Shown in pieces: positions 1 through 64,000 of a stretch of DNA of 64,000 bases (position 1 is its first letter; each line of letters opens with the position of its first letter). Below the pieces are notes generated by a model. That model was not told the DNA's origin and searched no databases. It saw only the letters and a program-made list of their open reading frames with translations. This stretch comes from Armatimonadota bacterium (GTDB taxonomy: Bacteria > Armatimonadota > Zipacnadia > Zipacnadales > JABUFB01), in assembly GCA_013314775.1 (NCBI GenBank), contig JABUFB010000009.1, positions 186,001 through 250,000 on the forward strand. Reading direction: 5' to 3'. The position numbers and the translations under genes are program-made.

Positions 1-369
1 GGCGAACTCACCCGGGTATATGCTCTTGCCACAGTTGTGTTCGTGGGCGGCAGCCTCGTGCGCTGGGGCGGGCACAATATCCTGCAGCCGATTGCCCTTG
101 GGAAGCCGACCTTGATGGGCCCATGGATGCACAACTTCCAGGATATCACCGATATAGCCCTTGGCGAACAGGCGGCAGTGCAAGTCTTCAGCGCAGAGGA
201 GCTTGCCGAAAGAGCCGGGGCGATCTTGGCGTCACCGGCGGAGCAAGAGCTTCTTGCAACCCGCGGAGCAGCCATGCTTCAGCGCCACGGAGGTGCTTCC
301 GTGCGTTACGCCGAGGCACTCGTCGCACTCCTGAGAGAAGCACGCAGGGAGACGATCTCGCCTTCGTGA
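1..369 (+). CDS. waaA: 3-deoxy-D-manno-octulosonic acid (Kdo) transferase, C-terminal part
   Basis: Only the last 122 residues are in the window; the frame is open from base 1, so the gene starts upstream. WaaA adds Kdo from CMP-Kdo to lipid IVA on the inner face of the inner membrane. The visible part has the conserved C-terminal signature of the family: GEL...Y, then VGGSLVRWGGHNILQP, GKPTLMGPWMHNF and a following acidic helix, which form the CMP-Kdo binding half of this GT-B enzyme. It lies 23 bases before lpxK and reads in the same direction, a common LPS gene order. Start, N-terminal anchor and acceptor domain cannot be judged from this window. Confidence 0.9.
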   Translation, partial: GELTRVYALATVVFVGGSLVRWGGHNILQPIALGKPTLMGPWMHNFQDITDIALGEQAAVQVFSAEELAERAGAILASPAEQELLATRGAAMLQRHGGASVRYAEALVALLREARRETISPS

Positions 370-392
370 ACCGGATCGCGAGAAGACTTTGA

Positions 393-1532
393 ATGGCTTC
401 GGACCGCATGCGCGACCGCTGGGAAGGGCTGATCACCGGACAGGCCACGGGTCCGATGGCGACCCTCGGGCGTCTCGGGCTCGAGGCGCTGGCGGGGCTT
501 TACGGGGCAGGTCTGCAGGCGAACCACGCCATCTATAATTTTGGCCTGAAGGCGCGAACTGTTCCGGCCTTGCCCGTCATCAGCGTTGGCAACCTGAGTC
601 TTGGCGGAACCGGAAAGACCACGGCAACCGCTTACATCGCCCGTTTGCTGAGCGACCGGTGCATGCCCGGCATCGTCCTTCGCGGCTATCGGCGGCGGTC
701 CGAACGGGGACCCGTGTTGGTGTCCGATGGCGAGCGCGTCCTGGCGCCCCTGGAAGAGGCCGGCGACGAGGCCATCATGCTTGCCCGCAGTCTCCCTGGC
801 TGCGCGGTTGCTGTGGGGAAGCGCCGAGAGGTAACCATCGAGCTACTAAGGAACTCCACAGGCGTCCGGATCGTCATTCTAGATGATGGGTTCCAGTATT
901 TCCGGATGGCACGGCGTCTTGACATTGTGCTCCTCGACGCCCTGGCGGGCTCTGGCGGGACTGGCCTGTTCCCCGCCGGCCGTCTCCGGGAGCCCTGGCG
1001 GAACCTTGCCCGGGCGCACCAGATCTGGATAACCCATGCGGATCTGGCGCCGGTCGAAACGGTGGAGAAACTGGCCCAGCTCGCATCTCGGCACTGCCCC
1101 GGTGGCCTCCTCTGCGTGACACGTCACCAGACGGGAGCCCTGCGACCGCTCATCAATGGAATGAGGGTCTCGGAGCGACTCGAGGGACTGCACGTGCTGG
1201 CCTTGTCAGGCCTCGGGAATCCCGTGTCCTTCGAGCGCGGTCTCGAGGAACTCGGAGCCAGGGTGACGCCCCTGCGATTCGCAGACCACCACGCCTATTC
1301 GGAACGCGACTGGCATTGCGTTCGGCAGGCCTGTGAAGCAGCGAGTGCCGACCTGATCGTCACAACCGAGAAGGACGCGGTGAAGCTGCCTGATCCGCCG
1401 GCAGATTCACCTCCCGTGGCCGTGCTTGGGTGTGAACTTGCATTCATGCAGGGCGAGGACGCAGCCCGTCAGCAGATATCCGAGGTGTGTGAGGAGCTTG
1501 ATGGAGGAGAGAATCGTCGGGATCCACACTGA
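393..1532 (+). CDS. lpxK: Tetraacyldisaccharide 4'-kinase (lipid A 4'-kinase)
   Basis: LpxK phosphorylates the 4' position of the tetraacyldisaccharide 1-phosphate lipid A precursor, using ATP, at the inner membrane. The 379-residue protein has the family's P-loop near residues 64-77 (SVGNLSLGGTGKTT) and the hallmark DDGFQ motif around residue 165, followed by the DIVLLDA strand. An N-terminal hydrophobic helix (about residues 22-50) fits the membrane association of LpxK. Length is slightly above the usual 320-350 because of an N-terminal extension; the ATG at 393 is the first good start after waaA. It overlaps the next gene by 32 bases, which supports cotranscription in an LPS operon. Confidence 0.93.
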   Translation: MASDRMRDRWEGLITGQATGPMATLGRLGLEALAGLYGAGLQANHAIYNFGLKARTVPALPVISVGNLSLGGTGKTTATAYIARLLSDRCMPGIVLRGYRRRSERGPVLVSDGERVLAPLEEAGDEAIMLARSLPGCAVAVGKRREVTIELLRNSTGVRIVILDDGFQYFRMARRLDIVLLDALAGSGGTGLFPAGRLREPWRNLARAHQIWITHADLAPVETVEKLAQLASRHCPGGLLCVTRHQTGALRPLINGMRVSERLEGLHVLALSGLGNPVSFERGLEELGARVTPLRFADHHAYSERDWHCVRQACEAASADLIVTTEKDAVKLPDPPADSPPVAVLGCELAFMQGEDAARQQISEVCEELDGGENRRDPH

Positions 1533-2472
1533 CCCTCGACTAGCCTACAAGGCCCGCAAGAGCCGCTTGCGACGGTTCGGCGAACGGGTGCTGGTGCGCA
1601 CCATCGCAGTCACCGTCTACCCGCTGCTGTGGGCTCTGCCGCTTCCGGCGCTGCGTGGGATCGCCAGGGTAATGGCCGTCCTGGGACGTTTGACTTCGCC
1701 TGCGCGGACACGTCTGGCAGACGAGAACATCCGCGGGGTCTACGGGGCCTCCATCACTGATGCTGAGGTCCTTCGCATACGCAACGGCGCGGCGCTCAAT
1801 GCATTCAAGACCATGGCGGAGCTCCTCAAGCTCCGGTGGCTGACGGACGATCAGGTGCGGGCGCTGACAAGGATTGAGGGCCGGGAGCATCTGGATGCCG
1901 CACTGGCGCGGGGGAATGGAGTCTGTATCGTAACCGCCCACCTGGGCAACTGGGAGCTTGCGGCCGCAGCGTTTGCCGTTGCAGGCTATCCGATGAACGT
2001 GGTCGCGCGCGATGCCGACGACCCGGTCATGCGCGAACTGATCAACGGCTCCCGCCGCAGCAAAGGAATCAATGTCTTTGGCCGTCAGGACGTGCGCCAG
2101 CTTGTGAAGATCCTGCGTGGCAATGAAATCGTGGCACTCGTGCCCGACCAGCATGCAAGTGAGGCGGCAGTGCGGATCAAGTTCCTCGGCCGCGTCGCCG
2201 ACACCCACACCGGTCCGGCCACTTTTGCGCTGCGACTGGGCACTGCCATCGTACCCGTGTTCGCCGTGCGTCAGCCGGATGATACGATTCGGGTCGAGGT
2301 CCACCCGGCACTCGAGTTGCCAAACACGGGAGATCGCCAGAGTGACATCCTCGCATCGACACAGATGATCAATGACGCCCTGGGCGAGGGTATCCTCAAG
2401 CACCCCGAGCAGTGGCTGTGGTTTCATAATCGCTGGAAGGCGGAGAAACAGATTGCCTCCAGCGGGTCCTGA
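1501..2472 (+). CDS. LpxL/HtrB-type lysophospholipid (lipid A) acyltransferase
   Basis: 323-residue member of the LPLAT family that includes late lipid A acyltransferases LpxL/LpxM. These transfer an acyl chain from acyl-ACP to Kdo-lipid A at the inner membrane. The catalytic HX4(D/E) motif is HLGNWE, with His147; a hydrophobic N-terminal segment at about residues 33-60 would anchor it. The start at ATG 1501 is chosen because it gives a normal N-terminus with a basic stretch before the anchor; an earlier in-frame GTG at 1426 lies deep inside lpxK. The reading frame overlaps lpxK by 32 bases. Context (waaA, lpxK before, a heptosyltransferase-like gene after) points to lipid A rather than phospholipid synthesis, but which acyl chain is added cannot be read from sequence. 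Confidence 0.85.
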   Translation: MEERIVGIHTDPRLAYKARKSRLRRFGERVLVRTIAVTVYPLLWALPLPALRGIARVMAVLGRLTSPARTRLADENIRGVYGASITDAEVLRIRNGAALNAFKTMAELLKLRWLTDDQVRALTRIEGREHLDAALARGNGVCIVTAHLGNWELAAAAFAVAGYPMNVVARDADDPVMRELINGSRRSKGINVFGRQDVRQLVKILRGNEIVALVPDQHASEAAVRIKFLGRVADTHTGPATFALRLGTAIVPVFAVRQPDDTIRVEVHPALELPNTGDRQSDILASTQMINDALGEGILKHPEQWLWFHNRWKAEKQIASSGS

Positions 2473-3526
2473 GAGCGTCCTCATTATCCGCATGAGCGCC
2501 CTGGGCGACATCATCTGCGCCCTCCCGGTGCTGCGGGCCATCCGCGACTCCTTCCCCGAGACCCGGATCGGCTGGGTGGTGGACAGCCGCTTCGAGGATC
2601 TGCTGGCGCCCGACCCAGACATCCACCGGCTTCACGTCGCCCCGGTCTCGCGCTGGAAGAAGCTGTCGAAGTCCCCCCTCGCCTGGCCACGGCTGATTTC
2701 GGAACGCCGGGCGCTGGGCCGCGAACTGCGGCAAATGCAGTATGAGGTCTGTCTGGACTTGCAGGGGATTCTCAAGAGCGGTTTCATCGCCCGCGCAGCC
2801 GGCGCGAAGCGCACCCTTCACATGGGCAGCGGAAGGATCGCGAAGCGCACCTGGCTGTTCCCCGGAGAACGTATAGCGCCCATCAGCGCCCATGCCGTTG
2901 AGCGCATGCTGCCTCTTGCCGGCGCAATTGGGGCTGATATCTCCCGGCCGCGCTTCGACCTGTTCATCCCACAATCCGACCGGACCCATGCCGAGCACTT
3001 GTTCGCTGCCCATTCCTTTGCCACCACGGGCCCGGTTGTTGCTCTCAATCCAGGAGCCGCCGCAGTTCACCGCATGTGGGCAGCGGACAGGTTCGCGACC
3101 CTCGCAGGCCGGCTCCACCGGGAACTCGACGCCCGTGTGGTTGTTATCGGAGGGCCGTCGGAAGTGCCCCTCGCACAGGGCATCGCCCGAGACTCCGGCA
3201 TTGACCCGCTCTGCACCGCGGGGAAGACCACCTTGCTGCAACTGGCGGCCGTACTGGACCGGTGTGATGTGCTGGTCACCGGCGATACCGGGCCGCAGCA
3301 CATCGCTTACGCTCTGGGCAAGCATGTGGTCTCCCTCTTTGGTCCGGCAAATCCCCTGAGCACCGGGCCGTACGGTCCAGGACACGTGGTGATCCAGCAC
3401 TCCTTCCCCTGCCAGCCGTGCTACGCGCACCCTTCCTGCAAGGACTTTGCCTGCATGAAAGCCATCGAGGTGGACGAAGTCTTCGACGCGGTTGCGCGTG
3501 TGCTTGCGAACGCGCAGCCCTCCTGA
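2453..3526 (+). CDS. Glycosyltransferase family 9 (heptosyltransferase-like, LPS core)
   Basis: 357-residue GT-B protein of the GT9 family, which adds ADP-heptose or a similar sugar to the Kdo-lipid A core in the cytoplasm. It begins with the typical N-terminal strand and loop VLIIRMSALGDIICALPVL and has the C-terminal donor-binding part GDTGPQHIAYALGKHVVSLFG. The usual ATG at 2492 would cut off the conserved first strand, so the start is placed at TTG 2453; a GGCGGAG ribosome binding site lies about six bases before it. It overlaps the acyltransferase gene by 20 bases. Four cysteines near the C-terminus (FPCQPC...PSC...FAC) are common in this family. The exact sugar is unknown. Confidence 0.82.
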   Translation: MPPAGPESVLIIRMSALGDIICALPVLRAIRDSFPETRIGWVVDSRFEDLLAPDPDIHRLHVAPVSRWKKLSKSPLAWPRLISERRALGRELRQMQYEVCLDLQGILKSGFIARAAGAKRTLHMGSGRIAKRTWLFPGERIAPISAHAVERMLPLAGAIGADISRPRFDLFIPQSDRTHAEHLFAAHSFATTGPVVALNPGAAAVHRMWAADRFATLAGRLHRELDARVVVIGGPSEVPLAQGIARDSGIDPLCTAGKTTLLQLAAVLDRCDVLVTGDTGPQHIAYALGKHVVSLFGPANPLSTGPYGPGHVVIQHSFPCQPCYAHPSCKDFACMKAIEVDEVFDAVARVLANAQPS

Positions 3527-3593
3527 AGGCCTCGCACTCCCCTGCGACGAAATCACCCCCGAAGCCAAGCGTTCCAGTGCCGAGGTGAGCTCC

Positions 3594-6491
3594 ATGCGCG
3601 TCGCCTGTACCCTCTGCCTCGCAGTCCTGATCCCCTTATCTGCTCTGGCCGGCGTCACCGTGGACCTCCAGCCCGACCGCCTGTGTCTGGCTAATGACCA
3701 CGTGGTGCGCGAGCTGGCGCTGATCGACGACACCTGGCGCACGGTGAGCATCGCTCGCGCCGATGGCTCCGACCCGCTGGTCACGGATAGCGACGAGTTC
3801 TTCATCACCATGATGGACGGCGCGCAACTGGGCATCGGCAACTACGTGGCCCAGGGCCGGCCGCTGGTTGACCTCACGGACTCGCGTGCCGAGGTGCGGG
3901 TCCACTACACCCCGCGCTCGCCGGTGGCTGATGACCAGCCGCAGTCAGTCACGGTGATCTATGCTCTCACCGATGAGCCCTACCTGCGCAAGACGCTGGT
4001 TCTCGCGATGAGAGCCCGCGGCGCGGTAGACTCCCTGGCGGTCGAGCGCTTCCGCAGTCACTTGCCCACTGTTCGCAAGCCGGGAGGCCGCGGCGAGCCG
4101 GTATTCATGGGCGATGACTGGTTCGCGGGCCTGGAGTACCCAGGCGCCGACAACCTGGCGGTCGAGGGCCGGATCACCCTGGTCCACTATCCCGGGCTGC
4201 CTCGCGAGCAGGACGCTGGGTCCGGTCTGTGGCGCGTGCAGAGCAAGACCGCGGTCATCGGCACCGGAAGCCCCGACGACCCCATTGAGCTTGCATTCAG
4301 CGACTACGTGGACACTATCCGCATTCCGAGCCGGGACTTCATGCAGTACAACAGCTGGTATGACTGGCGCGGGAACGAACTGACCGTGGACAATCTCGTG
4401 TCCACCTACGAAGGCTTCCGCGAAAACCTGCTGGAGCCCTACGGCTTGACGATGCACGCCTTCGTGCCGGATGACGGTTGGCAGGACGGGGAGTCTATCT
4501 GGATGCCCCGGAAGAATCTCTACCCGGACGGTTTCGCGCCACTACGGGAAGCTCTCGAGGCCCGGGGGACGCGCATGGGCATCTGGATGCCCCTCAACGG
4601 CACCAATCTCAACACGGAGTGGGGCGCGGCGCAGGGCTACGAGAAGTCCAATCGCGGGGGCTTCTACTGCCTGGTGGGACCGAAGTACAATGCGGCCATC
4701 CGTGAGGCCACGAAACGGATCATCACCCAGGGCAATCTCTCCTACTACAAACATGACTTCAATTCTCTGCGTTGCAGCGCCGACGGCCACGGTCACCTTC
4801 CCGACGACCGCCACGGGCATGAGGCGAACCTGGATGCCGAGCTGGATCTGCTTGCCTACGAGCGCGAACTGCAGCCGGGTATCTTCCTGAACGTGACCTC
4901 CAACGTCTGGCTGTCGCCCTGGTGGCTCCAGCATGCCGACAGCATCTGGATGTGCGCCAATGACTTCGGCTACAACAAGGATTACCCCCAGCTTTCCCCG
5001 CGCGAGTGGGCCATGAGCTACCGCGATGCCCACTTCCACACAGTCTACCGCGAGCAGGGCCATCTGGTGCCGGTGTCGGCGATGATGACCCACGGCATCA
5101 TCCATGGCCGCCTCTGCAGGCTGGGCGGAAACCAGGAGACACTGAGGGAGTGGTCCGACTACTGTGTGATGTACTACGGCCGCGGGGTGCAACTCAAGGA
5201 GCTCTACGTGACCCCGGACCTGCTGGACCAGGACTGGTGGCGAGTGCTGGGGAAAGCCACGCGCTGGGCCACGGACAACCACCGGGTGCTCGAGAAGGTG
5301 ATCATGGTAGGCGGCGATCCGCGTCTTGGGGAGCCCTATGGGTACGCCCACTGGTTGGATGACACCGGGATCTTGTGCCTGCGCAATCCTGCGCCTTTCG
5401 ATCAAGAGATCACCGTCCCCTTCGACAAGTCCGTGAAGTACCGCGGCCCCACCGGCAGACCTTTCAAGGCGCGTGCGGTTTACCCGTGGGTAGAGTCGCT
5501 ACCCGCTGCGTTCACCTCGGGCGCCCCGATCACTCTCACCCTTCCAGCATGCAGCGTGATGGCCTTCGAGCTCACTCCAGGCACTCCGTCAGCCGCCATC
5601 CCTGCCCGGCCCGCCACGACGGTTCAGGCATCCGGCAAGGCGACCATGGACGACGGTGGAGCGTCAACCGTGGAGATCAGCTGCGCCGTTCCCCCTGGCG
5701 AAATGCCCCGGTGTGATCTGTACCTCATCATTGGCGGGACCTCGCGGGGTGTGGACTTCAGCGCGGTCCGAGTCGATGGTGAAGTGCTCAAGACCCGGCG
5801 CAGTGACGGTGAAGACTGGATCCTGCACTGTCTCGACCTGAAGCCCTGCGCGGGGCGCACGGTGAAGATAACCGCGGACATTCCGAGCGGCGGCAGCCAG
5901 CCTTTCAGCAGTCCGGATGTCACAGTCTCCGGCTACGTAATCGCCGACCTGCCGGTGGCCGCAGCTCCGGTGCCTGCCGAAAACCTGCCCTTTGCCATTT
6001 CCCAGGACTTCCGGCGAGTGAGCGTGCAGGCGGTGCCGGAGACCCGCCTCGAACGGCGCCAGGCGCAGGCTTCGGTGACGGCGGAGCAGCTCAAGTCGAT
6101 CCGGGCCGCGAAGCTCCGTATCCGCGTTTTCGACTCCAACGGCGAGGAGCAGTACCGCGACAAGTACATCCTGCTCAACGGCGAGCGAATTGGTCTCGTG
6201 CCTGCGAATAAAGGCACGCTTTCCGCCTGGCAGGAGACGGTGATCGACCTGTCTCCCGAGCAGCTTGGGCTCGTGGAGATGGAGAACAAGCTGCAACTTA
6301 CCAACGCCGGCGGGGATTGCTACAAATTCACGGGACTTGCCCTGGCGGCGCAACTCGCTGACGGCACGTGGGTGGAGAGCAGTGCCGACTGGCAGGTCTA
6401 TAGCAGCGTCCCCAACTGGCTCTACACCCAGGGCAGGCTGTTCGCGGGCGAGAAGTCGCCGGAGATAACGGTGGTGTTCGGGAGACAGTAG
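3594..6491 (+). CDS. Secreted alpha-galactosidase-like glycoside hydrolase (GH36/GH27-type barrel)
   Basis: 965-residue exported protein; the N-terminus is a signal peptide with cleavage probable after Ala near residue 19. The middle is a retaining alpha-galactosidase-like (beta/alpha)8 barrel: YNSWYDWRG, then VPDDGWQ, then GIWMPL and YYKHDFN. Asp388 in KHDFN sits where the GH36/GH27 nucleophile lies. The C-terminal 280 residues look like one or two beta-sandwich domains, perhaps carbohydrate-binding. ATG 3594 is preferred over upstream in-frame starts because it begins the signal peptide and follows GAGGTGAGC. The gene is 67 bases past the LPS block. Substrate is not certain; related families also act on raffinose-type sugars and other alpha-galactosides. 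Confidence 0.75.
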   Translation: MRVACTLCLAVLIPLSALAGVTVDLQPDRLCLANDHVVRELALIDDTWRTVSIARADGSDPLVTDSDEFFITMMDGAQLGIGNYVAQGRPLVDLTDSRAEVRVHYTPRSPVADDQPQSVTVIYALTDEPYLRKTLVLAMRARGAVDSLAVERFRSHLPTVRKPGGRGEPVFMGDDWFAGLEYPGADNLAVEGRITLVHYPGLPREQDAGSGLWRVQSKTAVIGTGSPDDPIELAFSDYVDTIRIPSRDFMQYNSWYDWRGNELTVDNLVSTYEGFRENLLEPYGLTMHAFVPDDGWQDGESIWMPRKNLYPDGFAPLREALEARGTRMGIWMPLNGTNLNTEWGAAQGYEKSNRGGFYCLVGPKYNAAIREATKRIITQGNLSYYKHDFNSLRCSADGHGHLPDDRHGHEANLDAELDLLAYERELQPGIFLNVTSNVWLSPWWLQHADSIWMCANDFGYNKDYPQLSPREWAMSYRDAHFHTVYREQGHLVPVSAMMTHGIIHGRLCRLGGNQETLREWSDYCVMYYGRGVQLKELYVTPDLLDQDWWRVLGKATRWATDNHRVLEKVIMVGGDPRLGEPYGYAHWLDDTGILCLRNPAPFDQEITVPFDKSVKYRGPTGRPFKARAVYPWVESLPAAFTSGAPITLTLPACSVMAFELTPGTPSAAIPARPATTVQASGKATMDDGGASTVEISCAVPPGEMPRCDLYLIIGGTSRGVDFSAVRVDGEVLKTRRSDGEDWILHCLDLKPCAGRTVKITADIPSGGSQPFSSPDVTVSGYVIADLPVAAAPVPAENLPFAISQDFRRVSVQAVPETRLERRQAQASVTAEQLKSIRAAKLRIRVFDSNGEEQYRDKYILLNGERIGLVPANKGTLSAWQETVIDLSPEQLGLVEMENKLQLTNAGGDCYKFTGLALAAQLADGTWVESSADWQVYSSVPNWLYTQGRLFAGEKSPEITVVFGRQ

Positions 6492-6528
6492 CCGCAGTAA
6501 CAGGACCGCCCCGCAAGGAGGGCCAACC

Positions 6529-9060
6529 ATGTCCGCCACGATCTTTGCCACTGCCCTTGGCGCGCTGCTTGTCTGCACTCTGCCGTCGCTTGCGGCGGGG
6601 TTCTTCGTTGCCCCGGACGGAAACGACGCCTGGTCCGGGACCCTCGCCGCGCCCAATGCCGCGCGCAACGACGGTCCCTTCGCCACCCCCCACCGAGCCC
6701 AGGCGGCGGTGCGCGATGCGCGGCTCGCCAGTCCAGGGCGGCCCGTGACCGTCACGCTCCGCGCGGGCACCTACTTCCTGCCCGCGCCCCTCGTCATGGG
6801 GCCCGAGGATTCCGGGTCGCCCGGCAGCCCTGTGCGCTGGCAGGCCGCCGAAGGCGAGAAAGTTGTCCTGAGTTCGGGCAGACCCATCGCTGACGAGTGG
6901 TCCACTGAAGACGGGCGCATCTACTCGACCATCGTGCCGGGCGTGGCCGACGGCGACTGGTACTTCCGACTGCTGCGTGTTGGAGATGACTGGGCCACCC
7001 GCGCGCGCTACCCCAATGCGGACCCCGAGAACCCGTACACGGGCGGCTTCCTGTTCGCGAAGCCCAGCAGGCGCGCGAAGGGGCAGTTCGGATCGGCGGT
7101 TGCCAACATCCACAACCGGGGGGATTTCATGGAGTGGGAAGTGGAAATCCCCGCCACCGGTGACTACAACGTTTTCCACTACTACGGTGCCCACAACCAG
7201 CCTTTCGGGCGCAATGACATGGGCGGGCGCGTGAGCTTCACTGTGGATGGCGGCGAACCGGTTCTCCTGCAGAATCTCCAGGACACCGGCGGCTGGCAGT
7301 CGTGGAAGTGGTCCGCGAAGAACGCCACGCTGCATCTCGAGGCGGGCAAGCGGCGAATCCGGTGGACCAACGTCGAGGGCGGCGGCCTGAACTACGACGC
7401 CTTCGTGCTGTGTGATGACCCGGACTGGATCCCGGAGGGGACACCCCCGCAGCCGCCCGCTGAAGGTTTCCACATGATCGTGGTCCACGGGGAGACTTTC
7501 GTGAAGAGTCAGGGCCGGGAACTCAGTGTGAACCTCCCCGCGAGCCGCCGGGACTTCGGCTTCGACCCCGGCGAACTCAAGGCATGGTCGCGGCCGGACG
7601 AAATTGAAATGCACGTCTTCCCCGCCTGGGGCTGGGTGAGCTCCATCGAGCCGGTCGCCGAGATCAACCTGGAGGAAGGTGTGGTGTCGTTCGGAGAGCG
7701 CGATGCGGCCCAGGAGATCCGGCCCGGCAACCACTACTTCCTCGAAAACATCCCCGAGGAACTGGACACCCCCGGCGAGTGGTATCTCGACCGGGAGACG
7801 GGAACACTCCGCTACTGGCCGCAGAGCGCGGACTTCCGGCAGAAGGAGATCGTGGCGCCTGTTTCCGACCGTATCATCCACATCAAAGGCGCGGCGGGCG
7901 AGGGCGACAGCGCGGGGAACATCGAACTGATTGGCCTGACCTTCATGGATACGGCCTACAGCCCGACCATAGAGAGCCCGTACTATCCGCCGGACGCGGC
8001 CGTCTGGATTGAGGACGCCACCGGCTGCCTCATCGAGAAGTGCACCTTCACTCGCATCGGTGGAAGCGCCCTGAATCTCAAAGGGGACGCACGGGAGAAC
8101 CGCTTCCTGGGTAACCTGGTGGAATATGTCGGGCAGAACGGTGTGTTCATGGTGGGTGGCGAAGGCGACAGGCCTTTCCCCCACTCCAACATCGTTGCGG
8201 GCTGCACCATGCGGCACATCGGGCTCATCTACAAGCATGTTGCGGGGGTGTACATCGGCCGGCGCGACCCCGCTCTCACCAATGAGCCGGGCAATCTCAT
8301 CGCCCACAACCTTATCACCGACTGCCCGCGATATGCCATCGGCATCAAGATGAACCAGGGCAACAATGTAGTGGAGTTCAATGAGATTCGCCGCACTAAC
8401 ATGGAGACCAATGACACCGGCGGCATCGAGAGCTGTGTGCGCAATCGGGAGGCCCCCGGCAACATCTACCGCTACAACCTGGTCACCGATACCGTGGGCC
8501 TCAAGGCCATGCCCGACGGCACTTTCGCGACGCCGTACTACAGTTGGGGCATCTACATGGACGACCACTCCAGCAGCGCACATATCGTGGGCAACATCTG
8601 CGTGCGGAACTACCGCGGAGGGGTGCACATTCACGGCGGGCAGAAGAACATCATTGAGAATAATATCTTCGTGGACTCCACCGAGCAGCAGTGCGAGTTC
8701 AACAACATCGGCGCGCAGATGGTGGACAACGTGTTCCGGCGGAACATCGTCTACCGGCTCAAACCGGGCGGGAACATGATTCGCGCCGGCGGCTGGAACG
8801 AGAATGTCCTGGCCGAATGTGACCATAACCTCTACTGGAGCGCCGCCGCGGAACCGGCGGTGAACTTCCTGGGAATGAGCCTGGAGGCGTGGCGCGAGAA
8901 GGGCTACGACACCAACTCGGTGGTTGCGGACCCGCTCTTCCTGGACCCGGCGAAGGACGACTACCGTCTGCAGCCGGACTCCCCCGCCTTCGCCCTGGGC
9001 TTCGAGGAGATTCCGGTGGAAAAGATCGGATTGGCGGGTTACGAGCGGGGGAAGTACTGA
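6529..9060 (+). CDS. Secreted right-handed parallel beta-helix protein
   Basis: 843-residue exported protein. A signal peptide (about residues 1-23, ending SLAAG) leads into FFVAPDGNDAWSGT, the opening typical of bacterial beta-helix (pectate-lyase-like) proteins that start with a 'DGND.WSG' motif and the ARxAVR helix. An inserted beta-sandwich (about residues 200-300) comes next. The C-terminal half holds many short N/G/I-rich coils (for example NIVAGCTMRHIG, NNVVEFNEIRR, KNIIENNIFVD) typical of parallel beta-helix rungs. Such proteins are polysaccharide lyases, hydrolases or binding proteins; no catalytic residues can be assigned. Start is ATG 6529 after AAGGAGGG. It ends just before the shared terminator at 9085-9117. 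Confidence 0.78.
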   Translation: MSATIFATALGALLVCTLPSLAAGFFVAPDGNDAWSGTLAAPNAARNDGPFATPHRAQAAVRDARLASPGRPVTVTLRAGTYFLPAPLVMGPEDSGSPGSPVRWQAAEGEKVVLSSGRPIADEWSTEDGRIYSTIVPGVADGDWYFRLLRVGDDWATRARYPNADPENPYTGGFLFAKPSRRAKGQFGSAVANIHNRGDFMEWEVEIPATGDYNVFHYYGAHNQPFGRNDMGGRVSFTVDGGEPVLLQNLQDTGGWQSWKWSAKNATLHLEAGKRRIRWTNVEGGGLNYDAFVLCDDPDWIPEGTPPQPPAEGFHMIVVHGETFVKSQGRELSVNLPASRRDFGFDPGELKAWSRPDEIEMHVFPAWGWVSSIEPVAEINLEEGVVSFGERDAAQEIRPGNHYFLENIPEELDTPGEWYLDRETGTLRYWPQSADFRQKEIVAPVSDRIIHIKGAAGEGDSAGNIELIGLTFMDTAYSPTIESPYYPPDAAVWIEDATGCLIEKCTFTRIGGSALNLKGDARENRFLGNLVEYVGQNGVFMVGGEGDRPFPHSNIVAGCTMRHIGLIYKHVAGVYIGRRDPALTNEPGNLIAHNLITDCPRYAIGIKMNQGNNVVEFNEIRRTNMETNDTGGIESCVRNREAPGNIYRYNLVTDTVGLKAMPDGTFATPYYSWGIYMDDHSSSAHIVGNICVRNYRGGVHIHGGQKNIIENNIFVDSTEQQCEFNNIGAQMVDNVFRRNIVYRLKPGGNMIRAGGWNENVLAECDHNLYWSAAAEPAVNFLGMSLEAWREKGYDTNSVVADPLFLDPAKDDYRLQPDSPAFALGFEEIPVEKIGLAGYERGKY

Positions 9061-9084
9061 GCATCAGCCCTGGAACAGCAACAG

Positions 9085-9117
9085 CGCGCCCCTGCCTTTG
9101 AACCGGGCAGGGGCGCG
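9085..9117. terminator. Bidirectional stem-loop terminator between convergent genes
   Basis: A perfect 12-bp GC-rich stem (9085-9096 with 9106-9117) with a nine-base loop sits between the stops of the beta-helix gene (+) and the DUF4091 gene (-). The tracts that follow are T-rich rather than pure T on both strands, so some dependence on other factors is possible. Position and stem strength make it the likely end signal for both genes. Confidence 0.75.
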
Positions 9118-9140
9118 TCTCCTTGGCTCTTAGCGGCCGG

Positions 9141-12100
9141 CTATCTGCTCAGTACGCGCGTATAGTGCTCCAGCCGATCCCCGATGCGCTCCCGCAGGTT
9201 CTCAAGCACCCGCGGGTCCTCACTGTACTCCGTCCAGGACTTCGTGAGTTGCGGGAACTCCAGCAGTGCGTCCTCATTCACCCGGATGCCCTTTGCGTTC
9301 AGGGCAGCAATTGCATCGCGCAGCATCACCAGCATGTCATAGTCTTCGGTGCCATCGCGGTTCAGCTCGAAGCGCACCGAGTTCACCGGGCCGTCGGGGC
9401 CGGGGTAGATCAGCGAACCGTCGCCATTGCCGCCTGGGTAGGTGAGCGTGTCCTCCCACGGGTTCACCTGCCAGTAGGTGATCTGCCAGTAGAGGAACCC
9501 GGTGATGTCGTGGTCGAACAGCTGCCAGAAGAGCAGGCGGTGATCCATGCCCGGATAGTCGATGGCCCAGTTGTTCAGGTACGGGCGCTGGGCGGAGATG
9601 CACACATAGGCCCAGATCTCATCGCCCATCTCCTGGCGCTTTTTCAGGTAGATCGGCTCATAGCAGTCGGAATGGGGCACGTGAATGTCCACGTAGCCCG
9701 CGAGATCGGCATAGCGCGGCGCACCGGGTTCGATGGGTCTACTCGCCCCATAGCCGTAGGTGAGCAGCGTCTTGAGCTTCGGCGCAGCGGTGTGAGCAAG
9801 CTCAAAAGCCCGTTTCACCTGGGGAAAAGCCTGCCAGCCCGGTTCGTCGATGGTGTAAATGTATGCGAGATGCGTCCAGCCCATCTCGTCAAGGTGGGCC
9901 TGGGTCTGTTGGAGCAGGTCCATGCTGCGCTGAATGCGGGCCTCATCTGCCACCGCTTCCACGGTTCCCCAGCCGCTGGGCAATTGGCACCAGAAGACGT
10001 TGAAGGCATTCAGGCCCGCGTCGATGTACATGCGCATCTTCTCATCGAATCGCGTCCAGTCCATAACGACGCGGCCCGAGGCATCGGTGCTGATATCGGG
10101 CCCGACCAGGCTGGTGGGGCTGGCCCGGTGCTTGATGGCGTTGAGCATGTAGGCGTCGAAGATCCGGTCGCGGGCGGTGTCATCGCCCTGCTCGAAGTCC
10201 GGATTGGGCAGCAGGTTTTCGCCCAGAGCGTCGTCCTTGCGCACGAGTCTTGCGCGGTCGAACCAGTAGGTTCCCACGCGCTCGGCCTTGAGGTAGACGC
10301 GAATCCCTTCCTTGTTGCCGGAGTTGAAGCTGTAGGTTGCCTGCTGCCACTGGCCGCTGGTTGGGGGCCAGACGATGCTGCCGGCAGGTCCGAAGTATCC
10401 CGACGGGCCGTCCGGATCGTTCGCCCCCGTCTTGTACCAGACGCTGAACTCGTAGTCGGTGTCCGGTTCCAGTTCCAGCGGTGGAGTGTAGTAGCAGAAT
10501 CGGGGCCACTCAACGGCGCCTTTCTCGACCTTGGTCACGTTCACGCGCAGCGAGCGTCTGCCGTCGCGCTTGTCCTCATAGTCGAAGGCGATCTTGTATT
10601 CGATATTGCCGAAGTAGTTGGGCACGCCGTTCATGTCGGCGCCAGTCCAGGCGCCGCCGATCCAGCCCGATGGGATGCCCGGCCCGGGAGCGATGTCATA
10701 GTAGGGCCAAACCGAACCCATCCCCACTCCGTATGACCCGCGCAAGCGCGACGCCACGGGAAGGGTGAAGTCCCAGACCCGGACGGTGAAAGGCAGGCGC
10801 AGTTCATCCGCGTTCTCCGGCTTCACCGTCACGAAGCCCTGGTAAATGCCCGCGGGCTGGTCCCGGGGGGCATGCACGGTGATCCACCACGACTGCACCC
10901 GGGTCTTCTCCACATCCACGGGCTCCGCGGGCAGGAGGGGGTCCGGGTACAACCCCGGTTCACCCGGAGAGCGGCCGGACTTCTGCTTCACGTCAACATA
11001 GCCCACCACGTTCACGTCAATGGCCGAAGCGGGCAGCGTCGACTTGCGCGGCCCCTTGAGATCAGACACCTCGACCTGCACGTCGCGCAGTGCCCGGTCC
11101 AGAGGAACCACCACGAGTTGGGCAGCTTCGGACTCATTGCGTGCCAGTGACAGGCTGACCGACTGCGCCGGGGTGCCGGAGTAAGGTTTGTCAGGCCGCA
11201 CTTTGGTCATGGTGCTTTCGGTGCAGGCGACGTAACCCCTGCGCCCTGCAGCCTGCACGAGAGACAGCTTGGCCAGGCGGGCCTTGAGTTCCGGCAGAGC
11301 GGCCTGCGCCTCGTCGACCGTAGACCCGGCAGACTTCACTGTGGCCTCGTCGCGACGGCGCGCAAGATCTCGGGCAGCATTGGTCAGTCTCCCCTCGAAC
11401 AGGGCGCATGCGCCCGACAAGGCCCGAGCCTGGGACAGTTCCACCGCGTAACCGTCAGCCTCGCCGCGGATCGCCGCGAGTTCTCTTGACAGATCGCTGA
11501 TCCGTCCGCGGAGCGTACCCGCAACCAGGGGCGCGATTCTTGGCGCAACCCCGGTAATCTCGCCAAAACTGCCGGGCTCATGGAATCCGGACTTGCAGGG
11601 CGCCCAGGAGCTGACTTCGCCGGCCGGTTGCTGCTCGCGGCAGAAGTTAGCGGCCCAGGTGGTGCCCACGGTGTGATCCAGGTCCAGGGCGGCCAGGGGA
11701 ATGGCAATTTCGGCGCTCCAGGACTGGTCCCCTCTCGCGGCAGCCACGCGTGCGCCGCTGTTCCAGGTGGCATCCTGCCCGATCTCATCCCGCAGGACGC
11801 CTGCGGCATTGACCACGAAGTGATAGTACCGCGCACGATCCCTGAAGGGCCCGATGAACACTTCCACGCAGTCGTCCAGGTACACCTGTCCGTCTGCCTC
11901 GGTGACCTTTGTCACCAGCGCGTTCATGTCGGGCTCATCACAGACGAATGCCACGTAGAGATTGCGGTCGTTATAGGCAAACATCGCTTTCGTGGCGCGC
12001 GTGGCCAGGGCATCGGGTTTGCCCAGAAGCGCGAAACTGGAGGCTTCATTCGCTCCCTCCCAGGCTCGATCGTCCGCCACCTTCCCGTCGATGACCGGGA

Positions 12101-12194
12101 TCCTGTTTGTGAGCTTCAGCGCCTCAAGGGTCGGTGCGGCTATCGCCGCCGATGTTGCTGCGAGTATGGCCGCTAATACCACAAGGGTACGCAT
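9141..12194 (-). CDS. Secreted CBM9-like / DUF4091 glycoside hydrolase-like protein
   Basis: 1017-residue exported protein: signal peptide (residues 1-20), then a CBM9-like sandwich (about residues 28-215, PVIDGKVADDRAW... LYVAFVCDEPD... VEVFIGPF... WSAEIAIPL), a coiled region, a sandwich, and a C-terminal TIM-barrel region ending in a DUF4091 domain with NPWED and LNRDGTEDYDML. DUF4091 is a family fused to glycosidase barrels whose reaction is mostly unproven. The start is ATG 12194, preceded by TAAGGAGGGAG with good spacing; an upstream in-frame start would remove the signal peptide from the N-terminus. It is 61 bases after the GH-A gene and probably cotranscribed with it. Substrate unknown; a glycan-related role is inferred from the domains and neighbours. 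Confidence 0.75.
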   Translation of the reverse strand: MRTLVVLAAILAATSAAIAAPTLEALKLTNRIPVIDGKVADDRAWEGANEASSFALLGKPDALATRATKAMFAYNDRNLYVAFVCDEPDMNALVTKVTEADGQVYLDDCVEVFIGPFRDRARYYHFVVNAAGVLRDEIGQDATWNSGARVAAARGDQSWSAEIAIPLAALDLDHTVGTTWAANFCREQQPAGEVSSWAPCKSGFHEPGSFGEITGVAPRIAPLVAGTLRGRISDLSRELAAIRGEADGYAVELSQARALSGACALFEGRLTNAARDLARRRDEATVKSAGSTVDEAQAALPELKARLAKLSLVQAAGRRGYVACTESTMTKVRPDKPYSGTPAQSVSLSLARNESEAAQLVVVPLDRALRDVQVEVSDLKGPRKSTLPASAIDVNVVGYVDVKQKSGRSPGEPGLYPDPLLPAEPVDVEKTRVQSWWITVHAPRDQPAGIYQGFVTVKPENADELRLPFTVRVWDFTLPVASRLRGSYGVGMGSVWPYYDIAPGPGIPSGWIGGAWTGADMNGVPNYFGNIEYKIAFDYEDKRDGRRSLRVNVTKVEKGAVEWPRFCYYTPPLELEPDTDYEFSVWYKTGANDPDGPSGYFGPAGSIVWPPTSGQWQQATYSFNSGNKEGIRVYLKAERVGTYWFDRARLVRKDDALGENLLPNPDFEQGDDTARDRIFDAYMLNAIKHRASPTSLVGPDISTDASGRVVMDWTRFDEKMRMYIDAGLNAFNVFWCQLPSGWGTVEAVADEARIQRSMDLLQQTQAHLDEMGWTHLAYIYTIDEPGWQAFPQVKRAFELAHTAAPKLKTLLTYGYGASRPIEPGAPRYADLAGYVDIHVPHSDCYEPIYLKKRQEMGDEIWAYVCISAQRPYLNNWAIDYPGMDHRLLFWQLFDHDITGFLYWQITYWQVNPWEDTLTYPGGNGDGSLIYPGPDGPVNSVRFELNRDGTEDYDMLVMLRDAIAALNAKGIRVNEDALLEFPQLTKSWTEYSEDPRVLENLRERIGDRLEHYTRVLSR

Positions 12195-12255
12195 ACGTAC
12201 TCCCTCCTTAGGACTGCTCCACCGGCATGTCTCCTCTGCCCCAGTTTCCCGCCGC

Positions 12256-14574
12256 TCAGGGAATCTCCTGCCAGAAGGCTTCCAGCGTGGCCATCTGCCC
12301 GATACCATTCACGTACACGGGCGAGCCGGTCAAAGCCAGTGTCACGGTACCGCCTTCCGGCGTCAGCGTTCTCGCATTGCCCATGATGTCCGTCACGGTC
12401 ACAGTCCCCGCCGCGGGAAGCGTCACCTCCACAGGCTGCTTCCAGCGTTCCACCCAGGGCTCCGCGGGTTTGCGTGACGCGTCCTTGTAGTCCTCGGGCG
12501 GCCACCAGGGCAGATCGGTCTCGTGTTTCTCGCGGTAACTCCAGAGCACGTCAACAGTCTCGCCTTCGCGCTCGAACCGCGCGGCATACAGGTCGTCGGC
12601 GCCCAGATCCAGTCGGCCCACATAGCGCGCGCCTTCAAGCTGCTGAGTCATCGTTCCGTACGCCACATATGCGGGCTTGGGCGTGAGGTCCGTGTAGACG
12701 ATGCCGAAATTGTACTCGATGTCATCCGGGTTCGGGCGCTGAGCGAACCACACCCCATCCTGGAACTGGTACCACTCGTTCACCCGGACGCCGATCCCCA
12801 GGGAGCAGATGTAGTTGCGGACCAGATAGTCGGCGCTGGTGCGCAAGTCCACCTGGGAGCGTCCCGGCGGCGTGGGTGCGTATGATTCGCTGATCCACAC
12901 TTCCTTGCCCCCGGCCTGCCGAGCGGCTTTCACCGCATCCAGCATCTGGGGCCGGAAAACCCACCCGTGCCAGCCTTCCCAATACTCCGGGGCCCTGGGG
13001 TGGCAGCCGGGGTGCACGGAGAGCACGTCGATTAGCTCCATACCGCCAGCCTCGACGAACTCTCCAAGCCACTTACGGGTCACACCGCCAAGGCCCATGC
13101 ACATGATCTTCCCGGCCGGGTGAACGCGACGCATGACCTCATGCACCGTCTTGAGCATGTTCTCCACGTACTGCTCGCCCGACACCCCGGCGTGATTCAG
13201 CTCATTGCCGATTTCGATGTAGTCGGATACCCACGCGAACCTGCTCAGCGACGCCTCGAGTCGCGCGCGAAAGGCATCGAGTTCCTCGGGCTTCGGCAGG
13301 CTGCTTCCCAGTTGAACATGGGGCAGGATCCCGTGCTGCGTCAGGAGATCAATGTCCTGCCTGACTTGCCGCTCTTCTTCCGCGCTGATGTGCTCCTTGA
13401 AGGGAAACCAGCCCTTGCGCACCCAGCGGACGCCGATGCGCTCCATGAGGGGCAGGACGGTCTCGGCGGGGTACTGGTCAGGGTACCGTTCCGGGGCGGC
13501 GATGAGGGCCGCCATCCCGAAGGGCGAGTCGGCGGCAGGTCCTGTTGCCTTGCGTTCAGGCAGGATGCCCACGGTGGTACGCACCGGCTCCGTGCCTCCG
13601 TCCCAGGACGCCACCGCATCCACGAACCAGACGCCCCGATCCCCGGCGGGCAGCTCGTGGGTGAGTGTGCGGCGCGCGTCCGGCTGCAGGCTCAGTCTCT
13701 CTGTCTCGGCCAGCAACTCGCGGCCCCAGTAGTCATGCACCTGCAGGCGGACGGTGCAGTCGCGGGCAGCCTTCGTGACATTGGCGACCTCGCAGGTGAC
13801 CGGAACGCGCTCTCCCGGCGCGAAGAGGTTCCCGGTGCGCCCGGTCTCAAGCCGGATCGCAACCGGTCGCCCGGCAGCGCGGGCAGCCCAGACGACGGGT
13901 TCGAGGACACCCGGCCTAACGGTGAGGAAACACAGGTCCAGCCGGCACTCCGCAGGATCCTCTCCCGATGGAGCCATCCGCACAAGCCCTGCACGCTGGG
14001 GGGTGTTACCGTAGATCCAGTCAGGGTCGTACTGGGGGCTAACCATCACAAGGCAGCCGGTCGCATCCCCGTCGGGATCGCCAAAACACACCCGCCTCAC
14101 CTGGCATTCGGTGTCGGGGTAGAGGGTGTCGCCGGGAACCTCCCATGGGTGCTCCCCGGTGGGCTTGATCCAGCGTGTCACGGGGCGCGTGTCGGCGGAA
14201 TGGACAGGCTGCGAGTACTCCAGGCGCCAGCCGCTGGTCCACGGGTTCCACTTGCGCGACGGGCCGCTATGCCGAACATGCCCCAGCACCCGGATGCCAT
14301 CGCCCCGTGGCTCAAGGGTGACCGTCACGGACGCGTTTTCGCTGTCCGGGCCTTCCAGCGTGAAGGTGTAGCCGCCGTCACCATCGGGTAATGCAGCGGC
14401 AGTGCGGAACGCGAGACCCGCGTCGTCCCGGGCCTCGTAGCCCAGGACCACGTTCAGGGGAGCTGCTGGTCCCGCGAAGCTCAGCGCGAGGCCATCGGGC
14501 CCACAGGTTACCTGAGCCCCCTGGGAGGCAATGGCGGCGGACAGCGCAAGACAGGTGAGGGCGATGCGGATCAC
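12256..14574 (-). CDS. Secreted clan GH-A-type glycosidase-like protein
   Basis: 772-residue exported protein with signal peptide (MIRIALTCLALSAAIASQGA). The N-terminal 300 residues are beta-rich. From about residue 330 a TIM barrel starts (FGMAALI, then GVRWVRKGWF), with YIEIGNELNHAG holding the Asn-Glu pair expected for the acid/base of clan GH-A (GH39-, GH5- or GH53-like). A later VLSVHPGCHPRAPEYW and VWISESYAPTPPGRS fit the barrel strand that carries the nucleophile Glu (ISES). A C-terminal sandwich closes the protein. No exact family is assigned. It is the first gene of the minus-strand pair ending at the 9085-9117 terminator. Confidence 0.68.
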   Translation of the reverse strand: MIRIALTCLALSAAIASQGAQVTCGPDGLALSFAGPAAPLNVVLGYEARDDAGLAFRTAAALPDGDGGYTFTLEGPDSENASVTVTLEPRGDGIRVLGHVRHSGPSRKWNPWTSGWRLEYSQPVHSADTRPVTRWIKPTGEHPWEVPGDTLYPDTECQVRRVCFGDPDGDATGCLVMVSPQYDPDWIYGNTPQRAGLVRMAPSGEDPAECRLDLCFLTVRPGVLEPVVWAARAAGRPVAIRLETGRTGNLFAPGERVPVTCEVANVTKAARDCTVRLQVHDYWGRELLAETERLSLQPDARRTLTHELPAGDRGVWFVDAVASWDGGTEPVRTTVGILPERKATGPAADSPFGMAALIAAPERYPDQYPAETVLPLMERIGVRWVRKGWFPFKEHISAEEERQVRQDIDLLTQHGILPHVQLGSSLPKPEELDAFRARLEASLSRFAWVSDYIEIGNELNHAGVSGEQYVENMLKTVHEVMRRVHPAGKIMCMGLGGVTRKWLGEFVEAGGMELIDVLSVHPGCHPRAPEYWEGWHGWVFRPQMLDAVKAARQAGGKEVWISESYAPTPPGRSQVDLRTSADYLVRNYICSLGIGVRVNEWYQFQDGVWFAQRPNPDDIEYNFGIVYTDLTPKPAYVAYGTMTQQLEGARYVGRLDLGADDLYAARFEREGETVDVLWSYREKHETDLPWWPPEDYKDASRKPAEPWVERWKQPVEVTLPAAGTVTVTDIMGNARTLTPEGGTVTLALTGSPVYVNGIGQMATLEAFWQEIP

Positions 14575-14634
14575 GGCGGGGTACCTCCCGGAACCCGAGT
14601 AGCAGGAACTGGTGAAGAGGGATTTGGCGAAACC

Positions 14635-15465
14635 CTATGCCGAGCCGGCTCGTGCAAGGAGAACCGTGGCCGTCGCCTGGCTGGCGATGCGCTCGGCCTG
14701 ATTGCCGAAGATAGCCTGAGCCAGACCATGCCGTGCCGGCGTCACAAGTATCGCCAGATCAGCGGCGTTGATCTCATCGAGAAGCCGCGCGTCGGGGTTT
14801 GCACACCGGATCGTTTCGAACTGCCCGATCTCATCGAGCCCGTAGTGGAGGCAGCATTGCTCCCAGATGGGCTCGCCCTCGTTGGGCGGCGCACCCGGTG
14901 GGGCAATGTGCACGAAGCGGATGGCGGCCCCGGTCTGCTCGGACAGGGCCCGGCAGACCAAGGCGCTGACGCGCATCCCCGGGTCGCTGGAGATCGGGGC
15001 AAGGATGCGCTCCGTCCGGTCCGCCCTGAACTTGCAGACCACGAGGTCGCAGGCCACGGAACGGGCGACCTGATGCATGATCCGGTCGAAAGCCTTCTCG
15101 TCCTTTGAGACTTGCGGGGTGTCATCGGAGTAGCCCACCATCAGCAACCCGGCGCCTTCGACCTGGACGGCGGACGTGAGACCGTCAGGCACCGAACGGG
15201 CCACTTCCACGAAGGGGTCCACGGCCACCCCGGTCCCCCGCGCGCATTCCACAGCACCACGCAGCAGTTCGTTGGCCTCCACGATTGAGGGCGAGTCGTC
15301 GGGCAGGTCGAGCACGTCGTGCCCGGGCACGGTCACGATGCGCGTCGCGGTGATGTCGCAGCCCGCAGTGAGTGCGACCCAGGTGGCAAGCTGCATGAGG
15401 CGCGGCATTGTTGCGGGGTTAGCAACACCCACGAGGAGAGACCCTTCGAAGTAGCCCTGCTCCAT
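14635..15465 (-). CDS. Universal stress protein (tandem UspA domains)
   Basis: 276-residue cytoplasmic protein made of two Usp folds. The first runs from about residue 5 (GSLLVGVANP...) to residue 140, the second from about residue 145 to the end, closing with ILVTPARHGLAQAIFGNQAER and TATVLLAR, which resembles the ATP-binding G-x2-G-x9-G(S/T) ending although the final small residues differ. Some Usp proteins bind ATP and act in stress survival; the ligand here is not known. Start ATG 15465 follows GGAGGGTGAAGG; longer in-frame starts upstream run into the spacer that holds short repeats. It is last in the zinc-ribbon/proA/proB/usp minus-strand run. No membrane segment was seen. Confidence 0.72.
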   Translation of the reverse strand: MEQGYFEGSLLVGVANPATMPRLMQLATWVALTAGCDITATRIVTVPGHDVLDLPDDSPSIVEANELLRGAVECARGTGVAVDPFVEVARSVPDGLTSAVQVEGAGLLMVGYSDDTPQVSKDEKAFDRIMHQVARSVACDLVVCKFRADRTERILAPISSDPGMRVSALVCRALSEQTGAAIRFVHIAPPGAPPNEGEPIWEQCCLHYGLDEIGQFETIRCANPDARLLDEINAADLAILVTPARHGLAQAIFGNQAERIASQATATVLLARAGSA

Positions 15466-15551
15466 GTCCTTCACCCTCCAATCGCTGCTGCTTGCGGTGT
15501 GCGGCCGATGAGTCGGGCCGCCAGAAATGCATTGACGGCTCCGATCACGCA

Positions 15552-15692
15552 CAGTTGCGCCGCCCGTGGTTCTCCCCGCATCCACAGTTGCGACGTCGAA
15601 GAAGGACGGACTGTGAGCTTCGGATGCGGAGCGCGAGGGGTGTGGTGCCGTCGGCTCGTCCAAGTCTCACCCCGCGCAGTTGCGCCGCCCGT
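15552..15692. repeat. 16-base direct repeat around the proB 3' end
   Basis: The sequence CAGTTGCGCCGCCCGT occurs at 15552-15567 and again at 15677-15692, where it is the last coding part of proB on the minus strand. A partial third copy (CACAGTTGCG) lies at 15583-15592. The surrounding bases are also similar, so it looks like a short duplication of the proB tail in the spacer before the Usp gene. Confidence 0.6.
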
Positions 15693-16824
15693 CTCCCGTG
15701 AGAACCATGTTGTCCCGGTGAATCACTTCCGCGTGGCCGACGTGGCCCAGGACATCCACAATCTCGCGGGTGTGATGCCCCTGAATCAGCGCCACATCGG
15801 CTGATGAATAGTTCACGATCCCTCGCGCGATCTCCCTGCCGTCCGGGCCTTTCACCCGCACGAGGTCGCCCGCCTCGAAGCTGCCCTCCACTCCGGTAAT
15901 GCCCACGGGGAGCAGGCTGCTCCCGTCGGGCCGGCTCAATGCGCGGCAGGCTCCCTGATCGATGAGCACCGAGCCGCTGGGCCGTGCGGCGGTGGCCAGC
16001 CAGAGTTTGCGGGAAGACAGGGATTCGCGGCTCAGGAACAGGGTGCCTTCCGGCTCGCCTTCCAGCACTGCGAGCACCACATTGCGCTTGCGCCCGTCGG
16101 CCATGACCACCGGGATTCCGCAATCTGCCGCGAGGCGCGCAGCCTCGCACTTCTTGAGCATCCCCCCACGGCTCTCCGGTCCGCCGGCGCCTTCGGCGAA
16201 ACGCTCAACATCGTCGTCCGGGAGCACGCAGGCGATGAGTTTCGCGTCCCCGTGAGTCCGGGGGTTAGCCGTGTAGAGGCCCTCTTCATCGGAGAGGAAG
16301 AGCAGCAGATCCGCGCGCGCCTTGGCCGCGATCATCGCCGCCAGCAGATCGTTCTCGACGAAAGTGACGCCCTCCACGGACACCGAGTCGTTCTCGTTGA
16401 TGACGGGCACCACGCCACGGCGCAGAAGGGTCTCCAGGGTATTGCTCAGGTGGACATATCGGTGCCGGTCGCGCATGTCATCCTGGGTCATGAGTATCTG
16501 CGCGGTGAGAAGACCGTGGGCCCCGAAAGCCTCCATGTAGTTGCGCATGAGCTCGGGCTGCCCCACCGCAGCGGCCGCCTGGCGCAGGCTGATGTCTTCA
16601 CTGGTCTTCTTCACACCCAGGGCCCGGCGGCCAAGATGCACGGCCCCGGAAGTGACCAGCAAGACCTGCACATCACGCTCATGCAAGCGTGCCACCTGGC
16701 GAGCAAGGCGGTCCAGGAACTCCAGGTCGAGCCCCGGTCCGGTGCCGGTGACCACGCGGGTGCCAATCTTGATGACGATGCGCCGAGCATCTCTCACTTG
16801 CCGGCGGGTCTGGCTGCTGTCCAT
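15667..16824 (-). CDS. proB: Glutamate 5-kinase
   Basis: ProB makes gamma-glutamyl phosphate from glutamate and ATP, the first step of proline synthesis, in the cytoplasm. The 385-residue protein has the amino acid kinase domain (RRIVIKIGTRVVTG near residue 14, LVTSGAV, NENDSVSVEG, SDEEGLYTANPR, GGMLKKCEAARLA) and a C-terminal PUA domain, giving the usual full length. Start ATG 16824 leaves a short, normal N-terminus (MDSSQTRRQ); longer in-frame starts would pass through the palindromic repeat. It follows proA on the same strand (opposite to the common order) with a 119-base gap that holds the repeat. ProB is usually feedback-inhibited by proline; this cannot be checked here. Confidence 0.94.
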   Translation of the reverse strand: MDSSQTRRQVRDARRIVIKIGTRVVTGTGPGLDLEFLDRLARQVARLHERDVQVLLVTSGAVHLGRRALGVKKTSEDISLRQAAAAVGQPELMRNYMEAFGAHGLLTAQILMTQDDMRDRHRYVHLSNTLETLLRRGVVPVINENDSVSVEGVTFVENDLLAAMIAAKARADLLLFLSDEEGLYTANPRTHGDAKLIACVLPDDDVERFAEGAGGPESRGGMLKKCEAARLAADCGIPVVMADGRKRNVVLAVLEGEPEGTLFLSRESLSSRKLWLATAARPSGSVLIDQGACRALSRPDGSSLLPVGITGVEGSFEAGDLVRVKGPDGREIARGIVNYSSADVALIQGHHTREIVDVLGHVGHAEVIHRDNMVLTGDGRRNCAG

Positions 16825-16847
16825 TGATCTCGTGCTCCGGCATTGGA

Positions 16848-16925
16848 CGCAGGCGAGACGCCTGCGCCATGCGACAGTTTGCGATTCTCCCGGCAGGGAC
16901 GCAGGCGGGACGCCTGCACCACAGG
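16848..16925. repeat. Two copies of a palindromic interspersed repeat between proA and proB
   Basis: Two near-identical units, GACGCAGGCGAGACGCCTGC (about 16848-16867) and GACGCAGGCGGGACGCCTGC (about 16897-16916), lie about 30 bases apart. Each forms a stem GCAGGCG/CGCCTGC with a three-base loop. Read in frame they would encode Arg-Asp-Ala-Cys- or Gly-Glu-Thr-Pro-Ala-Pro-type tracts, a pattern I recall as common in genomes of Planctomycetota-like bacteria, where short hairpin repeats of this kind sit between genes. In the same family of element: REP-like or MITE-like repeats. No transposase is nearby. Confidence 0.7.
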
Positions 16926-16943
16926 CGCCCTTGCTTGCTTCGG

Positions 16944-18242
16944 TTACCTCGTTTCCCTGACCCGTACGGTCTGCATGGCTTTGTCCGCGGAGTCTCGGCA
17001 CTGGCCAGTTCCGCGGACCACATACTTGTAAATGGTCAGTTCGCGCACGCCGACGGGCCCTCGGGCGTGGATCTTGTCGGTGGAGATGCCGATTTCGGCG
17101 CCCAGCCCGAACTGCCCGCCGTCGGTGAACCGGGTCGAGGCATTGTGGTAAACCGCCGAAGAATCCACTTCGGCCAGGAAGCGGTCGGCATTAGCCTGGT
17201 TGTCGGTGATGATGCACTCGGTCAGGCCGCTGGTATGCTTTTCGATCTCCTCAATGGCCTCTTCCATGCTGTCCACGAGCTTGACGGAGAGGATCAGCTC
17301 CAGATACTCCGTGTCGAAATCTTCCTCGGTGGCAGGGAGGATGCCATCCATGAGCGCGCAGGTCCGAGGGCAGCCTCGCAGCTCAACACCGGCGGCTTTC
17401 AGGTCTTCCAGGATGGCCTTCGCGGCAGTCTCATTGGCGCTGTGGATGTAGAGATTCTCCACCGCGTTGCACACGCCCGGCCGCTGCACCTTGGAGTTGT
17501 GCACCACATTGACCGCGAGGTCGATATCGCAGGTCTCGTCCACGTAGATCTGGGTCATCCCCCGGTCATGTTTGAGCACGGGCACCGTCGCGTTCTCGGT
17601 GACCGCCTGGATCAGCCCGTGACCGCCCCGGGGGATGATGAGGCTCAGGTACTGGTCGCAGCGGCTCATCGCGCGCACCGCTTCGCGATCGGTGACCTTG
17701 ACGATCTCCACACAGCTTTCGGGCAAGCCCACGGCAGCGCAAGCGTCGCGCAGGACTTCGGCCAGCGCCACGTTGGAGTTGATGGCTTCCGACCCGCCGC
17801 GCAGGAGCACAGTGTTGCCCGCCTTGATGCACAGGCATGTGGAGTCCACGGTCACATTCGGCCGCGACTCATAGATGATCCCGACTACCCCCATGGGCAC
17901 AGCGACTTTCTGGATAAGCATGCCGTTGGGCCGCTCCCACTGGTCGAGGATCTCGCCCACGGGGTCCTCGAGACCCGCGATCTCCTCGCACGCCATGGCC
18001 ATGTCTTCGATGCGCTCATCGGTGAGCTTCAGGCGGTCCAGCATGGCCGAAGACAGGCCGCGCTTCTCACCGTTCTCCATGTCAATGGCGTTGGCCCGGA
18101 TGATCGCGGCATGCTTGGCCCGCAGGAGTTCAGCCATCTTGTACAGTGCCTGATTCTTCAGTTCGGGCGACGCCGTGCGCAGGACACGACCGGCTTCCTT
18201 CGCGCGCCGGGCACTGTCGTAAATGGTGTCATGGATGCTCAT
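16944..18242 (-). CDS. proA: Gamma-glutamyl phosphate reductase
   Basis: ProA reduces gamma-glutamyl phosphate to glutamate-5-semialdehyde with NADPH, the second step of proline synthesis. The 432-residue protein is of normal length with a short C-terminal extension and shows VGIIYESRPNVTVDS, the loop KAGNTVLLRGGSEA, the catalytic Cys region PGVCNAVENLY and the C-terminal GPVGVRELTIYKYVV. The start is ATG 18242; its A is also the last base of the stop codon of the upstream zinc-ribbon gene (TGATG), so the two are translationally coupled. proB follows 119 bases later, after the repeat. Confidence 0.95.
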   Translation of the reverse strand: MSIHDTIYDSARRAKEAGRVLRTASPELKNQALYKMAELLRAKHAAIIRANAIDMENGEKRGLSSAMLDRLKLTDERIEDMAMACEEIAGLEDPVGEILDQWERPNGMLIQKVAVPMGVVGIIYESRPNVTVDSTCLCIKAGNTVLLRGGSEAINSNVALAEVLRDACAAVGLPESCVEIVKVTDREAVRAMSRCDQYLSLIIPRGGHGLIQAVTENATVPVLKHDRGMTQIYVDETCDIDLAVNVVHNSKVQRPGVCNAVENLYIHSANETAAKAILEDLKAAGVELRGCPRTCALMDGILPATEEDFDTEYLELILSVKLVDSMEEAIEEIEKHTSGLTECIITDNQANADRFLAEVDSSAVYHNASTRFTDGGQFGLGAEIGISTDKIHARGPVGVRELTIYKYVVRGTGQCRDSADKAMQTVRVRETR

Positions 18243-18745
18243 CAGGTGCGTCTCCCCTCTTCGGTTCTCAATGCGAACAGCGCTCTGCGGACGAAAGGCA
18301 CGCAGGCGAGAGCGACTCCGGCTCCCCAGGCGGCGAGTGTCTCCGTCCTGCTCACACCCCACAGGGACAGAACGAAGACGGTGAACGTGCCGCCGATAAT
18401 GCTGAATATGGCCACTTCGTAGCCCCGGCGCACCCCCACATCCAAACGACTTCCGAGCCAGGCGGCCAAAAGGCAGCAGGCCAGTCCCCCGAGCATGGGG
18501 AATAGCACGAGTCGAGGGTCCTCGAATCGTATCGCCTGATCAGTCAGAGCAACGGCCGCGCCGATCTGCCCGCCCGCAATGAGCCCGCAGACGCCGTAGC
18601 CGAAGGGCGTCAGGTGGCCGGCCCGGCCTTCTACGGGCTCGTCGAACGGGTGGCCGCAATGCGGGCAGGTCAAACCGCGCCGCGAGTGGGGGACGGGCAC
18701 GCCGCAAGACGGGCAGAGATCGTCATTCAGCCTGTTGCCCGACAT
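18242..18745 (-). CDS. Zinc-ribbon membrane protein of unknown function
   Basis: 167-residue small protein. Near the N-terminus CPSCGVPVPHSRRGLTCPHC is a CxxC...CxxC zinc ribbon (residues about 11-30). Several hydrophobic segments follow (GYGVCGLIAGGQIGAAVAL, LVLFPMLGGLACCLLAAWLG, VAIFSIIGGTFTVFVLSLWG, ETLAAWGAGVALACVPFV), so about four membrane helices are predicted. Its stop overlaps the proA start by one base. It is transcribed divergently from the lipid kinase gene at 18849. The link with proline synthesis is positional only; the protein itself is not recognised beyond fold type. Confidence 0.6.
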   Translation of the reverse strand: MSGNRLNDDLCPSCGVPVPHSRRGLTCPHCGHPFDEPVEGRAGHLTPFGYGVCGLIAGGQIGAAVALTDQAIRFEDPRLVLFPMLGGLACCLLAAWLGSRLDVGVRRGYEVAIFSIIGGTFTVFVLSLWGVSRTETLAAWGAGVALACVPFVRRALFALRTEEGRRT

Positions 18746-18848
18746 GGTACATGAGGCCTTTCTGACGCGCAAGGGCTGGTGGGATTGTTCGCCCAGTTGC
18801 CCGCGCAATCCTGCACACGAGCCGGGGAGCCCCGGCAGGGACGATGTC

Positions 18849-19787
18849 ATGCGAGTGGCGCTCATCGCCAATCCCCGGTCGGGGCGCAGGCGGGGTCTGA
18901 AAGCCGCGGAAATCGCTCTGCGCATCTTGCGGCAGGGAGGCTGGGCGCCGGAGCTGCGCCTCAGCGAAGCTCCCGGAGATGCCGCAAGACAGGCCCATCT
19001 TGCTGCGGAGGCGGGCTGCGAGGCGGTCTTCGTCTGCGGCGGCGACGGCTCCCTGTCCGAGGCAGCAAACGGCCTCGCAGGCACGAATATCCCTCTGGGC
19101 GTCATCCCTGCGGGTACCGGGAACGACTTTGCGCGCACAGCCGGCATCAGTATTGACCCCAGGCGGGCCGCACGGCAGGTGCTGGCGGGCACGCCGCGGC
19201 CAATTGATCTGCTGGACGTGAACCACGGCGCCCTATGGTCCATCAATGTGATGGGCATTGGCCTGGACGCCCGGGTCGCGGCGCGCACCAACCGGCGAGT
19301 GCGCTGGGTCAGTGGCATGCCCGCGTATCTCATGGCGCTGGCGGCGGAACTTGTGGACTACCGGCTTACCCCGGTGCGCATCCGAGTGGACGGTCAGGAG
19401 TGGGAGGGCGAAGTGCTCCTGCTCGCCGTGGCCAACGCCATCAGCTACGGGGCCGGAATCCCGATTTCGCCGCGCTCCCGTATCGATGACGGGCGGCTGG
19501 AAGTGGTTGCGGTAGGGCATGTTCCCAGAATAACGGTGGTTCCGAACCTGCTGCGCGTCATGGGCGGGAAACACCTGTCCCACCCCTCCGTCAAGCACTG
19601 GAGCGGGATTGAGGTGAGCGTCGAGACGCCCGAACCCACGCCGCTGCTGTCCGACGGCGACCTGAAAGGCGAGACGCCCTTCAGCGCCCGGGTTGCTCAC
19701 GGCGTCCTGCGGTTCTGGTTGCCGGAAGGCTTCCAGGCATCATGCACCCAAGCGCCGGACAGGCAATCATCCGAGGAGGAGCTGTAA
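18849..19787 (+). CDS. Diacylglycerol kinase family lipid kinase (DAGK_cat)
   Basis: 312-residue soluble lipid kinase of the DgkB/YegS type. It opens with MRVALIANPRSGRRRG, has the nucleotide-binding CGGDGSLSEAANGL and the motif PAGTGNDFAR (residues about 75-105), and ends in the typical C-terminal sandwich with DGDLKGETP. Such enzymes phosphorylate diacylglycerol or sphingoid-type lipids at the membrane. ATG 18849 is chosen because it begins the conserved first strand; the preceding AGGGACG is a weak ribosome binding site. The stop TAA is two bases before the sulfatase-like ATG, so these two genes form one unit. The actual lipid substrate is unknown. Confidence 0.85.
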   Translation: MRVALIANPRSGRRRGLKAAEIALRILRQGGWAPELRLSEAPGDAARQAHLAAEAGCEAVFVCGGDGSLSEAANGLAGTNIPLGVIPAGTGNDFARTAGISIDPRRAARQVLAGTPRPIDLLDVNHGALWSINVMGIGLDARVAARTNRRVRWVSGMPAYLMALAAELVDYRLTPVRIRVDGQEWEGEVLLLAVANAISYGAGIPISPRSRIDDGRLEVVAVGHVPRITVVPNLLRVMGGKHLSHPSVKHWSGIEVSVETPEPTPLLSDGDLKGETPFSARVAHGVLRFWLPEGFQASCTQAPDRQSSEEEL

Positions 19788-19789
19788 TC

Positions 19790-21184
19790 ATGAACGTCAT
19801 CGTGATCGTCTGCGATAGCCTGCGCAGGGACCACCTGGGCTGCTATGGAAATGACTGGATCCGCACTCCGAACATCGACCGATTCGCCACGGAATCTCTC
19901 GTCTTCGACCAGGCCTTCAGCGAAGGGCTGCCCACATTGCCGGCCCGGACCGCCATGTGGACCGGTCGCTACACCCTCCCTTTCCGAGGCTGGCGAACCT
20001 TCGACCATGACGACATTCTTCTCGCCGAATGGCTCTGGGACAAGGGTTTCACCACGAGCCTCATCACCGACGTGTACCACATGCACAAGCCGGGGATGAA
20101 TTGTGGGCGGGGATTCGACAGCGTGGAGTTCATCCGCGGGCAGGAGTATGATCCCTGGATTGTTGACCCGTCCATTGACATCTCCGCGGGCATGGAGCGG
20201 CATTTCAAGCCGTCGGAACTCACCGAGCGCACGGCGTGGTTCCGCGAACAGTTCATGCAATACCTGCGGAACATCTCGGTGCGGAAGGGGGAGGAGGACT
20301 ACTTCATCCCACGGGTTTTCAATGCCGCCATCCGGTGGCTGGAACGCATGCAGGGCCGAGACAACCTGCTCCTGTGGATCGACAGCTTCGACCCCCACGA
20401 GCCGTGGGACCCGCCCGAGGAGTACTACGCTCGCTATGCCGATCCGGCCTACGAGGGGCAGCGCATCATCGATCCGGTGCCCTCGCCGGTGGACGGGTAC
20501 CTGACGCCGGCGGAACTCGCGGATATCAAGGCGCTCTATGCGGGCGAGGTGGACTTCCTGGACAAGTGGGTCGGCATCTTCCTGGATGCGGCCCAGGCGC
20601 TTGGGTACTTCGACAACTCTCTCATTCTTTTCACGACCGACCACGGCGAACCTTTCGGCGAGCACGGAATCATCCGGAAGGGTCGCCCATGGAACTACGA
20701 GGAACTGGTGCACATCCCCTTCATCCTGCGCATGCCTGACGGAACCGGTTCCGGCACGCGCAGCCAAGCGCTGGTGCAGTCGTGCGACATCGCGCCGACG
20801 ATTTACGATTTCCTGGGCGTCCCACACCCGCCCGGCGAGACTGCGCCGTCGATCCTCCCGCTGGTGCAGGGCGAGACTGATTGTGTGCGCCGGTATGTGG
20901 TCACGGGACACCACGGGCAGTCCTGGACCATCCGCGACCGGGACTGGAGCTTTCACCTGGACATCGCGGACACGGGCAAGCAGGCCATGCAGTGCAGCCC
21001 CGATGCGGTGCCGAGGCAGATCGTGGCGCCTTTCGGGTCAGAGTTGTACAACGTTCATCGCGACCCGGGGGAACAGAACGACCTCCTGCCGGACGACACC
21101 GATGTAGCCGACGAACTGGAGCTTGAACTGCGTCGGTTCATGGCCGGGCTGAAGTGGGAGCAGAGAACCCACAAGTTGTTCTGA
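19790..21184 (+). CDS. Sulfatase-like hydrolase with Thr at the nucleophile position (alkaline phosphatase superfamily)
   Basis: 464-residue cytoplasmic-type protein of the sulfatase branch of the alkaline phosphatase superfamily. The N-terminal metal strand is VIVIVCDSLRRDHLGCYGN; the later pair is FTTDHGEPFGEHG, supplying metal Asp/His. The nucleophile loop reads PTLPARTAMWTGRY, where classical sulfatases have C/S-x-P-x-R. Here the first residue is Thr49, so no formylglycine can form at this site. Thr is the normal nucleophile in phosphodiesterase or phosphatase members of the superfamily, so a phosphoryl or non-FGly activity is possible. The start ATG 19790 has a GAGGAGGAG ribosome binding site. 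It is directly downstream of the lipid kinase. No signal peptide was seen. Confidence 0.75.
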   Translation: MNVIVIVCDSLRRDHLGCYGNDWIRTPNIDRFATESLVFDQAFSEGLPTLPARTAMWTGRYTLPFRGWRTFDHDDILLAEWLWDKGFTTSLITDVYHMHKPGMNCGRGFDSVEFIRGQEYDPWIVDPSIDISAGMERHFKPSELTERTAWFREQFMQYLRNISVRKGEEDYFIPRVFNAAIRWLERMQGRDNLLLWIDSFDPHEPWDPPEEYYARYADPAYEGQRIIDPVPSPVDGYLTPAELADIKALYAGEVDFLDKWVGIFLDAAQALGYFDNSLILFTTDHGEPFGEHGIIRKGRPWNYEELVHIPFILRMPDGTGSGTRSQALVQSCDIAPTIYDFLGVPHPPGETAPSILPLVQGETDCVRRYVVTGHHGQSWTIRDRDWSFHLDIADTGKQAMQCSPDAVPRQIVAPFGSELYNVHRDPGEQNDLLPDDTDVADELELELRRFMAGLKWEQRTHKLF

Positions 21185-21263
21185 TCGGCCACTGAGTGGG
21201 GGCGCAAAGTTGCCGGCCAGAGCGTAGACGGGCTGAGGAGAACCTCCTATTGTTCGACCGCAA

Positions 21264-21292
21264 TTGGCGCAGGTTCTCAATCATGCTACAAT
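21264..21292 (+). promoter_or_regulatory. Sigma-70-type promoter with overlapping tandem direct repeat
   Basis: TTGGCG (21264-21269) and TACAAT (21287-21292) are 17 bases apart and lie upstream of the 897-residue unknown gene. The 11-base units CAATCATGCTA and CAATCATGCCA (21278-21288 and 21289-21299) repeat head to tail across the -10 region and could be an operator. The start of transcription would be near 21299. Confidence 0.6.
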
Positions 21293-21299
21293 CATGCCA

Positions 21300-21322
21300 G
21301 AGGCTGCTCGCAGGCAGCCTTT
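21300..21322 (+). terminator. Stem-loop followed by T tract before the 897-residue gene
   Basis: AGGCTGC and GCAGCCT form a seven-base-pair stem around a short loop, followed by TTTTCCC. It may end the sulfatase-like gene transcript, or, being just past the promoter at 21264-21292, act as a 5' hairpin or attenuator for the next gene. The T tract is short. Confidence 0.45.
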
Positions 21323-21384
21323 TCCCTCTCACGGCCACCGACAAGACCCGGTTGGCAGCCAGCCCGACCTGACGGAGGACTCAG

Positions 21385-24078
21385 ATGTCCGGATCGCCCC
21401 AGCGTAGAGCCGCGCAGACCCAAGGATCACCTGCCGATGTCCGTGAGCCCGCCTACGATGGGGTGGCAGTGGTACTGGCTCGCATCGTGCCCTTCCGGCT
21501 GCATGGCACCGCCCGCCCCGTGGAACAACTCCGGCAGGCCATTCGAAACGCATTTGGAGTCAAGGACCGGGACATCCTGCGCTACGCCTGCATGGGCCGG
21601 CAGGATATGCTCTACCTGGTTCGTACCCGGCGCCTTGAGCATGTTGGACGCATCTGGCGCCCCCGCGGGGTGCGCAAGCTGGATATCCAGTATGGCTACA
21701 TGCCCGCCGAACGCGCCCGGGAGTTGTTTGAGAACGCCCCCAGTCATCCGCCTTTGGTCCTGATGATGTATGGCAAGCTGGATGACCGGTACCTCGCGGG
21801 CCTGACAGACCCTCGACAGTTGTGGGACCTGCCCCTGATGCGGTTCAGCGAGAACTGGTTCGCCATCCGCACCCTGGGTTGGAATGACGTCCTGCTGGTG
21901 CGCTTCAGCGACCGTTTATCGGACCTGCAGTCGCTGGCGCGAGAGACCTGGGAGACTGTGCCGCCCGACTCGAATGACCCTCACGCCCGGCTCTTTGTGC
22001 GCACCTATAGCGTGGTGGGGTTCAGGCACGGCAGGGGAGCCGGCACTGCGGCACTGCGCAAGGTGGCGGCGGATGACATGATCCGGGCACCCCGCATCGA
22101 GACCCGCATTCGGCCCGGCTGGACCGACGCCATCTGCGAGAGCGTGTACAGGATACTACCTGCCACAGGCGCGCTCCCGGAGTTCCTCAACGAACTGGGT
22201 CATGAGGACGGGACCATCTGTTTCAAGAGCGACTCCGACCCTGGCATTCCGAAAGTGAACGCCAGGCAGTTCCTGCAGACATACTACAACGAATTCCTGC
22301 CCGCCGTGTCGGGGTACGTCCACTCAACGCAGTTGTGCATCGGCGAGTTCGAGCGCGAGATCGGCACCTGCGCCTGGGACCCTGAACGGCCGACTCGCGG
22401 CCACACGGATTTCCGGTATCTCAGCCTGGATGCTGTATCGGACCGTCTTGTGGAGGGGCTCTCCAGCAGCATCACCGCCTCCAGCGTAGACTCACTGCAC
22501 GCCTTTTATGAAGCCTGCGACTGGAGCATGGAGAACGAGGCCCTGCGCACTACTTTCGGCGACTTGTACTGGCACCTTCGCTGGCTTCTGGCAGAGCGCT
22601 GGGCGGTGCAGGGCGACCAACCAGGACGCACGCCCGCGGAAGCCGCGAGTGCGCTGGGCGACTTCGCCGAGAGTCTTGGGCCGGAGCTCAGGCTCCTGGG
22701 AGACAGCTTCTCGCAGCGCCTGAACGGGGCCTACTACGGGATAATGGGCTACCAGGCCGAGCACATGTTCTCCCACACCATGAGCCTGCACAAGATCGTG
22801 GTGGGCTTATGGGCCCTGCACACAGTGGCGCTCAAGCGCCTGAGCTCCTATGCACGCGATTCCCGGGAGTTCACCCCGCGCGGCTGCTGGATCGTCAGTC
22901 ACGGCGAACGCCCCATGGTCGGCGGCGAACCCAGCGGCCCCACTCAGCCGCCCCAGTCCGCCGCATGCAAGGTGGCCCAGATCCCGTCTCAGGGCGTGGT
23001 TGCCCTCGAGACCATCGCCACCGAAACCGCCCATGAGATCGGCCACATGCTGATTCACGAGTACATCGGCATGGACCTGATTTCCACGGCGGCCGTGGGG
23101 CCGGACGTTGTGTTCTCGCGCGGGAACTTCCTGGCGTTTTACCAGGCCGCCTTCGAGGAGTTCGGGCGTTTGAACCAGGAGGCGCAGCGGCTGACGGTCA
23201 CCGAGATCGCCCGGCGATGCATCGCCAGTGGGGACAAAGAAGGTGCAGAGGACGCCCTGCAGGAGGCCTACGACGGGGCGGTGGAGAGCTTCCGGGACGA
23301 GTATCGGCAGGCGCTGGACTGGCACCATGCCGCGGCGCTGGTGTCCGAGGTAGCAGCGGATACAGTGGCGATCTCCCAGTTCGTGGGAGAGCGATTCGAC
23401 CTCTATGCTTCCCGCATCCTGCATCACGTGCCCTTCCTGAACGCAGCCATGGCCGTACCCGCCCTGCAGCGCGCATACCTGCAATTCTGCCTGTTCGGAA
23501 TGCCCGACGAACTCGGCCTACTGCTGCCCTATGACCGCCTCGTAGACCCCATTGAGGGCGTCACCACCGCGAGGAGCTGGGCGCGCAGTATGCATGAATC
23601 TCAACCGCGCCACTACCTGTCCGATCAGGGACGCTGGGACCAGTTCGCCCAGCGCCTCGACGAGATCGCCGCATCCGAGACCGGCCTCCGAACGCCCGAT
23701 CCTGAATTGTTGAAGGCCGCGCAGCAACGGTTCATTGACCTGGGGCCCGCAGCAATCGTGATCGCGGCGCTCCTGGAAGAAACCATGCTCCAGGCGTGGG
23801 CTGTGGCACGCTCGGTGGATGCTGAAAACTCAGGGGATGATGGCCTGTATACCCAGGCGCGAGACGCCTTCCGCGGTCTCGTGCGGGCTGCGGGAATGCC
23901 GGAAGAGGAGCGCTTCGATACGCGCGTCGACAACTACGAACGTCTGTGGCACGTGGCCGCGAAACTGCTGACGAGTATCTATGAACCGGACAGAGCGGGG
24001 ACGGTGGAGTTCGAGGAGACGCAGGGCTCGCCTTGGAGCCCGGTATTTGAGAGGGTCGCCCGGGCGAGACGAATTTGA
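21385..24078 (+). CDS. Large unknown protein with HExxH metallohydrolase motif
   Basis: 897-residue protein that I do not recognise as a named family. No signal peptide or clear membrane segment is seen, so it is probably cytoplasmic. The first 240 residues are mixed alpha/beta; the middle is helical. Residues 546-560 read ETAHEIGHMLIHEYI: HEIGH (550-554) is the HExxH zinc-binding signature. A Glu in VSEVAADTVA (Glu655) lies about 100 residues later and could be a third ligand. This fits a zinc peptidase-like site, but inactive homologues exist. Start ATG 21385 follows CGGAGGAC. The gene has its own promoter at 21264-21292 and ends before the 24110-24140 terminator. Function is unknown. Confidence 0.6.
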   Translation: MSGSPQRRAAQTQGSPADVREPAYDGVAVVLARIVPFRLHGTARPVEQLRQAIRNAFGVKDRDILRYACMGRQDMLYLVRTRRLEHVGRIWRPRGVRKLDIQYGYMPAERARELFENAPSHPPLVLMMYGKLDDRYLAGLTDPRQLWDLPLMRFSENWFAIRTLGWNDVLLVRFSDRLSDLQSLARETWETVPPDSNDPHARLFVRTYSVVGFRHGRGAGTAALRKVAADDMIRAPRIETRIRPGWTDAICESVYRILPATGALPEFLNELGHEDGTICFKSDSDPGIPKVNARQFLQTYYNEFLPAVSGYVHSTQLCIGEFEREIGTCAWDPERPTRGHTDFRYLSLDAVSDRLVEGLSSSITASSVDSLHAFYEACDWSMENEALRTTFGDLYWHLRWLLAERWAVQGDQPGRTPAEAASALGDFAESLGPELRLLGDSFSQRLNGAYYGIMGYQAEHMFSHTMSLHKIVVGLWALHTVALKRLSSYARDSREFTPRGCWIVSHGERPMVGGEPSGPTQPPQSAACKVAQIPSQGVVALETIATETAHEIGHMLIHEYIGMDLISTAAVGPDVVFSRGNFLAFYQAAFEEFGRLNQEAQRLTVTEIARRCIASGDKEGAEDALQEAYDGAVESFRDEYRQALDWHHAAALVSEVAADTVAISQFVGERFDLYASRILHHVPFLNAAMAVPALQRAYLQFCLFGMPDELGLLLPYDRLVDPIEGVTTARSWARSMHESQPRHYLSDQGRWDQFAQRLDEIAASETGLRTPDPELLKAAQQRFIDLGPAAIVIAALLEETMLQAWAVARSVDAENSGDDGLYTQARDAFRGLVRAAGMPEEERFDTRVDNYERLWHVAAKLLTSIYEPDRAGTVEFEETQGSPWSPVFERVARARRI

Positions 24079-24109
24079 CGTCGATCCCGCGAGACAGGCT
24101 ATGCAAAAC

Positions 24110-24140
24110 AAAACGCCCCCGCGCATGCCGGGGGTGTTTT
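24110..24140 (-). terminator. Strong bidirectional terminator
   Basis: AAAACGCCCCCG (24110-24121) pairs with CGGGGGTGTTTT (24129-24140) with one G-U wobble around a seven-base loop. It ends the plus-strand unknown gene; on the minus strand the stem is followed by CGTTTTGTTTTGC, a classic T tract, so it is also the terminator of the small gene that ends at 24158. Confidence 0.85.
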
Positions 24141-24157
24141 CTTACGCGGCGCGCCTG

Positions 24158-24340
24158 TCAAGTACTGCGGCGTCGCTCAGTGATGACGGGCCGCGCGGGG
24201 ACCGCAAAGGACGTGAACCCCGCCATGGGCGCAATGAACTGCGCCTTCTCGGGATTGCGGTTCGCGCCCGAGTTGCCCTGTTCCAGGATCTTCCTGACGC
24301 CTTCTTCGGCTCGGCGAAGCAGTTCTGCGCGACTGGGCAC
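24158..24340 (-). CDS. Small protein of unknown function with own promoter and terminator
   Basis: 60-residue reading frame on the minus strand. It begins MPSRAELLRRAEEGVRKIL, a charged amphipathic helix, followed by a basic, Pro/Ala-containing tail ending ERRRST. Start GTG 24340 has an AGGAGG ribosome binding site seven bases before it; an ATG at 24346 is in frame but overlaps that site, so it is less likely. Upstream, TTGACT and TAATAT with an 18-base spacer (24378-24407) form a near-consensus promoter, and the strong terminator at 24110-24140 follows the stop. This complete set of signals makes it more likely to be a real gene than most short frames. No homologue is recognised. Confidence 0.6.
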   Translation of the reverse strand: MPSRAELLRRAEEGVRKILEQGNSGANRNPEKAQFIAPMAGFTSFAVPARPVITERRRST

Positions 24341-24377
24341 GAACATTCCTCCTCAGCCGGTCCACTTATCATGTGGG

Positions 24378-24407
24378 ATATTACACCAATCGGCTTTCCG
24401 GAGTCAA
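24378..24407 (-). promoter_or_regulatory. Near-consensus sigma-70-type promoter for the small gene
   Basis: On the minus strand TTGACT (24402-24407) is followed by an 18-base spacer and TAATAT (24378-24383). Transcription would start near 24371 and give a leader of about 30 bases before GTG 24340. This is among the best promoter matches in the window. Confidence 0.75.
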
Positions 24408-24457
24408 CCGCGCCGGCTTTGATGGTGTAGCCGCTGGTTGTCGACAGGGACGGAAAA

Positions 24458-24527
24458 GGCTACCCTCTGTGGTGTCAAACACAATAACCGGCTCATGGCA
24501 TAACGCCGTGGGCCAAGGAGGGTAGCC
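24458..24527 (+). ncRNA. Structured RNA-like element enclosing a ribosome binding site
   Basis: Three helices can be drawn. P1: GGCTACCCTC (24458-24467) with GAGGGTAGCC (24518-24527), a perfect 10-bp stem. P2: a 4-bp GTGT/ACAC hairpin (24472-24482). P3: a 10-bp helix, bases 24490-24499 with 24505-24514, closed by loop ATAAC, with two G-U pairs. This gives a three-way junction. The AAGGAGG ribosome binding site (24515-24521) for the short frame at 24530 runs into the 3' strand of P1, so pairing would hide it. It could be a riboswitch-like leader, another regulatory RNA, or the inverted ends of a transposon fragment. Confidence 0.45.
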
Positions 24528-24529
24528 GG

Positions 24530-24613
24530 ATGAGTATTCCTCAGACCGATCACGAAGACCTTCGGCAAGATTTGCAGCGGCGAGTGTGGGACCGAGTCGT
24601 TCGGGACGCTTGA
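24530..24613 (+). CDS. Short reading frame (27 residues) after the structured element
   Basis: ATG 24530 lies eight bases after AAGGAGG and encodes MSIPQTDHEDLRQDLQRRVW plus seven more residues. The stop overlaps the -35 box of the tRNA promoter (TTGACA, 24610-24615). It could be a leader or small peptide, or the N-terminal remnant of a transposase or other gene. Charge and helix-forming residues are typical for a short soluble peptide, but it is too short to identify. Confidence 0.35.
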   Translation: MSIPQTDHEDLRQDLQRRVWDRVVRDA

Positions 24614-24638
24614 CAAACCCTTCTGCGTGTTGTATGTT
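24610..24638 (+). promoter_or_regulatory. Promoter of the tRNA cluster
   Basis: A perfect -35 box TTGACA (24610-24615) is 17 bases from TATGTT (24633-24638). The expected start near 24645 is about 75 bases before the first tRNA. It is the best candidate for expression of the five-tRNA unit and perhaps galU after it. Confidence 0.75.
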
Positions 24639-24720
24639 GACCGTCCACAACGCGGGCACATTGGCGGCGCGTGTGCCGCTTGTGTTCCGCGGCTTTCTTT
24701 TCGACCGCGGCACTCCGGCC

Positions 24721-24796
24721 GAGCCGTTAGCTCAGTTGGTAGAGCATCGGACTTTTAATCCGAGGGTCGCTGGTTCGATCCCAGCACGGCTCACCA
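24721..24796 (+). tRNA. tRNA-Lys (anticodon TTT)
   Basis: The acceptor stem GAGCCGT/ACGGCTC pairs perfectly; the anticodon stem TCGGA/TCCGA encloses loop CTTTTAA with anticodon TTT. T-loop GTTCGATCC is present, and CCA is encoded at 24794-24796. It is the first of the five-gene cluster. Confidence 0.96.
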
Positions 24797-24816
24797 GACA
24801 CGCTCTTTGAACAACT

Positions 24817-24891
24817 GGCCCCTTCGTCTAACGGCTAGGACACCGCTCTTTCAAGGCGGCGGCAGGGGTTCGATTCCCCTAGGGGCTACCA
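24817..24891 (+). tRNA. tRNA-Glu (anticodon TTC)
   Basis: Acceptor stem GGCCCCT/AGGGGCT has one terminal G-U pair; the anticodon loop CTTTCAA carries TTC, with a T-G closing pair in the anticodon stem. The T-loop and encoded CCA (24889-24891) are intact. Confidence 0.95.
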
Positions 24892-24912
24892 AAATATGTT
24901 GGCGATGGGCCG

Positions 24913-24989
24913 GGGCGGGTAGCTCAGTTGGTTAGAGCGCATGCCTTACACGCATGATGTCGCAGGTTCGAGTCCTGCTCCGCCCACCA
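24913..24989 (+). tRNA. tRNA-Val (anticodon TAC)
   Basis: Acceptor stem GGGCGGG/TCCGCCC (one G-U) and anticodon stem CATGC/GCATG around loop CTTACAC, giving anticodon TAC. CCA is encoded at 24987-24989. Confidence 0.95.
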
Positions 24990-25017
24990 CATTCCAGTCA
25001 CTCGCGGCGGTTTCGGT

Positions 25018-25093
<76 letters not shown>

Positions 25094-25138
25094 AGATAAC
25101 TGAAAACGAGCGGCTCTGCCTGAAGGGGCCGCAAGCGA

Positions 25139-25214
25139 GCCAGCGTAGCTCAATTGGCAGAGCAGCGGAATCGTAATCCGCAGGTTATCAGTTCGAGTCT
25201 GATCGCTGGCTCCA
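25139..25214 (+). tRNA. tRNA-Thr (anticodon CGT)
   Basis: Acceptor stem GCCAGCG/CGCTGGC is perfect; anticodon stem GCGGA/TCCGC encloses loop ATCGTAA with anticodon CGT. The discriminator base is T, as is usual for tRNA-Thr, and CCA is encoded at 25212-25214. It is the last tRNA before galU. Confidence 0.94.
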
Positions 25215-25288
25215 CTTATTGCCGGCGACCTTCGCATTGGCATTGCGGACCGGGGGCGCGATGGACCATACACCGGGAGGGCAAGGAC

Positions 25289-26170
25289 TTGAGCGTCTTG
25301 AGGGCAGTGATACCAGCTGCCGGGCTTGGGACGCGGCTTTATCCGGCGACCAAGTCCCAGCCCAAAGAGATGCTCCCCTTGGGCACCAAACCCACCATTC
25401 ATCTCGTTGCTGAAGAGCTGGTTGGGGCCGGACTGCGGGACCTTCTCATCGTCATCGGCCGCCACAAACGAGCCATCGCGGACCACTTCGACCAGGCCGA
25501 TGGTATCCCACCCCACGACAACTGCGACCGCTGCAGCGAACTGTTCGACAACCCGCTCATCCACTTCTTTTACACTCGCCAATCCGTGCCGAAAGGGCTT
25601 GGCGATGCAGTCATGCAGGCCCGGTCTTTCGTCGGGCACCAGCATTTCGTGGTTGCGCTCGGAGACTGCGTCATCGTGGGGCCCGAGCGTTCGTCGCTCA
25701 TGAACCGTCTGCTGCAGACACACGAACAGCACAGTGCGGCCGCGACCGTCGCCACCCAGCGTGTCTCGCCTGAGGCCACCTCGCGGTATGGTATCGTGGA
25801 CCCCGAGAGCTCGGATGACAGCATGGCGCTGAAGCTGCGGGATATCGTGGAGAAGCCTGGGCCGGACAAAGCTCCGAGCAATCTTGCTGTCTGCGCGCGG
25901 TATGTATTCTCGCCGGTCGTTTTCGATTACATCGAGCAGACGGCCCCCGGATATGGGGGCGAAGTTCAGTTGACCGACGCTATCCGGGCTATGATCCGCG
26001 ACGGCCTTCCGGTCTATGCTGTGCCTCTCGTGGCCGGCGAGGACAGACTGGACGTGGGCAACTTCGAGTCCTATGCGAAAGCATTCATCCGCCTGATGCT
26101 GTCCCACGAAGAGCTCGGACCGGGGCTGAGGAAGTACACATCTGAACTGATCGACCGCATCGACGGCTAG
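25289..26170 (+). CDS. galU: UTP-glucose-1-phosphate uridylyltransferase
   Basis: GalU makes UDP-glucose from UTP and glucose 1-phosphate, in the cytoplasm. The 293-residue protein has the nucleotidyltransferase signature AVIPAAGLGTRLYPATKSQP with KEMLPLGTKPTI, then ALGDCVIVGPE, and the C-terminal GGEVQLTDAIR and RLDVGNF, the full set for this family. The start is TTG 25289, eight bases after CGGGAGG, since the alternative frame start lies inside the tRNA-Thr gene. It is 74 bases after the tRNA cluster. UDP-glucose feeds LPS core and other glycans. Length is normal for GalU (about 290-300). Confidence 0.92.
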   Translation: MSVLRAVIPAAGLGTRLYPATKSQPKEMLPLGTKPTIHLVAEELVGAGLRDLLIVIGRHKRAIADHFDQADGIPPHDNCDRCSELFDNPLIHFFYTRQSVPKGLGDAVMQARSFVGHQHFVVALGDCVIVGPERSSLMNRLLQTHEQHSAAATVATQRVSPEATSRYGIVDPESSDDSMALKLRDIVEKPGPDKAPSNLAVCARYVFSPVVFDYIEQTAPGYGGEVQLTDAIRAMIRDGLPVYAVPLVAGEDRLDVGNFESYAKAFIRLMLSHEELGPGLRKYTSELIDRIDG

Positions 26171-26183
26171 GCGTTCCCGGCCC

Positions 26184-26231
26184 GGTCGGGCCCGTCTCAC
26201 GGTTCCTCGCGGCGGAAGAAGGAACCCGACC
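26184..26231. other. Paired stem after galU
   Basis: GGTTCCT (26201-26207) pairs with AGGAACC (26220-26226), and an outer GGTCG/CGACC pair of arms (26184-26188 and 26227-26231) extends it. It may end galU transcripts, but no T tract follows. It lies in the 137-base spacer before the PRC-barrel gene. Confidence 0.35.
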
Positions 26232-26307
26232 ATCCACGGCGAAATGGTTCTCGTAACGAGCCGTGACGGGTCACAGAGGGGGCGAGCCTGTGGGAAGGAA
26301 TGAGCCG

Positions 26308-26979
26308 ATGCGGGACATCGCTTCCATCGTGGGACTGAAGGTGATTGCCGCCCGGGAAGGCCGTGACCTCGGCCCGGTCACCCAGGTGATAGTGGACCTC
26401 GCCTCGGGCCAGTTCGAGGGAGTCATCGTCGGCAAGGGGCCCCTCGAGAAGGGCATTGAGGCCAAGGACATCACGGTCATTGGCGTCGATGCGGTGATGG
26501 TTGAGACGCACAAGGTGGCCAAGCACCTGTCCGAGTTGCCGCGTTTGCTGGAGAAGCGCCGCGACCCGCGCGAGGGCAGCCGGGAAGTGCTCACCGACGC
26601 CGGCACGCGCGTGGGTACGCTGGGCACGATCTACATCGACCCGGAGGAGCGGCGCGTCACCAGGTATGAAGTCTCCGGTGGCGCCTGGCGCGACATCACA
26701 GAAGGTGTATTGAGCCTGCCTCCGGTTGAGGGCACCGTGGACGGCAAAGATTCCGTGATCATCCCCGCCTCGGTCCTCGAGCATCATGTTGGCGTGGAGG
26801 GCGGGCTCAAGGCACAACTCGCCCGGCTGGCCGAAGTAGCGCGGAACCAGGCCCGGCATGCCGGAGAGCGCATCGAGGAAACGGTCAGCGGCGGAGATAG
26901 GCGTCCACCCGAGGCCGTTCAGGAGCCGGATACGCAGCCGCAGATGCCGGAAGAGACGGACCCGCGGGGCGAAGATTGA
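26308..26979 (+). CDS. PRC-barrel domain protein
   Basis: 223-residue soluble protein with two PRC-barrel-like domains: residues about 1-80 (IASIVGLKVIAAREGRDLG, then QVIVDLASGQFEGVIVGKG) and about 90-165 (EVLTDAGTRVGTLGTIYID, RVTRYEVSGGAWRDI). The C-terminal third is polar and charged. PRC-barrels occur in RimM, in photosynthetic reaction centre H subunits and in many bacterial proteins of unknown role, so no specific function is claimed. Start ATG 26308 follows AAGGA with suitable spacing. The gene stands between galU and murB, 120 bases before murB. Confidence 0.7.
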   Translation: MRDIASIVGLKVIAAREGRDLGPVTQVIVDLASGQFEGVIVGKGPLEKGIEAKDITVIGVDAVMVETHKVAKHLSELPRLLEKRRDPREGSREVLTDAGTRVGTLGTIYIDPEERRVTRYEVSGGAWRDITEGVLSLPPVEGTVDGKDSVIIPASVLEHHVGVEGGLKAQLARLAEVARNQARHAGERIEETVSGGDRRPPEAVQEPDTQPQMPEETDPRGED

Positions 26980-27099
26980 CCTCCGGCCGCAAAGGGTTTC
27001 ACTCGTCTCGGCCCTTGCCGAAGCTGGCAGGGACAAAACGCGAAGGATCGGCACGCCGTGGTCAGCGGGGTTGTTGCAGACACCGGAGCCGGCGTAGCC

Positions 27100-28068
27100 A
27101 TGTACACGATGTGCAATAACCTTCTTGCTGACCTGCAAAGAGTGCCGGACCTCCAGGTCGAGACGGGTGTGCCCATGTCTCTGCACACCTCTTTCGGTAT
27201 CGGCGGCCCGGCTGATATCCTCGTCACTCCCATCACTGCCGAAGCGCTGGCCCAGACCCTCAAAATCTGCCACGATGCCGGCGAGAAGCCGCTAATTCTG
27301 GGCAAAGGCACCAACATGCTGGTGCTCGATGGTGGCATCCGGGGTGTAGTTGTCAAGCTCGCGGGTGGCATGCAGTCGGTCACTGTTGAGGACGACACGG
27401 TGACGGCGGAAAGTGGTGCGCGTCTGGCCTGCATCTGCAGGACCTGTGCCGACAACGGCCTGACGGGCCTGGAATGGGCGGCGGGAATACCAGGCACTCT
27501 TGGCGGCGCGCTGAATATGAACGCGGGTGCCAACGGCGGAGAGATCGGCCAACTCACCGAGTGGGTAACCGTCGCCACATACTGCGGCGAACTCAAGACG
27601 CTTACTCGGGACGAGCTTTCCTTCGGCTACCGCACCAGCATCTTCCAGACCATGGACGCCGTGATCGCCCGGGCCTGCCTGAAGCTCGAGCATTCCTGCG
27701 CCGCGGACGTGCGCAAGAAGATGCACGACGTGGTACAGCTTCGGTGCCAGAAGCAGCCCGTCGCCATGCCCAGCGCCGGCTGCATTTTCAAGCGCCCCCT
27801 CAATGACTACGCGGGCCGCCTTCTCGAAGAGGCCGGCGCCAAAGGCATGCAGGTTGGCGGTGCGGTAGTCTCACCGAAGCATGCTAACTTCATCGTCAAT
27901 GCCGGCGGCGCAACGGCCCAGGATGTGCTGGAACTCATCGAACTGGTGCAGGGCCGGGTGCGCGAATTGTTCGGAGTGGAGCTGCACACGGAGGTCTGCG
28001 TGGTTGGCGAGCCGCTCCCCCGTCCGAAAAGCGGCTGCGTCACAACCCTCACCCACGCCACGAAATAG
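27100..28068 (+). CDS. murB: UDP-N-acetylenolpyruvoylglucosamine reductase, Cys in the catalytic Ser position
   Basis: MurB reduces UDP-GlcNAc-enolpyruvate to UDP-MurNAc with NADPH and FAD in peptidoglycan synthesis. The 322-residue protein has HTSFGIGGPADILV, LGKGTNMLVLDGGIRG, WAAGIPGTLGGALNMNAGA, FGYRTSIF and the C-terminal EEAGAKG...VSPKHANFIVN of the FAD-binding and catalytic domains. The proton-donor loop reads PSAGCIFKRP: Cys228 replaces the usual Ser (GSxFKNP). Cys may work here but the change should be noted. ATG 27100 is chosen; GTG 27058 is an in-frame alternative with GAAGGA before it, giving 14 more residues. Gene end: stem-loop 28070-28099. Confidence 0.9.
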   Translation: MYTMCNNLLADLQRVPDLQVETGVPMSLHTSFGIGGPADILVTPITAEALAQTLKICHDAGEKPLILGKGTNMLVLDGGIRGVVVKLAGGMQSVTVEDDTVTAESGARLACICRTCADNGLTGLEWAAGIPGTLGGALNMNAGANGGEIGQLTEWVTVATYCGELKTLTRDELSFGYRTSIFQTMDAVIARACLKLEHSCAADVRKKMHDVVQLRCQKQPVAMPSAGCIFKRPLNDYAGRLLEEAGAKGMQVGGAVVSPKHANFIVNAGGATAQDVLELIELVQGRVRELFGVELHTEVCVVGEPLPRPKSGCVTTLTHATK

Positions 28069-28069
28069 C

Positions 28070-28099
28070 GCAGGCGGCGCATTGAAGCGCGCCGCCCGC
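28070..28099. terminator. Stem-loop between convergent murB and nitrilase genes
   Basis: GCAGGCGGCGC (28070-28080) pairs with GCGCCGCCCGC (28089-28099) with one mismatch, around a short loop. It lies just after the murB stop and before the end of the minus-strand nitrilase. No pure T tract is present. Confidence 0.5.
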
Positions 28100-28128
28100 G
28101 TCTGCTGCAATTCTTCGTCGCGGACCAG

Positions 28129-29070
28129 CTACACCTTGCCCTCCCGCAGCATCTTTTCTCGCACGCCCCTGGCCCGCTTCAAGTAGGCATTCCACGGTTC
28201 CAGCTCGAACTCCGCGATGATGTCGTCCACGGTGACATCATCCATCGTGCTGGCCAGGGTGAAGTGCGCCTCGGGGTAATCCACTTCGATCTCCACTCCC
28301 GGTCCATACTTCTTCAGAATGTCCGGGAGCTTGTTCTGGTTGCCGTCGAGGTGGAAGAGGCAGCGGTCCATGTTGATGACTGCGGAGGCGATGGGCGGCA
28401 GGAACCCGGACCGCACCGGGTTGATCTCCATACCTGTCTCCACAAGCACCCGGCCGGACATGTCCACGATGTAGCTGCGTGCGGGCACGCTGGAAACCAT
28501 GTACATGCCGAAGTCCCGCGCCCAGTGCTCCAGGCGCACGCCGCCGATAAACATGGATGAGAAGATGCACAGTCGCGTGCCATGGTTCGCCAGGGTCTGC
28601 CCCACCTCGAAAAACTTGAGGTCGAAGCAGATTGCCGCGCCGGTCTTGCCGAAGTCCAGGTCGAAGGCCGGGGCATCCTCTCCGGGCACGATCCCCTTCT
28701 CCATTTCACCAATGGTGGGCTGGTACTTGTGGTACTTGCCGACAATCTGCCCGTCGCGCCCGATGAAGGCCGACGTATTGCGCATCACATCGCCCTGCTG
28801 CTCGGGGATGGAGCAGACCACATACATGCCATGCTTGCGGGCGATGTCTGCGCACAGGTTTGAGGTCGGCCCCGGAATCGGCTGGGCCTGCTGATCCCAA
28901 TCGCACCCGCCGTGAACGTTGCAGAACTCCGTGAGCGCCACGAGATCGGGCTTCGCGCGGGCTGCTTCCTCAAGCAGTTCCGACAGCTTCTCGTGCACGT
29001 CGTCCAGGTTTTTCAGCCCCGCAGATCCCGCGGACCAGGCGATGGTGGACACTCGAATGTTGCGTGCCAT
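28129..29070 (-). CDS. Carbon-nitrogen hydrolase (nitrilase superfamily)
   Basis: 313-residue cytoplasmic hydrolase of the nitrilase superfamily, which cleaves amides, N-carbamoyl compounds or nitriles. The catalytic triad is clear: Glu48 (ALTEFC), Lys115 (GKYHKYQP) and Cys148 (GAAICFDLKF). Length and the C-terminal DMSGRVLVETG match the family. The start ATG 29070 leaves no signal peptide. The epimerase gene precedes it on the same strand, 52 bases away, so they are probably cotranscribed. Its substrate is unknown; the family is too broad to guess one. Confidence 0.78.
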   Translation of the reverse strand: MARNIRVSTIAWSAGSAGLKNLDDVHEKLSELLEEAARAKPDLVALTEFCNVHGGCDWDQQAQPIPGPTSNLCADIARKHGMYVVCSIPEQQGDVMRNTSAFIGRDGQIVGKYHKYQPTIGEMEKGIVPGEDAPAFDLDFGKTGAAICFDLKFFEVGQTLANHGTRLCIFSSMFIGGVRLEHWARDFGMYMVSSVPARSYIVDMSGRVLVETGMEINPVRSGFLPPIASAVINMDRCLFHLDGNQNKLPDILKKYGPGVEIEVDYPEAHFTLASTMDDVTVDDIIAEFELEPWNAYLKRARGVREKMLREGKV

Positions 29071-29122
29071 TGGCTGCTCTCCGTTTCGTGGCGACGCGGA
29101 CGTGGGAGCTTCCGCGTCGGGA

Positions 29123-29977
29123 TCAGGCGGTCAATCCAGCCTGTTCGCGGCAGTCATATTCCGGCTCGAAGCCGATGACTTCCCGGGCGCGATCGATCGA
29201 GATCAGCGCACAGTGCGGGTCATCCCACATCGGGTTATCCTTACGTGCGGCGTGCGGCAGGTAGCGTTCCAGAAGTTCCAGCGTGGGCAGGGCTTGGAAA
29301 GTGCGCGGGGCGCTGATGTTCAGCGTCGCATGGGTAATTCCCGGCGTGTTGATGGACTTCTCCACAGCCTGCGCGACGTCGCGGGCGTCTACGTAACCCC
29401 AGAGCTGGCCCACGAACTGCCCAGGATCCCGCGACAGCCCGGCCAGATTCTGGTACAGGGCTTCGTTCCAGACCCAGCAATAGCGAAGGCAGACAGTCTC
29501 GAGGGCATGGGAGCGGGTATAGCGGCGGCAGATTTCCTCCCCGAGCAGCTTGCTCAGCCCATAGCAGTCCAGGGGTTCGGTTGGATGACGTTCATCCACC
29601 GGCAGGTAGGATGGCAGGATCTCACCGCGACCAAAGACGAAACCGTAGGCGGAATCGCTGCTCGCGAACACCAGGCGCTTCGGCGAACCAAGCGCGGCGG
29701 CCTCAACCACGCGCTGGGTGCCCATCACATTGGTCATCATCACGGCGTCGGACGGGTCATATGCCGGATGAGGAATGGCCGCGAGATGCACGACGGCGTC
29801 GACGCCTATCATGGCCTCCGCGAGGTGGGCCGAGTTGAGGATGTCGCCGCGAATGAAGCGCCCGTGCCCGTGCTCGGGCAGTCGCGCGTCGAAGCTTACG
29901 ACCTCATGCGACCGGGCGAGCCGCTCGCAGACGACCGATCCAACGTAGCCGGCGCCACCCGTGACCAGGACCCTCAT
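29123..29977 (-). CDS. NAD(P)-dependent epimerase/dehydratase (extended SDR)
   Basis: 284-residue Rossmann-fold protein. The dinucleotide loop is LVTGGAGYVGSVVC (residues about 4-17); the active-site pair is YGLSK (Tyr-x3-Lys) with a preceding SSDSAYGF Ser/Thr-rich strand. The C-terminal substrate-binding half is short, as in small UDP-sugar or keto-sugar epimerases. Start ATG 29977. It sits upstream of the nitrilase gene with a 52-base gap. Substrate is not known; a nucleotide sugar is likely by family. Confidence 0.8.
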   Translation of the reverse strand: MRVLVTGGAGYVGSVVCERLARSHEVVSFDARLPEHGHGRFIRGDILNSAHLAEAMIGVDAVVHLAAIPHPAYDPSDAVMMTNVMGTQRVVEAAALGSPKRLVFASSDSAYGFVFGRGEILPSYLPVDERHPTEPLDCYGLSKLLGEEICRRYTRSHALETVCLRYCWVWNEALYQNLAGLSRDPGQFVGQLWGYVDARDVAQAVEKSINTPGITHATLNISAPRTFQALPTLELLERYLPHAARKDNPMWDDPHCALISIDRAREVIGFEPEYDCREQAGLTA

Positions 29978-30059
29978 TCAGAGCACCATCCTTCAGCGCT
30001 GACACTGAGACGAGGCCGCGGTTCGACGTTGAGAAGGTCGAGACCTTCCCGGTGCGCCG

Positions 30060-30092
30060 GAAACGAAAACGCCGCCTGGAATGGCGGCGGGG
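30060..30092 (-). terminator. Terminator of the 171-residue gene
   Basis: CGCCGCC (30070-30076) pairs with GGCGGCG (30083-30089). Read on the minus strand, the stem is followed by TTTTCGTTT. It lies just after the stop of the unknown gene at 30120. Confidence 0.75.
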
Positions 30093-30119
30093 AAAACACG
30101 CGAGGCTCTCACTCGTGGG

Positions 30120-30635
30120 CTACGCGCTGCTCTGAGCCTTGAGCTTGATCGCATGCTGGATAGCGCATTTGAGTTCGTTGGTGGTCACGCGGCCACCCAG
30201 GAACTCCTCCTGCAGGAGCTTGTTGAGCTGGCCGAAGACCTCGCGGCTTGACTTGCCCTGTCCCATCCAGTCGTCAACCTGGCTGTCAAGCTGAGCCTGG
30301 CGCTTCGCGGGAATCTGTTCGACGTGGGTGTGGATGAACTCCAGTATCTCCCGGGGGTCCTTGGTCTCTTTGTAGTCCCCGAGTCCGTCATCCAGATAGG
30401 CGAAAGTACCATCGTGGTGGTTGTAGGTGACGTTCAACTGGGTTGTTGAACCACCCGGGGTCTCATAGATGACCGCGATATTCGTGATCTCTTCGTTCTC
30501 TTTCTTCCAATGGGAATACTCATGGCGAAGATTCCCGTACCCAACCCGACGCTCCGGCGGTGTCTGGTACGTGGCAATGATGCGGTCAAGCTCCCTTCGG
30601 AGCCAATCGAAGCCCTGAGCGGTGCTATCCGTCAA
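30120..30635 (-). CDS. Unknown soluble protein
   Basis: 171-residue protein, predicted start TTG 30635, chosen because GGAGG lies eight bases before it; an earlier GTG at 30686 is in frame but has no such site. The protein has no signal peptide or membrane segment. It holds a charged helix near residues 5-20, a mixed beta region in the middle (ITNIAVIYETPGGSTTQLNV, YLDDGLGDY) and a helical C-terminal half. I do not recognise its family. It has its own terminator at 30060-30092 and stands alone between the epimerase and PEGA genes on the minus strand. Confidence 0.45.
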   Translation of the reverse strand: MTDSTAQGFDWLRRELDRIIATYQTPPERRVGYGNLRHEYSHWKKENEEITNIAVIYETPGGSTTQLNVTYNHHDGTFAYLDDGLGDYKETKDPREILEFIHTHVEQIPAKRQAQLDSQVDDWMGQGKSSREVFGQLNKLLQEEFLGGRVTTNELKCAIQHAIKLKAQSSA

Positions 30636-30874
30636 CGTCCGATCCTCCGCAAAATACAATAGACTGCGGCACTCCAACTTTACCACAAGGGGGCGTCAGT
30701 GGCAAGTCCCGGACGCCCCGGACCAGTCTGAATGAACGCTCGCAGGCCGTCCCGGTGACTTCCGGATTCCCAGAAACGGGGCAGAAATGTGTTGATTCTG
30801 CCCAAGTCTCGCGGCGCGACTTCTCGGCGAACGACAGTCCGCGCATGCGGGCCTTGTTGTCTGCGGGCGTCGCG

Positions 30875-32803
30875 TCACGGGTTGATGCGGATCAGTCCCA
30901 CCTCAACCTTGGTGGTTTGCCCATGGATGACGGGGGCCTTCCCGCTCCAGGTCTGGTAACCTTCGAGTTCCAGCGTCACCTGCCGCTTGCCCACCGGCAC
31001 TCCAGTGAGTGTGCGCGGCGTGACGCCCTGGTCCCGTCCGTCCAGGATGATCCTGGCGCCGGCGGGAACGCTGACGCAGATGAGCTGTCCTTCGGCACGA
31101 GTCAGAGCTTCCTGAACCACCGCGGTCTGCTGATCCTCGACCTGGACGGCTCGCTTCACCGGCAGGAAGCCGTCCAGTTCGATGCTGACCGTGTGCTGCC
31201 CGATGGGCAGACCTGTGACCGCCACGGGGCTCTTCCCGCGTTCCTCGCCATCCAGTGTGACCTTGGCCCCCGGCGGTGTGGTCTCGACGCGCACATTCCC
31301 GGCCAACGGCCGCAGGCGGAAACTGAAGACCTGCAACTCGTCTGTGGACTCCACGGTCAGCGGCTCAGTGAGCACCGCATGACCCGGGAGCGTCAGGCGC
31401 AGTTCGCGGAGCCCCGTGGCCACAGACGGAAGGTCCAGCGGCGTCGAGCCCACCTGCACCCCATCCAGAGCAACCCGGGCGCCCTCGGGCACCGAGACGA
31501 TGCGCACGGAGCGCAGGTCTTTCTCCAGGGCGACTTCGACTTCCGTTGAACGCTGGCGACGGATTGTCACGGAGCGGGTGACCGGCTTGTGTCCTGGCAG
31601 GTTCAGCGTCAGTTGGTGGTCGCCCGAAGCAACATCCTTCACAGATAGCGGCGTCTCACCTATCTCGCGCCCATCCAGCCTCACCTTCGCGCCCACCGGA
31701 TCCGTCCTGACAACCAGTTCGCCGAAGGGTGGGATTTCCTTGAGCGCCACTGCCATCGCCAGCGCTTCATCCTGCGCGGCAGTGATTTCGTAGGCCCCCG
31801 CAATGTGATCCCGAAGGGAGATTTCTGCCACCGTGCTCTCTCCAGCCGCGAGCGCGACAGCCACCGGTGTGATCCCCGCCACGCGCCCGTTCACGGTCAC
31901 CAGAGCCTGCCCGGGCTGGGAGTTGACAACCAGCGCAGGGAGCGGGAGTCCAGGCCGCTTCATACCGGGCATCGGCGCAAGGCCCACCAGTTGGCCCACC
32001 GCGATACGGCCGTCGGGGTCGATGGAGGTGGCCTCGATGGCGTGACCGTCGGCTTCGGCAGCGGTGCGCACTCGGCCTGTCAGGCGCCCGGTGCGCAGGT
32101 CCTGACGGGCTAAGGCCGCACCAAGTCCCGAAGGATCTTCGCCGGGCACGCGAAACTGCACCGGGTCGTAGACGCCGTACTCCGAGGCGGTGGCAAGGAC
32201 CCGGCCTCCCACGGGGAAGAGCTGAATGACGACCCCCTCGGGGGAGTCGATGATGGACAAGACGCGCCCCATCGCGGGCAAGAGTGAGATGGCGTGGGCC
32301 GCTAGTTCAGCCGGTGCGTCCACAGCCGGGCCGAGCGGCACCGCGACCCCGGGGTGGAGCTGCCCTGCCAGCGTGAGCGTCTCGGCCACGACAACCTGTC
32401 CCAGCGGGACAGGCACCGCTACAGCATCGTCGGTTACCCCTGACAGGTCTGCAATAACGCGCCCGAAAACGATGGCATCTACGCCGAAGCGGTCGCCAAT
32501 TCTGCGGGCGGCTTCGGGACGCGACGCCAGGATGTCCACGCGGGCATCAGCGACCGCCCGCAATATCTCCTGGCCGCTGACAACCTCCACCTGGGGGTGA
32601 GCGCTGATCGCCCTGCGCACGGCGTCGCTGAGTTGCGTGGCCCGGGCCGGATCGCCACCGATTGCCTGGAAATCAGCCACGGCGACCCGGAGTTTCGGGC
32701 TATCCAGGCCGGGACGTGGGGCTTCCTGAGCAAAGACAGGGGCACCGGCAATGCCGAGGCAGAAGGCGATTGCGGCCAACAATGTCAACGTGTCACTGCG
32801 CAA
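30875..32803 (-). CDS. Exported PEGA-repeat protein with CsgG/TolB-like N-terminal domain
   Basis: 642-residue exported protein. Signal peptide (residues 1-25, ending PVFAQ). Residues about 36-120 (LRVAVADFQAIGGDP, then VVSGQEILRAVADARVD, DRFGVDAIVFGRV) resemble the alpha/beta domain found in CsgG, LpoB and FlgO-type proteins. From about residue 290 on, five PEGA-like sandwiches repeat; each shows the pattern V..xPxGAxVxLDGxxxGxTPL and ends with LxLxGH or LxLEGY. PEGA domains are extracytoplasmic and often surface-attached, so a structural or assembly role in the envelope is likely. It follows a membrane protein gene on the same strand by 59 bases. Confidence 0.7.
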   Translation of the reverse strand: MRSDTLTLLAAIAFCLGIAGAPVFAQEAPRPGLDSPKLRVAVADFQAIGGDPARATQLSDAVRRAISAHPQVEVVSGQEILRAVADARVDILASRPEAARRIGDRFGVDAIVFGRVIADLSGVTDDAVAVPVPLGQVVVAETLTLAGQLHPGVAVPLGPAVDAPAELAAHAISLLPAMGRVLSIIDSPEGVVIQLFPVGGRVLATASEYGVYDPVQFRVPGEDPSGLGAALARQDLRTGRLTGRVRTAAEADGHAIEATSIDPDGRIAVGQLVGLAPMPGMKRPGLPLPALVVNSQPGQALVTVNGRVAGITPVAVALAAGESTVAEISLRDHIAGAYEITAAQDEALAMAVALKEIPPFGELVVRTDPVGAKVRLDGREIGETPLSVKDVASGDHQLTLNLPGHKPVTRSVTIRRQRSTEVEVALEKDLRSVRIVSVPEGARVALDGVQVGSTPLDLPSVATGLRELRLTLPGHAVLTEPLTVESTDELQVFSFRLRPLAGNVRVETTPPGAKVTLDGEERGKSPVAVTGLPIGQHTVSIELDGFLPVKRAVQVEDQQTAVVQEALTRAEGQLICVSVPAGARIILDGRDQGVTPRTLTGVPVGKRQVTLELEGYQTWSGKAPVIHGQTTKVEVGLIRINP

Positions 32804-32862
32804 GCGGATTCACCACCGTATCGGTTTGAGCGGGCAGCCTGGGCCGGCCCCGCGGAACTCGC

Positions 32863-33762
32863 TCAGTATTGCCCCGGCACGCCGGGCACGTCAAGCATCC
32901 CGCCGTCGGTGTCATCGGCCCCTGACGGGGGCGCGTCGAGGAACGGGCTGCCCTGGTCCGCGCTGTACGCGGGTAGGCTTACATCCCCGGTGCCCAGCCC
33001 TTGCCCGCTGAGCACCGACCCGGCTTTCACTGTGCTCCGTACCCAGTCGCCGGTGCCCCGGACCGGTTCCGTGTCCTGGACGAACAGCGAATAGCTGCCG
33101 GGGGGTGGACCGTTGAACACGTAGTTGCCCGTTGCGTTGGCTCGGGTCTCATACAGCCGGCGTTTCCCGTCGGGGCTTGCGAGCACCACTGGTACGTCAG
33201 GCACAGGCTCGTCCTTCTGCCCGGTCATCATCCCCAGGGTGACCAGGTTCACAGGCCGGGTGATGGTTCCGGAAACCACGCCGGTCTTGAGGAATGCACC
33301 TGCCAGGATGGCCAGAAGCAGCCCAAAGTAGGCCAGCGCCGGCGCAAGCGGCCGCTGCTCGAACTGCCGGGCGATGAGCGCGCCGACGATCGCAAGAACC
33401 AGGCTTCCCGATGCCAGTGCGGCGGGGTAAGTGCCCCCGTCGGGCAGAAGCCCCCGATGGGCGTAGATCAGCGACCCAACGCCACCGACCCCAAGAGCAA
33501 TCGCGCCCGATGCCCACACGCTCGAGGGATCTGTGCGCGTCGCCGCTGTGAACCCCATGACCACCGCGAGCAGCCCGTGCACAGTCAGAATCAGGGCGAC
33601 GTAGCGCGATGCCAGATACTCCGGCAAGATGTGGGGCCCGGCAAGTCCGCGAAGCACCCCGGCCAGAAGCACAACCGTCAGCAGGCCCAGTGCAGCCGAA
33701 GGCAGAATGCTCGCGCCTTCGCCTTTCGATTCGGGCGCTCTCGGGGCTTTGTCCATGCGCAT
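32863..33762 (-). CDS. Polytopic membrane protein with transthyretin-like C-terminal domain
   Basis: 299-residue protein. After a short cytosolic N-terminus, about five hydrophobic segments are predicted (from residue about 22 to 165: ALGLLTVVLLAGVL, YVALILTVHGLLAVVMGF, SGAIALGVGGVG and others). A short periplasmic sandwich follows, VVLASPDGKRRLYETRANAT then GNYVFNGPPPGSYSLFV, a carboxypeptidase-regulatory/transthyretin-like fold. The C-terminal 60 residues are Gly/Asp/Pro-rich. ATG 33762 is the first start that fits the hydrophobic N-terminus. Function unknown; it is the middle of a three-gene membrane/envelope set (30875-34322). Confidence 0.55.
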   Translation of the reverse strand: MRMDKAPRAPESKGEGASILPSAALGLLTVVLLAGVLRGLAGPHILPEYLASRYVALILTVHGLLAVVMGFTAATRTDPSSVWASGAIALGVGGVGSLIYAHRGLLPDGGTYPAALASGSLVLAIVGALIARQFEQRPLAPALAYFGLLLAILAGAFLKTGVVSGTITRPVNLVTLGMMTGQKDEPVPDVPVVLASPDGKRRLYETRANATGNYVFNGPPPGSYSLFVQDTEPVRGTGDWVRSTVKAGSVLSGQGLGTGDVSLPAYSADQGSPFLDAPPSGADDTDGGMLDVPGVPGQY

Positions 33763-33797
33763 GATCGCTCCAGGGCAGCAGTGCCGCCCGGCCTGTA

Positions 33798-34322
33798 TCA
33801 GGGCGCGTGCAGGTAGTCGGAGTAGAGCGTGCGCCAGAAAACGACGGCGGTCACGATGAAGATCGCGAAGGGCGCCACTGTCTCGGCCATCCAACTCATG
33901 AGCGGTGTGCCCAGGAGGTTATGGATGGCAAGGAAGTACGCGTAGGCGGCTGAACCGATAGACACGGTGAAGGCCATCCAGATGACCAGCAGAAGCGGAG
34001 AGGGTGCGACCCACTGTCCGCCGGCTTTACGGATGGCGCCCACGGAGTGAACGTCGTGAAGGAACTCGTGGAATGTGCGGCCCGGCTCAGCGGGATAGAA
34101 CTGTCGCCTGCGATAGACATAGAACGCAAATAGCCCGAACGTGATGAGCATCGCGCCCATCTTGAGCGCGATCATCCACGGCCAGCCTTCGAGACCCATT
34201 CCTCTCAACGCAAGGTACCCTGGGCCGATCTCGTCCCGCAGGTCGGGTGTCCTCCACCAGGTGCTGAACAGGTCGAGGGCGTGTGCGAAGACGATCAGGA
34301 ATGCCCCGACGCGTAGCTCCAA
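33798..34322 (-). CDS. Small membrane protein of unknown function
   Basis: 174-residue protein with about four predicted membrane helices (ELRVGAFLIVFAHALDLF, WPWMIALKMGAMLITFGLFAF, PLLLVIWMAFTVSIGSAAYAY, VAPFAIFIVTAVVFWRTLY). The start is read as TTG 34322, although no clear ribosome binding site is present, so the true start could be slightly downstream. It precedes the transthyretin-like membrane protein by 35 bases. No family is recognised. Confidence 0.45.
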   Translation of the reverse strand: MELRVGAFLIVFAHALDLFSTWWRTPDLRDEIGPGYLALRGMGLEGWPWMIALKMGAMLITFGLFAFYVYRRRQFYPAEPGRTFHEFLHDVHSVGAIRKAGGQWVAPSPLLLVIWMAFTVSIGSAAYAYFLAIHNLLGTPLMSWMAETVAPFAIFIVTAVVFWRTLYSDYLHAP

Positions 34323-34479
34323 CGATAAGGTGTACGGACGTTCGCTTGCAGGCGGGACCTGAAGCCCCTGCGTTTCATGCTCGCTGCTGATTTAGATCAC
34401 CGTCGCATGCAGAGTCCAGCGGCCCTGGACGCGCCGGCAGAGGGTACCGCCGCGCCCGGCCGACTCAAGCTCCCGATCT

Positions 34480-34496
34480 GCGGCTCAGAGAGCCGC
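34480..34496 (-). terminator. Stem-loop after the aldehyde dehydrogenase gene
   Basis: GCGGCTC (34480-34486) pairs with GAGCCGC (34490-34496) around a three-base loop, just past the stop at 34506. No T tract follows, so it may be a weak or factor-dependent terminator. It separates this unit from the membrane protein genes. Confidence 0.4.
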
Positions 34497-34505
34497 TCCC
34501 GGTCC

Positions 34506-35975
34506 TTAGGCGTAGGCCCAGGTGTTGGGCCTGTCGCTGGTGTCGATGAGAACGGTCTTCAGGCGGGTGAACTCCTTGAGTCCCTCGATTCCCGCTTCGA
34601 AGCCGAGGCCGCTGGTCTTGTAGCCGCCGTAAGGCATCCAGGCGCCGAATAGATTGGTGCAGTTGATCCACACGATCCCCGCTTCCATCCGCGCCGCGAT
34701 CTTGTGGGCCCGGGACAGATTCGTGGTGAACAGGGCTGCCGCGAGACCGTACTCGGTGGCGTTGGCGATCTCAACTGCCTCGTCATCGTCCTTGAAGGTC
34801 AGGACCGACAGGACCGGGCCGAAAATCTCTTCCTGCGCGATCCTCATGTCGCAGCAGACATCATCGAAGATCGTGGGCATGACGTAGAACCCGCGTGAAA
34901 GCGCCGGATCCTTGGGTCTTTCGCCGCCGGTGAGCAGCCGGGCGTTCTCCGCCTTGCCCAGCTCAATGTAGTGCAGGACCGTCTCATACTGCTGCTTCGA
35001 GGAGATCGGGCCGACTTTGGTAGCTGGGTCGAAGGGATCGCCTACCTTGATGCCCTCGGCAATCTTGACCAGGCGCCCGACGAACTCGTCCTTGATGCTC
35101 TCGTGGACCAGGAGCCTGCTGGCGGACGTGCAGATCTGGCCGCAGTTCAGGAAGATGGTGCGCGCCGCGGCCGCAACAGCCATGTCCATATCCGCATCTG
35201 GGAAGACCACATTCGCAGTCTTGCCGCCCAGTTCGAGGGTGACCTTGGCGATGTTGTTCGCGGAGGCCTCGATGATCTTGCGACCGACTTCGGTGCTCCC
35301 GGTGAAGGTGACCTTGCCCACCTTCGGGCTTCCTGCCAGGCGAGAACCCATCGCGCCGCCCTCACCGGTGATCACCTGCACAACGCCCGGCGGGAAGCCG
35401 ACCTCCTGGGCCAGTCGCCCCACCTCGAGAGCAGTGGACGGCGACGAGGAGGCGGGCTTGAAGATGATGCAGTTGCCCGCCGCAAGAGCCGGCGCGCCTT
35501 TGATGGAAAGGATCAGGATCGGGAAGTTCCAGGGAGTGATGGAAGCCACAACCCCAAAGGGTTCGCGCACCGTGTAGCCGAAAGTCTCGTGGGGCGTGAC
35601 CAGGACTTCGCCCTCTATCTTGTCCGCGAGGCCCGCGAAATAACGGAAAGTGTCGGCGGTTGCCGGGATCTCACCCATACTCTGGGTCAGGGGCTTTCCC
35701 ATATCCAGCGATTCCATGCGGGCCAGTTCCGGCGTCATCTCTTCGATGGCATCCGCCAGCTTGAAGATCAGCCGCGCACGCTCCGAAGGGTGAACCTTGC
35801 TCCAGGTCTCATAGTAGGCCTCATAGGCCTTGTCTACGGCGAGGTCCACGTCTTCGGGCCCGGCTTTGGGTACCTGGGAGATGACTTCTCCATTGTGCGG
35901 GTTGATATTGTCCGACCACTCACCCGACTTCGCCTCCACCCACTCGCCACCGATGAGCATCTTCTTGCGTTCCAT
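34506..35975 (-). CDS. Aldehyde dehydrogenase (NAD(P)-dependent, betaine/aminoaldehyde-type)
   Basis: 489-residue member of the ALDH superfamily that oxidises an aldehyde to its acid. Key residues are present: Asn150 in ITPWNFP, Lys173 in IIFKPASSSP, GSTEVG, Glu248 in LELGGKTANVV, and Cys282 in NCGQICTSASR; C-terminal EEIFGPVLSVLTF and GGYKTSGLG follow. ATG 35975 is chosen because it has a GGAGGAG site upstream and a normal N-terminus (MERKKMLIGGEW). It follows the SIS gene by 57 bases on the same strand. The substrate is unknown; a sugar- or amine-derived aldehyde would fit the neighbours. Confidence 0.9.
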   Translation of the reverse strand: MERKKMLIGGEWVEAKSGEWSDNINPHNGEVISQVPKAGPEDVDLAVDKAYEAYYETWSKVHPSERARLIFKLADAIEEMTPELARMESLDMGKPLTQSMGEIPATADTFRYFAGLADKIEGEVLVTPHETFGYTVREPFGVVASITPWNFPILILSIKGAPALAAGNCIIFKPASSSPSTALEVGRLAQEVGFPPGVVQVITGEGGAMGSRLAGSPKVGKVTFTGSTEVGRKIIEASANNIAKVTLELGGKTANVVFPDADMDMAVAAAARTIFLNCGQICTSASRLLVHESIKDEFVGRLVKIAEGIKVGDPFDPATKVGPISSKQQYETVLHYIELGKAENARLLTGGERPKDPALSRGFYVMPTIFDDVCCDMRIAQEEIFGPVLSVLTFKDDDEAVEIANATEYGLAAALFTTNLSRAHKIAARMEAGIVWINCTNLFGAWMPYGGYKTSGLGFEAGIEGLKEFTRLKTVLIDTSDRPNTWAYA

Positions 35976-36032
35976 CTGCGCCGTCTCCTCCAGACGTGTG
36001 ATCAAACCCGGATTTATGATCCAGCAGGCTTG

Positions 36033-37088
36033 CTAGAGTGTGAGGGTGACTTTCGTTACCCCTCGCGGGGCATCGGGGTCGATGCCCTTGTGCAGCGACA
36101 GGTGCAGGGACAGCAACTGGCCTACCAGCACTTCGACCATCGGCGCCAGTTCCTCGGGCATGTCCGGAATATGGATGCCGATGGTGGCGTCGTCGAGAAG
36201 CTGAGGGTTGTTGGAGACCACGAAGGTCTCCGCCTCCCGGTCATGCAAGGTCGTGAGCAGTTCCGCCATGGACTGCAGTGCCTTGCCGTTGGGGGCGAAA
36301 ACGAAGCACGGGAAACCGGGAGCGATCCCGGCAACCGGCCCGTGCAGAAAGTCGGCGCCGCTGTAGGGACTTGGGACCACCTGCGCGCACTGAGCCAGTT
36401 TTAGCGCGGTCTCCAGGGCGGAGGCGAGACTGAGCCCTCGCCCCATCACCGAGCAGTTGTTCATGTAGCGGTACCGCTCGGCATGCTGCCGAACCAGGCC
36501 CTCATGCGCCAGCACGGCCTGCATCCACTTGTGGACATCGTAGATCTGCCGAGCGCGGTTGAGATCGCCTGCCCAGAGTGTCGCCAACTGGTGTAGAACC
36601 GCAAGCGCGGTTGTGTACGTCTTTGTGGCAGGAACACTGGTCTCCTCCCGGGCGTAGGTCACCAGGAGATGGTCGGCGACATCGCGGATGGGCGAGTTCA
36701 TGGTATTGGTAAGGCCGCAGGTCAGAGCTCCGCGCTTGCGCGCCATGTCCAGGAACTCCAGGACGCTCACAGACTCGCCTGATTGGGAGATCCCCAGGAC
36801 GAAGGTGTTCTTGAACTCGAAGGGCACATCGTACACCGTCAGCAGTGACGGGGGCATCATCGTCGTGATCTTGTGAGTGATGATGCTGAAGGCATAGCGG
36901 CCGTACATAGCCGCGTTATCCGACGTCCCTCGGGCCACCAGCAGGACGTTGCCGATGTCGCTCTTGCGCAGTTGGTCGGCCAGGGCGCGGACCCTGTCCG
37001 TGCCCGCCGCCAGGGTGGCGGTAATGGCATCGGGCTGCTGGATGATCTCGGTGCGCATGCGCTCGCCTGCGCCGCTTTTCGCTCGCAT
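36033..37088 (-). CDS. SIS-domain sugar-phosphate protein (GlmS-isomerase-like)
   Basis: 351-residue protein with two SIS domains like the isomerase half of glucosamine-6-phosphate synthase or the AgaS family, but no glutaminase domain. First domain: MRTEIIQQPDAI, LLVARGTSDNAAMYG, FVLGISQSGESVSVLEF. Second domain: CSVMGRGLSLASALETALKL and GPVAGIAPGFPCFVFAP. Loop Ser/Thr residues for phosphosugar binding are present. ATG 37088 has AGGAG eight bases before it. This kind of protein isomerises or deaminates amino-sugar phosphates, which would fit GH20 elsewhere in the window. It is divergent from the HAD gene and precedes the ALDH gene. Confidence 0.75.
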   Translation of the reverse strand: MRAKSGAGERMRTEIIQQPDAITATLAAGTDRVRALADQLRKSDIGNVLLVARGTSDNAAMYGRYAFSIITHKITTMMPPSLLTVYDVPFEFKNTFVLGISQSGESVSVLEFLDMARKRGALTCGLTNTMNSPIRDVADHLLVTYAREETSVPATKTYTTALAVLHQLATLWAGDLNRARQIYDVHKWMQAVLAHEGLVRQHAERYRYMNNCSVMGRGLSLASALETALKLAQCAQVVPSPYSGADFLHGPVAGIAPGFPCFVFAPNGKALQSMAELLTTLHDREAETFVVSNNPQLLDDATIGIHIPDMPEELAPMVEVLVGQLLSLHLSLHKGIDPDAPRGVTKVTLTL

Positions 37089-37316
37089 CGTGGTGGCTCC
37101 TGTTGGGTGCATGGGGCCCTGCCGACACTCCAGCAGGCCATGGTTGCGCCCCTGTTATCATGGACCATGCCCAGACCAAAGGCAAGACTATGGCGTACAA
37201 TTCCCCACAGCAGGCGAATTTACCTTCCAGCGGGGCCGGGACCCTGAACGATGGACTCAAGGTGTGGCCCTGATGCCCGCTTTTCGTGTATCCTCCAGGG
37301 CACGGAGGATCCGCCA

Positions 37317-38015
37317 ATGATACGCGACGTCCACAGCCCCCTTTCCGATAACGACCTGGTCTTCTGCGACTTTGACGGCACAATCAGCGTGACCGACACC
37401 GGCATCGCCATCATCGACGCCCTCAACCTGGACGAAGCCTGGGAAGTGGAGCATGAATGGCGTGCCGGGCGCATTGATTCCATGGAGTGCCTCCGCCGGC
37501 AGTTCGCCATGGTGCACCTGTCACCGCAGGACCTGTACGCGCTGCTGGATACCTTCCCGTTGCACGATGACTTTCAGGACTTCTATTGTTTCGTACGCAG
37601 CCGCGGAGCCCATCTCGTGGTGGTGAGCGACGGCCTGGATTTCTACGTGGACTACCTGCTCGGCCGCATCGGTTTCACCACCTGTGAAGGGGAACGAGTG
37701 CTGGAGCGACAATATGACTGTATTCCGCGATTCGCCAATCACGCCACCGTAGACGAGAGCGGCGTTCGCATCGAGTTTCCGCACATGAGCCCGATCTGCT
37801 CGCAGTGCGGCAACTGCAAGCTCACCCACCTGTTCCGCCTGCGCCGCGAGTTTGCCCGGGTCATCTACCTCGGCGACGGTTTTTCGGACATGTGCCCGGC
37901 GCGCTATGCCGACGTGCTTTTCGCGAAAGACCATCTCGCCGAAGCCGCGCAGCGAGACGGCTTGCGTTACCACCCGTTCGAGAGTTTCGCGGACGTGATC
38001 AAGGTGCTCTCCTGA
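37317..38015 (+). CDS. HAD-superfamily phosphatase (MtnX/PSPase-like)
   Basis: 232-residue soluble phosphatase. Motif I is VFCDFDGTISVTDTG (DxD nucleophile), motif II VVVSDGLDFYVD, and the motif III/IV part is YLGDGFSDMCPA. It has the HAD-IB cap arrangement typical of MtnX-like or phosphoserine-type phosphatases, and a CxxCxxC stretch SPICSQCGNCKLTH that is common in the MtnX-like group. ATG 37317 has GGAGG eight bases before it. It is divergent from the SIS gene across a 228-base spacer in which I see no clear promoter. The natural substrate is not known. Confidence 0.78.
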   Translation: MIRDVHSPLSDNDLVFCDFDGTISVTDTGIAIIDALNLDEAWEVEHEWRAGRIDSMECLRRQFAMVHLSPQDLYALLDTFPLHDDFQDFYCFVRSRGAHLVVVSDGLDFYVDYLLGRIGFTTCEGERVLERQYDCIPRFANHATVDESGVRIEFPHMSPICSQCGNCKLTHLFRLRREFARVIYLGDGFSDMCPARYADVLFAKDHLAEAAQRDGLRYHPFESFADVIKVLS

Positions 38016-38052
38016 GTATCCGGCGCGCCGCGGATTGAGGCAATGGACCGCA

Positions 38053-39525
38053 ATGGCCACCGACAGACCCACAACGAGTCGCTTTGCCGGCCGCGCCCCG
38101 TGGGTGATCCTGGGCGTGGCTTTCCTCGTGCGCCTGATCGTCGTCGTCGCGGCCCTGCGCGACCCGAGCATTCCCCCTTCCACCGACAACTACGTGGGCA
38201 TGGCCGAACTGTGGCTGGAGGAAGGGTACTACAGCAAGGTTGAATGGCCGCCGGTCTACCCCTTCCTTGCGAAGCTGCTCCTGCTCAGCGTGGGCAAGGG
38301 CCCGATCTTCCACATCCTGCTGGCGCTGCATCTGCTCTGCGGCACGGCGTCGGTCTGGTTCGTCTGGCGGATTGCCAGTCTGCTGGGCCTGGAGCCCCGC
38401 GCCTGCGTCCTCGGCGCCGCAATAGCCGCCCTGGAGCCCAGCGCGGTCATCCACACCGGGCTTGTGCTCACCGAAACCCTGTACGTCTTCGTTCTCACCG
38501 GCTCGCTGTTCGCGCTCCTGCGGTCATTCGATGCCGAACGCGCCGCCAGCATCCGCCGGGGTCTTCTCGGCGGAGTCGGCATGGCCCTGGGCAGTCTCCT
38601 GCGCTTCGTCGGGCTGCCGGTTGCAGTGGCCATGGGTGTCTGGACCGCGCTCACGGGCCCTGTCTCCCACCGAAGGCGACGTCTGATCAGTTGCGCCCTC
38701 CTCCTGGTTCCTGTGGCGCTTGCGAACATCGCCTGGGCGACGCGAAACTACGTGGACCTGGGGCATTTCGAAATCCACTCCTCCGGCGGGCACAATCTCG
38801 CAGTCATGTGGGTAGGCCCGGCGCGGGTCATGCACGAGCGCCTGCCCGTGGACTCCCGCAACTGCCTCTACGTCTGGACGCCCGAGGAGCTCGGTGAACA
38901 CTGGGACACGCCCGACAAGTTCGCCCAGAGCCGGGCCATGGCGCGGGCTGCTGTGAAATGGGCTCTGGCGCACCCGCTGGAGATCGTCGCCGGCCTGGTG
39001 CGCTCCGCGGCGTTGCTCTGGTTCGGGCCGGGGAGAGCACCGTGGGAGAAGATCACCGGGCTGGACCCGCTCCCTTTGTGGCTCAACGGCATGCTCTACC
39101 TGTTTCATTTCGTCTTCGCGATCCTCACGGCAATCGGCCTGTGGTGCTGGTGGAATGGGCGGCGTGAGGCCCGGGCAGGCCTGGCGCTGGTCTTCCTGAT
39201 GATCGCCGTGCACCAGCTTTCTCTGGGTTGCAGCGGCTATAACCGCTACCTGGTGCCCATTGTGCCCTTCGCCTCGATGCTCGCGGCGGTGGCCCTGATC
39301 GACGTCTCGCGGTATCTGCGGAACTCCCTCGCACACATGAAACAATCGGGCTGGCTGGAACCCGAAGTGCGTCCCCGCAAGGAACGGGTCTCGCGCGCGG
39401 ACGCGCAGACGGAAGACGCAGACTTTGGGCTGCGAAACTTACTGACGGACCTGGGGAAACCCGAGGATACCGAGGAGCCGGACGAAGAGGGGGCCACTGC
39501 GGATGATGCGACGCGCAAGGAGTGA
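38053..39525 (+). CDS. GT39-like membrane glycosyltransferase (ArnT/PMT-type)
   Basis: 490-residue integral membrane protein. The first periplasmic loop contains STDNYVGMAELWLEEGYYSK followed by EWPPVYPFLAKL, the pattern of GT-C enzymes (GT39/GT83) that use polyprenyl-phosphate sugars. About ten hydrophobic segments follow. Such proteins put a sugar on a lipid or protein on the outer side of the inner membrane. ATG 38053 is used; a TTG at 38035 is in frame and could be the start. It is 38 bases after the HAD gene and ends one base before the heparinase-like gene. Acceptor and sugar unknown. Confidence 0.65.
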   Translation: MATDRPTTSRFAGRAPWVILGVAFLVRLIVVVAALRDPSIPPSTDNYVGMAELWLEEGYYSKVEWPPVYPFLAKLLLLSVGKGPIFHILLALHLLCGTASVWFVWRIASLLGLEPRACVLGAAIAALEPSAVIHTGLVLTETLYVFVLTGSLFALLRSFDAERAASIRRGLLGGVGMALGSLLRFVGLPVAVAMGVWTALTGPVSHRRRRLISCALLLVPVALANIAWATRNYVDLGHFEIHSSGGHNLAVMWVGPARVMHERLPVDSRNCLYVWTPEELGEHWDTPDKFAQSRAMARAAVKWALAHPLEIVAGLVRSAALLWFGPGRAPWEKITGLDPLPLWLNGMLYLFHFVFAILTAIGLWCWWNGRREARAGLALVFLMIAVHQLSLGCSGYNRYLVPIVPFASMLAAVALIDVSRYLRNSLAHMKQSGWLEPEVRPRKERVSRADAQTEDADFGLRNLLTDLGKPEDTEEPDEEGATADDATRKE

Positions 39526-39526
39526 G

Positions 39527-42073
39527 ATGATGAAGACACGCACAGCCCTGAGACTGCTCTTGGTCGGATTGCTCACCACGCTCGCAGCGGGAGCCTCCTG
39601 CCAGACGCCCGAGCCCCTCGTTCTGAGCGCCTGCGACAGCGCGGACGACTGGACCGGCGGCAAGCTGGTCGCCGCCCCGGTGAAGCAAGGCTCCGGTGCG
39701 ATCCTCTGGGACCACGGCCAGAGCGACCGACTCGCCTTGAAAACTGTACCGGACGACTGGAAGCCCTACAACACTCTCTCCTTTTGGATGTATTCGCCGA
39801 AAGCCACCGGCTCGCGCTTCATGCTCATCATTCCATCGGAGAACCCGATAACCGATGGAATGGATTACTACTCAGCAGCCATCATTGTGGATTTCACTGG
39901 GTGGCGCGAATACAGTTTTTCGTTGCTCGATGACCTGGCTGAAAACCGCACACCGGTGGGCTGGCACCGAGTCGGCGGGCTGAACTTCACCGCGTCCGGG
40001 TGGGAGAACACCCCCAACCCCGAGACGCAGGTGATTATCGACGACGTGAAACTGAGCTGGGAGGCGGCACGCTTGGGACCGCGCATGACCGACGAAGAGC
40101 TTTTCGCCGCGATGAACCTGGACTACCCCGGCCTGGAAGAGACCAAGCGCCTCGTGGGAGCGGGCGACCTTGAGGCCGCGAAGGCGGCTTTCGTGGCACA
40201 TCTCAGGACCCGGGAGCGCCCGCGCTTCTACGTGAACCCGAGGGACTTCCCCACTGCTGACAAGCGACCCGCGAAGCCCGACACTCGCGCCGCGGATGAG
40301 GCGCTCCAGCAGCGTTACACGATAATGGGCGTCCCGCTCCAGTTCGAGGATGAGATCGACTGGCGGGCCAACCCCACCGATCCCTTCAGCCCCGAATGGA
40401 CCTGGCAGTTGGGGCGCTTCCACTGGTGGTCATCGCTGGGCCGGGCCTACTGGGACACCGGAGACGAGAAGTACGTGCGGCAGTTCGTGAAAGAGTTGCG
40501 CAGCTGGGTCCACGCCAACCTGATGCCCGGAAAAGTCAACAATTCCGTGGGCTCGCGCTGGCGCACCATCGAATGCGGAATTCGTCTCGCAAGCAGCTGG
40601 CCCAACGCGTTCTTCCGCTTCCTGCCAGCCGAGAGCTTCACCGTGGATGACGTGATCCTCATGGTAAAGAGCTTCGCCGAGCAGGCCGATTACCTCCACC
40701 GTTACCCCACCGGAGGGAACTGGCTCACTATGGAAGCAAACGGGATGGGCCACGTGGGCGTTCTCTTCCCGGAGTTCAAGCGAGCCGAGACCTGGCGCAC
40801 CGACGCTGTGGCCCGGCTATACCGGGAACTGGACACACAGGTCTACCCCGACGGCCCCCAGAAAGAACTGACCACCGGTTACCACTACGTGGCGCTGGGC
40901 AACTTCCTGGGCCTCGTGCGCATCTGCATGTTGAATGATGTCCCGGTGCCGGAAGACTACATCGCGAAACTGGAGCGCATGTGGGAGATGGGCATGTGGG
41001 CCATGACTCCGGACCGTACCCTGCCCCACGTGAATGACGCATGGTACGTGAATGTGCCCGGTGAACTGAAGCGGGCGCTGGAGTACTTCCCCGACCGCGA
41101 CGACTTCCGCTGGATCGCCACCGACGGTAAGGAAGGAGTGCCGCCGGGCCACACCTCTCACTGGTTCCCCTGGTCAGGCTGGGCCGTCATGCGCAGTGGC
41201 TGGGACCGCGATGACAACTACCTGTTCTTCGATGTGGGGCCCTTCGGAATGGGGCACCAGCACGAGGACAAGCTGGCCTTCGTGGTCCACGCTTACGGCT
41301 CCGACCTGCTGGTGGATGTGGGCAGCTACGCTTACGATCGATCCGCGATGCGCTCGTACGTGCTCAGCCCCCAGGCACATAACACCGTCCTCGTGGACGG
41401 CCGAGGGCAGCACCGCCGGGCACGCCGCGAGACCTTCATCAACTCCGAGCCCCAGGATAACCCCTGGTACAGCACCGAAACACTGGACTTCATGAGCGGC
41501 GAGTATGCCGACGGATTCGGCACATCCAATGACGAGACTGTCACCCACAGACGGGCAATCCTGTTCGTGAAGCCCGACTACTGGCTGGTGCTGGATACTT
41601 TGGTGCCCGGCGATGCCGAGACCCACCGCTATGAGGCGTTCTTCCACTTCGGGCCGGAGAACGCCGAGGCGGCCGGCGCTCGAGCCTGGACGCTGAGTGA
41701 CAAGGCGAACCTGGAAATCCTTGCCGCCGGGGCCCCGGTAAGCGCCGAGATCGTCAAGGGCCAGGAGACGCCGTACTACCTGGGCTGGATCGGCAAGCAT
41801 GGTCTCGACGGCCGGCGACCCATGCCCGTTGCGCGCTTCACCTGGGAAGCGGCGGGCGAGAGCCGGGTGCTGTACGCCGTCTACCCAACGCCGCCCGGCG
41901 AGGAATCGCCGGTGGAGGGCTTCCAGCAGGTTCCCACCGATGCCGGCCTGTCCGCGGAACTGCGTTTCAGCGACGGTCGCCGGGACCTGGTCACCATCGA
42001 GGGCGACAAGTGGCGCGTGGAGCGGTACTCACCCGCGGGCGAGATCGTCTCGGTGCTGACCGTAGAGCCGTGA
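39527..42073 (+). CDS. Secreted heparinase II/III-like polysaccharide lyase
   Basis: 848-residue exported protein. N-terminus: a signal peptide (MMKTRTALRLLLVGLLTTL) ending near GASC, which could be signal peptidase I or lipoprotein cleavage. A CBM-like sandwich (residues about 25-180) leads into the alpha/alpha toroid (about 190-530) and the heparinase II/III-like beta-sandwich with GMGHQHEDKLAFVVHAYG and LLVDVGSYAYD, family hallmarks. Such enzymes cut acidic polysaccharides (heparin, heparan, alginate) by beta-elimination. ATG 39527 follows AAGGAG. It sits one base after the membrane glycosyltransferase gene. Exact substrate cannot be read from sequence. Confidence 0.78.
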   Translation: MMKTRTALRLLLVGLLTTLAAGASCQTPEPLVLSACDSADDWTGGKLVAAPVKQGSGAILWDHGQSDRLALKTVPDDWKPYNTLSFWMYSPKATGSRFMLIIPSENPITDGMDYYSAAIIVDFTGWREYSFSLLDDLAENRTPVGWHRVGGLNFTASGWENTPNPETQVIIDDVKLSWEAARLGPRMTDEELFAAMNLDYPGLEETKRLVGAGDLEAAKAAFVAHLRTRERPRFYVNPRDFPTADKRPAKPDTRAADEALQQRYTIMGVPLQFEDEIDWRANPTDPFSPEWTWQLGRFHWWSSLGRAYWDTGDEKYVRQFVKELRSWVHANLMPGKVNNSVGSRWRTIECGIRLASSWPNAFFRFLPAESFTVDDVILMVKSFAEQADYLHRYPTGGNWLTMEANGMGHVGVLFPEFKRAETWRTDAVARLYRELDTQVYPDGPQKELTTGYHYVALGNFLGLVRICMLNDVPVPEDYIAKLERMWEMGMWAMTPDRTLPHVNDAWYVNVPGELKRALEYFPDRDDFRWIATDGKEGVPPGHTSHWFPWSGWAVMRSGWDRDDNYLFFDVGPFGMGHQHEDKLAFVVHAYGSDLLVDVGSYAYDRSAMRSYVLSPQAHNTVLVDGRGQHRRARRETFINSEPQDNPWYSTETLDFMSGEYADGFGTSNDETVTHRRAILFVKPDYWLVLDTLVPGDAETHRYEAFFHFGPENAEAAGARAWTLSDKANLEILAAGAPVSAEIVKGQETPYYLGWIGKHGLDGRRPMPVARFTWEAAGESRVLYAVYPTPPGEESPVEGFQQVPTDAGLSAELRFSDGRRDLVTIEGDKWRVERYSPAGEIVSVLTVEP

Positions 42074-42215
42074 GACTGCTGTCCTGATTGGCTTTCGTCA
42101 CCGTCGGCATTGGGGCGGCATGGCGACGGCAGGCCGTCACTCCGGGACTCGGGTCCCCCGGTGCCGTCGTCGGTCGTGCTCATCTGCCGCAACATTCCGC
42201 ACCGGAAGGTGAACC

Positions 42216-43250
42216 ATGTTTGCTGCCGCTGTCATCGGCTGTGGCCGCATCGGGAGCACCATCGACGATGAAATCGACCGCTGGTCCTCCGTCATGCTCC
42301 CGTATTCTCACGCCGCCCGCTACGCACAGGCCCCACAAACGCAACTCGTCGCCGGTTGCGATGCCGACCCCGAACGCGCCGAGCGGTTCCGGCAGCGCTG
42401 GGGCACAGAGCGCGCGTTCACCGACATCCACGAGATGATGGAGGCCTGCAGGCCCGACATCGTCAGCCTCGCGACCCAGACCGCGACCCGCGTGGAAGCG
42501 GGCCTCGCGGCGGTGGAGCACAACCCCAAGGCGCTGTTCATCGACAAGCCCGTGGCCGAGACTCTGCGCGACGCCGATCGCCTCCTGGACGCATGCCGAG
42601 CGAAGGGCATCGTGGTGGCGGTCAACTGCTCCCGCGTCTGGGACCCGCGGGCAATCCGCGCGAAAGAGATCATCGACGAGGGGATCATCGGCGACCTGCG
42701 CTGCATTCGGGGGTTCTGCGGGGGCGGCCTGAGCCACATGGGCAGCCATCTACTTACCTTCATGCAGTTCTACGCGGGCCGGGCGAGCTGGGTGGTGGGC
42801 CAGACCGCGATGCCGCCCGAAGACCGCCCCGACGCGGATGTGAGCGGCCTGGGACTGATTCAGTACGAGAACGGAATCCACGGCTATTTCAACATGCTGG
42901 ACCCGGGGCCGGTGGGTGTGGAACTTGACCTCGTGGCCACCGGCGGCCGCATCCGCTCCATCAATGGTGAGGCCGACTGGGAGCTGTACCTGCCAGGATC
43001 GGTGCCAACACGACACAAAACCCTGGCAAAGCAGCAGTTCCCCATGCCCCACCAGATGACAAGCTGGGGCATCCGCACGGTGGAGGATATCTGCGATTGC
43101 ATCGAGACCGGTCGCAAGCCCCTTTGTGCCGGTGACGACGGGCGGCACGCGCTGGAGATAGGCCTGGCCATCCGGCACTCTCAGCGCAACGGCAATTGCC
43201 GCGTCGACCTGCCCTTCACCGATCTCGATGCCGCGCTGCTGTCGGCGTGA
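42216..43250 (+). CDS. Gfo/Idh/MocA-family oxidoreductase
   Basis: 344-residue cytoplasmic dinucleotide-dependent dehydrogenase. The Rossmann start AAVIGCGRIGSTIDD is at residues 3-17, followed by the EDP/EKP-like motif FIDKPVAETLRDADR (here DKP) and a C-terminal alpha/beta domain with GGLSHMGSHLLTFM, where the His that supports catalysis is expected. The family oxidises or epimerises sugars and cyclitols. Start ATG 42216 follows GGAAGGTGAACC. It stands between the heparinase-like lyase and a membrane protein gene, so a role in metabolising lyase products is a reasonable inference. The 142-base spacer before it has no clear promoter. Confidence 0.82.
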   Translation: MFAAAVIGCGRIGSTIDDEIDRWSSVMLPYSHAARYAQAPQTQLVAGCDADPERAERFRQRWGTERAFTDIHEMMEACRPDIVSLATQTATRVEAGLAAVEHNPKALFIDKPVAETLRDADRLLDACRAKGIVVAVNCSRVWDPRAIRAKEIIDEGIIGDLRCIRGFCGGGLSHMGSHLLTFMQFYAGRASWVVGQTAMPPEDRPDADVSGLGLIQYENGIHGYFNMLDPGPVGVELDLVATGGRIRSINGEADWELYLPGSVPTRHKTLAKQQFPMPHQMTSWGIRTVEDICDCIETGRKPLCAGDDGRHALEIGLAIRHSQRNGNCRVDLPFTDLDAALLSA

Positions 43251-43265
43251 TACGCACGAAGACCC

Positions 43266-45182
43266 ATGGCTGAACTGACCGATCCCAGACCCATTGCGAT
43301 TCCATTACCCCGGAGCCCGCGAGGCGACCGGCTTTGGGTGGCTGCCGCCGCGATTCTGGTCGGTCTGGTCTGCGGCCTGCCCCACTTCATCCGCCCGGCG
43401 ATGCTGTCGAGAGAGGGCCGGCCCTACCTGCCGCTGGTTGCGGAAAGCGCGGACGCGGTGACTTACGACGAGACCACGCTGTACGCGCCACGCATCCGCG
43501 AGGTCATGGAGGGCCGCCTGTTCAGCGCCGACCCCCACGCCCCGGAGCGCCCGGGGGACATCCCGTTTCTCGGCAATGCGTGGCTGGACAGCCTCATCCT
43601 CGGCGGCCTGGGACTGGTGCTTGGGCGCAGCGTCCCGGCGGTCTTCGTCTTCTGCGACTTCGTCCTGCCGCCGCTCATCTTCCTGCTGCTGTTCGCGATC
43701 TGCCGCCGCCTGGGCGCGGAACTGTGGGTAGCGATCTGTGCGGCCTTCGCGGTGCTCTTCATCGACCGCGCGGAGCTTCTCGGCGGCCCGGAGCCCCTGA
43801 AATTCACCCGCCTGACCACCCCCGAGTTCGCGTGGGTCCTCACCGCCGGGGCGATTCTGGCGCTCATTCTCACGTGGGAACAGCCCCGCCCGCGCCGAGC
43901 AATCGCAGCGGGTCTGCTCGCGGGCGCCTGCTTCTACAGCGACCCGTACTCCGCGTCCTTCGTGCTTACAGGGGCGATTCTGCTGGCTTGCGGCGCATTT
44001 GCGTCTGCTGATCAGCGGCGTTCCGTCGCGATGCTCGGCGTTGCCTTGGCGCTCGGGATCGCCCTGGCTGCGCCGGTTCTCCGGCAGGTTGTCTCGCCCG
44101 AAGGTCTCACGGGTAAGCAGGACCTGCTGGCTCGAAACTGGCCGGCGGACATCATCGCGCCCTGGTCCAAGTACCCGCTGGACGCCCTGGTGCTCGTGAC
44201 TCTTCTCTTCCTGTACCCCCGGCGCCGCCGGGGCTTCTCCCCGGTGCTCTTCTTCGCGCTCGCGCCGTGGATTCTGGCGCCCACCACGGAGCCATTCCTA
44301 TTATCGGAAGTCAGTTCGCTGTGGATCACCCGCTGCTTCCAGCCCTGGGCCAGGCTGAGCCTCATGCTGCTCCTGGGAGCGTGGATGACGTGGCTCCTGC
44401 TGGGACGCGCGAGCGGCCCCGATGCGGTCCGTGTCCAGCGAAGGACCCGGGGCGCCTTTATCGCCCTCTCCCTGCTCGTCGTGGCCATGGGCGCGGCACA
44501 GCAGGCCCGCTTTTCAGTCCAGACCGCGGAGAAGGCCACTGTTCATCCTGGAGACCTGCAAGCCATCCAGCAACTGGCGATCCGCGCGGAGTCCGGCGAC
44601 GTGGTCATGTGCCTGGACCCTGATCTCGCCGCGTTGATTCCGGTCTACACATCCTGCGATCTGTTCCTGCCATACTCTCTCGTGTCTCCGCTGCCCACCA
44701 CCGAACTCGTTGACCGCGCGGCGCTCACCGCTTCGGCCTACGGTGTGCCCGAAGAGCGCCTTCGGGATTTGCTGTCCGGCTCACCACCGCGCCAGCCCCG
44801 TCTTCGCGGCTGGCTGTTCGGGCGAACATATGCAGATGGTCCGCCGCAGGAAACCCTGGATGCCCTCGTGGCGAAGTCAGCCGCCTACGGACCCAGCGCG
44901 CTTCCTGCAGTGGAGAAAGACACCCGCATCGATCTCGTGATCTGGAGCGAGTTCGAGCGGGGGAATGGCGACCCGAATCTGGAGAACCAGTTCGCCGACC
45001 GCCTGTTCATCGAGGGCGTGACCTTCCGCGTCTACCGCGCCCGTCGGTTGCCTGAAGAGAAGCTGAAGCCCTGGCCCGTGAATCTGCCCGATTTCGAGGT
45101 GCCCGCCAATGGTCAAGACGATGGCCCACGCAACCCTCAAGTCCGGCGAGGAGATGGAGATTCTCCACGTAATCGCCCCTGA
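43266..45182 (+). CDS. Large polytopic membrane protein of unknown function
   Basis: 638-residue protein with about ten or more predicted membrane segments from residue about 24 to 415, then a soluble C-terminal region of about 190 residues. A motif-like stretch near the N-terminus (LPLVAESADAVTYDETTLYA) resembles the acidic first loop of GT-C transferases, but no family can be named. Start ATG 43266 is 15 bases after the oxidoreductase stop. The C-terminus overlaps the next gene by 74 bases in another frame, an unusually long overlap; the last residues (GDGDSPRNRP) may be non-essential. The gene is probably cotranscribed with its neighbours. Confidence 0.55.
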   Translation: MAELTDPRPIAIPLPRSPRGDRLWVAAAAILVGLVCGLPHFIRPAMLSREGRPYLPLVAESADAVTYDETTLYAPRIREVMEGRLFSADPHAPERPGDIPFLGNAWLDSLILGGLGLVLGRSVPAVFVFCDFVLPPLIFLLLFAICRRLGAELWVAICAAFAVLFIDRAELLGGPEPLKFTRLTTPEFAWVLTAGAILALILTWEQPRPRRAIAAGLLAGACFYSDPYSASFVLTGAILLACGAFASADQRRSVAMLGVALALGIALAAPVLRQVVSPEGLTGKQDLLARNWPADIIAPWSKYPLDALVLVTLLFLYPRRRRGFSPVLFFALAPWILAPTTEPFLLSEVSSLWITRCFQPWARLSLMLLLGAWMTWLLLGRASGPDAVRVQRRTRGAFIALSLLVVAMGAAQQARFSVQTAEKATVHPGDLQAIQQLAIRAESGDVVMCLDPDLAALIPVYTSCDLFLPYSLVSPLPTTELVDRAALTASAYGVPEERLRDLLSGSPPRQPRLRGWLFGRTYADGPPQETLDALVAKSAAYGPSALPAVEKDTRIDLVIWSEFERGNGDPNLENQFADRLFIEGVTFRVYRARRLPEEKLKPWPVNLPDFEVPANGQDDGPRNPQVRRGDGDSPRNRP

Positions 45183-46092
45183 GCCCGACTGGACCGAGCG
45201 CATTCTCTCCTTCCTGCAGCACAAGGGCCCAGTCTGGCTGGATCCCATGCGCGTGGCGCTGGATTCCGGCCTGGATGACCTGTTCATGAGCGACTATCTG
45301 GGGGTGCTGGGGTCCGGCGAGGTGGTGGGGAACATCTCCACCTTTGAGTGCGGCGGCGTGGGTATACTCGGCCACGTGTTCACCCCCGAGGAGCATCGGC
45401 GCAAGGGTATCTGCACCCACATCATCAACGTACTGCGCGACGACTTCATCGCCCGCGGTGGCCGTGCCATGTACCTGGGCACGGGCTACGATACCCACCC
45501 GTACCACATCTATGAGACTGTCGGCTTCGTCGGGCGGGGCGATTCCGGGAAGATGACCTGGCGCGTGGAGCCGGATTTCGACGCGAAATGGTTCGCGCCC
45601 GGCCCGGTGGAGATTCGCGAGACCCGTTGGGGTGACTGGCCGCTGCTCGAAGCCCTCTACGCCGTGGAAGGCCAGTGGCAACTGAAGAATTTCCACTTCC
45701 AACAGTTCGGCCACACCGGATTTGAGAGCCAGTACCTGCGCCTGCGCCTGGATATGCTCGAGGGCAAAGTGCTGAACACCCGGGTCATGCAGACCGCTCA
45801 GGGAGCCGTGGTCGGCCACGCCATGCTGGCCGTGCAGCCCCTGTGGAAGGGCAAGGCGCTGGTGCTGGACTTCATGGTCCACGCCAACTTCCAAGACCGG
45901 GCAGCCGAACTGACGGCAGCCATCGAGATACCCGCAGGTGCGAAAGTGCAGGCTTTCTGCGATAGCCGGGCCGAGAACAGGATGGCTGTCCTCGAGGCCG
46001 CCGGGTTCCAGCGCGAGGGCGTCTTCACCGGGCAAATGGAGGACGAGAACCACGAGTTATTGGACGTGGTGGTATACGGCAAGACCGGATGA
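45109..46092 (+). CDS. Tandem GNAT-family N-acetyltransferase
   Basis: 327-residue protein with two GNAT folds. The first has GILGHVFTPEEHRRKGICTH (acetyl-CoA loop like Q/RxxGxG/A, residues about 82-105) and IYETVGFVGRG. The second is more divergent, ending with NRMAVLEAAGFQREGVF. Such proteins transfer acetyl from acetyl-CoA to an amine of a small molecule or protein. Start ATG 45109 has GAGGTG upstream and overlaps the membrane protein gene by 74 bases; an internal Met further on would shorten the overlap. A stem-loop terminator at 46113-46149 follows its stop. Confidence 0.7.
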   Translation: MVKTMAHATLKSGEEMEILHVIAPEPDWTERILSFLQHKGPVWLDPMRVALDSGLDDLFMSDYLGVLGSGEVVGNISTFECGGVGILGHVFTPEEHRRKGICTHIINVLRDDFIARGGRAMYLGTGYDTHPYHIYETVGFVGRGDSGKMTWRVEPDFDAKWFAPGPVEIRETRWGDWPLLEALYAVEGQWQLKNFHFQQFGHTGFESQYLRLRLDMLEGKVLNTRVMQTAQGAVVGHAMLAVQPLWKGKALVLDFMVHANFQDRAAELTAAIEIPAGAKVQAFCDSRAENRMAVLEAAGFQREGVFTGQMEDENHELLDVVVYGKTG

Positions 46093-46112
46093 TGCGGACT
46101 TCGCCTGAAACG

Positions 46113-46149
46113 AACAGGCCGTCGGCGGGATGCGTGCCGGCGGCCTGTT
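46113..46149. terminator. Bidirectional stem-loop terminator
   Basis: AACAGGCCG (46113-46121) pairs perfectly with CGGCCTGTT (46141-46149) and the pairing continues inward with TCGGC/GCCGG through one wobble. It lies between the convergent acetyltransferase and zinc-ribbon genes. The following T-containing tracts are short on both sides. Confidence 0.65.
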
Positions 46150-46171
46150 GGTTTCGGATGGCAGCAGTGAA

Positions 46172-46690
46172 TCAGTCGGAAACAAGCTTGTGTCCGCACC
46201 CCGCGCAGAAACGTGCATCGGCTTTGACCTTCGCGCCACATTCGGGGCAGAGGGCCTCTTCGGGCTCGGGCTCGGGAGCCGGGGCGGGGGTCTGCACAAC
46301 CGGCGGCTGGTAGGCTGCAGTCGGATCCGGTGTCTCCGGGGTCACTACCCGCGGCGGGGTGACTGGGGCCTGCGGCGTCGCCTGGTTCGCAGCCGGAGCG
46401 GCCGCACTGTCTGTGTGCCCGGCCTGTTGCTGCTCCTGCACCTTGAGCCGCAGTTCCTCAACCTCCGCCTGAAGCGCGTCGATGCGCTTCATGATAACCT
46501 CGATCTCGCTGTCGAGGACCTCCTTGCGGCGGTACAGTTCCCGCACCCGCTTGCCGGCTTCCGCGTACTGGCGCTCGATCTCGGTTTCCACCGTGCCAAT
46601 CTGGTTCTGAAGCTTGAGAATCTCGATCTGCCGTGCGCCGCTATCAGCGACCTCACTGACGGCCTGCTTCAGCTTGTCGAAGAGAGACAT
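46172..46690 (-). CDS. Coiled-coil zinc-ribbon protein
   Basis: 172-residue cytoplasmic protein. N-terminal half is a coiled coil (residues about 1-90, LKLQNQIGTVETEIERQYAE then IDALQAEVEELRLKVQEQQ). A Pro/Ala/Thr-rich linker follows, and the C-terminus is a zinc ribbon CPECGAKVKADARFCAGCGH (CxxC...CxxC). It resembles proteins annotated as zinc-ribbon domain-containing in many bacteria, some linked to cell-envelope or regulatory complexes; no specific role can be named. Start ATG 46690. It is convergent with the acetyltransferase gene. Confidence 0.65.
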   Translation of the reverse strand: MSLFDKLKQAVSEVADSGARQIEILKLQNQIGTVETEIERQYAEAGKRVRELYRRKEVLDSEIEVIMKRIDALQAEVEELRLKVQEQQQAGHTDSAAAPAANQATPQAPVTPPRVVTPETPDPTAAYQPPVVQTPAPAPEPEPEEALCPECGAKVKADARFCAGCGHKLVSD

Positions 46691-46775
46691 CGAGCATCAC
46701 ACCCCCAGGATCATGATGACAACGCCCCGGAGCGTGGTCGGCATCCGGTGGCGGGAATGGTGAGACTGCCCGAGA

Positions 46776-47033
46776 TCAATCATACACGTGACGCCGGTGT
46801 CCCACACGCAGGACGCATACCGTGCGGCTTTCATCATCCACATGGTAGACCACCCGGTAGTCGCCGACCCTGAGCTTTCGGAGCCCCGCGAAATGGCCTT
46901 TCAGCGGCTGTGATCCCGACGGGCGCGGATCCTCTGAGAGAGCATCGATGCGCCCTGCAATACGTACCTGGACATCTCGCGGCAGAGCCTCCAACCCCTT
47001 CTGGGCTGAGCGGGTGAACGAGACCTCGTGCAT
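46776..47033 (-). CDS. RelE/ParE-type toxin
   Basis: 85-residue protein of the RelE/ParE superfamily, RNA-targeting or gyrase-targeting toxins of type II toxin-antitoxin modules. It begins MHEVSFTRSAQKGLEALPRD, has LKGHFAGLRKLRVGDYRVVY and ends CVLRVGHRRHVYD, the typical RelE order. Start ATG 47033; its A is also the last base of the antitoxin stop (TGATG), so they are translationally coupled with the antitoxin first. The target (ribosome-bound mRNA or gyrase) cannot be told from sequence. No other mobile signature is close by. Confidence 0.85.
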   Translation of the reverse strand: MHEVSFTRSAQKGLEALPRDVQVRIAGRIDALSEDPRPSGSQPLKGHFAGLRKLRVGDYRVVYHVDDESRTVCVLRVGHRRHVYD

Positions 47034-47263
47034 CACAGACCAAGGTCCGCCCTGACCTTCGACCAGGGAACGCAATCCTCAGTGAGTGCCTTGGGTCCGC
47101 AGTCCCGTGCCCAAGCCTCCTCTGCCGCTTCCTCGGCCAAGTCTTCAATGCACTGGCGCTCCGCAGCGAATCGTTGCATGTCGAGGTGGTCGACTGTCGG
47201 CTTGGAGTACAGTTTGCGGCGTATTGGCCTTGCGGATGATGCAACCACAGTGTAGCCTCCCAT
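47033..47263 (-). CDS. Antitoxin of the RelE/ParE-type module (family not recognised)
   Basis: 76-residue protein upstream of and overlapping the toxin by one base. It starts ATG 47263 (MGGYTVVASSARPIRRKLYS) with GAGGACGAG before it. The N-terminus could be a DNA-binding domain and the charged, Ala/Glu-rich C-terminal part (AERQCIEDLAEEAAEEAWAR) a toxin-binding helix. I do not place it in RelB, Phd or CcdA families. Role as antitoxin is by position and size. A promoter-like TTGACC...TATAGT (47281-47307) lies upstream. Confidence 0.6.
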   Translation of the reverse strand: MGGYTVVASSARPIRRKLYSKPTVDHLDMQRFAAERQCIEDLAEEAAEEAWARDCGPKALTEDCVPWSKVRADLGL

Positions 47264-47280
47264 CTCGTCCTCGCACAAAG

Positions 47281-47307
47281 ACTATACCCGCAGTACCTTC
47301 AGGTCAA
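47281..47307 (-). promoter_or_regulatory. Promoter-like sequence before the toxin-antitoxin module
   Basis: On the minus strand TTGACC (47302-47307) and TATAGT (47281-47286) are 15 bases apart, slightly shorter than the usual 16-18. It fits the antitoxin-toxin transcript, though the spacing lowers confidence. Confidence 0.45.
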
Positions 47308-47369
47308 GCGAGCGCAGATACTAGACGTGAAATTACCTACAAAATTGAGGCGCCCCCCAGATACTACCC

Positions 47370-50300
47370 CTACCCCACCATCGACACCACTGACTCACGC
47401 TGGACCTCGAAAGTTCTGTCGCCCAGCCTGATTCTGCTGTCGCCAAAGCCGTGGTAGATGCGCACCTGCGAGGACTCCGCTATCGGCTTGCCATCCAGGC
47501 TGCGCGCGGTGAAAAGAACCGGCGCCCCGTACTCGATGCCATTGTACTTCGTAGCGCAGAAGGCCAGGAAGGTCGGGCTCTCCACCACAAACCCGTAAGG
47601 GGGCAGGCTCACTCCGTTTACCTCCGCGGGCCGGTCGTACGCCACAGTGATGATCACGTCGCCGAACCGCGAGCGCTGGAGCTTTCTGTCGTCGCTGAGG
47701 AACTCGTGGCTGTCCAGAGCGCGCTCGGCGGTGATGAGATTCAGCGGGCTGAGCACTTCCCAGGTGTTCTTGATCACCCGGTCGGTGATGCACAGGCCGT
47801 CGGTCCAGCCATTGTCACCCCGGGACCAAAGGGCGCTCATCCCTGCATCCGGGGCGGCTTCGAAGGCCACGCCTTCATCAGTGACCATGAGCGTGCCCAC
47901 GTGGTAGCGCAGGTTGGAGCTGCGCGCATCCGACAGAGGAATGCGCTCGCCCTGACGGGTCATCCCCAGCAGGATCGGCGCGGGGCCTCGGAAGCCCGCG
48001 GGAATCGTCACAGTGTGCGGGCCATCGCTGACGATGCTTCCCGGCTGCCAGGTCGATGTCGCCGGGACTGGAGCGTGGTCGTTCTGGAACGCAATCTTTT
48101 CGGCATGGTCGGCGCCTTCGCTGGTGAAATGGACGAAGCAATAGAAGTCATTGTCGATCTTCTGATCCACTCGCCAGCGGTAGGTGATGCTGATCCTGCT
48201 GTCTCCCAGGTCCTTCACATCGGGCGCAAGTGGGACCACGGGAAGCGCCGAGGTCCCGGCTTCCCGCTGCCAATACAGGTGCTCGCCGAAACGGGGCAGG
48301 CCCATCTCCGCGAAGAGGATGTGGTCTGCCATCTTTTTCTCATCGCCGGGCCCGATGCGGTTGCCCTGATGAGTCATGATCTGCACGCAGTCGCTGTAGA
48401 CCAGGTTGAACAGGGGGATAACAGCACCGGGTTCGGAGTCCGTCACGTGGCCGAAGATACCCTCAAGATAGTCGGCGCAGGGCACGGCCCATTCGCGGCC
48501 CTCTTCGCTGCCGAACATGCCGAAGTGCTCCTTGGCCAGCATGCACAGCCGGGTCTTCCATTCCAGGTCATCCTGTCGGGTCATGGGGTGGTTGGGGTCC
48601 TCGCAGGTCACCAGGCCCCAGGCGAAAACCGTGTCGATGAAATAGATCGTGGGCTCGAAAAGCCGCTTGATCTCGGGCAGGTTGGTCTTCTCTCGGGCCG
48701 CGAGTTCCACCTGTTTGATGGCGCAGACCTGCCAGGCCTGCCCTCCATTCCAGTTGCCGCCGCGCTTCGGTCGCCCTCGGCTGTCTTTGTTGAGCCAGTC
48801 TTCGCTCCAGGAGGGCGCGTCCTCGTACATATCCTGGTAATTGTCGTGCCCGCCCACAAGATAGCCGCAGGCCTTGATGCGGTCGAACGCCTTGCGCATC
48901 TCCTCATTGCCGCCGCATTCGGGAGCCGCCGGGAGCACATCCGGGTGCCGCACATCGTAGCCGCCATTGATCCACCCGGCCATCACCACGTAGGCGCGGT
49001 CGATGCCCAGATCATTGCGCCAGTGTTCGGCGCACTGAGCCACTTCGTCGAAGGTGAAGCCGAGATGCGTCCGTTCCTGATCACTGGTGTTGTACCGGGA
49101 TCCCGGCAGCACGCGTGAGAAAACGAAGGGCTTGAAGTTCGCCGCTCCGAACATCTTGTCCACGGTTGGGAACTTTTCGCGCTTGTCAGCCCAGGTCCGC
49201 AGCCACCCCTTCGCCCTGGCGAGGGGCCGGTACGCGTGGGCAATTTCCACATATCCGCCCCGCCCCAGAGGGTGGAGAGTGCAGTCGCCCTCGGGCGCCG
49301 CGATCTCCAGGCTCAGGGCGCGGGTGCGGCGTCCAGGAACCAACGGCAGGTCGGACCAGGCGGTGTTCACTTCCAGATTCGTGTCCACATTGCTCCAGTT
49401 CACCAGAAGCGCCGACCCCTGACGCACCGCCCCGCACATAGCCATGGACAGACTGTCGTAGGTGCGCCAGGATCGCCGGCCGGGGAGCCCCTGGCTCGCG
49501 GGCAGTTCGATGCCGATGCGGTGGGGCACGTAGACAGTCCCCTGGTCGGCGTCGGTGGTCCACAAAGCATTGTGCAGCAGTCGCATGCGCACGGCTTTCC
49601 ACTTGCCGGCAGCCTGCGAGGTATAGCGCAGACGCACGCCGTCCGGCCCCTGGACCGGCTCGAAGGTGAAGGTGACTGTGACCCCGCTGGGCCTGCCATC
49701 CACCTGGGGGCGAGCAATGGCGACCAGCGCCCCATTGCGCTGCTGGATGGAATCGAATCGCGCCACATCCCACAGCAGGCGACGTTCGCCGTCCTCGATG
49801 GTTACCTGGGCGAACACCGGGCGCTCCGGGGTCGATGCCCACAGAACCCCGGTGCGCTTGTCCACAAGCTGCCACGCACCGGTTTCACGGTCCAGGTCAA
49901 CGCGCCATGTGGCGCCATCAAGGGATACGCGGCGTTCCAAGGGAATGCGCGCGGCCAGTGCCTGCGCGCGGCGCGCTATCTCATCCGCATCAAGGGGCTC
50001 CGGCGCCAGTTCTGACGCTGGCTTCGCTTCACTCGTGACCCGTATCTTACCCGCCTCATACGTCTCCAGAAGCCGCGCGCCGGTTCCCTGATGGTCGAAG
50101 ATTCCCACGTGGACGAAGTACTCCTGCTCCGGCTGGTTGGTGGGGGCATACAGGATGATCGGGCCGTCCACCGCAACCTGCCCCGGCGCCCACATCGTGG
50201 TGGGCACGGTGGGCTCGTGGTCGGCGTGAATGACAATGTTCTGGCAGCTCTGCTCGGGAGCCTCGAAGTGGGTGAAAACACGGTACTCGGTCTTGCCCGG

Positions 50301-50492
50301 CTTCGTGCCCTCGTTGCGGAACCGCAAGGTCATGGCGAAGGGATCGCCGGGACGCACTTCCCGGGACGAGAACTCGGCCGCGGCCAGAACGGGCTTGAAT
50401 TGCGGGTCGACGCCCTGTGCCTGCACGGGTCCGCACCTCCCGAGAACCATTATCACGACAGCCGCGAAGACGAACAGTTCGAGACGGTGCAT
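47370..50492 (-). CDS. Secreted glycoside hydrolase-like protein, family not assigned
   Basis: 1040-residue exported protein with a signal peptide (residues 1-25, ending VQAQG). Residues about 38-155 are a NEW-type sandwich (RPGDPFAMTLRFRNEGTKPG). A second sandwich follows, then a likely TIM barrel (from about residue 440) with FVFSRVLPGSRYN, YVVMAGWINGGYD, YLVGGHDNYQDMY, FIDTVFAWGL and FGMFGSEEGREW. Conserved acidic residues in those strands could be catalytic, but the family is not one I can name (it resembles DUF5696-like proteins). Start ATG 50492 is 6 bases after the previous stop. It ends a long minus-strand run and shares the last gene position with the toxin module. Confidence 0.6.
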   Translation of the reverse strand: MHRLELFVFAAVVIMVLGRCGPVQAQGVDPQFKPVLAAAEFSSREVRPGDPFAMTLRFRNEGTKPGKTEYRVFTHFEAPEQSCQNIVIHADHEPTVPTTMWAPGQVAVDGPIILYAPTNQPEQEYFVHVGIFDHQGTGARLLETYEAGKIRVTSEAKPASELAPEPLDADEIARRAQALAARIPLERRVSLDGATWRVDLDRETGAWQLVDKRTGVLWASTPERPVFAQVTIEDGERRLLWDVARFDSIQQRNGALVAIARPQVDGRPSGVTVTFTFEPVQGPDGVRLRYTSQAAGKWKAVRMRLLHNALWTTDADQGTVYVPHRIGIELPASQGLPGRRSWRTYDSLSMAMCGAVRQGSALLVNWSNVDTNLEVNTAWSDLPLVPGRRTRALSLEIAAPEGDCTLHPLGRGGYVEIAHAYRPLARAKGWLRTWADKREKFPTVDKMFGAANFKPFVFSRVLPGSRYNTSDQERTHLGFTFDEVAQCAEHWRNDLGIDRAYVVMAGWINGGYDVRHPDVLPAAPECGGNEEMRKAFDRIKACGYLVGGHDNYQDMYEDAPSWSEDWLNKDSRGRPKRGGNWNGGQAWQVCAIKQVELAAREKTNLPEIKRLFEPTIYFIDTVFAWGLVTCEDPNHPMTRQDDLEWKTRLCMLAKEHFGMFGSEEGREWAVPCADYLEGIFGHVTDSEPGAVIPLFNLVYSDCVQIMTHQGNRIGPGDEKKMADHILFAEMGLPRFGEHLYWQREAGTSALPVVPLAPDVKDLGDSRISITYRWRVDQKIDNDFYCFVHFTSEGADHAEKIAFQNDHAPVPATSTWQPGSIVSDGPHTVTIPAGFRGPAPILLGMTRQGERIPLSDARSSNLRYHVGTLMVTDEGVAFEAAPDAGMSALWSRGDNGWTDGLCITDRVIKNTWEVLSPLNLITAERALDSHEFLSDDRKLQRSRFGDVIITVAYDRPAEVNGVSLPPYGFVVESPTFLAFCATKYNGIEYGAPVLFTARSLDGKPIAESSQVRIYHGFGDSRIRLGDRTFEVQRESVVSMVG

Positions 50493-50498
50493 AGGTGT

Positions 50499-51299
50499 CT
50501 ACCTCACTGGGTCGTTCTGCTCATCAGCCAACTGCCCGGCTTGCCTGAGAATGCGCGCGGCATTGTCATACAGGATCGCCCGGCGGTCGGAGTCGCTGAT
50601 GTCGGCGTCGCCCACGCACCCCAGCATGTAGGGCTGGCTGATGATCGGCCAATCTGAGCCGAATACCACGCGCTCCGCACCCATTGTCGCCACCGCGTCC
50701 TCAATGCGGTTCCGAGCGGGCACGGGAGCGCAGATCTCGGCCATTATGTTCGGTGCCTGGGCAAGTACCGGCAGGGCATCACGCCAGAGCTTTGAGCCCA
50801 TGTGCCCGGCCAGGAACGTGAGCGACGCGAACTCCCGGGCCAGGCTCAGCAGGCCCGGGAAGTTCGCCGGATCATTCTCCCCGCAATGCACCAGAACAAC
50901 CGCGCGCGGGAACTCAGACGCCACCACATCCAGAATCCGCTCGTGCTCACGGCAATTGAGTGGATGGCCGATGTATCCGCCGCTGTAGAGCTTCAGGCCG
51001 ATGAACCCGGGCTCGGGCAGATACCGGCGCACCTGGGAGATCGACAGCTCAACCTGATTCGGGTTCGCGAAGACATATCCGCGCAGGCGGTCGGTGGTCT
51101 CCAGGTCCCGGGCAAGCTGGGCGTTGCCTTCGACCATGTCCTGCATGATCGCTCGGGCCGAGGATACTGCCGTGACCTCAATGCCCAGGCGATCCATGTC
51201 CGCCACGAGCTCCCGCGCCGATGCTCTCCGCACCGGCAGCGCGAAGGGGTGGATGTGGGCATGCAGGTCAATGATCGGCCCGTCCGCCAGGGGGAGCAT
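50499..51299 (-). CDS. Amidohydrolase family 2 protein (metal site intact)
   Basis: 266-residue protein of the amidohydrolase superfamily (ACMSD/TatD-like TIM barrel). The metal motif HxH is present near the start (IIDLHAHIHPFA, His13 and His15), with VVLVHCGEN, FLAGHMGSKLW and VVFGSDWPI carrying the other metal ligands and the Asp. Such enzymes hydrolyse or decarboxylate small cyclic or aromatic compounds and may act on lactones of uronic acids. The start ATG 51299 lies five bases after the sialidase-like stop. It is close to the metal-less relative at 52903-53706; the two probably arose by divergence. Confidence 0.75.
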   Translation of the reverse strand: MLPLADGPIIDLHAHIHPFALPVRRASARELVADMDRLGIEVTAVSSARAIMQDMVEGNAQLARDLETTDRLRGYVFANPNQVELSISQVRRYLPEPGFIGLKLYSGGYIGHPLNCREHERILDVVASEFPRAVVLVHCGENDPANFPGLLSLAREFASLTFLAGHMGSKLWRDALPVLAQAPNIMAEICAPVPARNRIEDAVATMGAERVVFGSDWPIISQPYMLGCVGDADISDSDRRAILYDNAARILRQAGQLADEQNDPVR

Positions 51300-51304
51300 G
51301 GCCT

Positions 51305-52906
51305 TCAGTCGCTCTCCCGGGGGATGACCGTGACGCCGGTGGCGTCGGCTTTCAGGTGCACACCGCGGATGTCGGAGCCGGGGCCCTCCGTGTAGTACAC
51401 GAACAGGATGCGGCCGTCGGGCAGCTCCGCCATGCTCGGGTACGCGCCAAGGACCTTGTCCACCAGCACCGGCTCCTGCCAGGTCTTGCCGAAGTCCTGG
51501 CTGGCCATCACTTTCGTGGAGTGCGCGGAGCGGTCCCGATACCCGCACAACAGCACGTTCTTCGAAGTGAGAAGCAAGTACGGCGCGTCGCCAGCAATGC
51601 CCACCGGCACCGGCTCCGTCCAGGTCTTTCCGCCGTCCGTGGATTCGCACCAAGTCATTGTAGGCCGGATCAGCATGAGCAGCCGGCCGTCCGGGAAGCG
51701 CACGATGGACGGCTCGCAGAGCATGTACTTCTCGGACGCGATGCGCGAAATGGTCTTCCAGGTGACGCCCTTGTCCTTCGACTCCAGCACTTCGCACACG
51801 TAGGTCGTGGGCCAGGGCGGAGACAGCTCTCCGTAGACCGCCAGGAGCAGGGTGCCGTCGGGCATCTCGCGAATCGGCTCAGACACCGCTTCGTTTCCGT
51901 TGAACGTTGTGGGCACGCGCTCCGGCGCGCCCCAGGTCTTCCCGCCGTCTGTGGAACGCACGATGAACACCTGGTGGGTGCCGGGGCGCCGCCCCGGGTC
52001 GTAGCTCATGTAGGTCACGAGAAGCTGGCCATCGGAAAGCTCCGTGATCGAGGCGTCACGGTCGTCGATGTCGCTGTCCACCACCACTTCGGCAGGGCTC
52101 CAGGTCTCCCCGTCATCATCAGACCGCACCATGCTGATGCGCGCGCCCTTTGGCAGGTTGGGGGTGGGGACGCTCACATGCCCGTAACCGGCATAGAAGA
52201 CGCAGAGAAGCTGGCCGGACCTGGTGCGGCAGACGTCAGGGAAAGCCTCGTAGGCGCCGGCGCCGGCGTCGGTGCAGACATTGAAGAACGGGGCTTTGTA
52301 GATCTTGAAGGGCGTTTCGAGCGTGTAATCCGTCCCCGTCACGCTCAGGTTCCGAAAACCGATGCGTCCCTGCCCGGTGCGCAAGCCGATGATGCCGCCT
52401 TTGATGGTGTCGTCCTGCTCGGTGAAGATCAGTTGCCCATTGAGATACACATCGTGGTACTCGCCGATAGCCCTGATGCGCAGCGTGTGCCACTCGTCAG
52501 ACGCCAGCTCGAAAGGCCGGTGCCTGCGGGCGTCGGTCCACTCATTGTCAGGGGTGGACCGAACCCAGACGATCTGCTGGTTCTTCTGGTCTATATGCAC
52601 GTAGTAATAGCTCTGGGGGTTTTCCGCGCGGTACACCAGACCCGGCGACCGCACGCCTTCGCCCACGTCGTGGATCTTGAACTCCACGGACACGTCCACG
52701 TCCGACCAGGCCTTCGTCGGCAGCCAGGTGATGGTCCGCGGAAGTCCCGCATCTGACTGCAACAGCCCTTCATCGTTCAGCGACCATTGCCCGCACTCCG
52801 GCACCCACCCCTCTAGATCCTCCGGACGCGAGAAAGAGACCGCGTCACCCCAGCATGACATCGACACCAGTGCGGCCAGTCCGAGTACAGCAAGTGCGGT
52901 TCTCAT
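51305..52906 (-). CDS. Secreted Asp-box (sialidase-like) protein with N-terminal DUF1080-like domain
   Basis: 533-residue exported protein. Signal peptide (MRTALAVLGLAALVSMSCWG). Residues about 25-190 form a concanavalin-like sandwich as in DUF1080 (3-keto-disaccharide hydrolase-like). The rest is a beta-propeller with five Asp-box motifs: SDDDGETW, STDGGKTW, SKDKGVTW, STDGGKTW and SQDFGKTW. Arg-rich sites typical of sialidases (RSD, DGRLLMLIRP) are present in part, so exo-sialidase activity is possible but not proven. The ATG 52906 overlaps the previous stop (ATGA). Its neighbours in the operon make a carbohydrate role likely. Confidence 0.72.
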   Translation of the reverse strand: MRTALAVLGLAALVSMSCWGDAVSFSRPEDLEGWVPECGQWSLNDEGLLQSDAGLPRTITWLPTKAWSDVDVSVEFKIHDVGEGVRSPGLVYRAENPQSYYYVHIDQKNQQIVWVRSTPDNEWTDARRHRPFELASDEWHTLRIRAIGEYHDVYLNGQLIFTEQDDTIKGGIIGLRTGQGRIGFRNLSVTGTDYTLETPFKIYKAPFFNVCTDAGAGAYEAFPDVCRTRSGQLLCVFYAGYGHVSVPTPNLPKGARISMVRSDDDGETWSPAEVVVDSDIDDRDASITELSDGQLLVTYMSYDPGRRPGTHQVFIVRSTDGGKTWGAPERVPTTFNGNEAVSEPIREMPDGTLLLAVYGELSPPWPTTYVCEVLESKDKGVTWKTISRIASEKYMLCEPSIVRFPDGRLLMLIRPTMTWCESTDGGKTWTEPVPVGIAGDAPYLLLTSKNVLLCGYRDRSAHSTKVMASQDFGKTWQEPVLVDKVLGAYPSMAELPDGRILFVYYTEGPGSDIRGVHLKADATGVTVIPRESD

Positions 52907-53706
52907 GTCGATCCTCCTGGTTCAGTACGGCCGATGAGTCGCAGCAGATTGTCACGCAGTACCAGTTGGCGATCCGACTGTGTCATGCGGCTGCAGGCCA
53001 CCAGCGCGAGAGCACTGGAAGGGTACTGGAAGGGCAGTCCCGTCCCGAACACCAGCCGGTCGGGACCCAGCGCTTCGGCGACGATGTCAAGTGTGTCGGC
53101 CCCTTCCAGCCGCGACGTCTCGATTGACAGGCCCGGGCAGTCACTCGCGACCGCAATCACCTCGGAGACCAGCGGTGTGTGGGAGGTATTGACACCCGCT
53201 GCGATCACACTGGCGCCCGTTGCGTTCACCATGCGGCCCAGCACCGTGAGTTCGCCCGGCTGCCTGACAGTGAGCAGCACCGATAGTCCGTATTCGGAAG
53301 CCGCCCGCAGCCCAATCTCAAAGGGCCGGAAGTCCATGGGCCAGCCCTCGTAATCCGGAAACAGCCGCAGCAAAAGGAATCCCTGCTCAGCGCACCACGC
53401 GACCTGCTTCTCAATGCTCAGTTCCTGCCGCAGCATCATCCCAGCGGCGGGCAAGAGGGTCGGCCGCGAAGCGCAAGCACGCAGCACCTCCAGATTGCCC
53501 TCGTCAACGTTGCCCAGGGCTGTCCTCAGCGAACCGACCACGGCCCCACCGATCCCCGCCTTACCCAGGAGGCCGCTGACCGTCCCGAGAGAGGCATCCA
53601 GCGGGCCGCGAGGCCAGGGGCCGAAAAGGCAGTTGCAGTCCAGCACCTGCTCCGGCCGGGGCCAGTGGGGCGGGCTGTCCTGCGCATCCGCGAGATGCTC
53701 CTCCAA
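52903..53706 (-). CDS. Amidohydrolase-fold protein lacking the metal-binding HxH
   Basis: 267-residue relative of the amidohydrolase at 50499, but the metal motif is replaced: VLDCNCLFG stands where DxHxH would be, and VFGTGLPF stands where GSDWP would be. So it most likely does not bind the usual metals and may be a pseudoenzyme, a regulator or an enzyme with other chemistry. TTG 53706 has GGAGG seven bases before it; GTG 53712, overlapping the PAP2 stop, is an alternative. Its stop overlaps the sialidase-like start (ATGA). It lies between the PAP2 and Asp-box genes. Confidence 0.6.
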   Translation of the reverse strand: MEEHLADAQDSPPHWPRPEQVLDCNCLFGPWPRGPLDASLGTVSGLLGKAGIGGAVVGSLRTALGNVDEGNLEVLRACASRPTLLPAAGMMLRQELSIEKQVAWCAEQGFLLLRLFPDYEGWPMDFRPFEIGLRAASEYGLSVLLTVRQPGELTVLGRMVNATGASVIAAGVNTSHTPLVSEVIAVASDCPGLSIETSRLEGADTLDIVAEALGPDRLVFGTGLPFQYPSSALALVACSRMTQSDRQLVLRDNLLRLIGRTEPGGST

Positions 53707-53708
53707 AG

Positions 53709-54320
53709 TCACACCTCCAGGGTCGCGGCAGGTTCCGGCGCGGGAGATCCTGGCCGGGGTGCGAGATAGTGCAGGAACGTGCGGGCCACCCAGTACCCCA
53801 GGGCCGCCCCGATCACGCAGTCGCTCACGAAATGCCGCCCCAGGTAGATTCGGGCCAGGGTGATGAGAACCGCGCAGGTGTACAACGCCCAGCGCCACCG
53901 TGGGTACCACGCGCTGAAGACAGTGGCCAGCGCGAAGGACCCGGCCGCATGCCCACCGGGGAAGGCGTTATAGCCCAGGTCCCACGGGCCATGGAAGGCG
54001 AAGCTCGCCATGAGATCATCAGGTCGCATTCGTCCGAAGAAGTCTTTCATCACGTTGACCAGCGCGCTCTGAACAACCACCGTGCCCATCAGAATCCAGA
54101 AGCGTCTCGCGCGATCCACCCGGTTCAGGGCCGTGTACACAAGCGCTCCGGCCAGCACGAGCACTGGGTTCAGGACGTGCTCGGAGGCCTCCGCCAGCCA
54201 ATGCAGGGTCTCATTGCCGGGTGCGATGGACTGCGCAGCCCGGCTCAGCGCGGGATCGAAAGGCATCAAGGCCACCGTGACGGCGACGGTGGCGACGGCA
54301 ATGAGTAGCGAACGGTACAT
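53709..54320 (-). CDS. PAP2-family membrane phosphatase
   Basis: 203-residue integral membrane protein with about five or six membrane helices. It has the PAP2 motif set: KDFFGRMRP (C1, Lys-Arg-Pro), FPGGHAAG (C2, with Gly where Ser is usual in PSGH) and ARIYLGRHFVSD (C3, Arg-His-Asp). Such enzymes dephosphorylate phosphatidic acid, undecaprenyl diphosphate or related lipids. The start ATG 54320. Its stop overlaps the GTG alternative of the next gene. The C2 change from Ser to Gly should be checked; Ser is not the catalytic base but helps bind phosphate. Confidence 0.85.
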   Translation of the reverse strand: MYRSLLIAVATVAVTVALMPFDPALSRAAQSIAPGNETLHWLAEASEHVLNPVLVLAGALVYTALNRVDRARRFWILMGTVVVQSALVNVMKDFFGRMRPDDLMASFAFHGPWDLGYNAFPGGHAAGSFALATVFSAWYPRWRWALYTCAVLITLARIYLGRHFVSDCVIGAALGYWVARTFLHYLAPRPGSPAPEPAATLEV

Positions 54321-54374
54321 TTGTCAGTCTCCGGACAACGTGCGGACTGCACTGGTTCACGGCAGGTTGCCTGG

Positions 54375-57300
54375 TCAGTCCGCCGCGGTGATCGCCAGCA
54401 GGACCGGGCGGACATCCCCAGGTTCCGAGATGAAGTCGATGCTGCGCACCGGCGCCTCGGGCCGCGGATTTGTCCACTGCACCGCAGGCAGGCTGATGAG
54501 CGCTCCCCCAGCGGTTTTCCCCGTCCACAAGCCCAGGGCCTGCGCCGGCCCGCGCTGCCCGTTCCAGTCGTGGATGTTCGCCTGGTAGACCAGCCGCATC
54601 TCCGCCTGCGTGCCATCTTCGTAGTTGATCACATAGCGGGCTATCGTCCCCGGATTCTCGGTGGCATAAAGCTGCCGATTACGGTTCGCCGGTACCTGAC
54701 AGGTATGCAGGAAGTACAGCGCCCGGGTCGCAAATCCCACCGGGATCTCGTACACCGCAAGTGGGTATGCGCCTTCCGGGGTGGTCCGGGAGGCCAGCAT
54801 CACGCAGGCGGGCTCGCAGCGCCCAGCGCTCTCGGGGATCATGAAGGGGATGTCTCCCGCCCAGATGATACCCGTCGGCAACGAGCGCAGATCGTACCGA
54901 GGGCCGTCGCCCATCCAGCCCTCACGACGCTCGGTGTCCACGATGGTCTCGTTGAAATGCCCGGACAGGTCCAGCGCCCGGAAGCCCAGGGGCAAGCGGC
55001 TCTCTGCAGGCCGGTGGAGGCGGTTGAACACCGGAACCGGGTCGTATCCCAGGCTGTCAATCGGCGGCGCATCGGGCGTCCAGCAGTTCTCGCCGCCAGT
55101 GACCCACGCCGCGGGCAGATGGGGCATTGCGCGCAGTATCCCGGCCACCCCCGCCCAGGTAGTCCCGCAGAAGCCCAGGATCTCATTGCGCTTCGCCGCC
55201 GAGGCGAACCTGTAGACGTTTACAGGCTCGTACCACGGGCACCCCACCACCTCGAACCCATGCTCCTTGAAGTAGCTGATGGTGGCGTCATAGTTGTGAT
55301 TCGGGCTGTAGTGCCAGTCGAAAACGAGGATGTCTTTCGGGATCATGTCCGTGGCGCGCGCGGTGAAGAAGGGTTCGTCACCATTGTGTTCGGGCAGGAA
55401 CTGGTCGCCCCAGAGAATGGTGCGCATCCCGCGCTCCTTGATCCAGGCATCCAGTTTCCGGATGTCCTCGGCCCACAGCACCCACGGCTCGGTTCCCTTG
55501 CAGCGCTCACAGACGCCGATGTCGTCGAAACTGGCCTCGTCATGCCCAATGTGGAAGTACCGGGGCTGGAAGACTTCGACAATTTCAGCCATCAGATCGA
55601 AGACGAGATCATACGTGGCAGGGTTCGAGGGACAGTAATTGAACAGGCTCCGGTGGCCGTAAGTGGTCTGTTCGCTCTCGGCAAGGTGACGGTAGGCGGG
55701 CTTGCCCAGCGCGTAGCCGAAATGGGCGAAGGTCGCAAGCTGCGGGATGACCTCGAAATGCCGGGACCGGGCATATTCAACGAGTTCCGCAAGCTCCTTT
55801 TTCGTGGGAGAATTCGCCGCCGTGATATCCGGGTGGCTCTCGTACTGCAGACGGTCATTGACCTCCCAGACGATGGTGTTGTACTTGAGCAGCGCGAGGG
55901 TATCCACCAGGCGCCGGTACTCGCCGATGTCAGATGCGGGCGGCGCCGCCATGTGCCAGCCGCGCCACTCCAGGGAAGGCTGATCAATGATCGTCGCGCA
56001 GCGCAGGAAAACCCCGGCCGAGTCTTCGGCAAGCATCTGTCGGAGCGTCGCCACACCGTACAGCCTGCCCCGTGGAGTGCGTGCCGTGAGCCGCACGCTG
56101 TCGCCGGTCACATCGAGACGGTAGCCTTCCGGGTGATCGGGAGTATCCGCTCCAACCGGTGCGCCGATGTCGATGAGGGTGCCCTCCAGGTCGGTGTTCA
56201 GCGCAATAACCGGCGCCAGGCCGAAGCGCGCCTGCAGGTCGTCCGCAAGCCACTGGGCTTCGGGGCGCTGGTCGTCGGTCTCAATGCGGATTACCGGGCG
56301 CGGGCTGATCCGCAATGCGCCTTCGAGCCACGTTGCCTGCGCCGGCTGCGGAACCACAGTGGGCACGAACTGCGCCGCGTTCACTTCGCGGGCCATTGGG
56401 AGGGGCTCCTGTTGTGGGTGCCCCCGAAGTATGAGCGTCCCGAAGCACTGCGGCACTGCGAAACGGGTGCCTTCAGTATAGGACCAGGTGGAATGCTCCT
56501 CGCCCCCACCTGCGCGACGGGTGCGGCAGAACTGAAGATTCCACACCTTGCCGGGCCTGGGCAGGCCGCCAACGCCCTGGAAAGGCAGGGCAAGCTCGGC
56601 AGTCCAGCGACCTTCACCCACCGCCGCCGAAGCCGACCACGGTGGCGCCGGCGCATCTCCATCGGCCCACGAGAACCAGTCTGTGTACCAGCGTCCGCCC
56701 AGTCTGCGTTCCTGCCACCATCCGCCGCCGGCGCTGATCCCCAGATGCAGGTACCCTCGCCGATCCCCGTCCAGGTCGATGAAGACTTCCACCACATCCT
56801 GGGCCCAGACACGCGAGGATGCACCTGCTTCCCCGCGCAGCAGGGTGCCGGTGGATGGCTCGTCGCACTCGAAGGCGATGTACAGGGCATCGCTGTCATA
56901 CATCACGCGCGCAGCAGTCTGCACCGGGGCCAGCTCGCCCTCTGCCCCGAGGATCATGAAGTCTTTCGCGAGGGCCGCCGTCTCCCAGACCGGCTCATCC
57001 GGGCGGCCGTCGATGGCCGGGGCCGTGTCTGTCCGCGGGGCCTTGAGCGTGGGGCGTTCGGCGATACGGATTATCGAAGCATCGTCGAACCAGACGGTCC
57101 CGCGGCCATTGGTGATCAGCGACAGCTTGAAGTGGGTCGCGTGTTCGCCAGTGACGACGGTCTTCGTGTGCTGCACCCAGCCATCGGTGGATTTTCCCGA
57201 CGCGAGGGTGGTGCTTACGTAGGGGCGACCGCCGGACTGGAACTCGTAGAGAATTGCGGTGTATGACCCCTGGCTGCGCACCCAGAAGGCCACGCGGTAG

Positions 57301-57581
57301 GCGGTGTTCGGGCTGGCGGCGATGGGCTCGTACCCCACGCGCACCCAGGCCCCGGTGTTCGCAGCGTTGTCGATGCGCTGGGCGCTATTGCCTGTTCGCG
57401 GCGCTTCCGTGTCCAGGGTGAAGGAACCCAGGGCACCCTCGTGGGTATGGACCTCGCCCCTCCACGAATCAGCCACACCGTCTCCGTCGCGGTCGTTCTC
57501 GAAGGACCCGTTGGGCAACAGGTTGGTGTGTGACCAAGCGACGGCAACGCACAGGATGAGAAGTGAGATAGCAGCTCGCAT
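54375..57581 (-). CDS. Secreted GH20 beta-N-acetylhexosaminidase-like protein
   Basis: 1068-residue exported protein. Signal peptide (residues 1-17), a CBM4/9-like sandwich (TNLLPNGSFENDRDGDGVAD, residues about 18-165), a CBM9-like sandwich (about 185-385), a GH20b domain (about 405-520), then the GH20 barrel: SLEWRGWHMAAPP, and the catalytic Asp681-Glu682 pair in HIGHDEAS. It splits terminal beta-GlcNAc or GalNAc units. ATG 57581 is used, as it begins the signal peptide; the GAGG before it is 11 bases away. It is 54 bases from the PAP2 gene downstream. The SIS gene elsewhere fits use of amino sugars. Confidence 0.83.
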   Translation of the reverse strand: MRAAISLLILCVAVAWSHTNLLPNGSFENDRDGDGVADSWRGEVHTHEGALGSFTLDTEAPRTGNSAQRIDNAANTGAWVRVGYEPIAASPNTAYRVAFWVRSQGSYTAILYEFQSGGRPYVSTTLASGKSTDGWVQHTKTVVTGEHATHFKLSLITNGRGTVWFDDASIIRIAERPTLKAPRTDTAPAIDGRPDEPVWETAALAKDFMILGAEGELAPVQTAARVMYDSDALYIAFECDEPSTGTLLRGEAGASSRVWAQDVVEVFIDLDGDRRGYLHLGISAGGGWWQERRLGGRWYTDWFSWADGDAPAPPWSASAAVGEGRWTAELALPFQGVGGLPRPGKVWNLQFCRTRRAGGGEEHSTWSYTEGTRFAVPQCFGTLILRGHPQQEPLPMAREVNAAQFVPTVVPQPAQATWLEGALRISPRPVIRIETDDQRPEAQWLADDLQARFGLAPVIALNTDLEGTLIDIGAPVGADTPDHPEGYRLDVTGDSVRLTARTPRGRLYGVATLRQMLAEDSAGVFLRCATIIDQPSLEWRGWHMAAPPASDIGEYRRLVDTLALLKYNTIVWEVNDRLQYESHPDITAANSPTKKELAELVEYARSRHFEVIPQLATFAHFGYALGKPAYRHLAESEQTTYGHRSLFNYCPSNPATYDLVFDLMAEIVEVFQPRYFHIGHDEASFDDIGVCERCKGTEPWVLWAEDIRKLDAWIKERGMRTILWGDQFLPEHNGDEPFFTARATDMIPKDILVFDWHYSPNHNYDATISYFKEHGFEVVGCPWYEPVNVYRFASAAKRNEILGFCGTTWAGVAGILRAMPHLPAAWVTGGENCWTPDAPPIDSLGYDPVPVFNRLHRPAESRLPLGFRALDLSGHFNETIVDTERREGWMGDGPRYDLRSLPTGIIWAGDIPFMIPESAGRCEPACVMLASRTTPEGAYPLAVYEIPVGFATRALYFLHTCQVPANRNRQLYATENPGTIARYVINYEDGTQAEMRLVYQANIHDWNGQRGPAQALGLWTGKTAGGALISLPAVQWTNPRPEAPVRSIDFISEPGDVRPVLLAITAAD

Positions 57582-57612
57582 GAAGAGGGACACCTCGCAG
57601 AGCGTCGGGGGT

Positions 57613-57948
57613 TCACGGGGTGCCGCGCCGGTCGGATTCGCGCAGTTCCTCGGTAAGGTCGCGTTCGATCGGCATGGCTGCGAAGTAAGCGGTGAGACCG
57701 CAGACGGCAGACACGAGCAACTCGGAGCCCAGAATCCGCCACGCACTCAGGGTTTCGCCGGAAAGATACGAGGCAAAAGACCAGCCTGTCACGGTCAGGA
57801 ACGCGCCAAGCATCGCAGCGCCGAAGGACACCTGCACCTGGGTCCAGCTCGCCCCCCGTCTCCGGGCGAGAGCAAGCAACACCAGGAAAAGCGCCGCCGG
57901 CGCCGCAAGGTATGGCAGGATCGCCGCAATACTGGGTTCGCCTTGCAT
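57613..57948 (-). CDS. Small membrane protein of unknown function
   Basis: 111-residue protein with about three predicted membrane helices (AILPYLAAPAALFLVLLAL, GAAMLGAFLTVTGWSFASYL, RILGSELLVSAVCGLTAYF) and a charged C-terminal tail. ATG 57948 has GAAGG eight bases before it; an earlier in-frame ATG would overlap the ADH gene. It lies 29 bases after the ADH gene and 31 before the GH20 start. It might assist the envelope or the secreted enzymes, but nothing in it shows this. Confidence 0.5.
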   Translation of the reverse strand: MQGEPSIAAILPYLAAPAALFLVLLALARRRGASWTQVQVSFGAAMLGAFLTVTGWSFASYLSGETLSAWRILGSELLVSAVCGLTAYFAAMPIERDLTEELRESDRRGTP

Positions 57949-57977
57949 GGTTGCGGCCTTCAGGCCAATCGAGCCGG

Positions 57978-59135
57978 TTACAGGCTCGCCTGGAGGATAG
58001 CGAGGAGGCAATCCTTGCCCGGGCAACCGGGCGCGGTGCTGATCGCCCCGCCCATGTAGCGCAGGGCGTCGTCCGCGAGTGTATCCAGCATTCCGGCATC
58101 CACTCCGAGATTGCTCAGCCCCATATCCAGACCCACCTTCTGCAGCAGGGCTTCGAATACCCCCGCGGTCGCCTCGGGATCATCGGGGCCGCCCAGGAGC
58201 AAGCTGATGCGAGCGAACTTCTCCGGCGCGTTTCCGTGGCAGGTCTGGGCGTAGGCAACCAGCAACGAGGCCAGCCCCGCCCCGTGCGCAACCTCTGGAA
58301 GGTGGGCGCTCACCGGGTGTTCGAGCCCGTGCATGATATTGGCGCCGCAGTTGGACAGCGTGATCCCCGCGAACACATTGGCCAGAGACATGTAATGCCG
58401 CGCTTCCCTGTCCTCGAGGTCGCCCATCAAGCGCGGCAGATACCTGCCCACCAGCGAAATCGCCTGCTCGGCCGCGTTGTCCGTGAGTGGCCCTGCCTTG
58501 GTGGAAACATACCCTTCGACCGCATGACACAGGATGTCCACGCCCGTGGCGGCGGTGACTTCGGCAGGCACCGCATACGTCAGCTCCGGGTCGCAGATGC
58601 CCACGCGCGCATAGCAGTGCGGGTCTCCGATAGCGTTCTTCTGCGTGGCCTCGAGGGTGGTGATGACCGCGAAAGGCGTCAGCTCAGAAGACGTCCCTGC
58701 AGTGGTGGTGACGCAGATAATCGGCAGCGTGCTGTCGGTGGGCACGCGTTTGTTGCCTGCGGAATCCGCCACCAGGAACTCGCGAACCGGAAAGTCATGG
58801 GTTGCCGCCACTGCAATGCCTTTGGCGGCATCCATGGCGCTTCCTCCGCCAAGGCCAATGACCACGTCGCACTCAATCTCGCGCGCCAGCGCCCCACCCT
58901 GATCCACCACCTGATCCGTGGGATTCGGCGGGATTTCATCGAATACCGTGACTTCCGCGCCGGCGGACTGCAGCATCTCCACCGCGCGGTCGATGTAACC
59001 CAGTTTCCGCGCGGCCCCCCGACCTGTGACCAGCAGAGCATGGCGTTCCGCCGGAAGGATGCAGTCTCCCAGGCGCCCGAATGTGCCCTCGCCGAACAGC
59101 AGGCGCACAGGGTTGAAATACTCGAATCCGGTCAT
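57978..59135 (-). CDS. Iron-containing (group III) alcohol dehydrogenase
   Basis: 385-residue cytoplasmic dehydrogenase. The NAD-binding motif is GLGGGSAMDAAKG (Gly96-Ser99, Asp102, Lys105). Metal ligands follow the family pattern: Asp in GVDILCHAVEGYVS, with His in that stretch, His in MHGLEHPVSAHL and a later His in the C-terminal helical domain. The family reduces aldehydes or oxidises alcohols and some members act on lactaldehyde, butanol or sugar acids. Start ATG 59135 follows AAGGAAAGGA. It is 26 bases after the histidine kinase gene. Substrate unknown. Confidence 0.9.
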   Translation of the reverse strand: MTGFEYFNPVRLLFGEGTFGRLGDCILPAERHALLVTGRGAARKLGYIDRAVEMLQSAGAEVTVFDEIPPNPTDQVVDQGGALAREIECDVVIGLGGGSAMDAAKGIAVAATHDFPVREFLVADSAGNKRVPTDSTLPIICVTTTAGTSSELTPFAVITTLEATQKNAIGDPHCYARVGICDPELTYAVPAEVTAATGVDILCHAVEGYVSTKAGPLTDNAAEQAISLVGRYLPRLMGDLEDREARHYMSLANVFAGITLSNCGANIMHGLEHPVSAHLPEVAHGAGLASLLVAYAQTCHGNAPEKFARISLLLGGPDDPEATAGVFEALLQKVGLDMGLSNLGVDAGMLDTLADDALRYMGGAISTAPGCPGKDCLLAILQASL

Positions 59136-59161
59136 GTCGATCCTTTCCTTGAGAGAGACAC

Positions 59162-60520
59162 TCAGGATTCCGCGGCCCCCGGGGTCTCTTCGCGATCCAG
59201 CGGGATGCGGAGGGTGATGGTGGTGCCCACGCCCTCCGTGGACTCCACGCTGATGACGCCCCCGTGTGCATCCACCACGTTCTTGATGATCTGCGTGCCC
59301 AGGCCTGTGCCCATCGGCTTGGTACTCACGGCATCCACCGTGAACAGCTTCGCCCGTACGTGTTCGGGCATCCCCGCGCCAGTGTCCACGCAGGAAACCT
59401 GGCAGTAGCCCCCTTCCGGGAACTCGCCATCGGGCTGCGCGGAGATCTTGACCGTGATACTCGCGCCCGGGTCACAGGCGTCCAGGGCATTGAAGACAAG
59501 ATTGTAGACGGCGTTGTAGATCTGCTTCTTGTCCACGGCAAACTGTGGCACATCGCCTATGACCTCGACACCCAAAGCCACCCCGGCTTTCTCGGCCTGA
59601 TGCTCCAGGAGAGCCACTGCACGCCGGACCACGTCTGTGATATCTGCCTTCTCGAAATGCGGCTGGGCAACGATGCCTTTCACTGCCGCCGAGATCTCCG
59701 CCATGCGCTGCTGGACGGTATCCGCGCCGTCCAGCATCAGCTCCACCAACTCCGGCAACAGATCCCGCAGCTCCTGGATTGTGGCCGCGAGTCTCTGCTT
59801 CAGCTCGTCCGGGCACTCACCCGCCTCCAGCGCTTCATCAAACTGGCTAAACACGTCTTCCCCGATATACAGAAGGGTCTGCGCGCTGGTCTGCACGGGG
59901 GTGATCATGTTCTTCACATCGTGACTGATGTCGCCGATGAACTGCACGACGTGGGCGAGACGCGCCTCCTCCTGCAGTCGGGTAGCCTCAATCGCCGCTG
60001 CAACCTGGGCGCCGAGTATGTCAAGAGTGGCCACATCGTGGTCATTGAACCGGCCATCGGACTTGTTCAGCACCTGCATGACCCCGATGCATCGGTTTTC
60101 GTGGGCCTTGAGTGGCACGGTGACCATATTCTGTGTGAGGTAGTGGACCTTCTTCCCCACACCGGAGTCGTGGTCCCGTTCCTTGGTGACATCTTCACTC
60201 ACACGGGTCTTGCCCGAATGGAACACCGCCCCCGCAATTCCCTGGTCGGTCTCCAACTCCATGCCCATGAGGTCATTGGCTGCTTCGCCGATGACATAGC
60301 GGAAAACCAGCTTGCCCTTCTTCTCATCGTGCAGAATGATGGAACCGGCGTGTGCATCCACGAGTTCCAGACTGACCCGCAGGGCTTCCTGGATCGTCTC
60401 GTCGAGTTTCGTGATGGAACTCAACTCGCCTGCGAGGCGCGCCACCGCTGCGAGTTGGCGCTCGAGCAACGCCACCTCAGCCTTGAGTCCCTCCACGGTG
60501 TCGTCGCAGCCTGACGGCAT
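59162..60520 (-). CDS. GAF-domain sensor histidine kinase
   Basis: 452-residue cytoplasmic sensor kinase with no membrane segment. Residues about 20-185 form a GAF domain (LDETIQEALRVSLELVDAHA, GIAGAVFHSGKTRVSEDV, VMQVLNKSDGRFNDHD). His200 in FIGDISHDVKNMITPV is the phosphoacceptor; the ATPase domain has NLVFNALDA (N box), DTGAGMP (G1) and GTGLGT (G2). The GAF ligand is unknown. No response regulator gene lies in this window. ATG 60520 has GGAGG six bases before it. It is followed by the alcohol dehydrogenase gene and preceded by the OCD homologue, with 106 bases between. Confidence 0.88.
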   Translation of the reverse strand: MPSGCDDTVEGLKAEVALLERQLAAVARLAGELSSITKLDETIQEALRVSLELVDAHAGSIILHDEKKGKLVFRYVIGEAANDLMGMELETDQGIAGAVFHSGKTRVSEDVTKERDHDSGVGKKVHYLTQNMVTVPLKAHENRCIGVMQVLNKSDGRFNDHDVATLDILGAQVAAAIEATRLQEEARLAHVVQFIGDISHDVKNMITPVQTSAQTLLYIGEDVFSQFDEALEAGECPDELKQRLAATIQELRDLLPELVELMLDGADTVQQRMAEISAAVKGIVAQPHFEKADITDVVRRAVALLEHQAEKAGVALGVEVIGDVPQFAVDKKQIYNAVYNLVFNALDACDPGASITVKISAQPDGEFPEGGYCQVSCVDTGAGMPEHVRAKLFTVDAVSTKPMGTGLGTQIIKNVVDAHGGVISVESTEGVGTTITLRIPLDREETPGAAES

Positions 60521-60626
60521 ACCGGCCCTCCCAGCGCGGGGGCGTGCTTCTCGTTCCCCGCCTCTGAACTTACAGTTCACCGCTCAGCCCAATTCCCCTT
60601 CAGCACCCGAACTGCCCTGTGGCTGA

Positions 60627-61601
60627 TTACAGCGGCAGACGTATACCCACTCCGCGCTGCACGGCGGTCTCGTGGACCAGACGCGCGGTCACGCAGTCGT
60701 CCACTGCGATACCCATGCACATGGACATCGTGATCTCGTCATCTCGTTGCCGGCCGGGGGCCTTGCCTGACACTACTTCGCCCAGATCGGCGTCAGGTCG
60801 GGGCGTGTTCGCGAAATACCCCTTCGACCGGTAGTAGTCCATCTGAGCGTGGTCATCCACAACGAGGCGATCCACGCCGGTCAGCACGTCCTCCATCCAC
60901 GCGCCATTGTAATCAACGGGCGCCGCCATCGCTCCCGGTTTCAGCCAGTTGAAGGGGATATAGGGCTCGGGGTCGCGCGGGCTGGGACCTGCGGTGACGA
61001 TCACGTCTGCCTCGCGCACGGCTTTCTCTGCGCTCTCCACCGCGATCACATCGCAACTTACTTTCTCGCCCATTTCGGCCACGTACTTCGCAAGCGCCTC
61101 GGGATTCGGGTCCCAGGCCCGACACTCCCGCAAGCCGGGGTATTGGGTGGTCATCGCCAGAAGGTTGCTTCGCCCCTGGACACCACACCCCAGCACCGCG
61201 GCCTGCTCGGCGTTCTTCGGCCCGAGGTACTTCATGGCCACCGCGTTCGCAGCCCCTGTGCGCATGGCCGTGATCCAGATGCAGTCCATCACGCAGATCG
61301 GGAACATGGTCTCGGGGTCGTTGAGAATCAGAAGCCCGCTGATGGTGGGCAAGCCCAGCTTGTGGTTATCATCCGCTCCGCCCACCCATTTCACCGACGC
61401 GGCATCCACGCTTCCGCCGACATACGCCGGCATTGCATGCAGGAAAGTCCCCTCGCCTCGAGGATGGACGGCGATTTTCGGCGGCATCTGGGTCTGTCCC
61501 AGGCCCTTGAGCCGAAAGCCCTCTTCAACGACCTGAATGATCTCGGCCATGGGGAGCGCAAGGCGTTCAACGTCGGCGCGCGACAGGTACAGGAACTCCA
61601 T
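60627..61601 (-). CDS. Ornithine cyclodeaminase/mu-crystallin family protein
   Basis: 324-residue protein of the OCD/AlaDH-type mu-crystallin family. The Rossmann segment is AAVLGCGVQGRSNLLAM with RTGAANAVAMKYLGPK before it; the substrate part has FLHAMPAYVG, VKWVGG and later VDYNG. The family includes ornithine cyclodeaminase, alanine dehydrogenase and ketimine reductases; the reaction here cannot be set. Start ATG 61601 is 5 bases after the stop of the TPR lipoprotein gene, so these are cotranscribed. No link to the proline genes at 15.7-18.2 kb is shown, though OCD makes proline. Confidence 0.83.
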   Translation of the reverse strand: MEFLYLSRADVERLALPMAEIIQVVEEGFRLKGLGQTQMPPKIAVHPRGEGTFLHAMPAYVGGSVDAASVKWVGGADDNHKLGLPTISGLLILNDPETMFPICVMDCIWITAMRTGAANAVAMKYLGPKNAEQAAVLGCGVQGRSNLLAMTTQYPGLRECRAWDPNPEALAKYVAEMGEKVSCDVIAVESAEKAVREADVIVTAGPSPRDPEPYIPFNWLKPGAMAAPVDYNGAWMEDVLTGVDRLVVDDHAQMDYYRSKGYFANTPRPDADLGEVVSGKAPGRQRDDEITMSMCMGIAVDDCVTARLVHETAVQRGVGIRLPL

Positions 61602-61606
61602 GGCCG

Positions 61607-62761
61607 CTACCTCTTCCGCTTGGCGGCCTCCAGCGCCGCCTGGTTGGTCTCCTCGTTCCGCTTCAGGACATCAGACTCTTCGCCCAGAATCGATCTGGGG
61701 TCCACTTGCACGTAGGGGGCTCTTCCGTTCTTCATGGCCTTTGCAGCCTGGCGCTTCAGGGCCTCGCGCTGGGCTTCGGTGAGTGCCAGATGCGGCGCGT
61801 TCTTGAGGGCCTCCATCCGCGCCAGATTGGCTTCTTCCTTGTGGCCTGACGCCTCCAGCATTTCAGCAAACATGGTCCAGGTAGCCGGGTTGAAAGGATT
61901 GGCGCGGCAGACCGCGTCCATCTCCGAAATCGCTTCGGGAATATCGCCCAGCTTGAACAGCGCAACAGCCGCCATCGCCGCGGGCAGTCCATCGCCTGGC
62001 TGGATTTCCGCAGCCTTGAGCCCAAGCTTCCGGACTTCTTCGTAATTGCTCTGCCTTTCCAGCAGGACTCGCGCAAGCCGGACCATCGCCATCGCGTGAT
62101 TCGGGTCCAGGCTCAAAGCGGCGCGGAACTCTTTCTCGGCCTCCTTAGGCCTCCCAGCGAGCAGCAGCACATCTCCGTACGTGTATCGGACCTGTGCCGA
62201 CTTGGCATGCCGTGCAGCCTGCTTTGAGGCCAATTCCACCGCCTTGCCCTTGTTCCTGGCCTGGACGTGGGCATAGACAAGGTCCACACCAGCGTCAATG
62301 TGGTTTGGGTCCGCGGCGAGGGCTTTTTCCAGCACCTTGATAGCCTCCGCGGGATCTTGGCGGAGGATGTAGGCTCGCCCGAGAAGGTCCAGAGCGTCGG
62401 CATTGTCCGGTTGCTGCTTGAGCACCTCGCCCAGTTCCTTGATGGCGTGCTCGGCATTGCCTAGCTCCAGGTCCGTCTTAGCCAGACCGATGCGCGCCGC
62501 AACGTTCGAGGGGTCAAGCTCAATTGCCGTGCGATAGCTGACGAAAGCGTCATTGTGCATGCCCTGTTCCGAATAGGCCTTGGCCAGCGCGAGCTGAGCT
62601 TCCGCGGACTTCGGGGCACGCCTGGCTTCTCGCCGGGCCTTGGCGAGGGGGTCGTCAGACTTGTCACCGCACCCGGCGAGGATGACTGCGCTGGTAACAA
62701 CCAGCAGCAGCCCACCCAGTGCTCTGATCCGAGCTGGTAGATTGTGGCTGGTGTGATGCAT
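61607..62761 (-). CDS. TPR-repeat lipoprotein
   Basis: 384-residue protein. Signal peptide with a lipobox: VVTSAVILAGCGDK (LAGC), so it is predicted to be lipidated at the Cys. Residues about 40-345 are tetratricopeptide repeats: for example AKSAEAQLALAKAYSEQG-type, PSNVAARIGLAKTDLELG, PDNADALDLLGRAYILRQ and PNHAMAMVRLARVLLER. Eight or so repeats are visible. TPR proteins bind partners; an envelope scaffold or assembly role is inferred. ATG 62761 has GGAGAGG before it. It overlaps no gene but is 5 bases from the OCD gene and 52 from the C45-type gene. Confidence 0.75.
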   Translation of the reverse strand: MHHTSHNLPARIRALGGLLLVVTSAVILAGCGDKSDDPLAKARREARRAPKSAEAQLALAKAYSEQGMHNDAFVSYRTAIELDPSNVAARIGLAKTDLELGNAEHAIKELGEVLKQQPDNADALDLLGRAYILRQDPAEAIKVLEKALAADPNHIDAGVDLVYAHVQARNKGKAVELASKQAARHAKSAQVRYTYGDVLLLAGRPKEAEKEFRAALSLDPNHAMAMVRLARVLLERQSNYEEVRKLGLKAAEIQPGDGLPAAMAAVALFKLGDIPEAISEMDAVCRANPFNPATWTMFAEMLEASGHKEEANLARMEALKNAPHLALTEAQREALKRQAAKAMKNGRAPYVQVDPRSILGEESDVLKRNEETNQAALEAAKRKR

Positions 62762-62813
62762 CAGGCCTCTCCAGTGGCGCGTTCTCCGGGCGCTCAGTGG
62801 CCCCGGGGGTTTT

Positions 62814-63989
62814 CTATTCCTCGTATCGGCACGCGCCGAGGGCGTCCGCAAAGCTAAAATGCACGAATTCCTGGTCATATCCGGGCGCGTTGGCAGGGGC
62901 AGGGGTGGCGTTGGCCACCCAAAGCTCGAGCCCGGCCACGTCGAAGTGGACGGCGTGCAGGTCCCCCGTCTTCAGTCCCCGCATGATGTCGATCATGCCC
63001 ACCTGCGGATCAATCCGGCCATGCTTCTGTTTCAAGACCGTGTAGACGTTGGTGTTCCACTTCACCGAGTCCGCACCCATCGACCAGTATACCACGTCAG
63101 GAAGCCTCATGTCGCCGTCGTCCGGCCCGAGCACTTCGCAGAAAGCTTTGCTGGTCCGCAGCTTGCGCGCGGAGGGGATTTTCGCATCCCCGACACAGTA
63201 GAGGTAAGAGCTGGTCCTCTTCGCTTCGCGGAAGATCGCCAATGCGTCGTCAAGGCTCTCGGACTGCTCCAGCACCCGGCGCATCAGTAAGGGCATGGGC
63301 TCGCCGGCGAGGGTCTCCACGTCATCGCCGAAATGGTCGCCGATCTCGCTGAGCGCGATCTTCTCCTCGTTCATGCCGGTAACGACGCCAATGAACCCCA
63401 GCCACCCGACGTTCACGAAAGCGTTCGCGTCATCGGGGATCTGCACAATGAGGGCCGGCTCGTCCTGGATCCCCGCGCGGGTCTCGTAGTCCAGGGCCCG
63501 GATCTGCTGAAGGCTGCCGTCTTCCGTGGCGCTCCCCCATGCGGCGAAGAAGGTGCAGTGGAACTCGGACAGGTCCGGGATGGCGTGGGCGCGCTGAACC
63601 ATCTTGATGTCGATGCCCGAGCCGTCTGCGAGGCCTTTCATCTCCTGCTTGTACCGGTCGGATACGAAGGGTTCCATCTGCGCCCAGGCATTATCCAGGA
63701 CGCTCATATCTACTCCCATGCCCAGCGCCATCGCCATGGTCAGGCGCGTGTAGAACCCGCGGATCTTCTCGGCGCACAGCTTCCCGTGGGCATAGCCCAT
63801 CTCGTAGGGCGTGCCCCAGACTTTGAGGACGTGGATCATGTCCTCGCCTTCGCCAATGCTGGTCAGCACTCCCTTGACAGGCGGCGCATCCTGTCCGAAT
63901 GCGGCGGCAGCCCACAGCATTCCCAGCAGACAGGTCAGCACCAGCCAGCGGGGCAGACTCCGGTCCCGGACTTTAGTCATGCGCGGCAT
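62814..63989 (-). CDS. Exported C45-family (acyltransferase/NTN hydrolase-like) protein
   Basis: 391-residue protein with an N-terminal signal peptide (PRWLVLTCLLGMLWAAAAFG). It then has YEMGYAHGKLCAEKIRGFY, and EFHCTFFAAWGSATEDG with Cys145 as probable nucleophile, the pattern of C45 peptidases such as acyl-coenzyme A:6-aminopenicillanate acyltransferase and related choloylglycine-type NTN hydrolases. These enzymes mature by self-cleavage before the nucleophile. Its physiological substrate is unknown. ATG 63989 or ATG 63980 could be the start; the window ends 11 bases beyond, so an upstream start cannot be excluded. It leads the long minus-strand run. Confidence 0.72.
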   Translation of the reverse strand: MPRMTKVRDRSLPRWLVLTCLLGMLWAAAAFGQDAPPVKGVLTSIGEGEDMIHVLKVWGTPYEMGYAHGKLCAEKIRGFYTRLTMAMALGMGVDMSVLDNAWAQMEPFVSDRYKQEMKGLADGSGIDIKMVQRAHAIPDLSEFHCTFFAAWGSATEDGSLQQIRALDYETRAGIQDEPALIVQIPDDANAFVNVGWLGFIGVVTGMNEEKIALSEIGDHFGDDVETLAGEPMPLLMRRVLEQSESLDDALAIFREAKRTSSYLYCVGDAKIPSARKLRTSKAFCEVLGPDDGDMRLPDVVYWSMGADSVKWNTNVYTVLKQKHGRIDPQVGMIDIMRGLKTGDLHAVHFDVAGLELWVANATPAPANAPGYDQEFVHFSFADALGACRYEE

Positions 63990-64000
63990 GTCTGCGACCC

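Follow-up and report, generated by a model that had tools for sequence, protein, structure and literature searches.

The window analyzed here is the whole 64,000-nucleotide stretch of DNA from an Armatimonadota bacterium. Between a small gene on the minus strand and a tRNA unit on the plus strand, it contains a structured leader at positions 24458 to 24527, followed by a 27-codon frame at 24530 to 24610, whose TGA overlaps the -35 hexamer TTGACA (24610) of the tRNA promoter. Further upstream, an 897-amino-acid ORF (21385 to 24078, plus strand) has no Pfam match at E values up to 1, contains the motif HEIGH (HExxH, zinc-peptidase-like) within ..TAHEIGHMLIHE.., and is 86% identical at the DNA level in the sister-species genome G001. 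The small minus-strand ORF (24158 to 24346, 62 amino acids) comes with a sigma-70 promoter of its own and with a hairpin resembling a terminator (24134 to 24116); it likewise has no Pfam match, and its DNA is 85% identical in G001. The features of the locus are as follows.

24378..24407, minus strand: divergent sigma-70 promoter of the small minus-strand ORF, TTGACT-18-TAATAT, from a promoter scan
24423..24447, plus strand: left terminal inverted repeat of ISKra4 type, tGGTGTAGCCGCTGGTTGTCGACAG, aligned with GGGTGCAACCGCTGGTTGTCGGCAG, which is present four times in G001
24438..24466, plus strand: candidate internal transposase promoter, TTGTCG-17-TACCCT, weak (7 of 12 matches), with the -10 within the P1 5' arm
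24458..24467, plus strand: P1 5' arm, GGCTACCCTC, the strand pairing with the ribosome binding site region
24468..24489, plus strand: junction and small P2 hairpin
24490..24514, plus strand: P3 hairpin, from folding
24515..24521, plus strand: Shine-Dalgarno sequence AAGGAGG of the former transposase gene, read directly and extending into the P1 3' arm
24518..24527, plus strand: P1 3' arm, GAGGGTAGCC, ending 2 nt ahead of the ATG at 24530
24530..24601, plus strand: first ~24 codons of a truncated transposase, MSIPQTDHEDLRQDLQRRVWDRVV..., at the same position as ATGGATATTCGGCCACACG in G001
24602..24610, plus strand: truncation junction, GAC GCT TGA (D, A, stop), the end of the sister-species gene that precedes the tRNAs

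Structure of the leader

Read directly from the sequence, P1 is a perfect 10-bp stem (24458 to 24467 with 24518 to 24527), and it is extended by an 11th pair, U-G, between 24468 and 24517. P3 pairs 24490 to 24499 with 24505 to 24514 (10 bp, including two G-U pairs) around a five-base loop. The initial annotation had described a three-way junction; P1 and P3 are as it stated, but the P2 hairpin of the window is weak, with 3 to 4 bp and a register that is not unique. Positions 24450 to 24535 fold with a free energy of -42.3 kcal/mol, compared with a mean of -24.7 for shuffled sequences (z = -5.47), and none of 200 shuffles equaled this value. The 11-bp helix at the position of the Shine-Dalgarno sequence and start codon was reached by none of 100 shuffles. 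The stem, the hairpins, and the covered ribosome binding site of the window leader are real, and the proposal of a structured leader over a ribosome binding site is borne out with its coordinates correct. At the gathering score, an Rfam covariance search of the window matched tRNAs alone and no family for the leader, in agreement with the earlier statement that it belongs to no known riboswitch class. Below the gathering score, the Rfam matches were of chance level only, the top one being to a microRNA model (18.7 bits, E = 1).

Identity of the element

In G001, which belongs to the same genus and is the nearest genome compared, the left end occurs four times, with every copy starting GGGTGCAACCGC[T/A]GGTTGTCGGCAGGGACGGAAAAGGCTACCC and running to a contig end. 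The flanks of these copies are unrelated: one lies within an apparent ORF (C742), one beside a gene that reads as ftsZ (C261), and two lie elsewhere. A multicopy mobile element produces such contig breaks at one common sequence in a short-read assembly; no right end was found for the G001 copies, since the interior of the element is missing from that assembly. In the window, the first G of the GGG start of the left repeat is replaced by T. Four copies of a related left end are present in G007, and a class-wide search recovered a complete, diverged copy of 1459 bp in G006 (L034). This copy contains, in order, a 25-bp left repeat, a leader with GCTACCCTCCTG...CAGGAGGGTAGC, an ATG, a 439-codon gene, and a right repeat. 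Its terminal repeats begin with GGG and read GGGTGCGAGTTTAGATTGTCGGCAG at the left and the reverse complement at the right. The 439-amino-acid transposase scored 291.7 bits against NF033572, the NCBI model of ISKra4, for which the cutoff is 205.

The window's own genome (G000) has two further ISKra4 elements. The N terminus of the window relic resembles the N termini of ISKra4 transposases from its own genome and a related one (MSISQQSRADLQ.. and MSIDQQATADLQ..), a similarity that is weak alone (E values of 0.05 to 0.5); 27 residues are too short for a significant protein similarity score. A DNA search of 100 relatives gave, outside G001, matches of chance size only, and a plasmid DNA search gave a single match, judged to be chance. 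The genome-wide protein scan returned two loci, one of which is the G006 element already known, and viral scans for the transposase returned three matches, distant or partial. Solitary decayed left ends with no transposase body after them were observed at G023:C196 (L035), G023:C695 (L182), and G035:C126 (L178). A viral pattern scan with GGGACGGAAAAGGCTACCC gave 47 matches, all in one phage gene that has the same 19-mer by coincidence, and covariance matches in G254 and at 2973 to 3046 of the window were judged to be chance. Readings of the repeat end as a RAYT/REP, IS200/IS605, IS110 bridge-RNA, or group II intron sequence were dropped because an ISKra4 transposase lies downstream of the same leader in G006.

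Together, these comparisons make it highly probable that 24423 to 24601 is what remains of an insertion sequence (IS) of the ISKra4 family, reduced by a later truncation to its left end, and that 24458 to 24527 is its transposase leader, with a stem that would lower translation. Among the options offered in the initial annotation, that of a mobile-element relic was correct, given the repeat copies in G001 and the intact element in G006. The "short inverted ends" that it attached to this option correspond only in part to what was found, since a terminal repeat exists but is separate (24423 to 24447) and the stem itself is internal, just before the transposase start.

Truncation and insertion site

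Of the element, the window retains the left repeat and the leader, followed by the first ~24 codons of the transposase; the transposase body and the right end are absent. Starting at 24602 and continuing to the right, the window shows 95% identity to G001:C765, which carries the tRNA unit, and to the left of 24602 the two are unrelated. The G001 gene ends ..EDARDA-stop and the window frame ends ..VRDA-stop in the same reading frame, which indicates that D-A-stop is the end of that gene. Judged by this alignment, the 27-residue frame consists of 24 to 25 relic codons that run into the final codons and stop of a neighboring gene since lost; it is a deletion fusion and not a gene. In G001, the gene preceding the tRNA unit (G001:C765, approximately 1500 to 2810, L025) has a product that appears SecB-like by eye (..FVLPTVNFVAEVERKLR..EDARDA-stop), and it has apparently been lost from the window genome through the same deletion.

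At the other side of the relic, the -35 hexamer of the divergent promoter (TTGACT, 24407) begins 15 nt from the element end, with TAATAT at 24378. A sigma-70 promoter 13 to 17 nt away was present at 8 of the 14 ISKra4-type left ends drawn from five genomes (G000, G001, G006, G007, and G023), against a background of 0.0008 (binomial P of ~5e-22). A preference for landing beside sigma-A promoters has been published for the ISKra4 group (PMC3942029). The promoter neighboring the G006 copy precedes what reads as RNase P RNA. The IS in the window would have landed ~15 nt upstream of the divergent sigma-70 promoter, and its body, its right end, and the flanking DNA up to 24602 would have been lost later.

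The target-site duplication of the ISKra4 family is about 8 to 9 bp. The flanks of the G000:C8 copy (AGCAGCCGG and AGAAGCCGG) are equal at 8 of 9 positions, and no target-site duplication was found at the G000:C11 and G006 copies. Homology of the window to the promoter region of the small gene in G001 ends at 24411, beyond which the sequences differ. At the same place after the orthologous promoter, G001 (C172, near 5325; L172 and L173) has the sequence TGAGCTAGTAACATACATGGGTTACAGCGGTCAGGG.., which in L089 of G001 likewise stands ahead of a fragment of an ISKra4-like transposase. Possibly, this target was taken by a second element in G001.

Recurrence of the leader stem in ISKra4 elements

A stem of 10 to 16 bp covering the Shine-Dalgarno region, with its 3' arm ending 2 to 8 nt before the start codon, was found at 10 of 14 family loci, whose starts were hand-checked and which were chosen partly after an earlier stem scan, so that the proportion is not unbiased. 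For each of these 10 stems, no more than 2 of 100 shuffles did as well, and an 11th locus, L104, has a weaker, 9-bp helix. The stem arms differ in sequence (GGTCACCCCTGTATCG/CGATACAGGGGTGACC, GCCGTCCTCTTG/CGGGAGGACGGC, GATCACCCTT/AAGGGTGATC, and GAGCCTCCTTGCGA/TCGCAAGGAGGCTT). The P1 arms by element are as follows.

G000:C8: GGTCACCCCTGTATCG
G000:C11: GCCGTCCTCTTG
G007: GATCACCCTT
G053: TGCTATCCTTCC
G127: GAGCCTCCTTGCGA
G274: CCTCCTGGAG

In several independent sequence versions, the predicted stem thus covers the transposase start signal, and the finding that unrelated stem sequences cover the Shine-Dalgarno sequence indicates that base pairing itself is maintained. When starts were chosen automatically and folding used the partition function, 8 of 21 ISKra4 loci had a Shine-Dalgarno sequence hidden to an extent seen in at most 3 of 60 shuffles; the same held for 4 of 20 loci of IS256, which served as a control, and for 1 of 36 ORFs of the window.

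In one subgroup, the stem covering the Shine-Dalgarno sequence is predicted to close a three-way junction. Within this subgroup, which is that of the window, G007 has GCTAGCCTC/GAGGCTAGC where the others have GCTACCCTC/GAGGGTAGC. This C-G to G-C swap within P1 is, on the aligned leaders, a clean compensatory change. In G001 and G007, P2 is a 5-bp helix built from different bases, and P3 recurs, again with different bases, in G001, G006, G023, and G007. The compensatory changes that the initial annotation had named as support for a structured RNA are therefore seen at the family level. A formal count of covarying pairs on the four closest leaders, in which P1 is near-invariant, was not significant and is uninformative. 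No clear stem was seen in any of the five ISKra4 copies annotated on plasmids, of which four are cyanobacterial and one is gammaproteobacterial, and several ISKra4 loci of the phylum likewise lack one. The leader covering the Shine-Dalgarno sequence is common and not universal, occurring in about half of the ISKra4 transposases examined. No description of a leader structure for the ISKra4 family was found in the literature searched.

Possible roles of the leader

Pairing of P1 with the Shine-Dalgarno region would leave transcripts that bear the whole leader poorly translated and the transposase scarce. By analogy with other insertion sequences, the leader in live copies likely throttles transposase translation, and this throttling is perhaps confined to transcripts that read in from outside. 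Under such read-in protection, the transposase promoter would be inside the left end, with its -10 box at the P1 5' arm or directly behind it; the element's own mRNA would then lack that arm and be translated, and outside read-through would fold P1 and stay silent. This possibility is advanced tentatively, from the position of the best internal promoter-like sites, which fall into two types in different subgroups and would start transcription just past the 5' arm. The hexamers and spacing of TTGTCG-17-TACCCT are identical in the window, G001, and G006, and its -10 starts 2 to 3 nt into P1 in all three. In three other elements, the host's intact L129 (G000:C8) and L107 (G000:C11) and also G007:C547, a possible -10 box, GAGAAT or GAGAAC, lies 15 to 16 nt past the start of P1. 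Weak promoter-like sites occupy a fitting position in six of eight elements. However, these sites score only 7 to 8 of 12, the rules of this lineage's promoters may differ, and the repeated G007 element has no site at that threshold.

For elements that land next to promoters, guarding translation against read-in would be biologically sensible; these promoters are active, so read-in is a real risk. The elements nevertheless face away from the targeted promoter, which leaves other promoters as the source of any read-in. Extending this proposal to much of the ISKra4 family, as a maintained, fast-evolving leader that acts as a read-in switch, silent from neighboring promoters and open on the element's own short transcript, is more speculative and rather unlikely.

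It is improbable that the inverted repeat acts as DNA, either as a transposase binding site or as a cruciform, instead of as RNA. Its subterminal position within the IS would fit such a role, and IS ends often bear internal repeats. However, the 3' arm is fixed 2 to 8 nt from the start codon, at the Shine-Dalgarno sequence, while its sequence varies freely, whereas a binding site would be expected to keep its sequence and to occupy both ends. In the intact G006 element, the stem is found solely at the transposase end.

A ligand-sensing leader or host riboswitch for a small peptide, to which a stable three-way junction above a ribosome binding site might point, is very improbable. The leader has no Rfam match, its copies are found at the ends of insertion sequences, in surroundings unrelated to one another, and ahead of transposases, its junction sequence and layout are not conserved among elements, and the regulated 27-residue peptide once envisaged is a product of truncation, composed of about 24 transposase codons and the last codons and stop of the lost neighbor. 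Equally improbable is a leader or attenuator governing read-through into the tRNA genes, as the initial annotation had also suggested: the leader lies in the same direction ~200 bp upstream of the first tRNA, but the tRNA unit has its own promoter (TTGACA-17-TATGTT, 24610 to 24638), and the homologous unit of G001, 95% identical from 24602, has no such element upstream.

As part of a truncated ISKra4 left end, the window leader has been left without anything to regulate and is most likely inert. The apparent new riboswitch is thereby explained as an IS relic, and dead IS left ends may pass for orphan riboswitches in genome scans.

Comparison with known systems

The element agrees with the ISKra4 group (p-MULT 4, Mutator-like DDE) in the NF033572 match of its intact relative, in its GGG ends, and in its insertion 13 to 17 nt from sigma-A promoters (PMC3942029). 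It differs in that only a left-end relic survives in the window, lacking both the transposase body and the right end. A further comparison is with the read-in protection of IS10 and IS50, in which a stem forms only in outside-derived transcripts and blocks the transposase start. In those elements, the pairing strand comes from the outer end of the IS, whereas the ISKra4-type stem is internal, ~34 to 57 nt in from the end, and the promoter is placed only tentatively.

For IS200 tnpA, a stem-loop in the 5' untranslated region (UTR) has been stated to hide the transposase ribosome binding site (PMC12594629), and IS200 is also under the control of an antisense RNA and Hfq (PMC8450116). The ISKra4-type leader shares the hidden transposase ribosome binding site with IS200 but belongs to an unrelated transposase type and has an unrelated sequence. 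In ISPpu9 (IS110/IS492 family), the long 5' UTR of tnp folds over the ribosome binding site, and experiments showed that weakening this fold raises translation (PMC8450116). The covering of the ribosome binding site by the 5' UTR is again the same, whereas ISPpu9 differs in its DEDD transposase and its regulation by two small RNAs. The principle is thus already known from other IS families, and its recurrence in ISKra4 was not found in the literature searched. The hiding of the transposase start in a leader stem, as in IS200 and ISPpu9, is seen again in ISKra4-type elements, whose stem sequences are unrelated.
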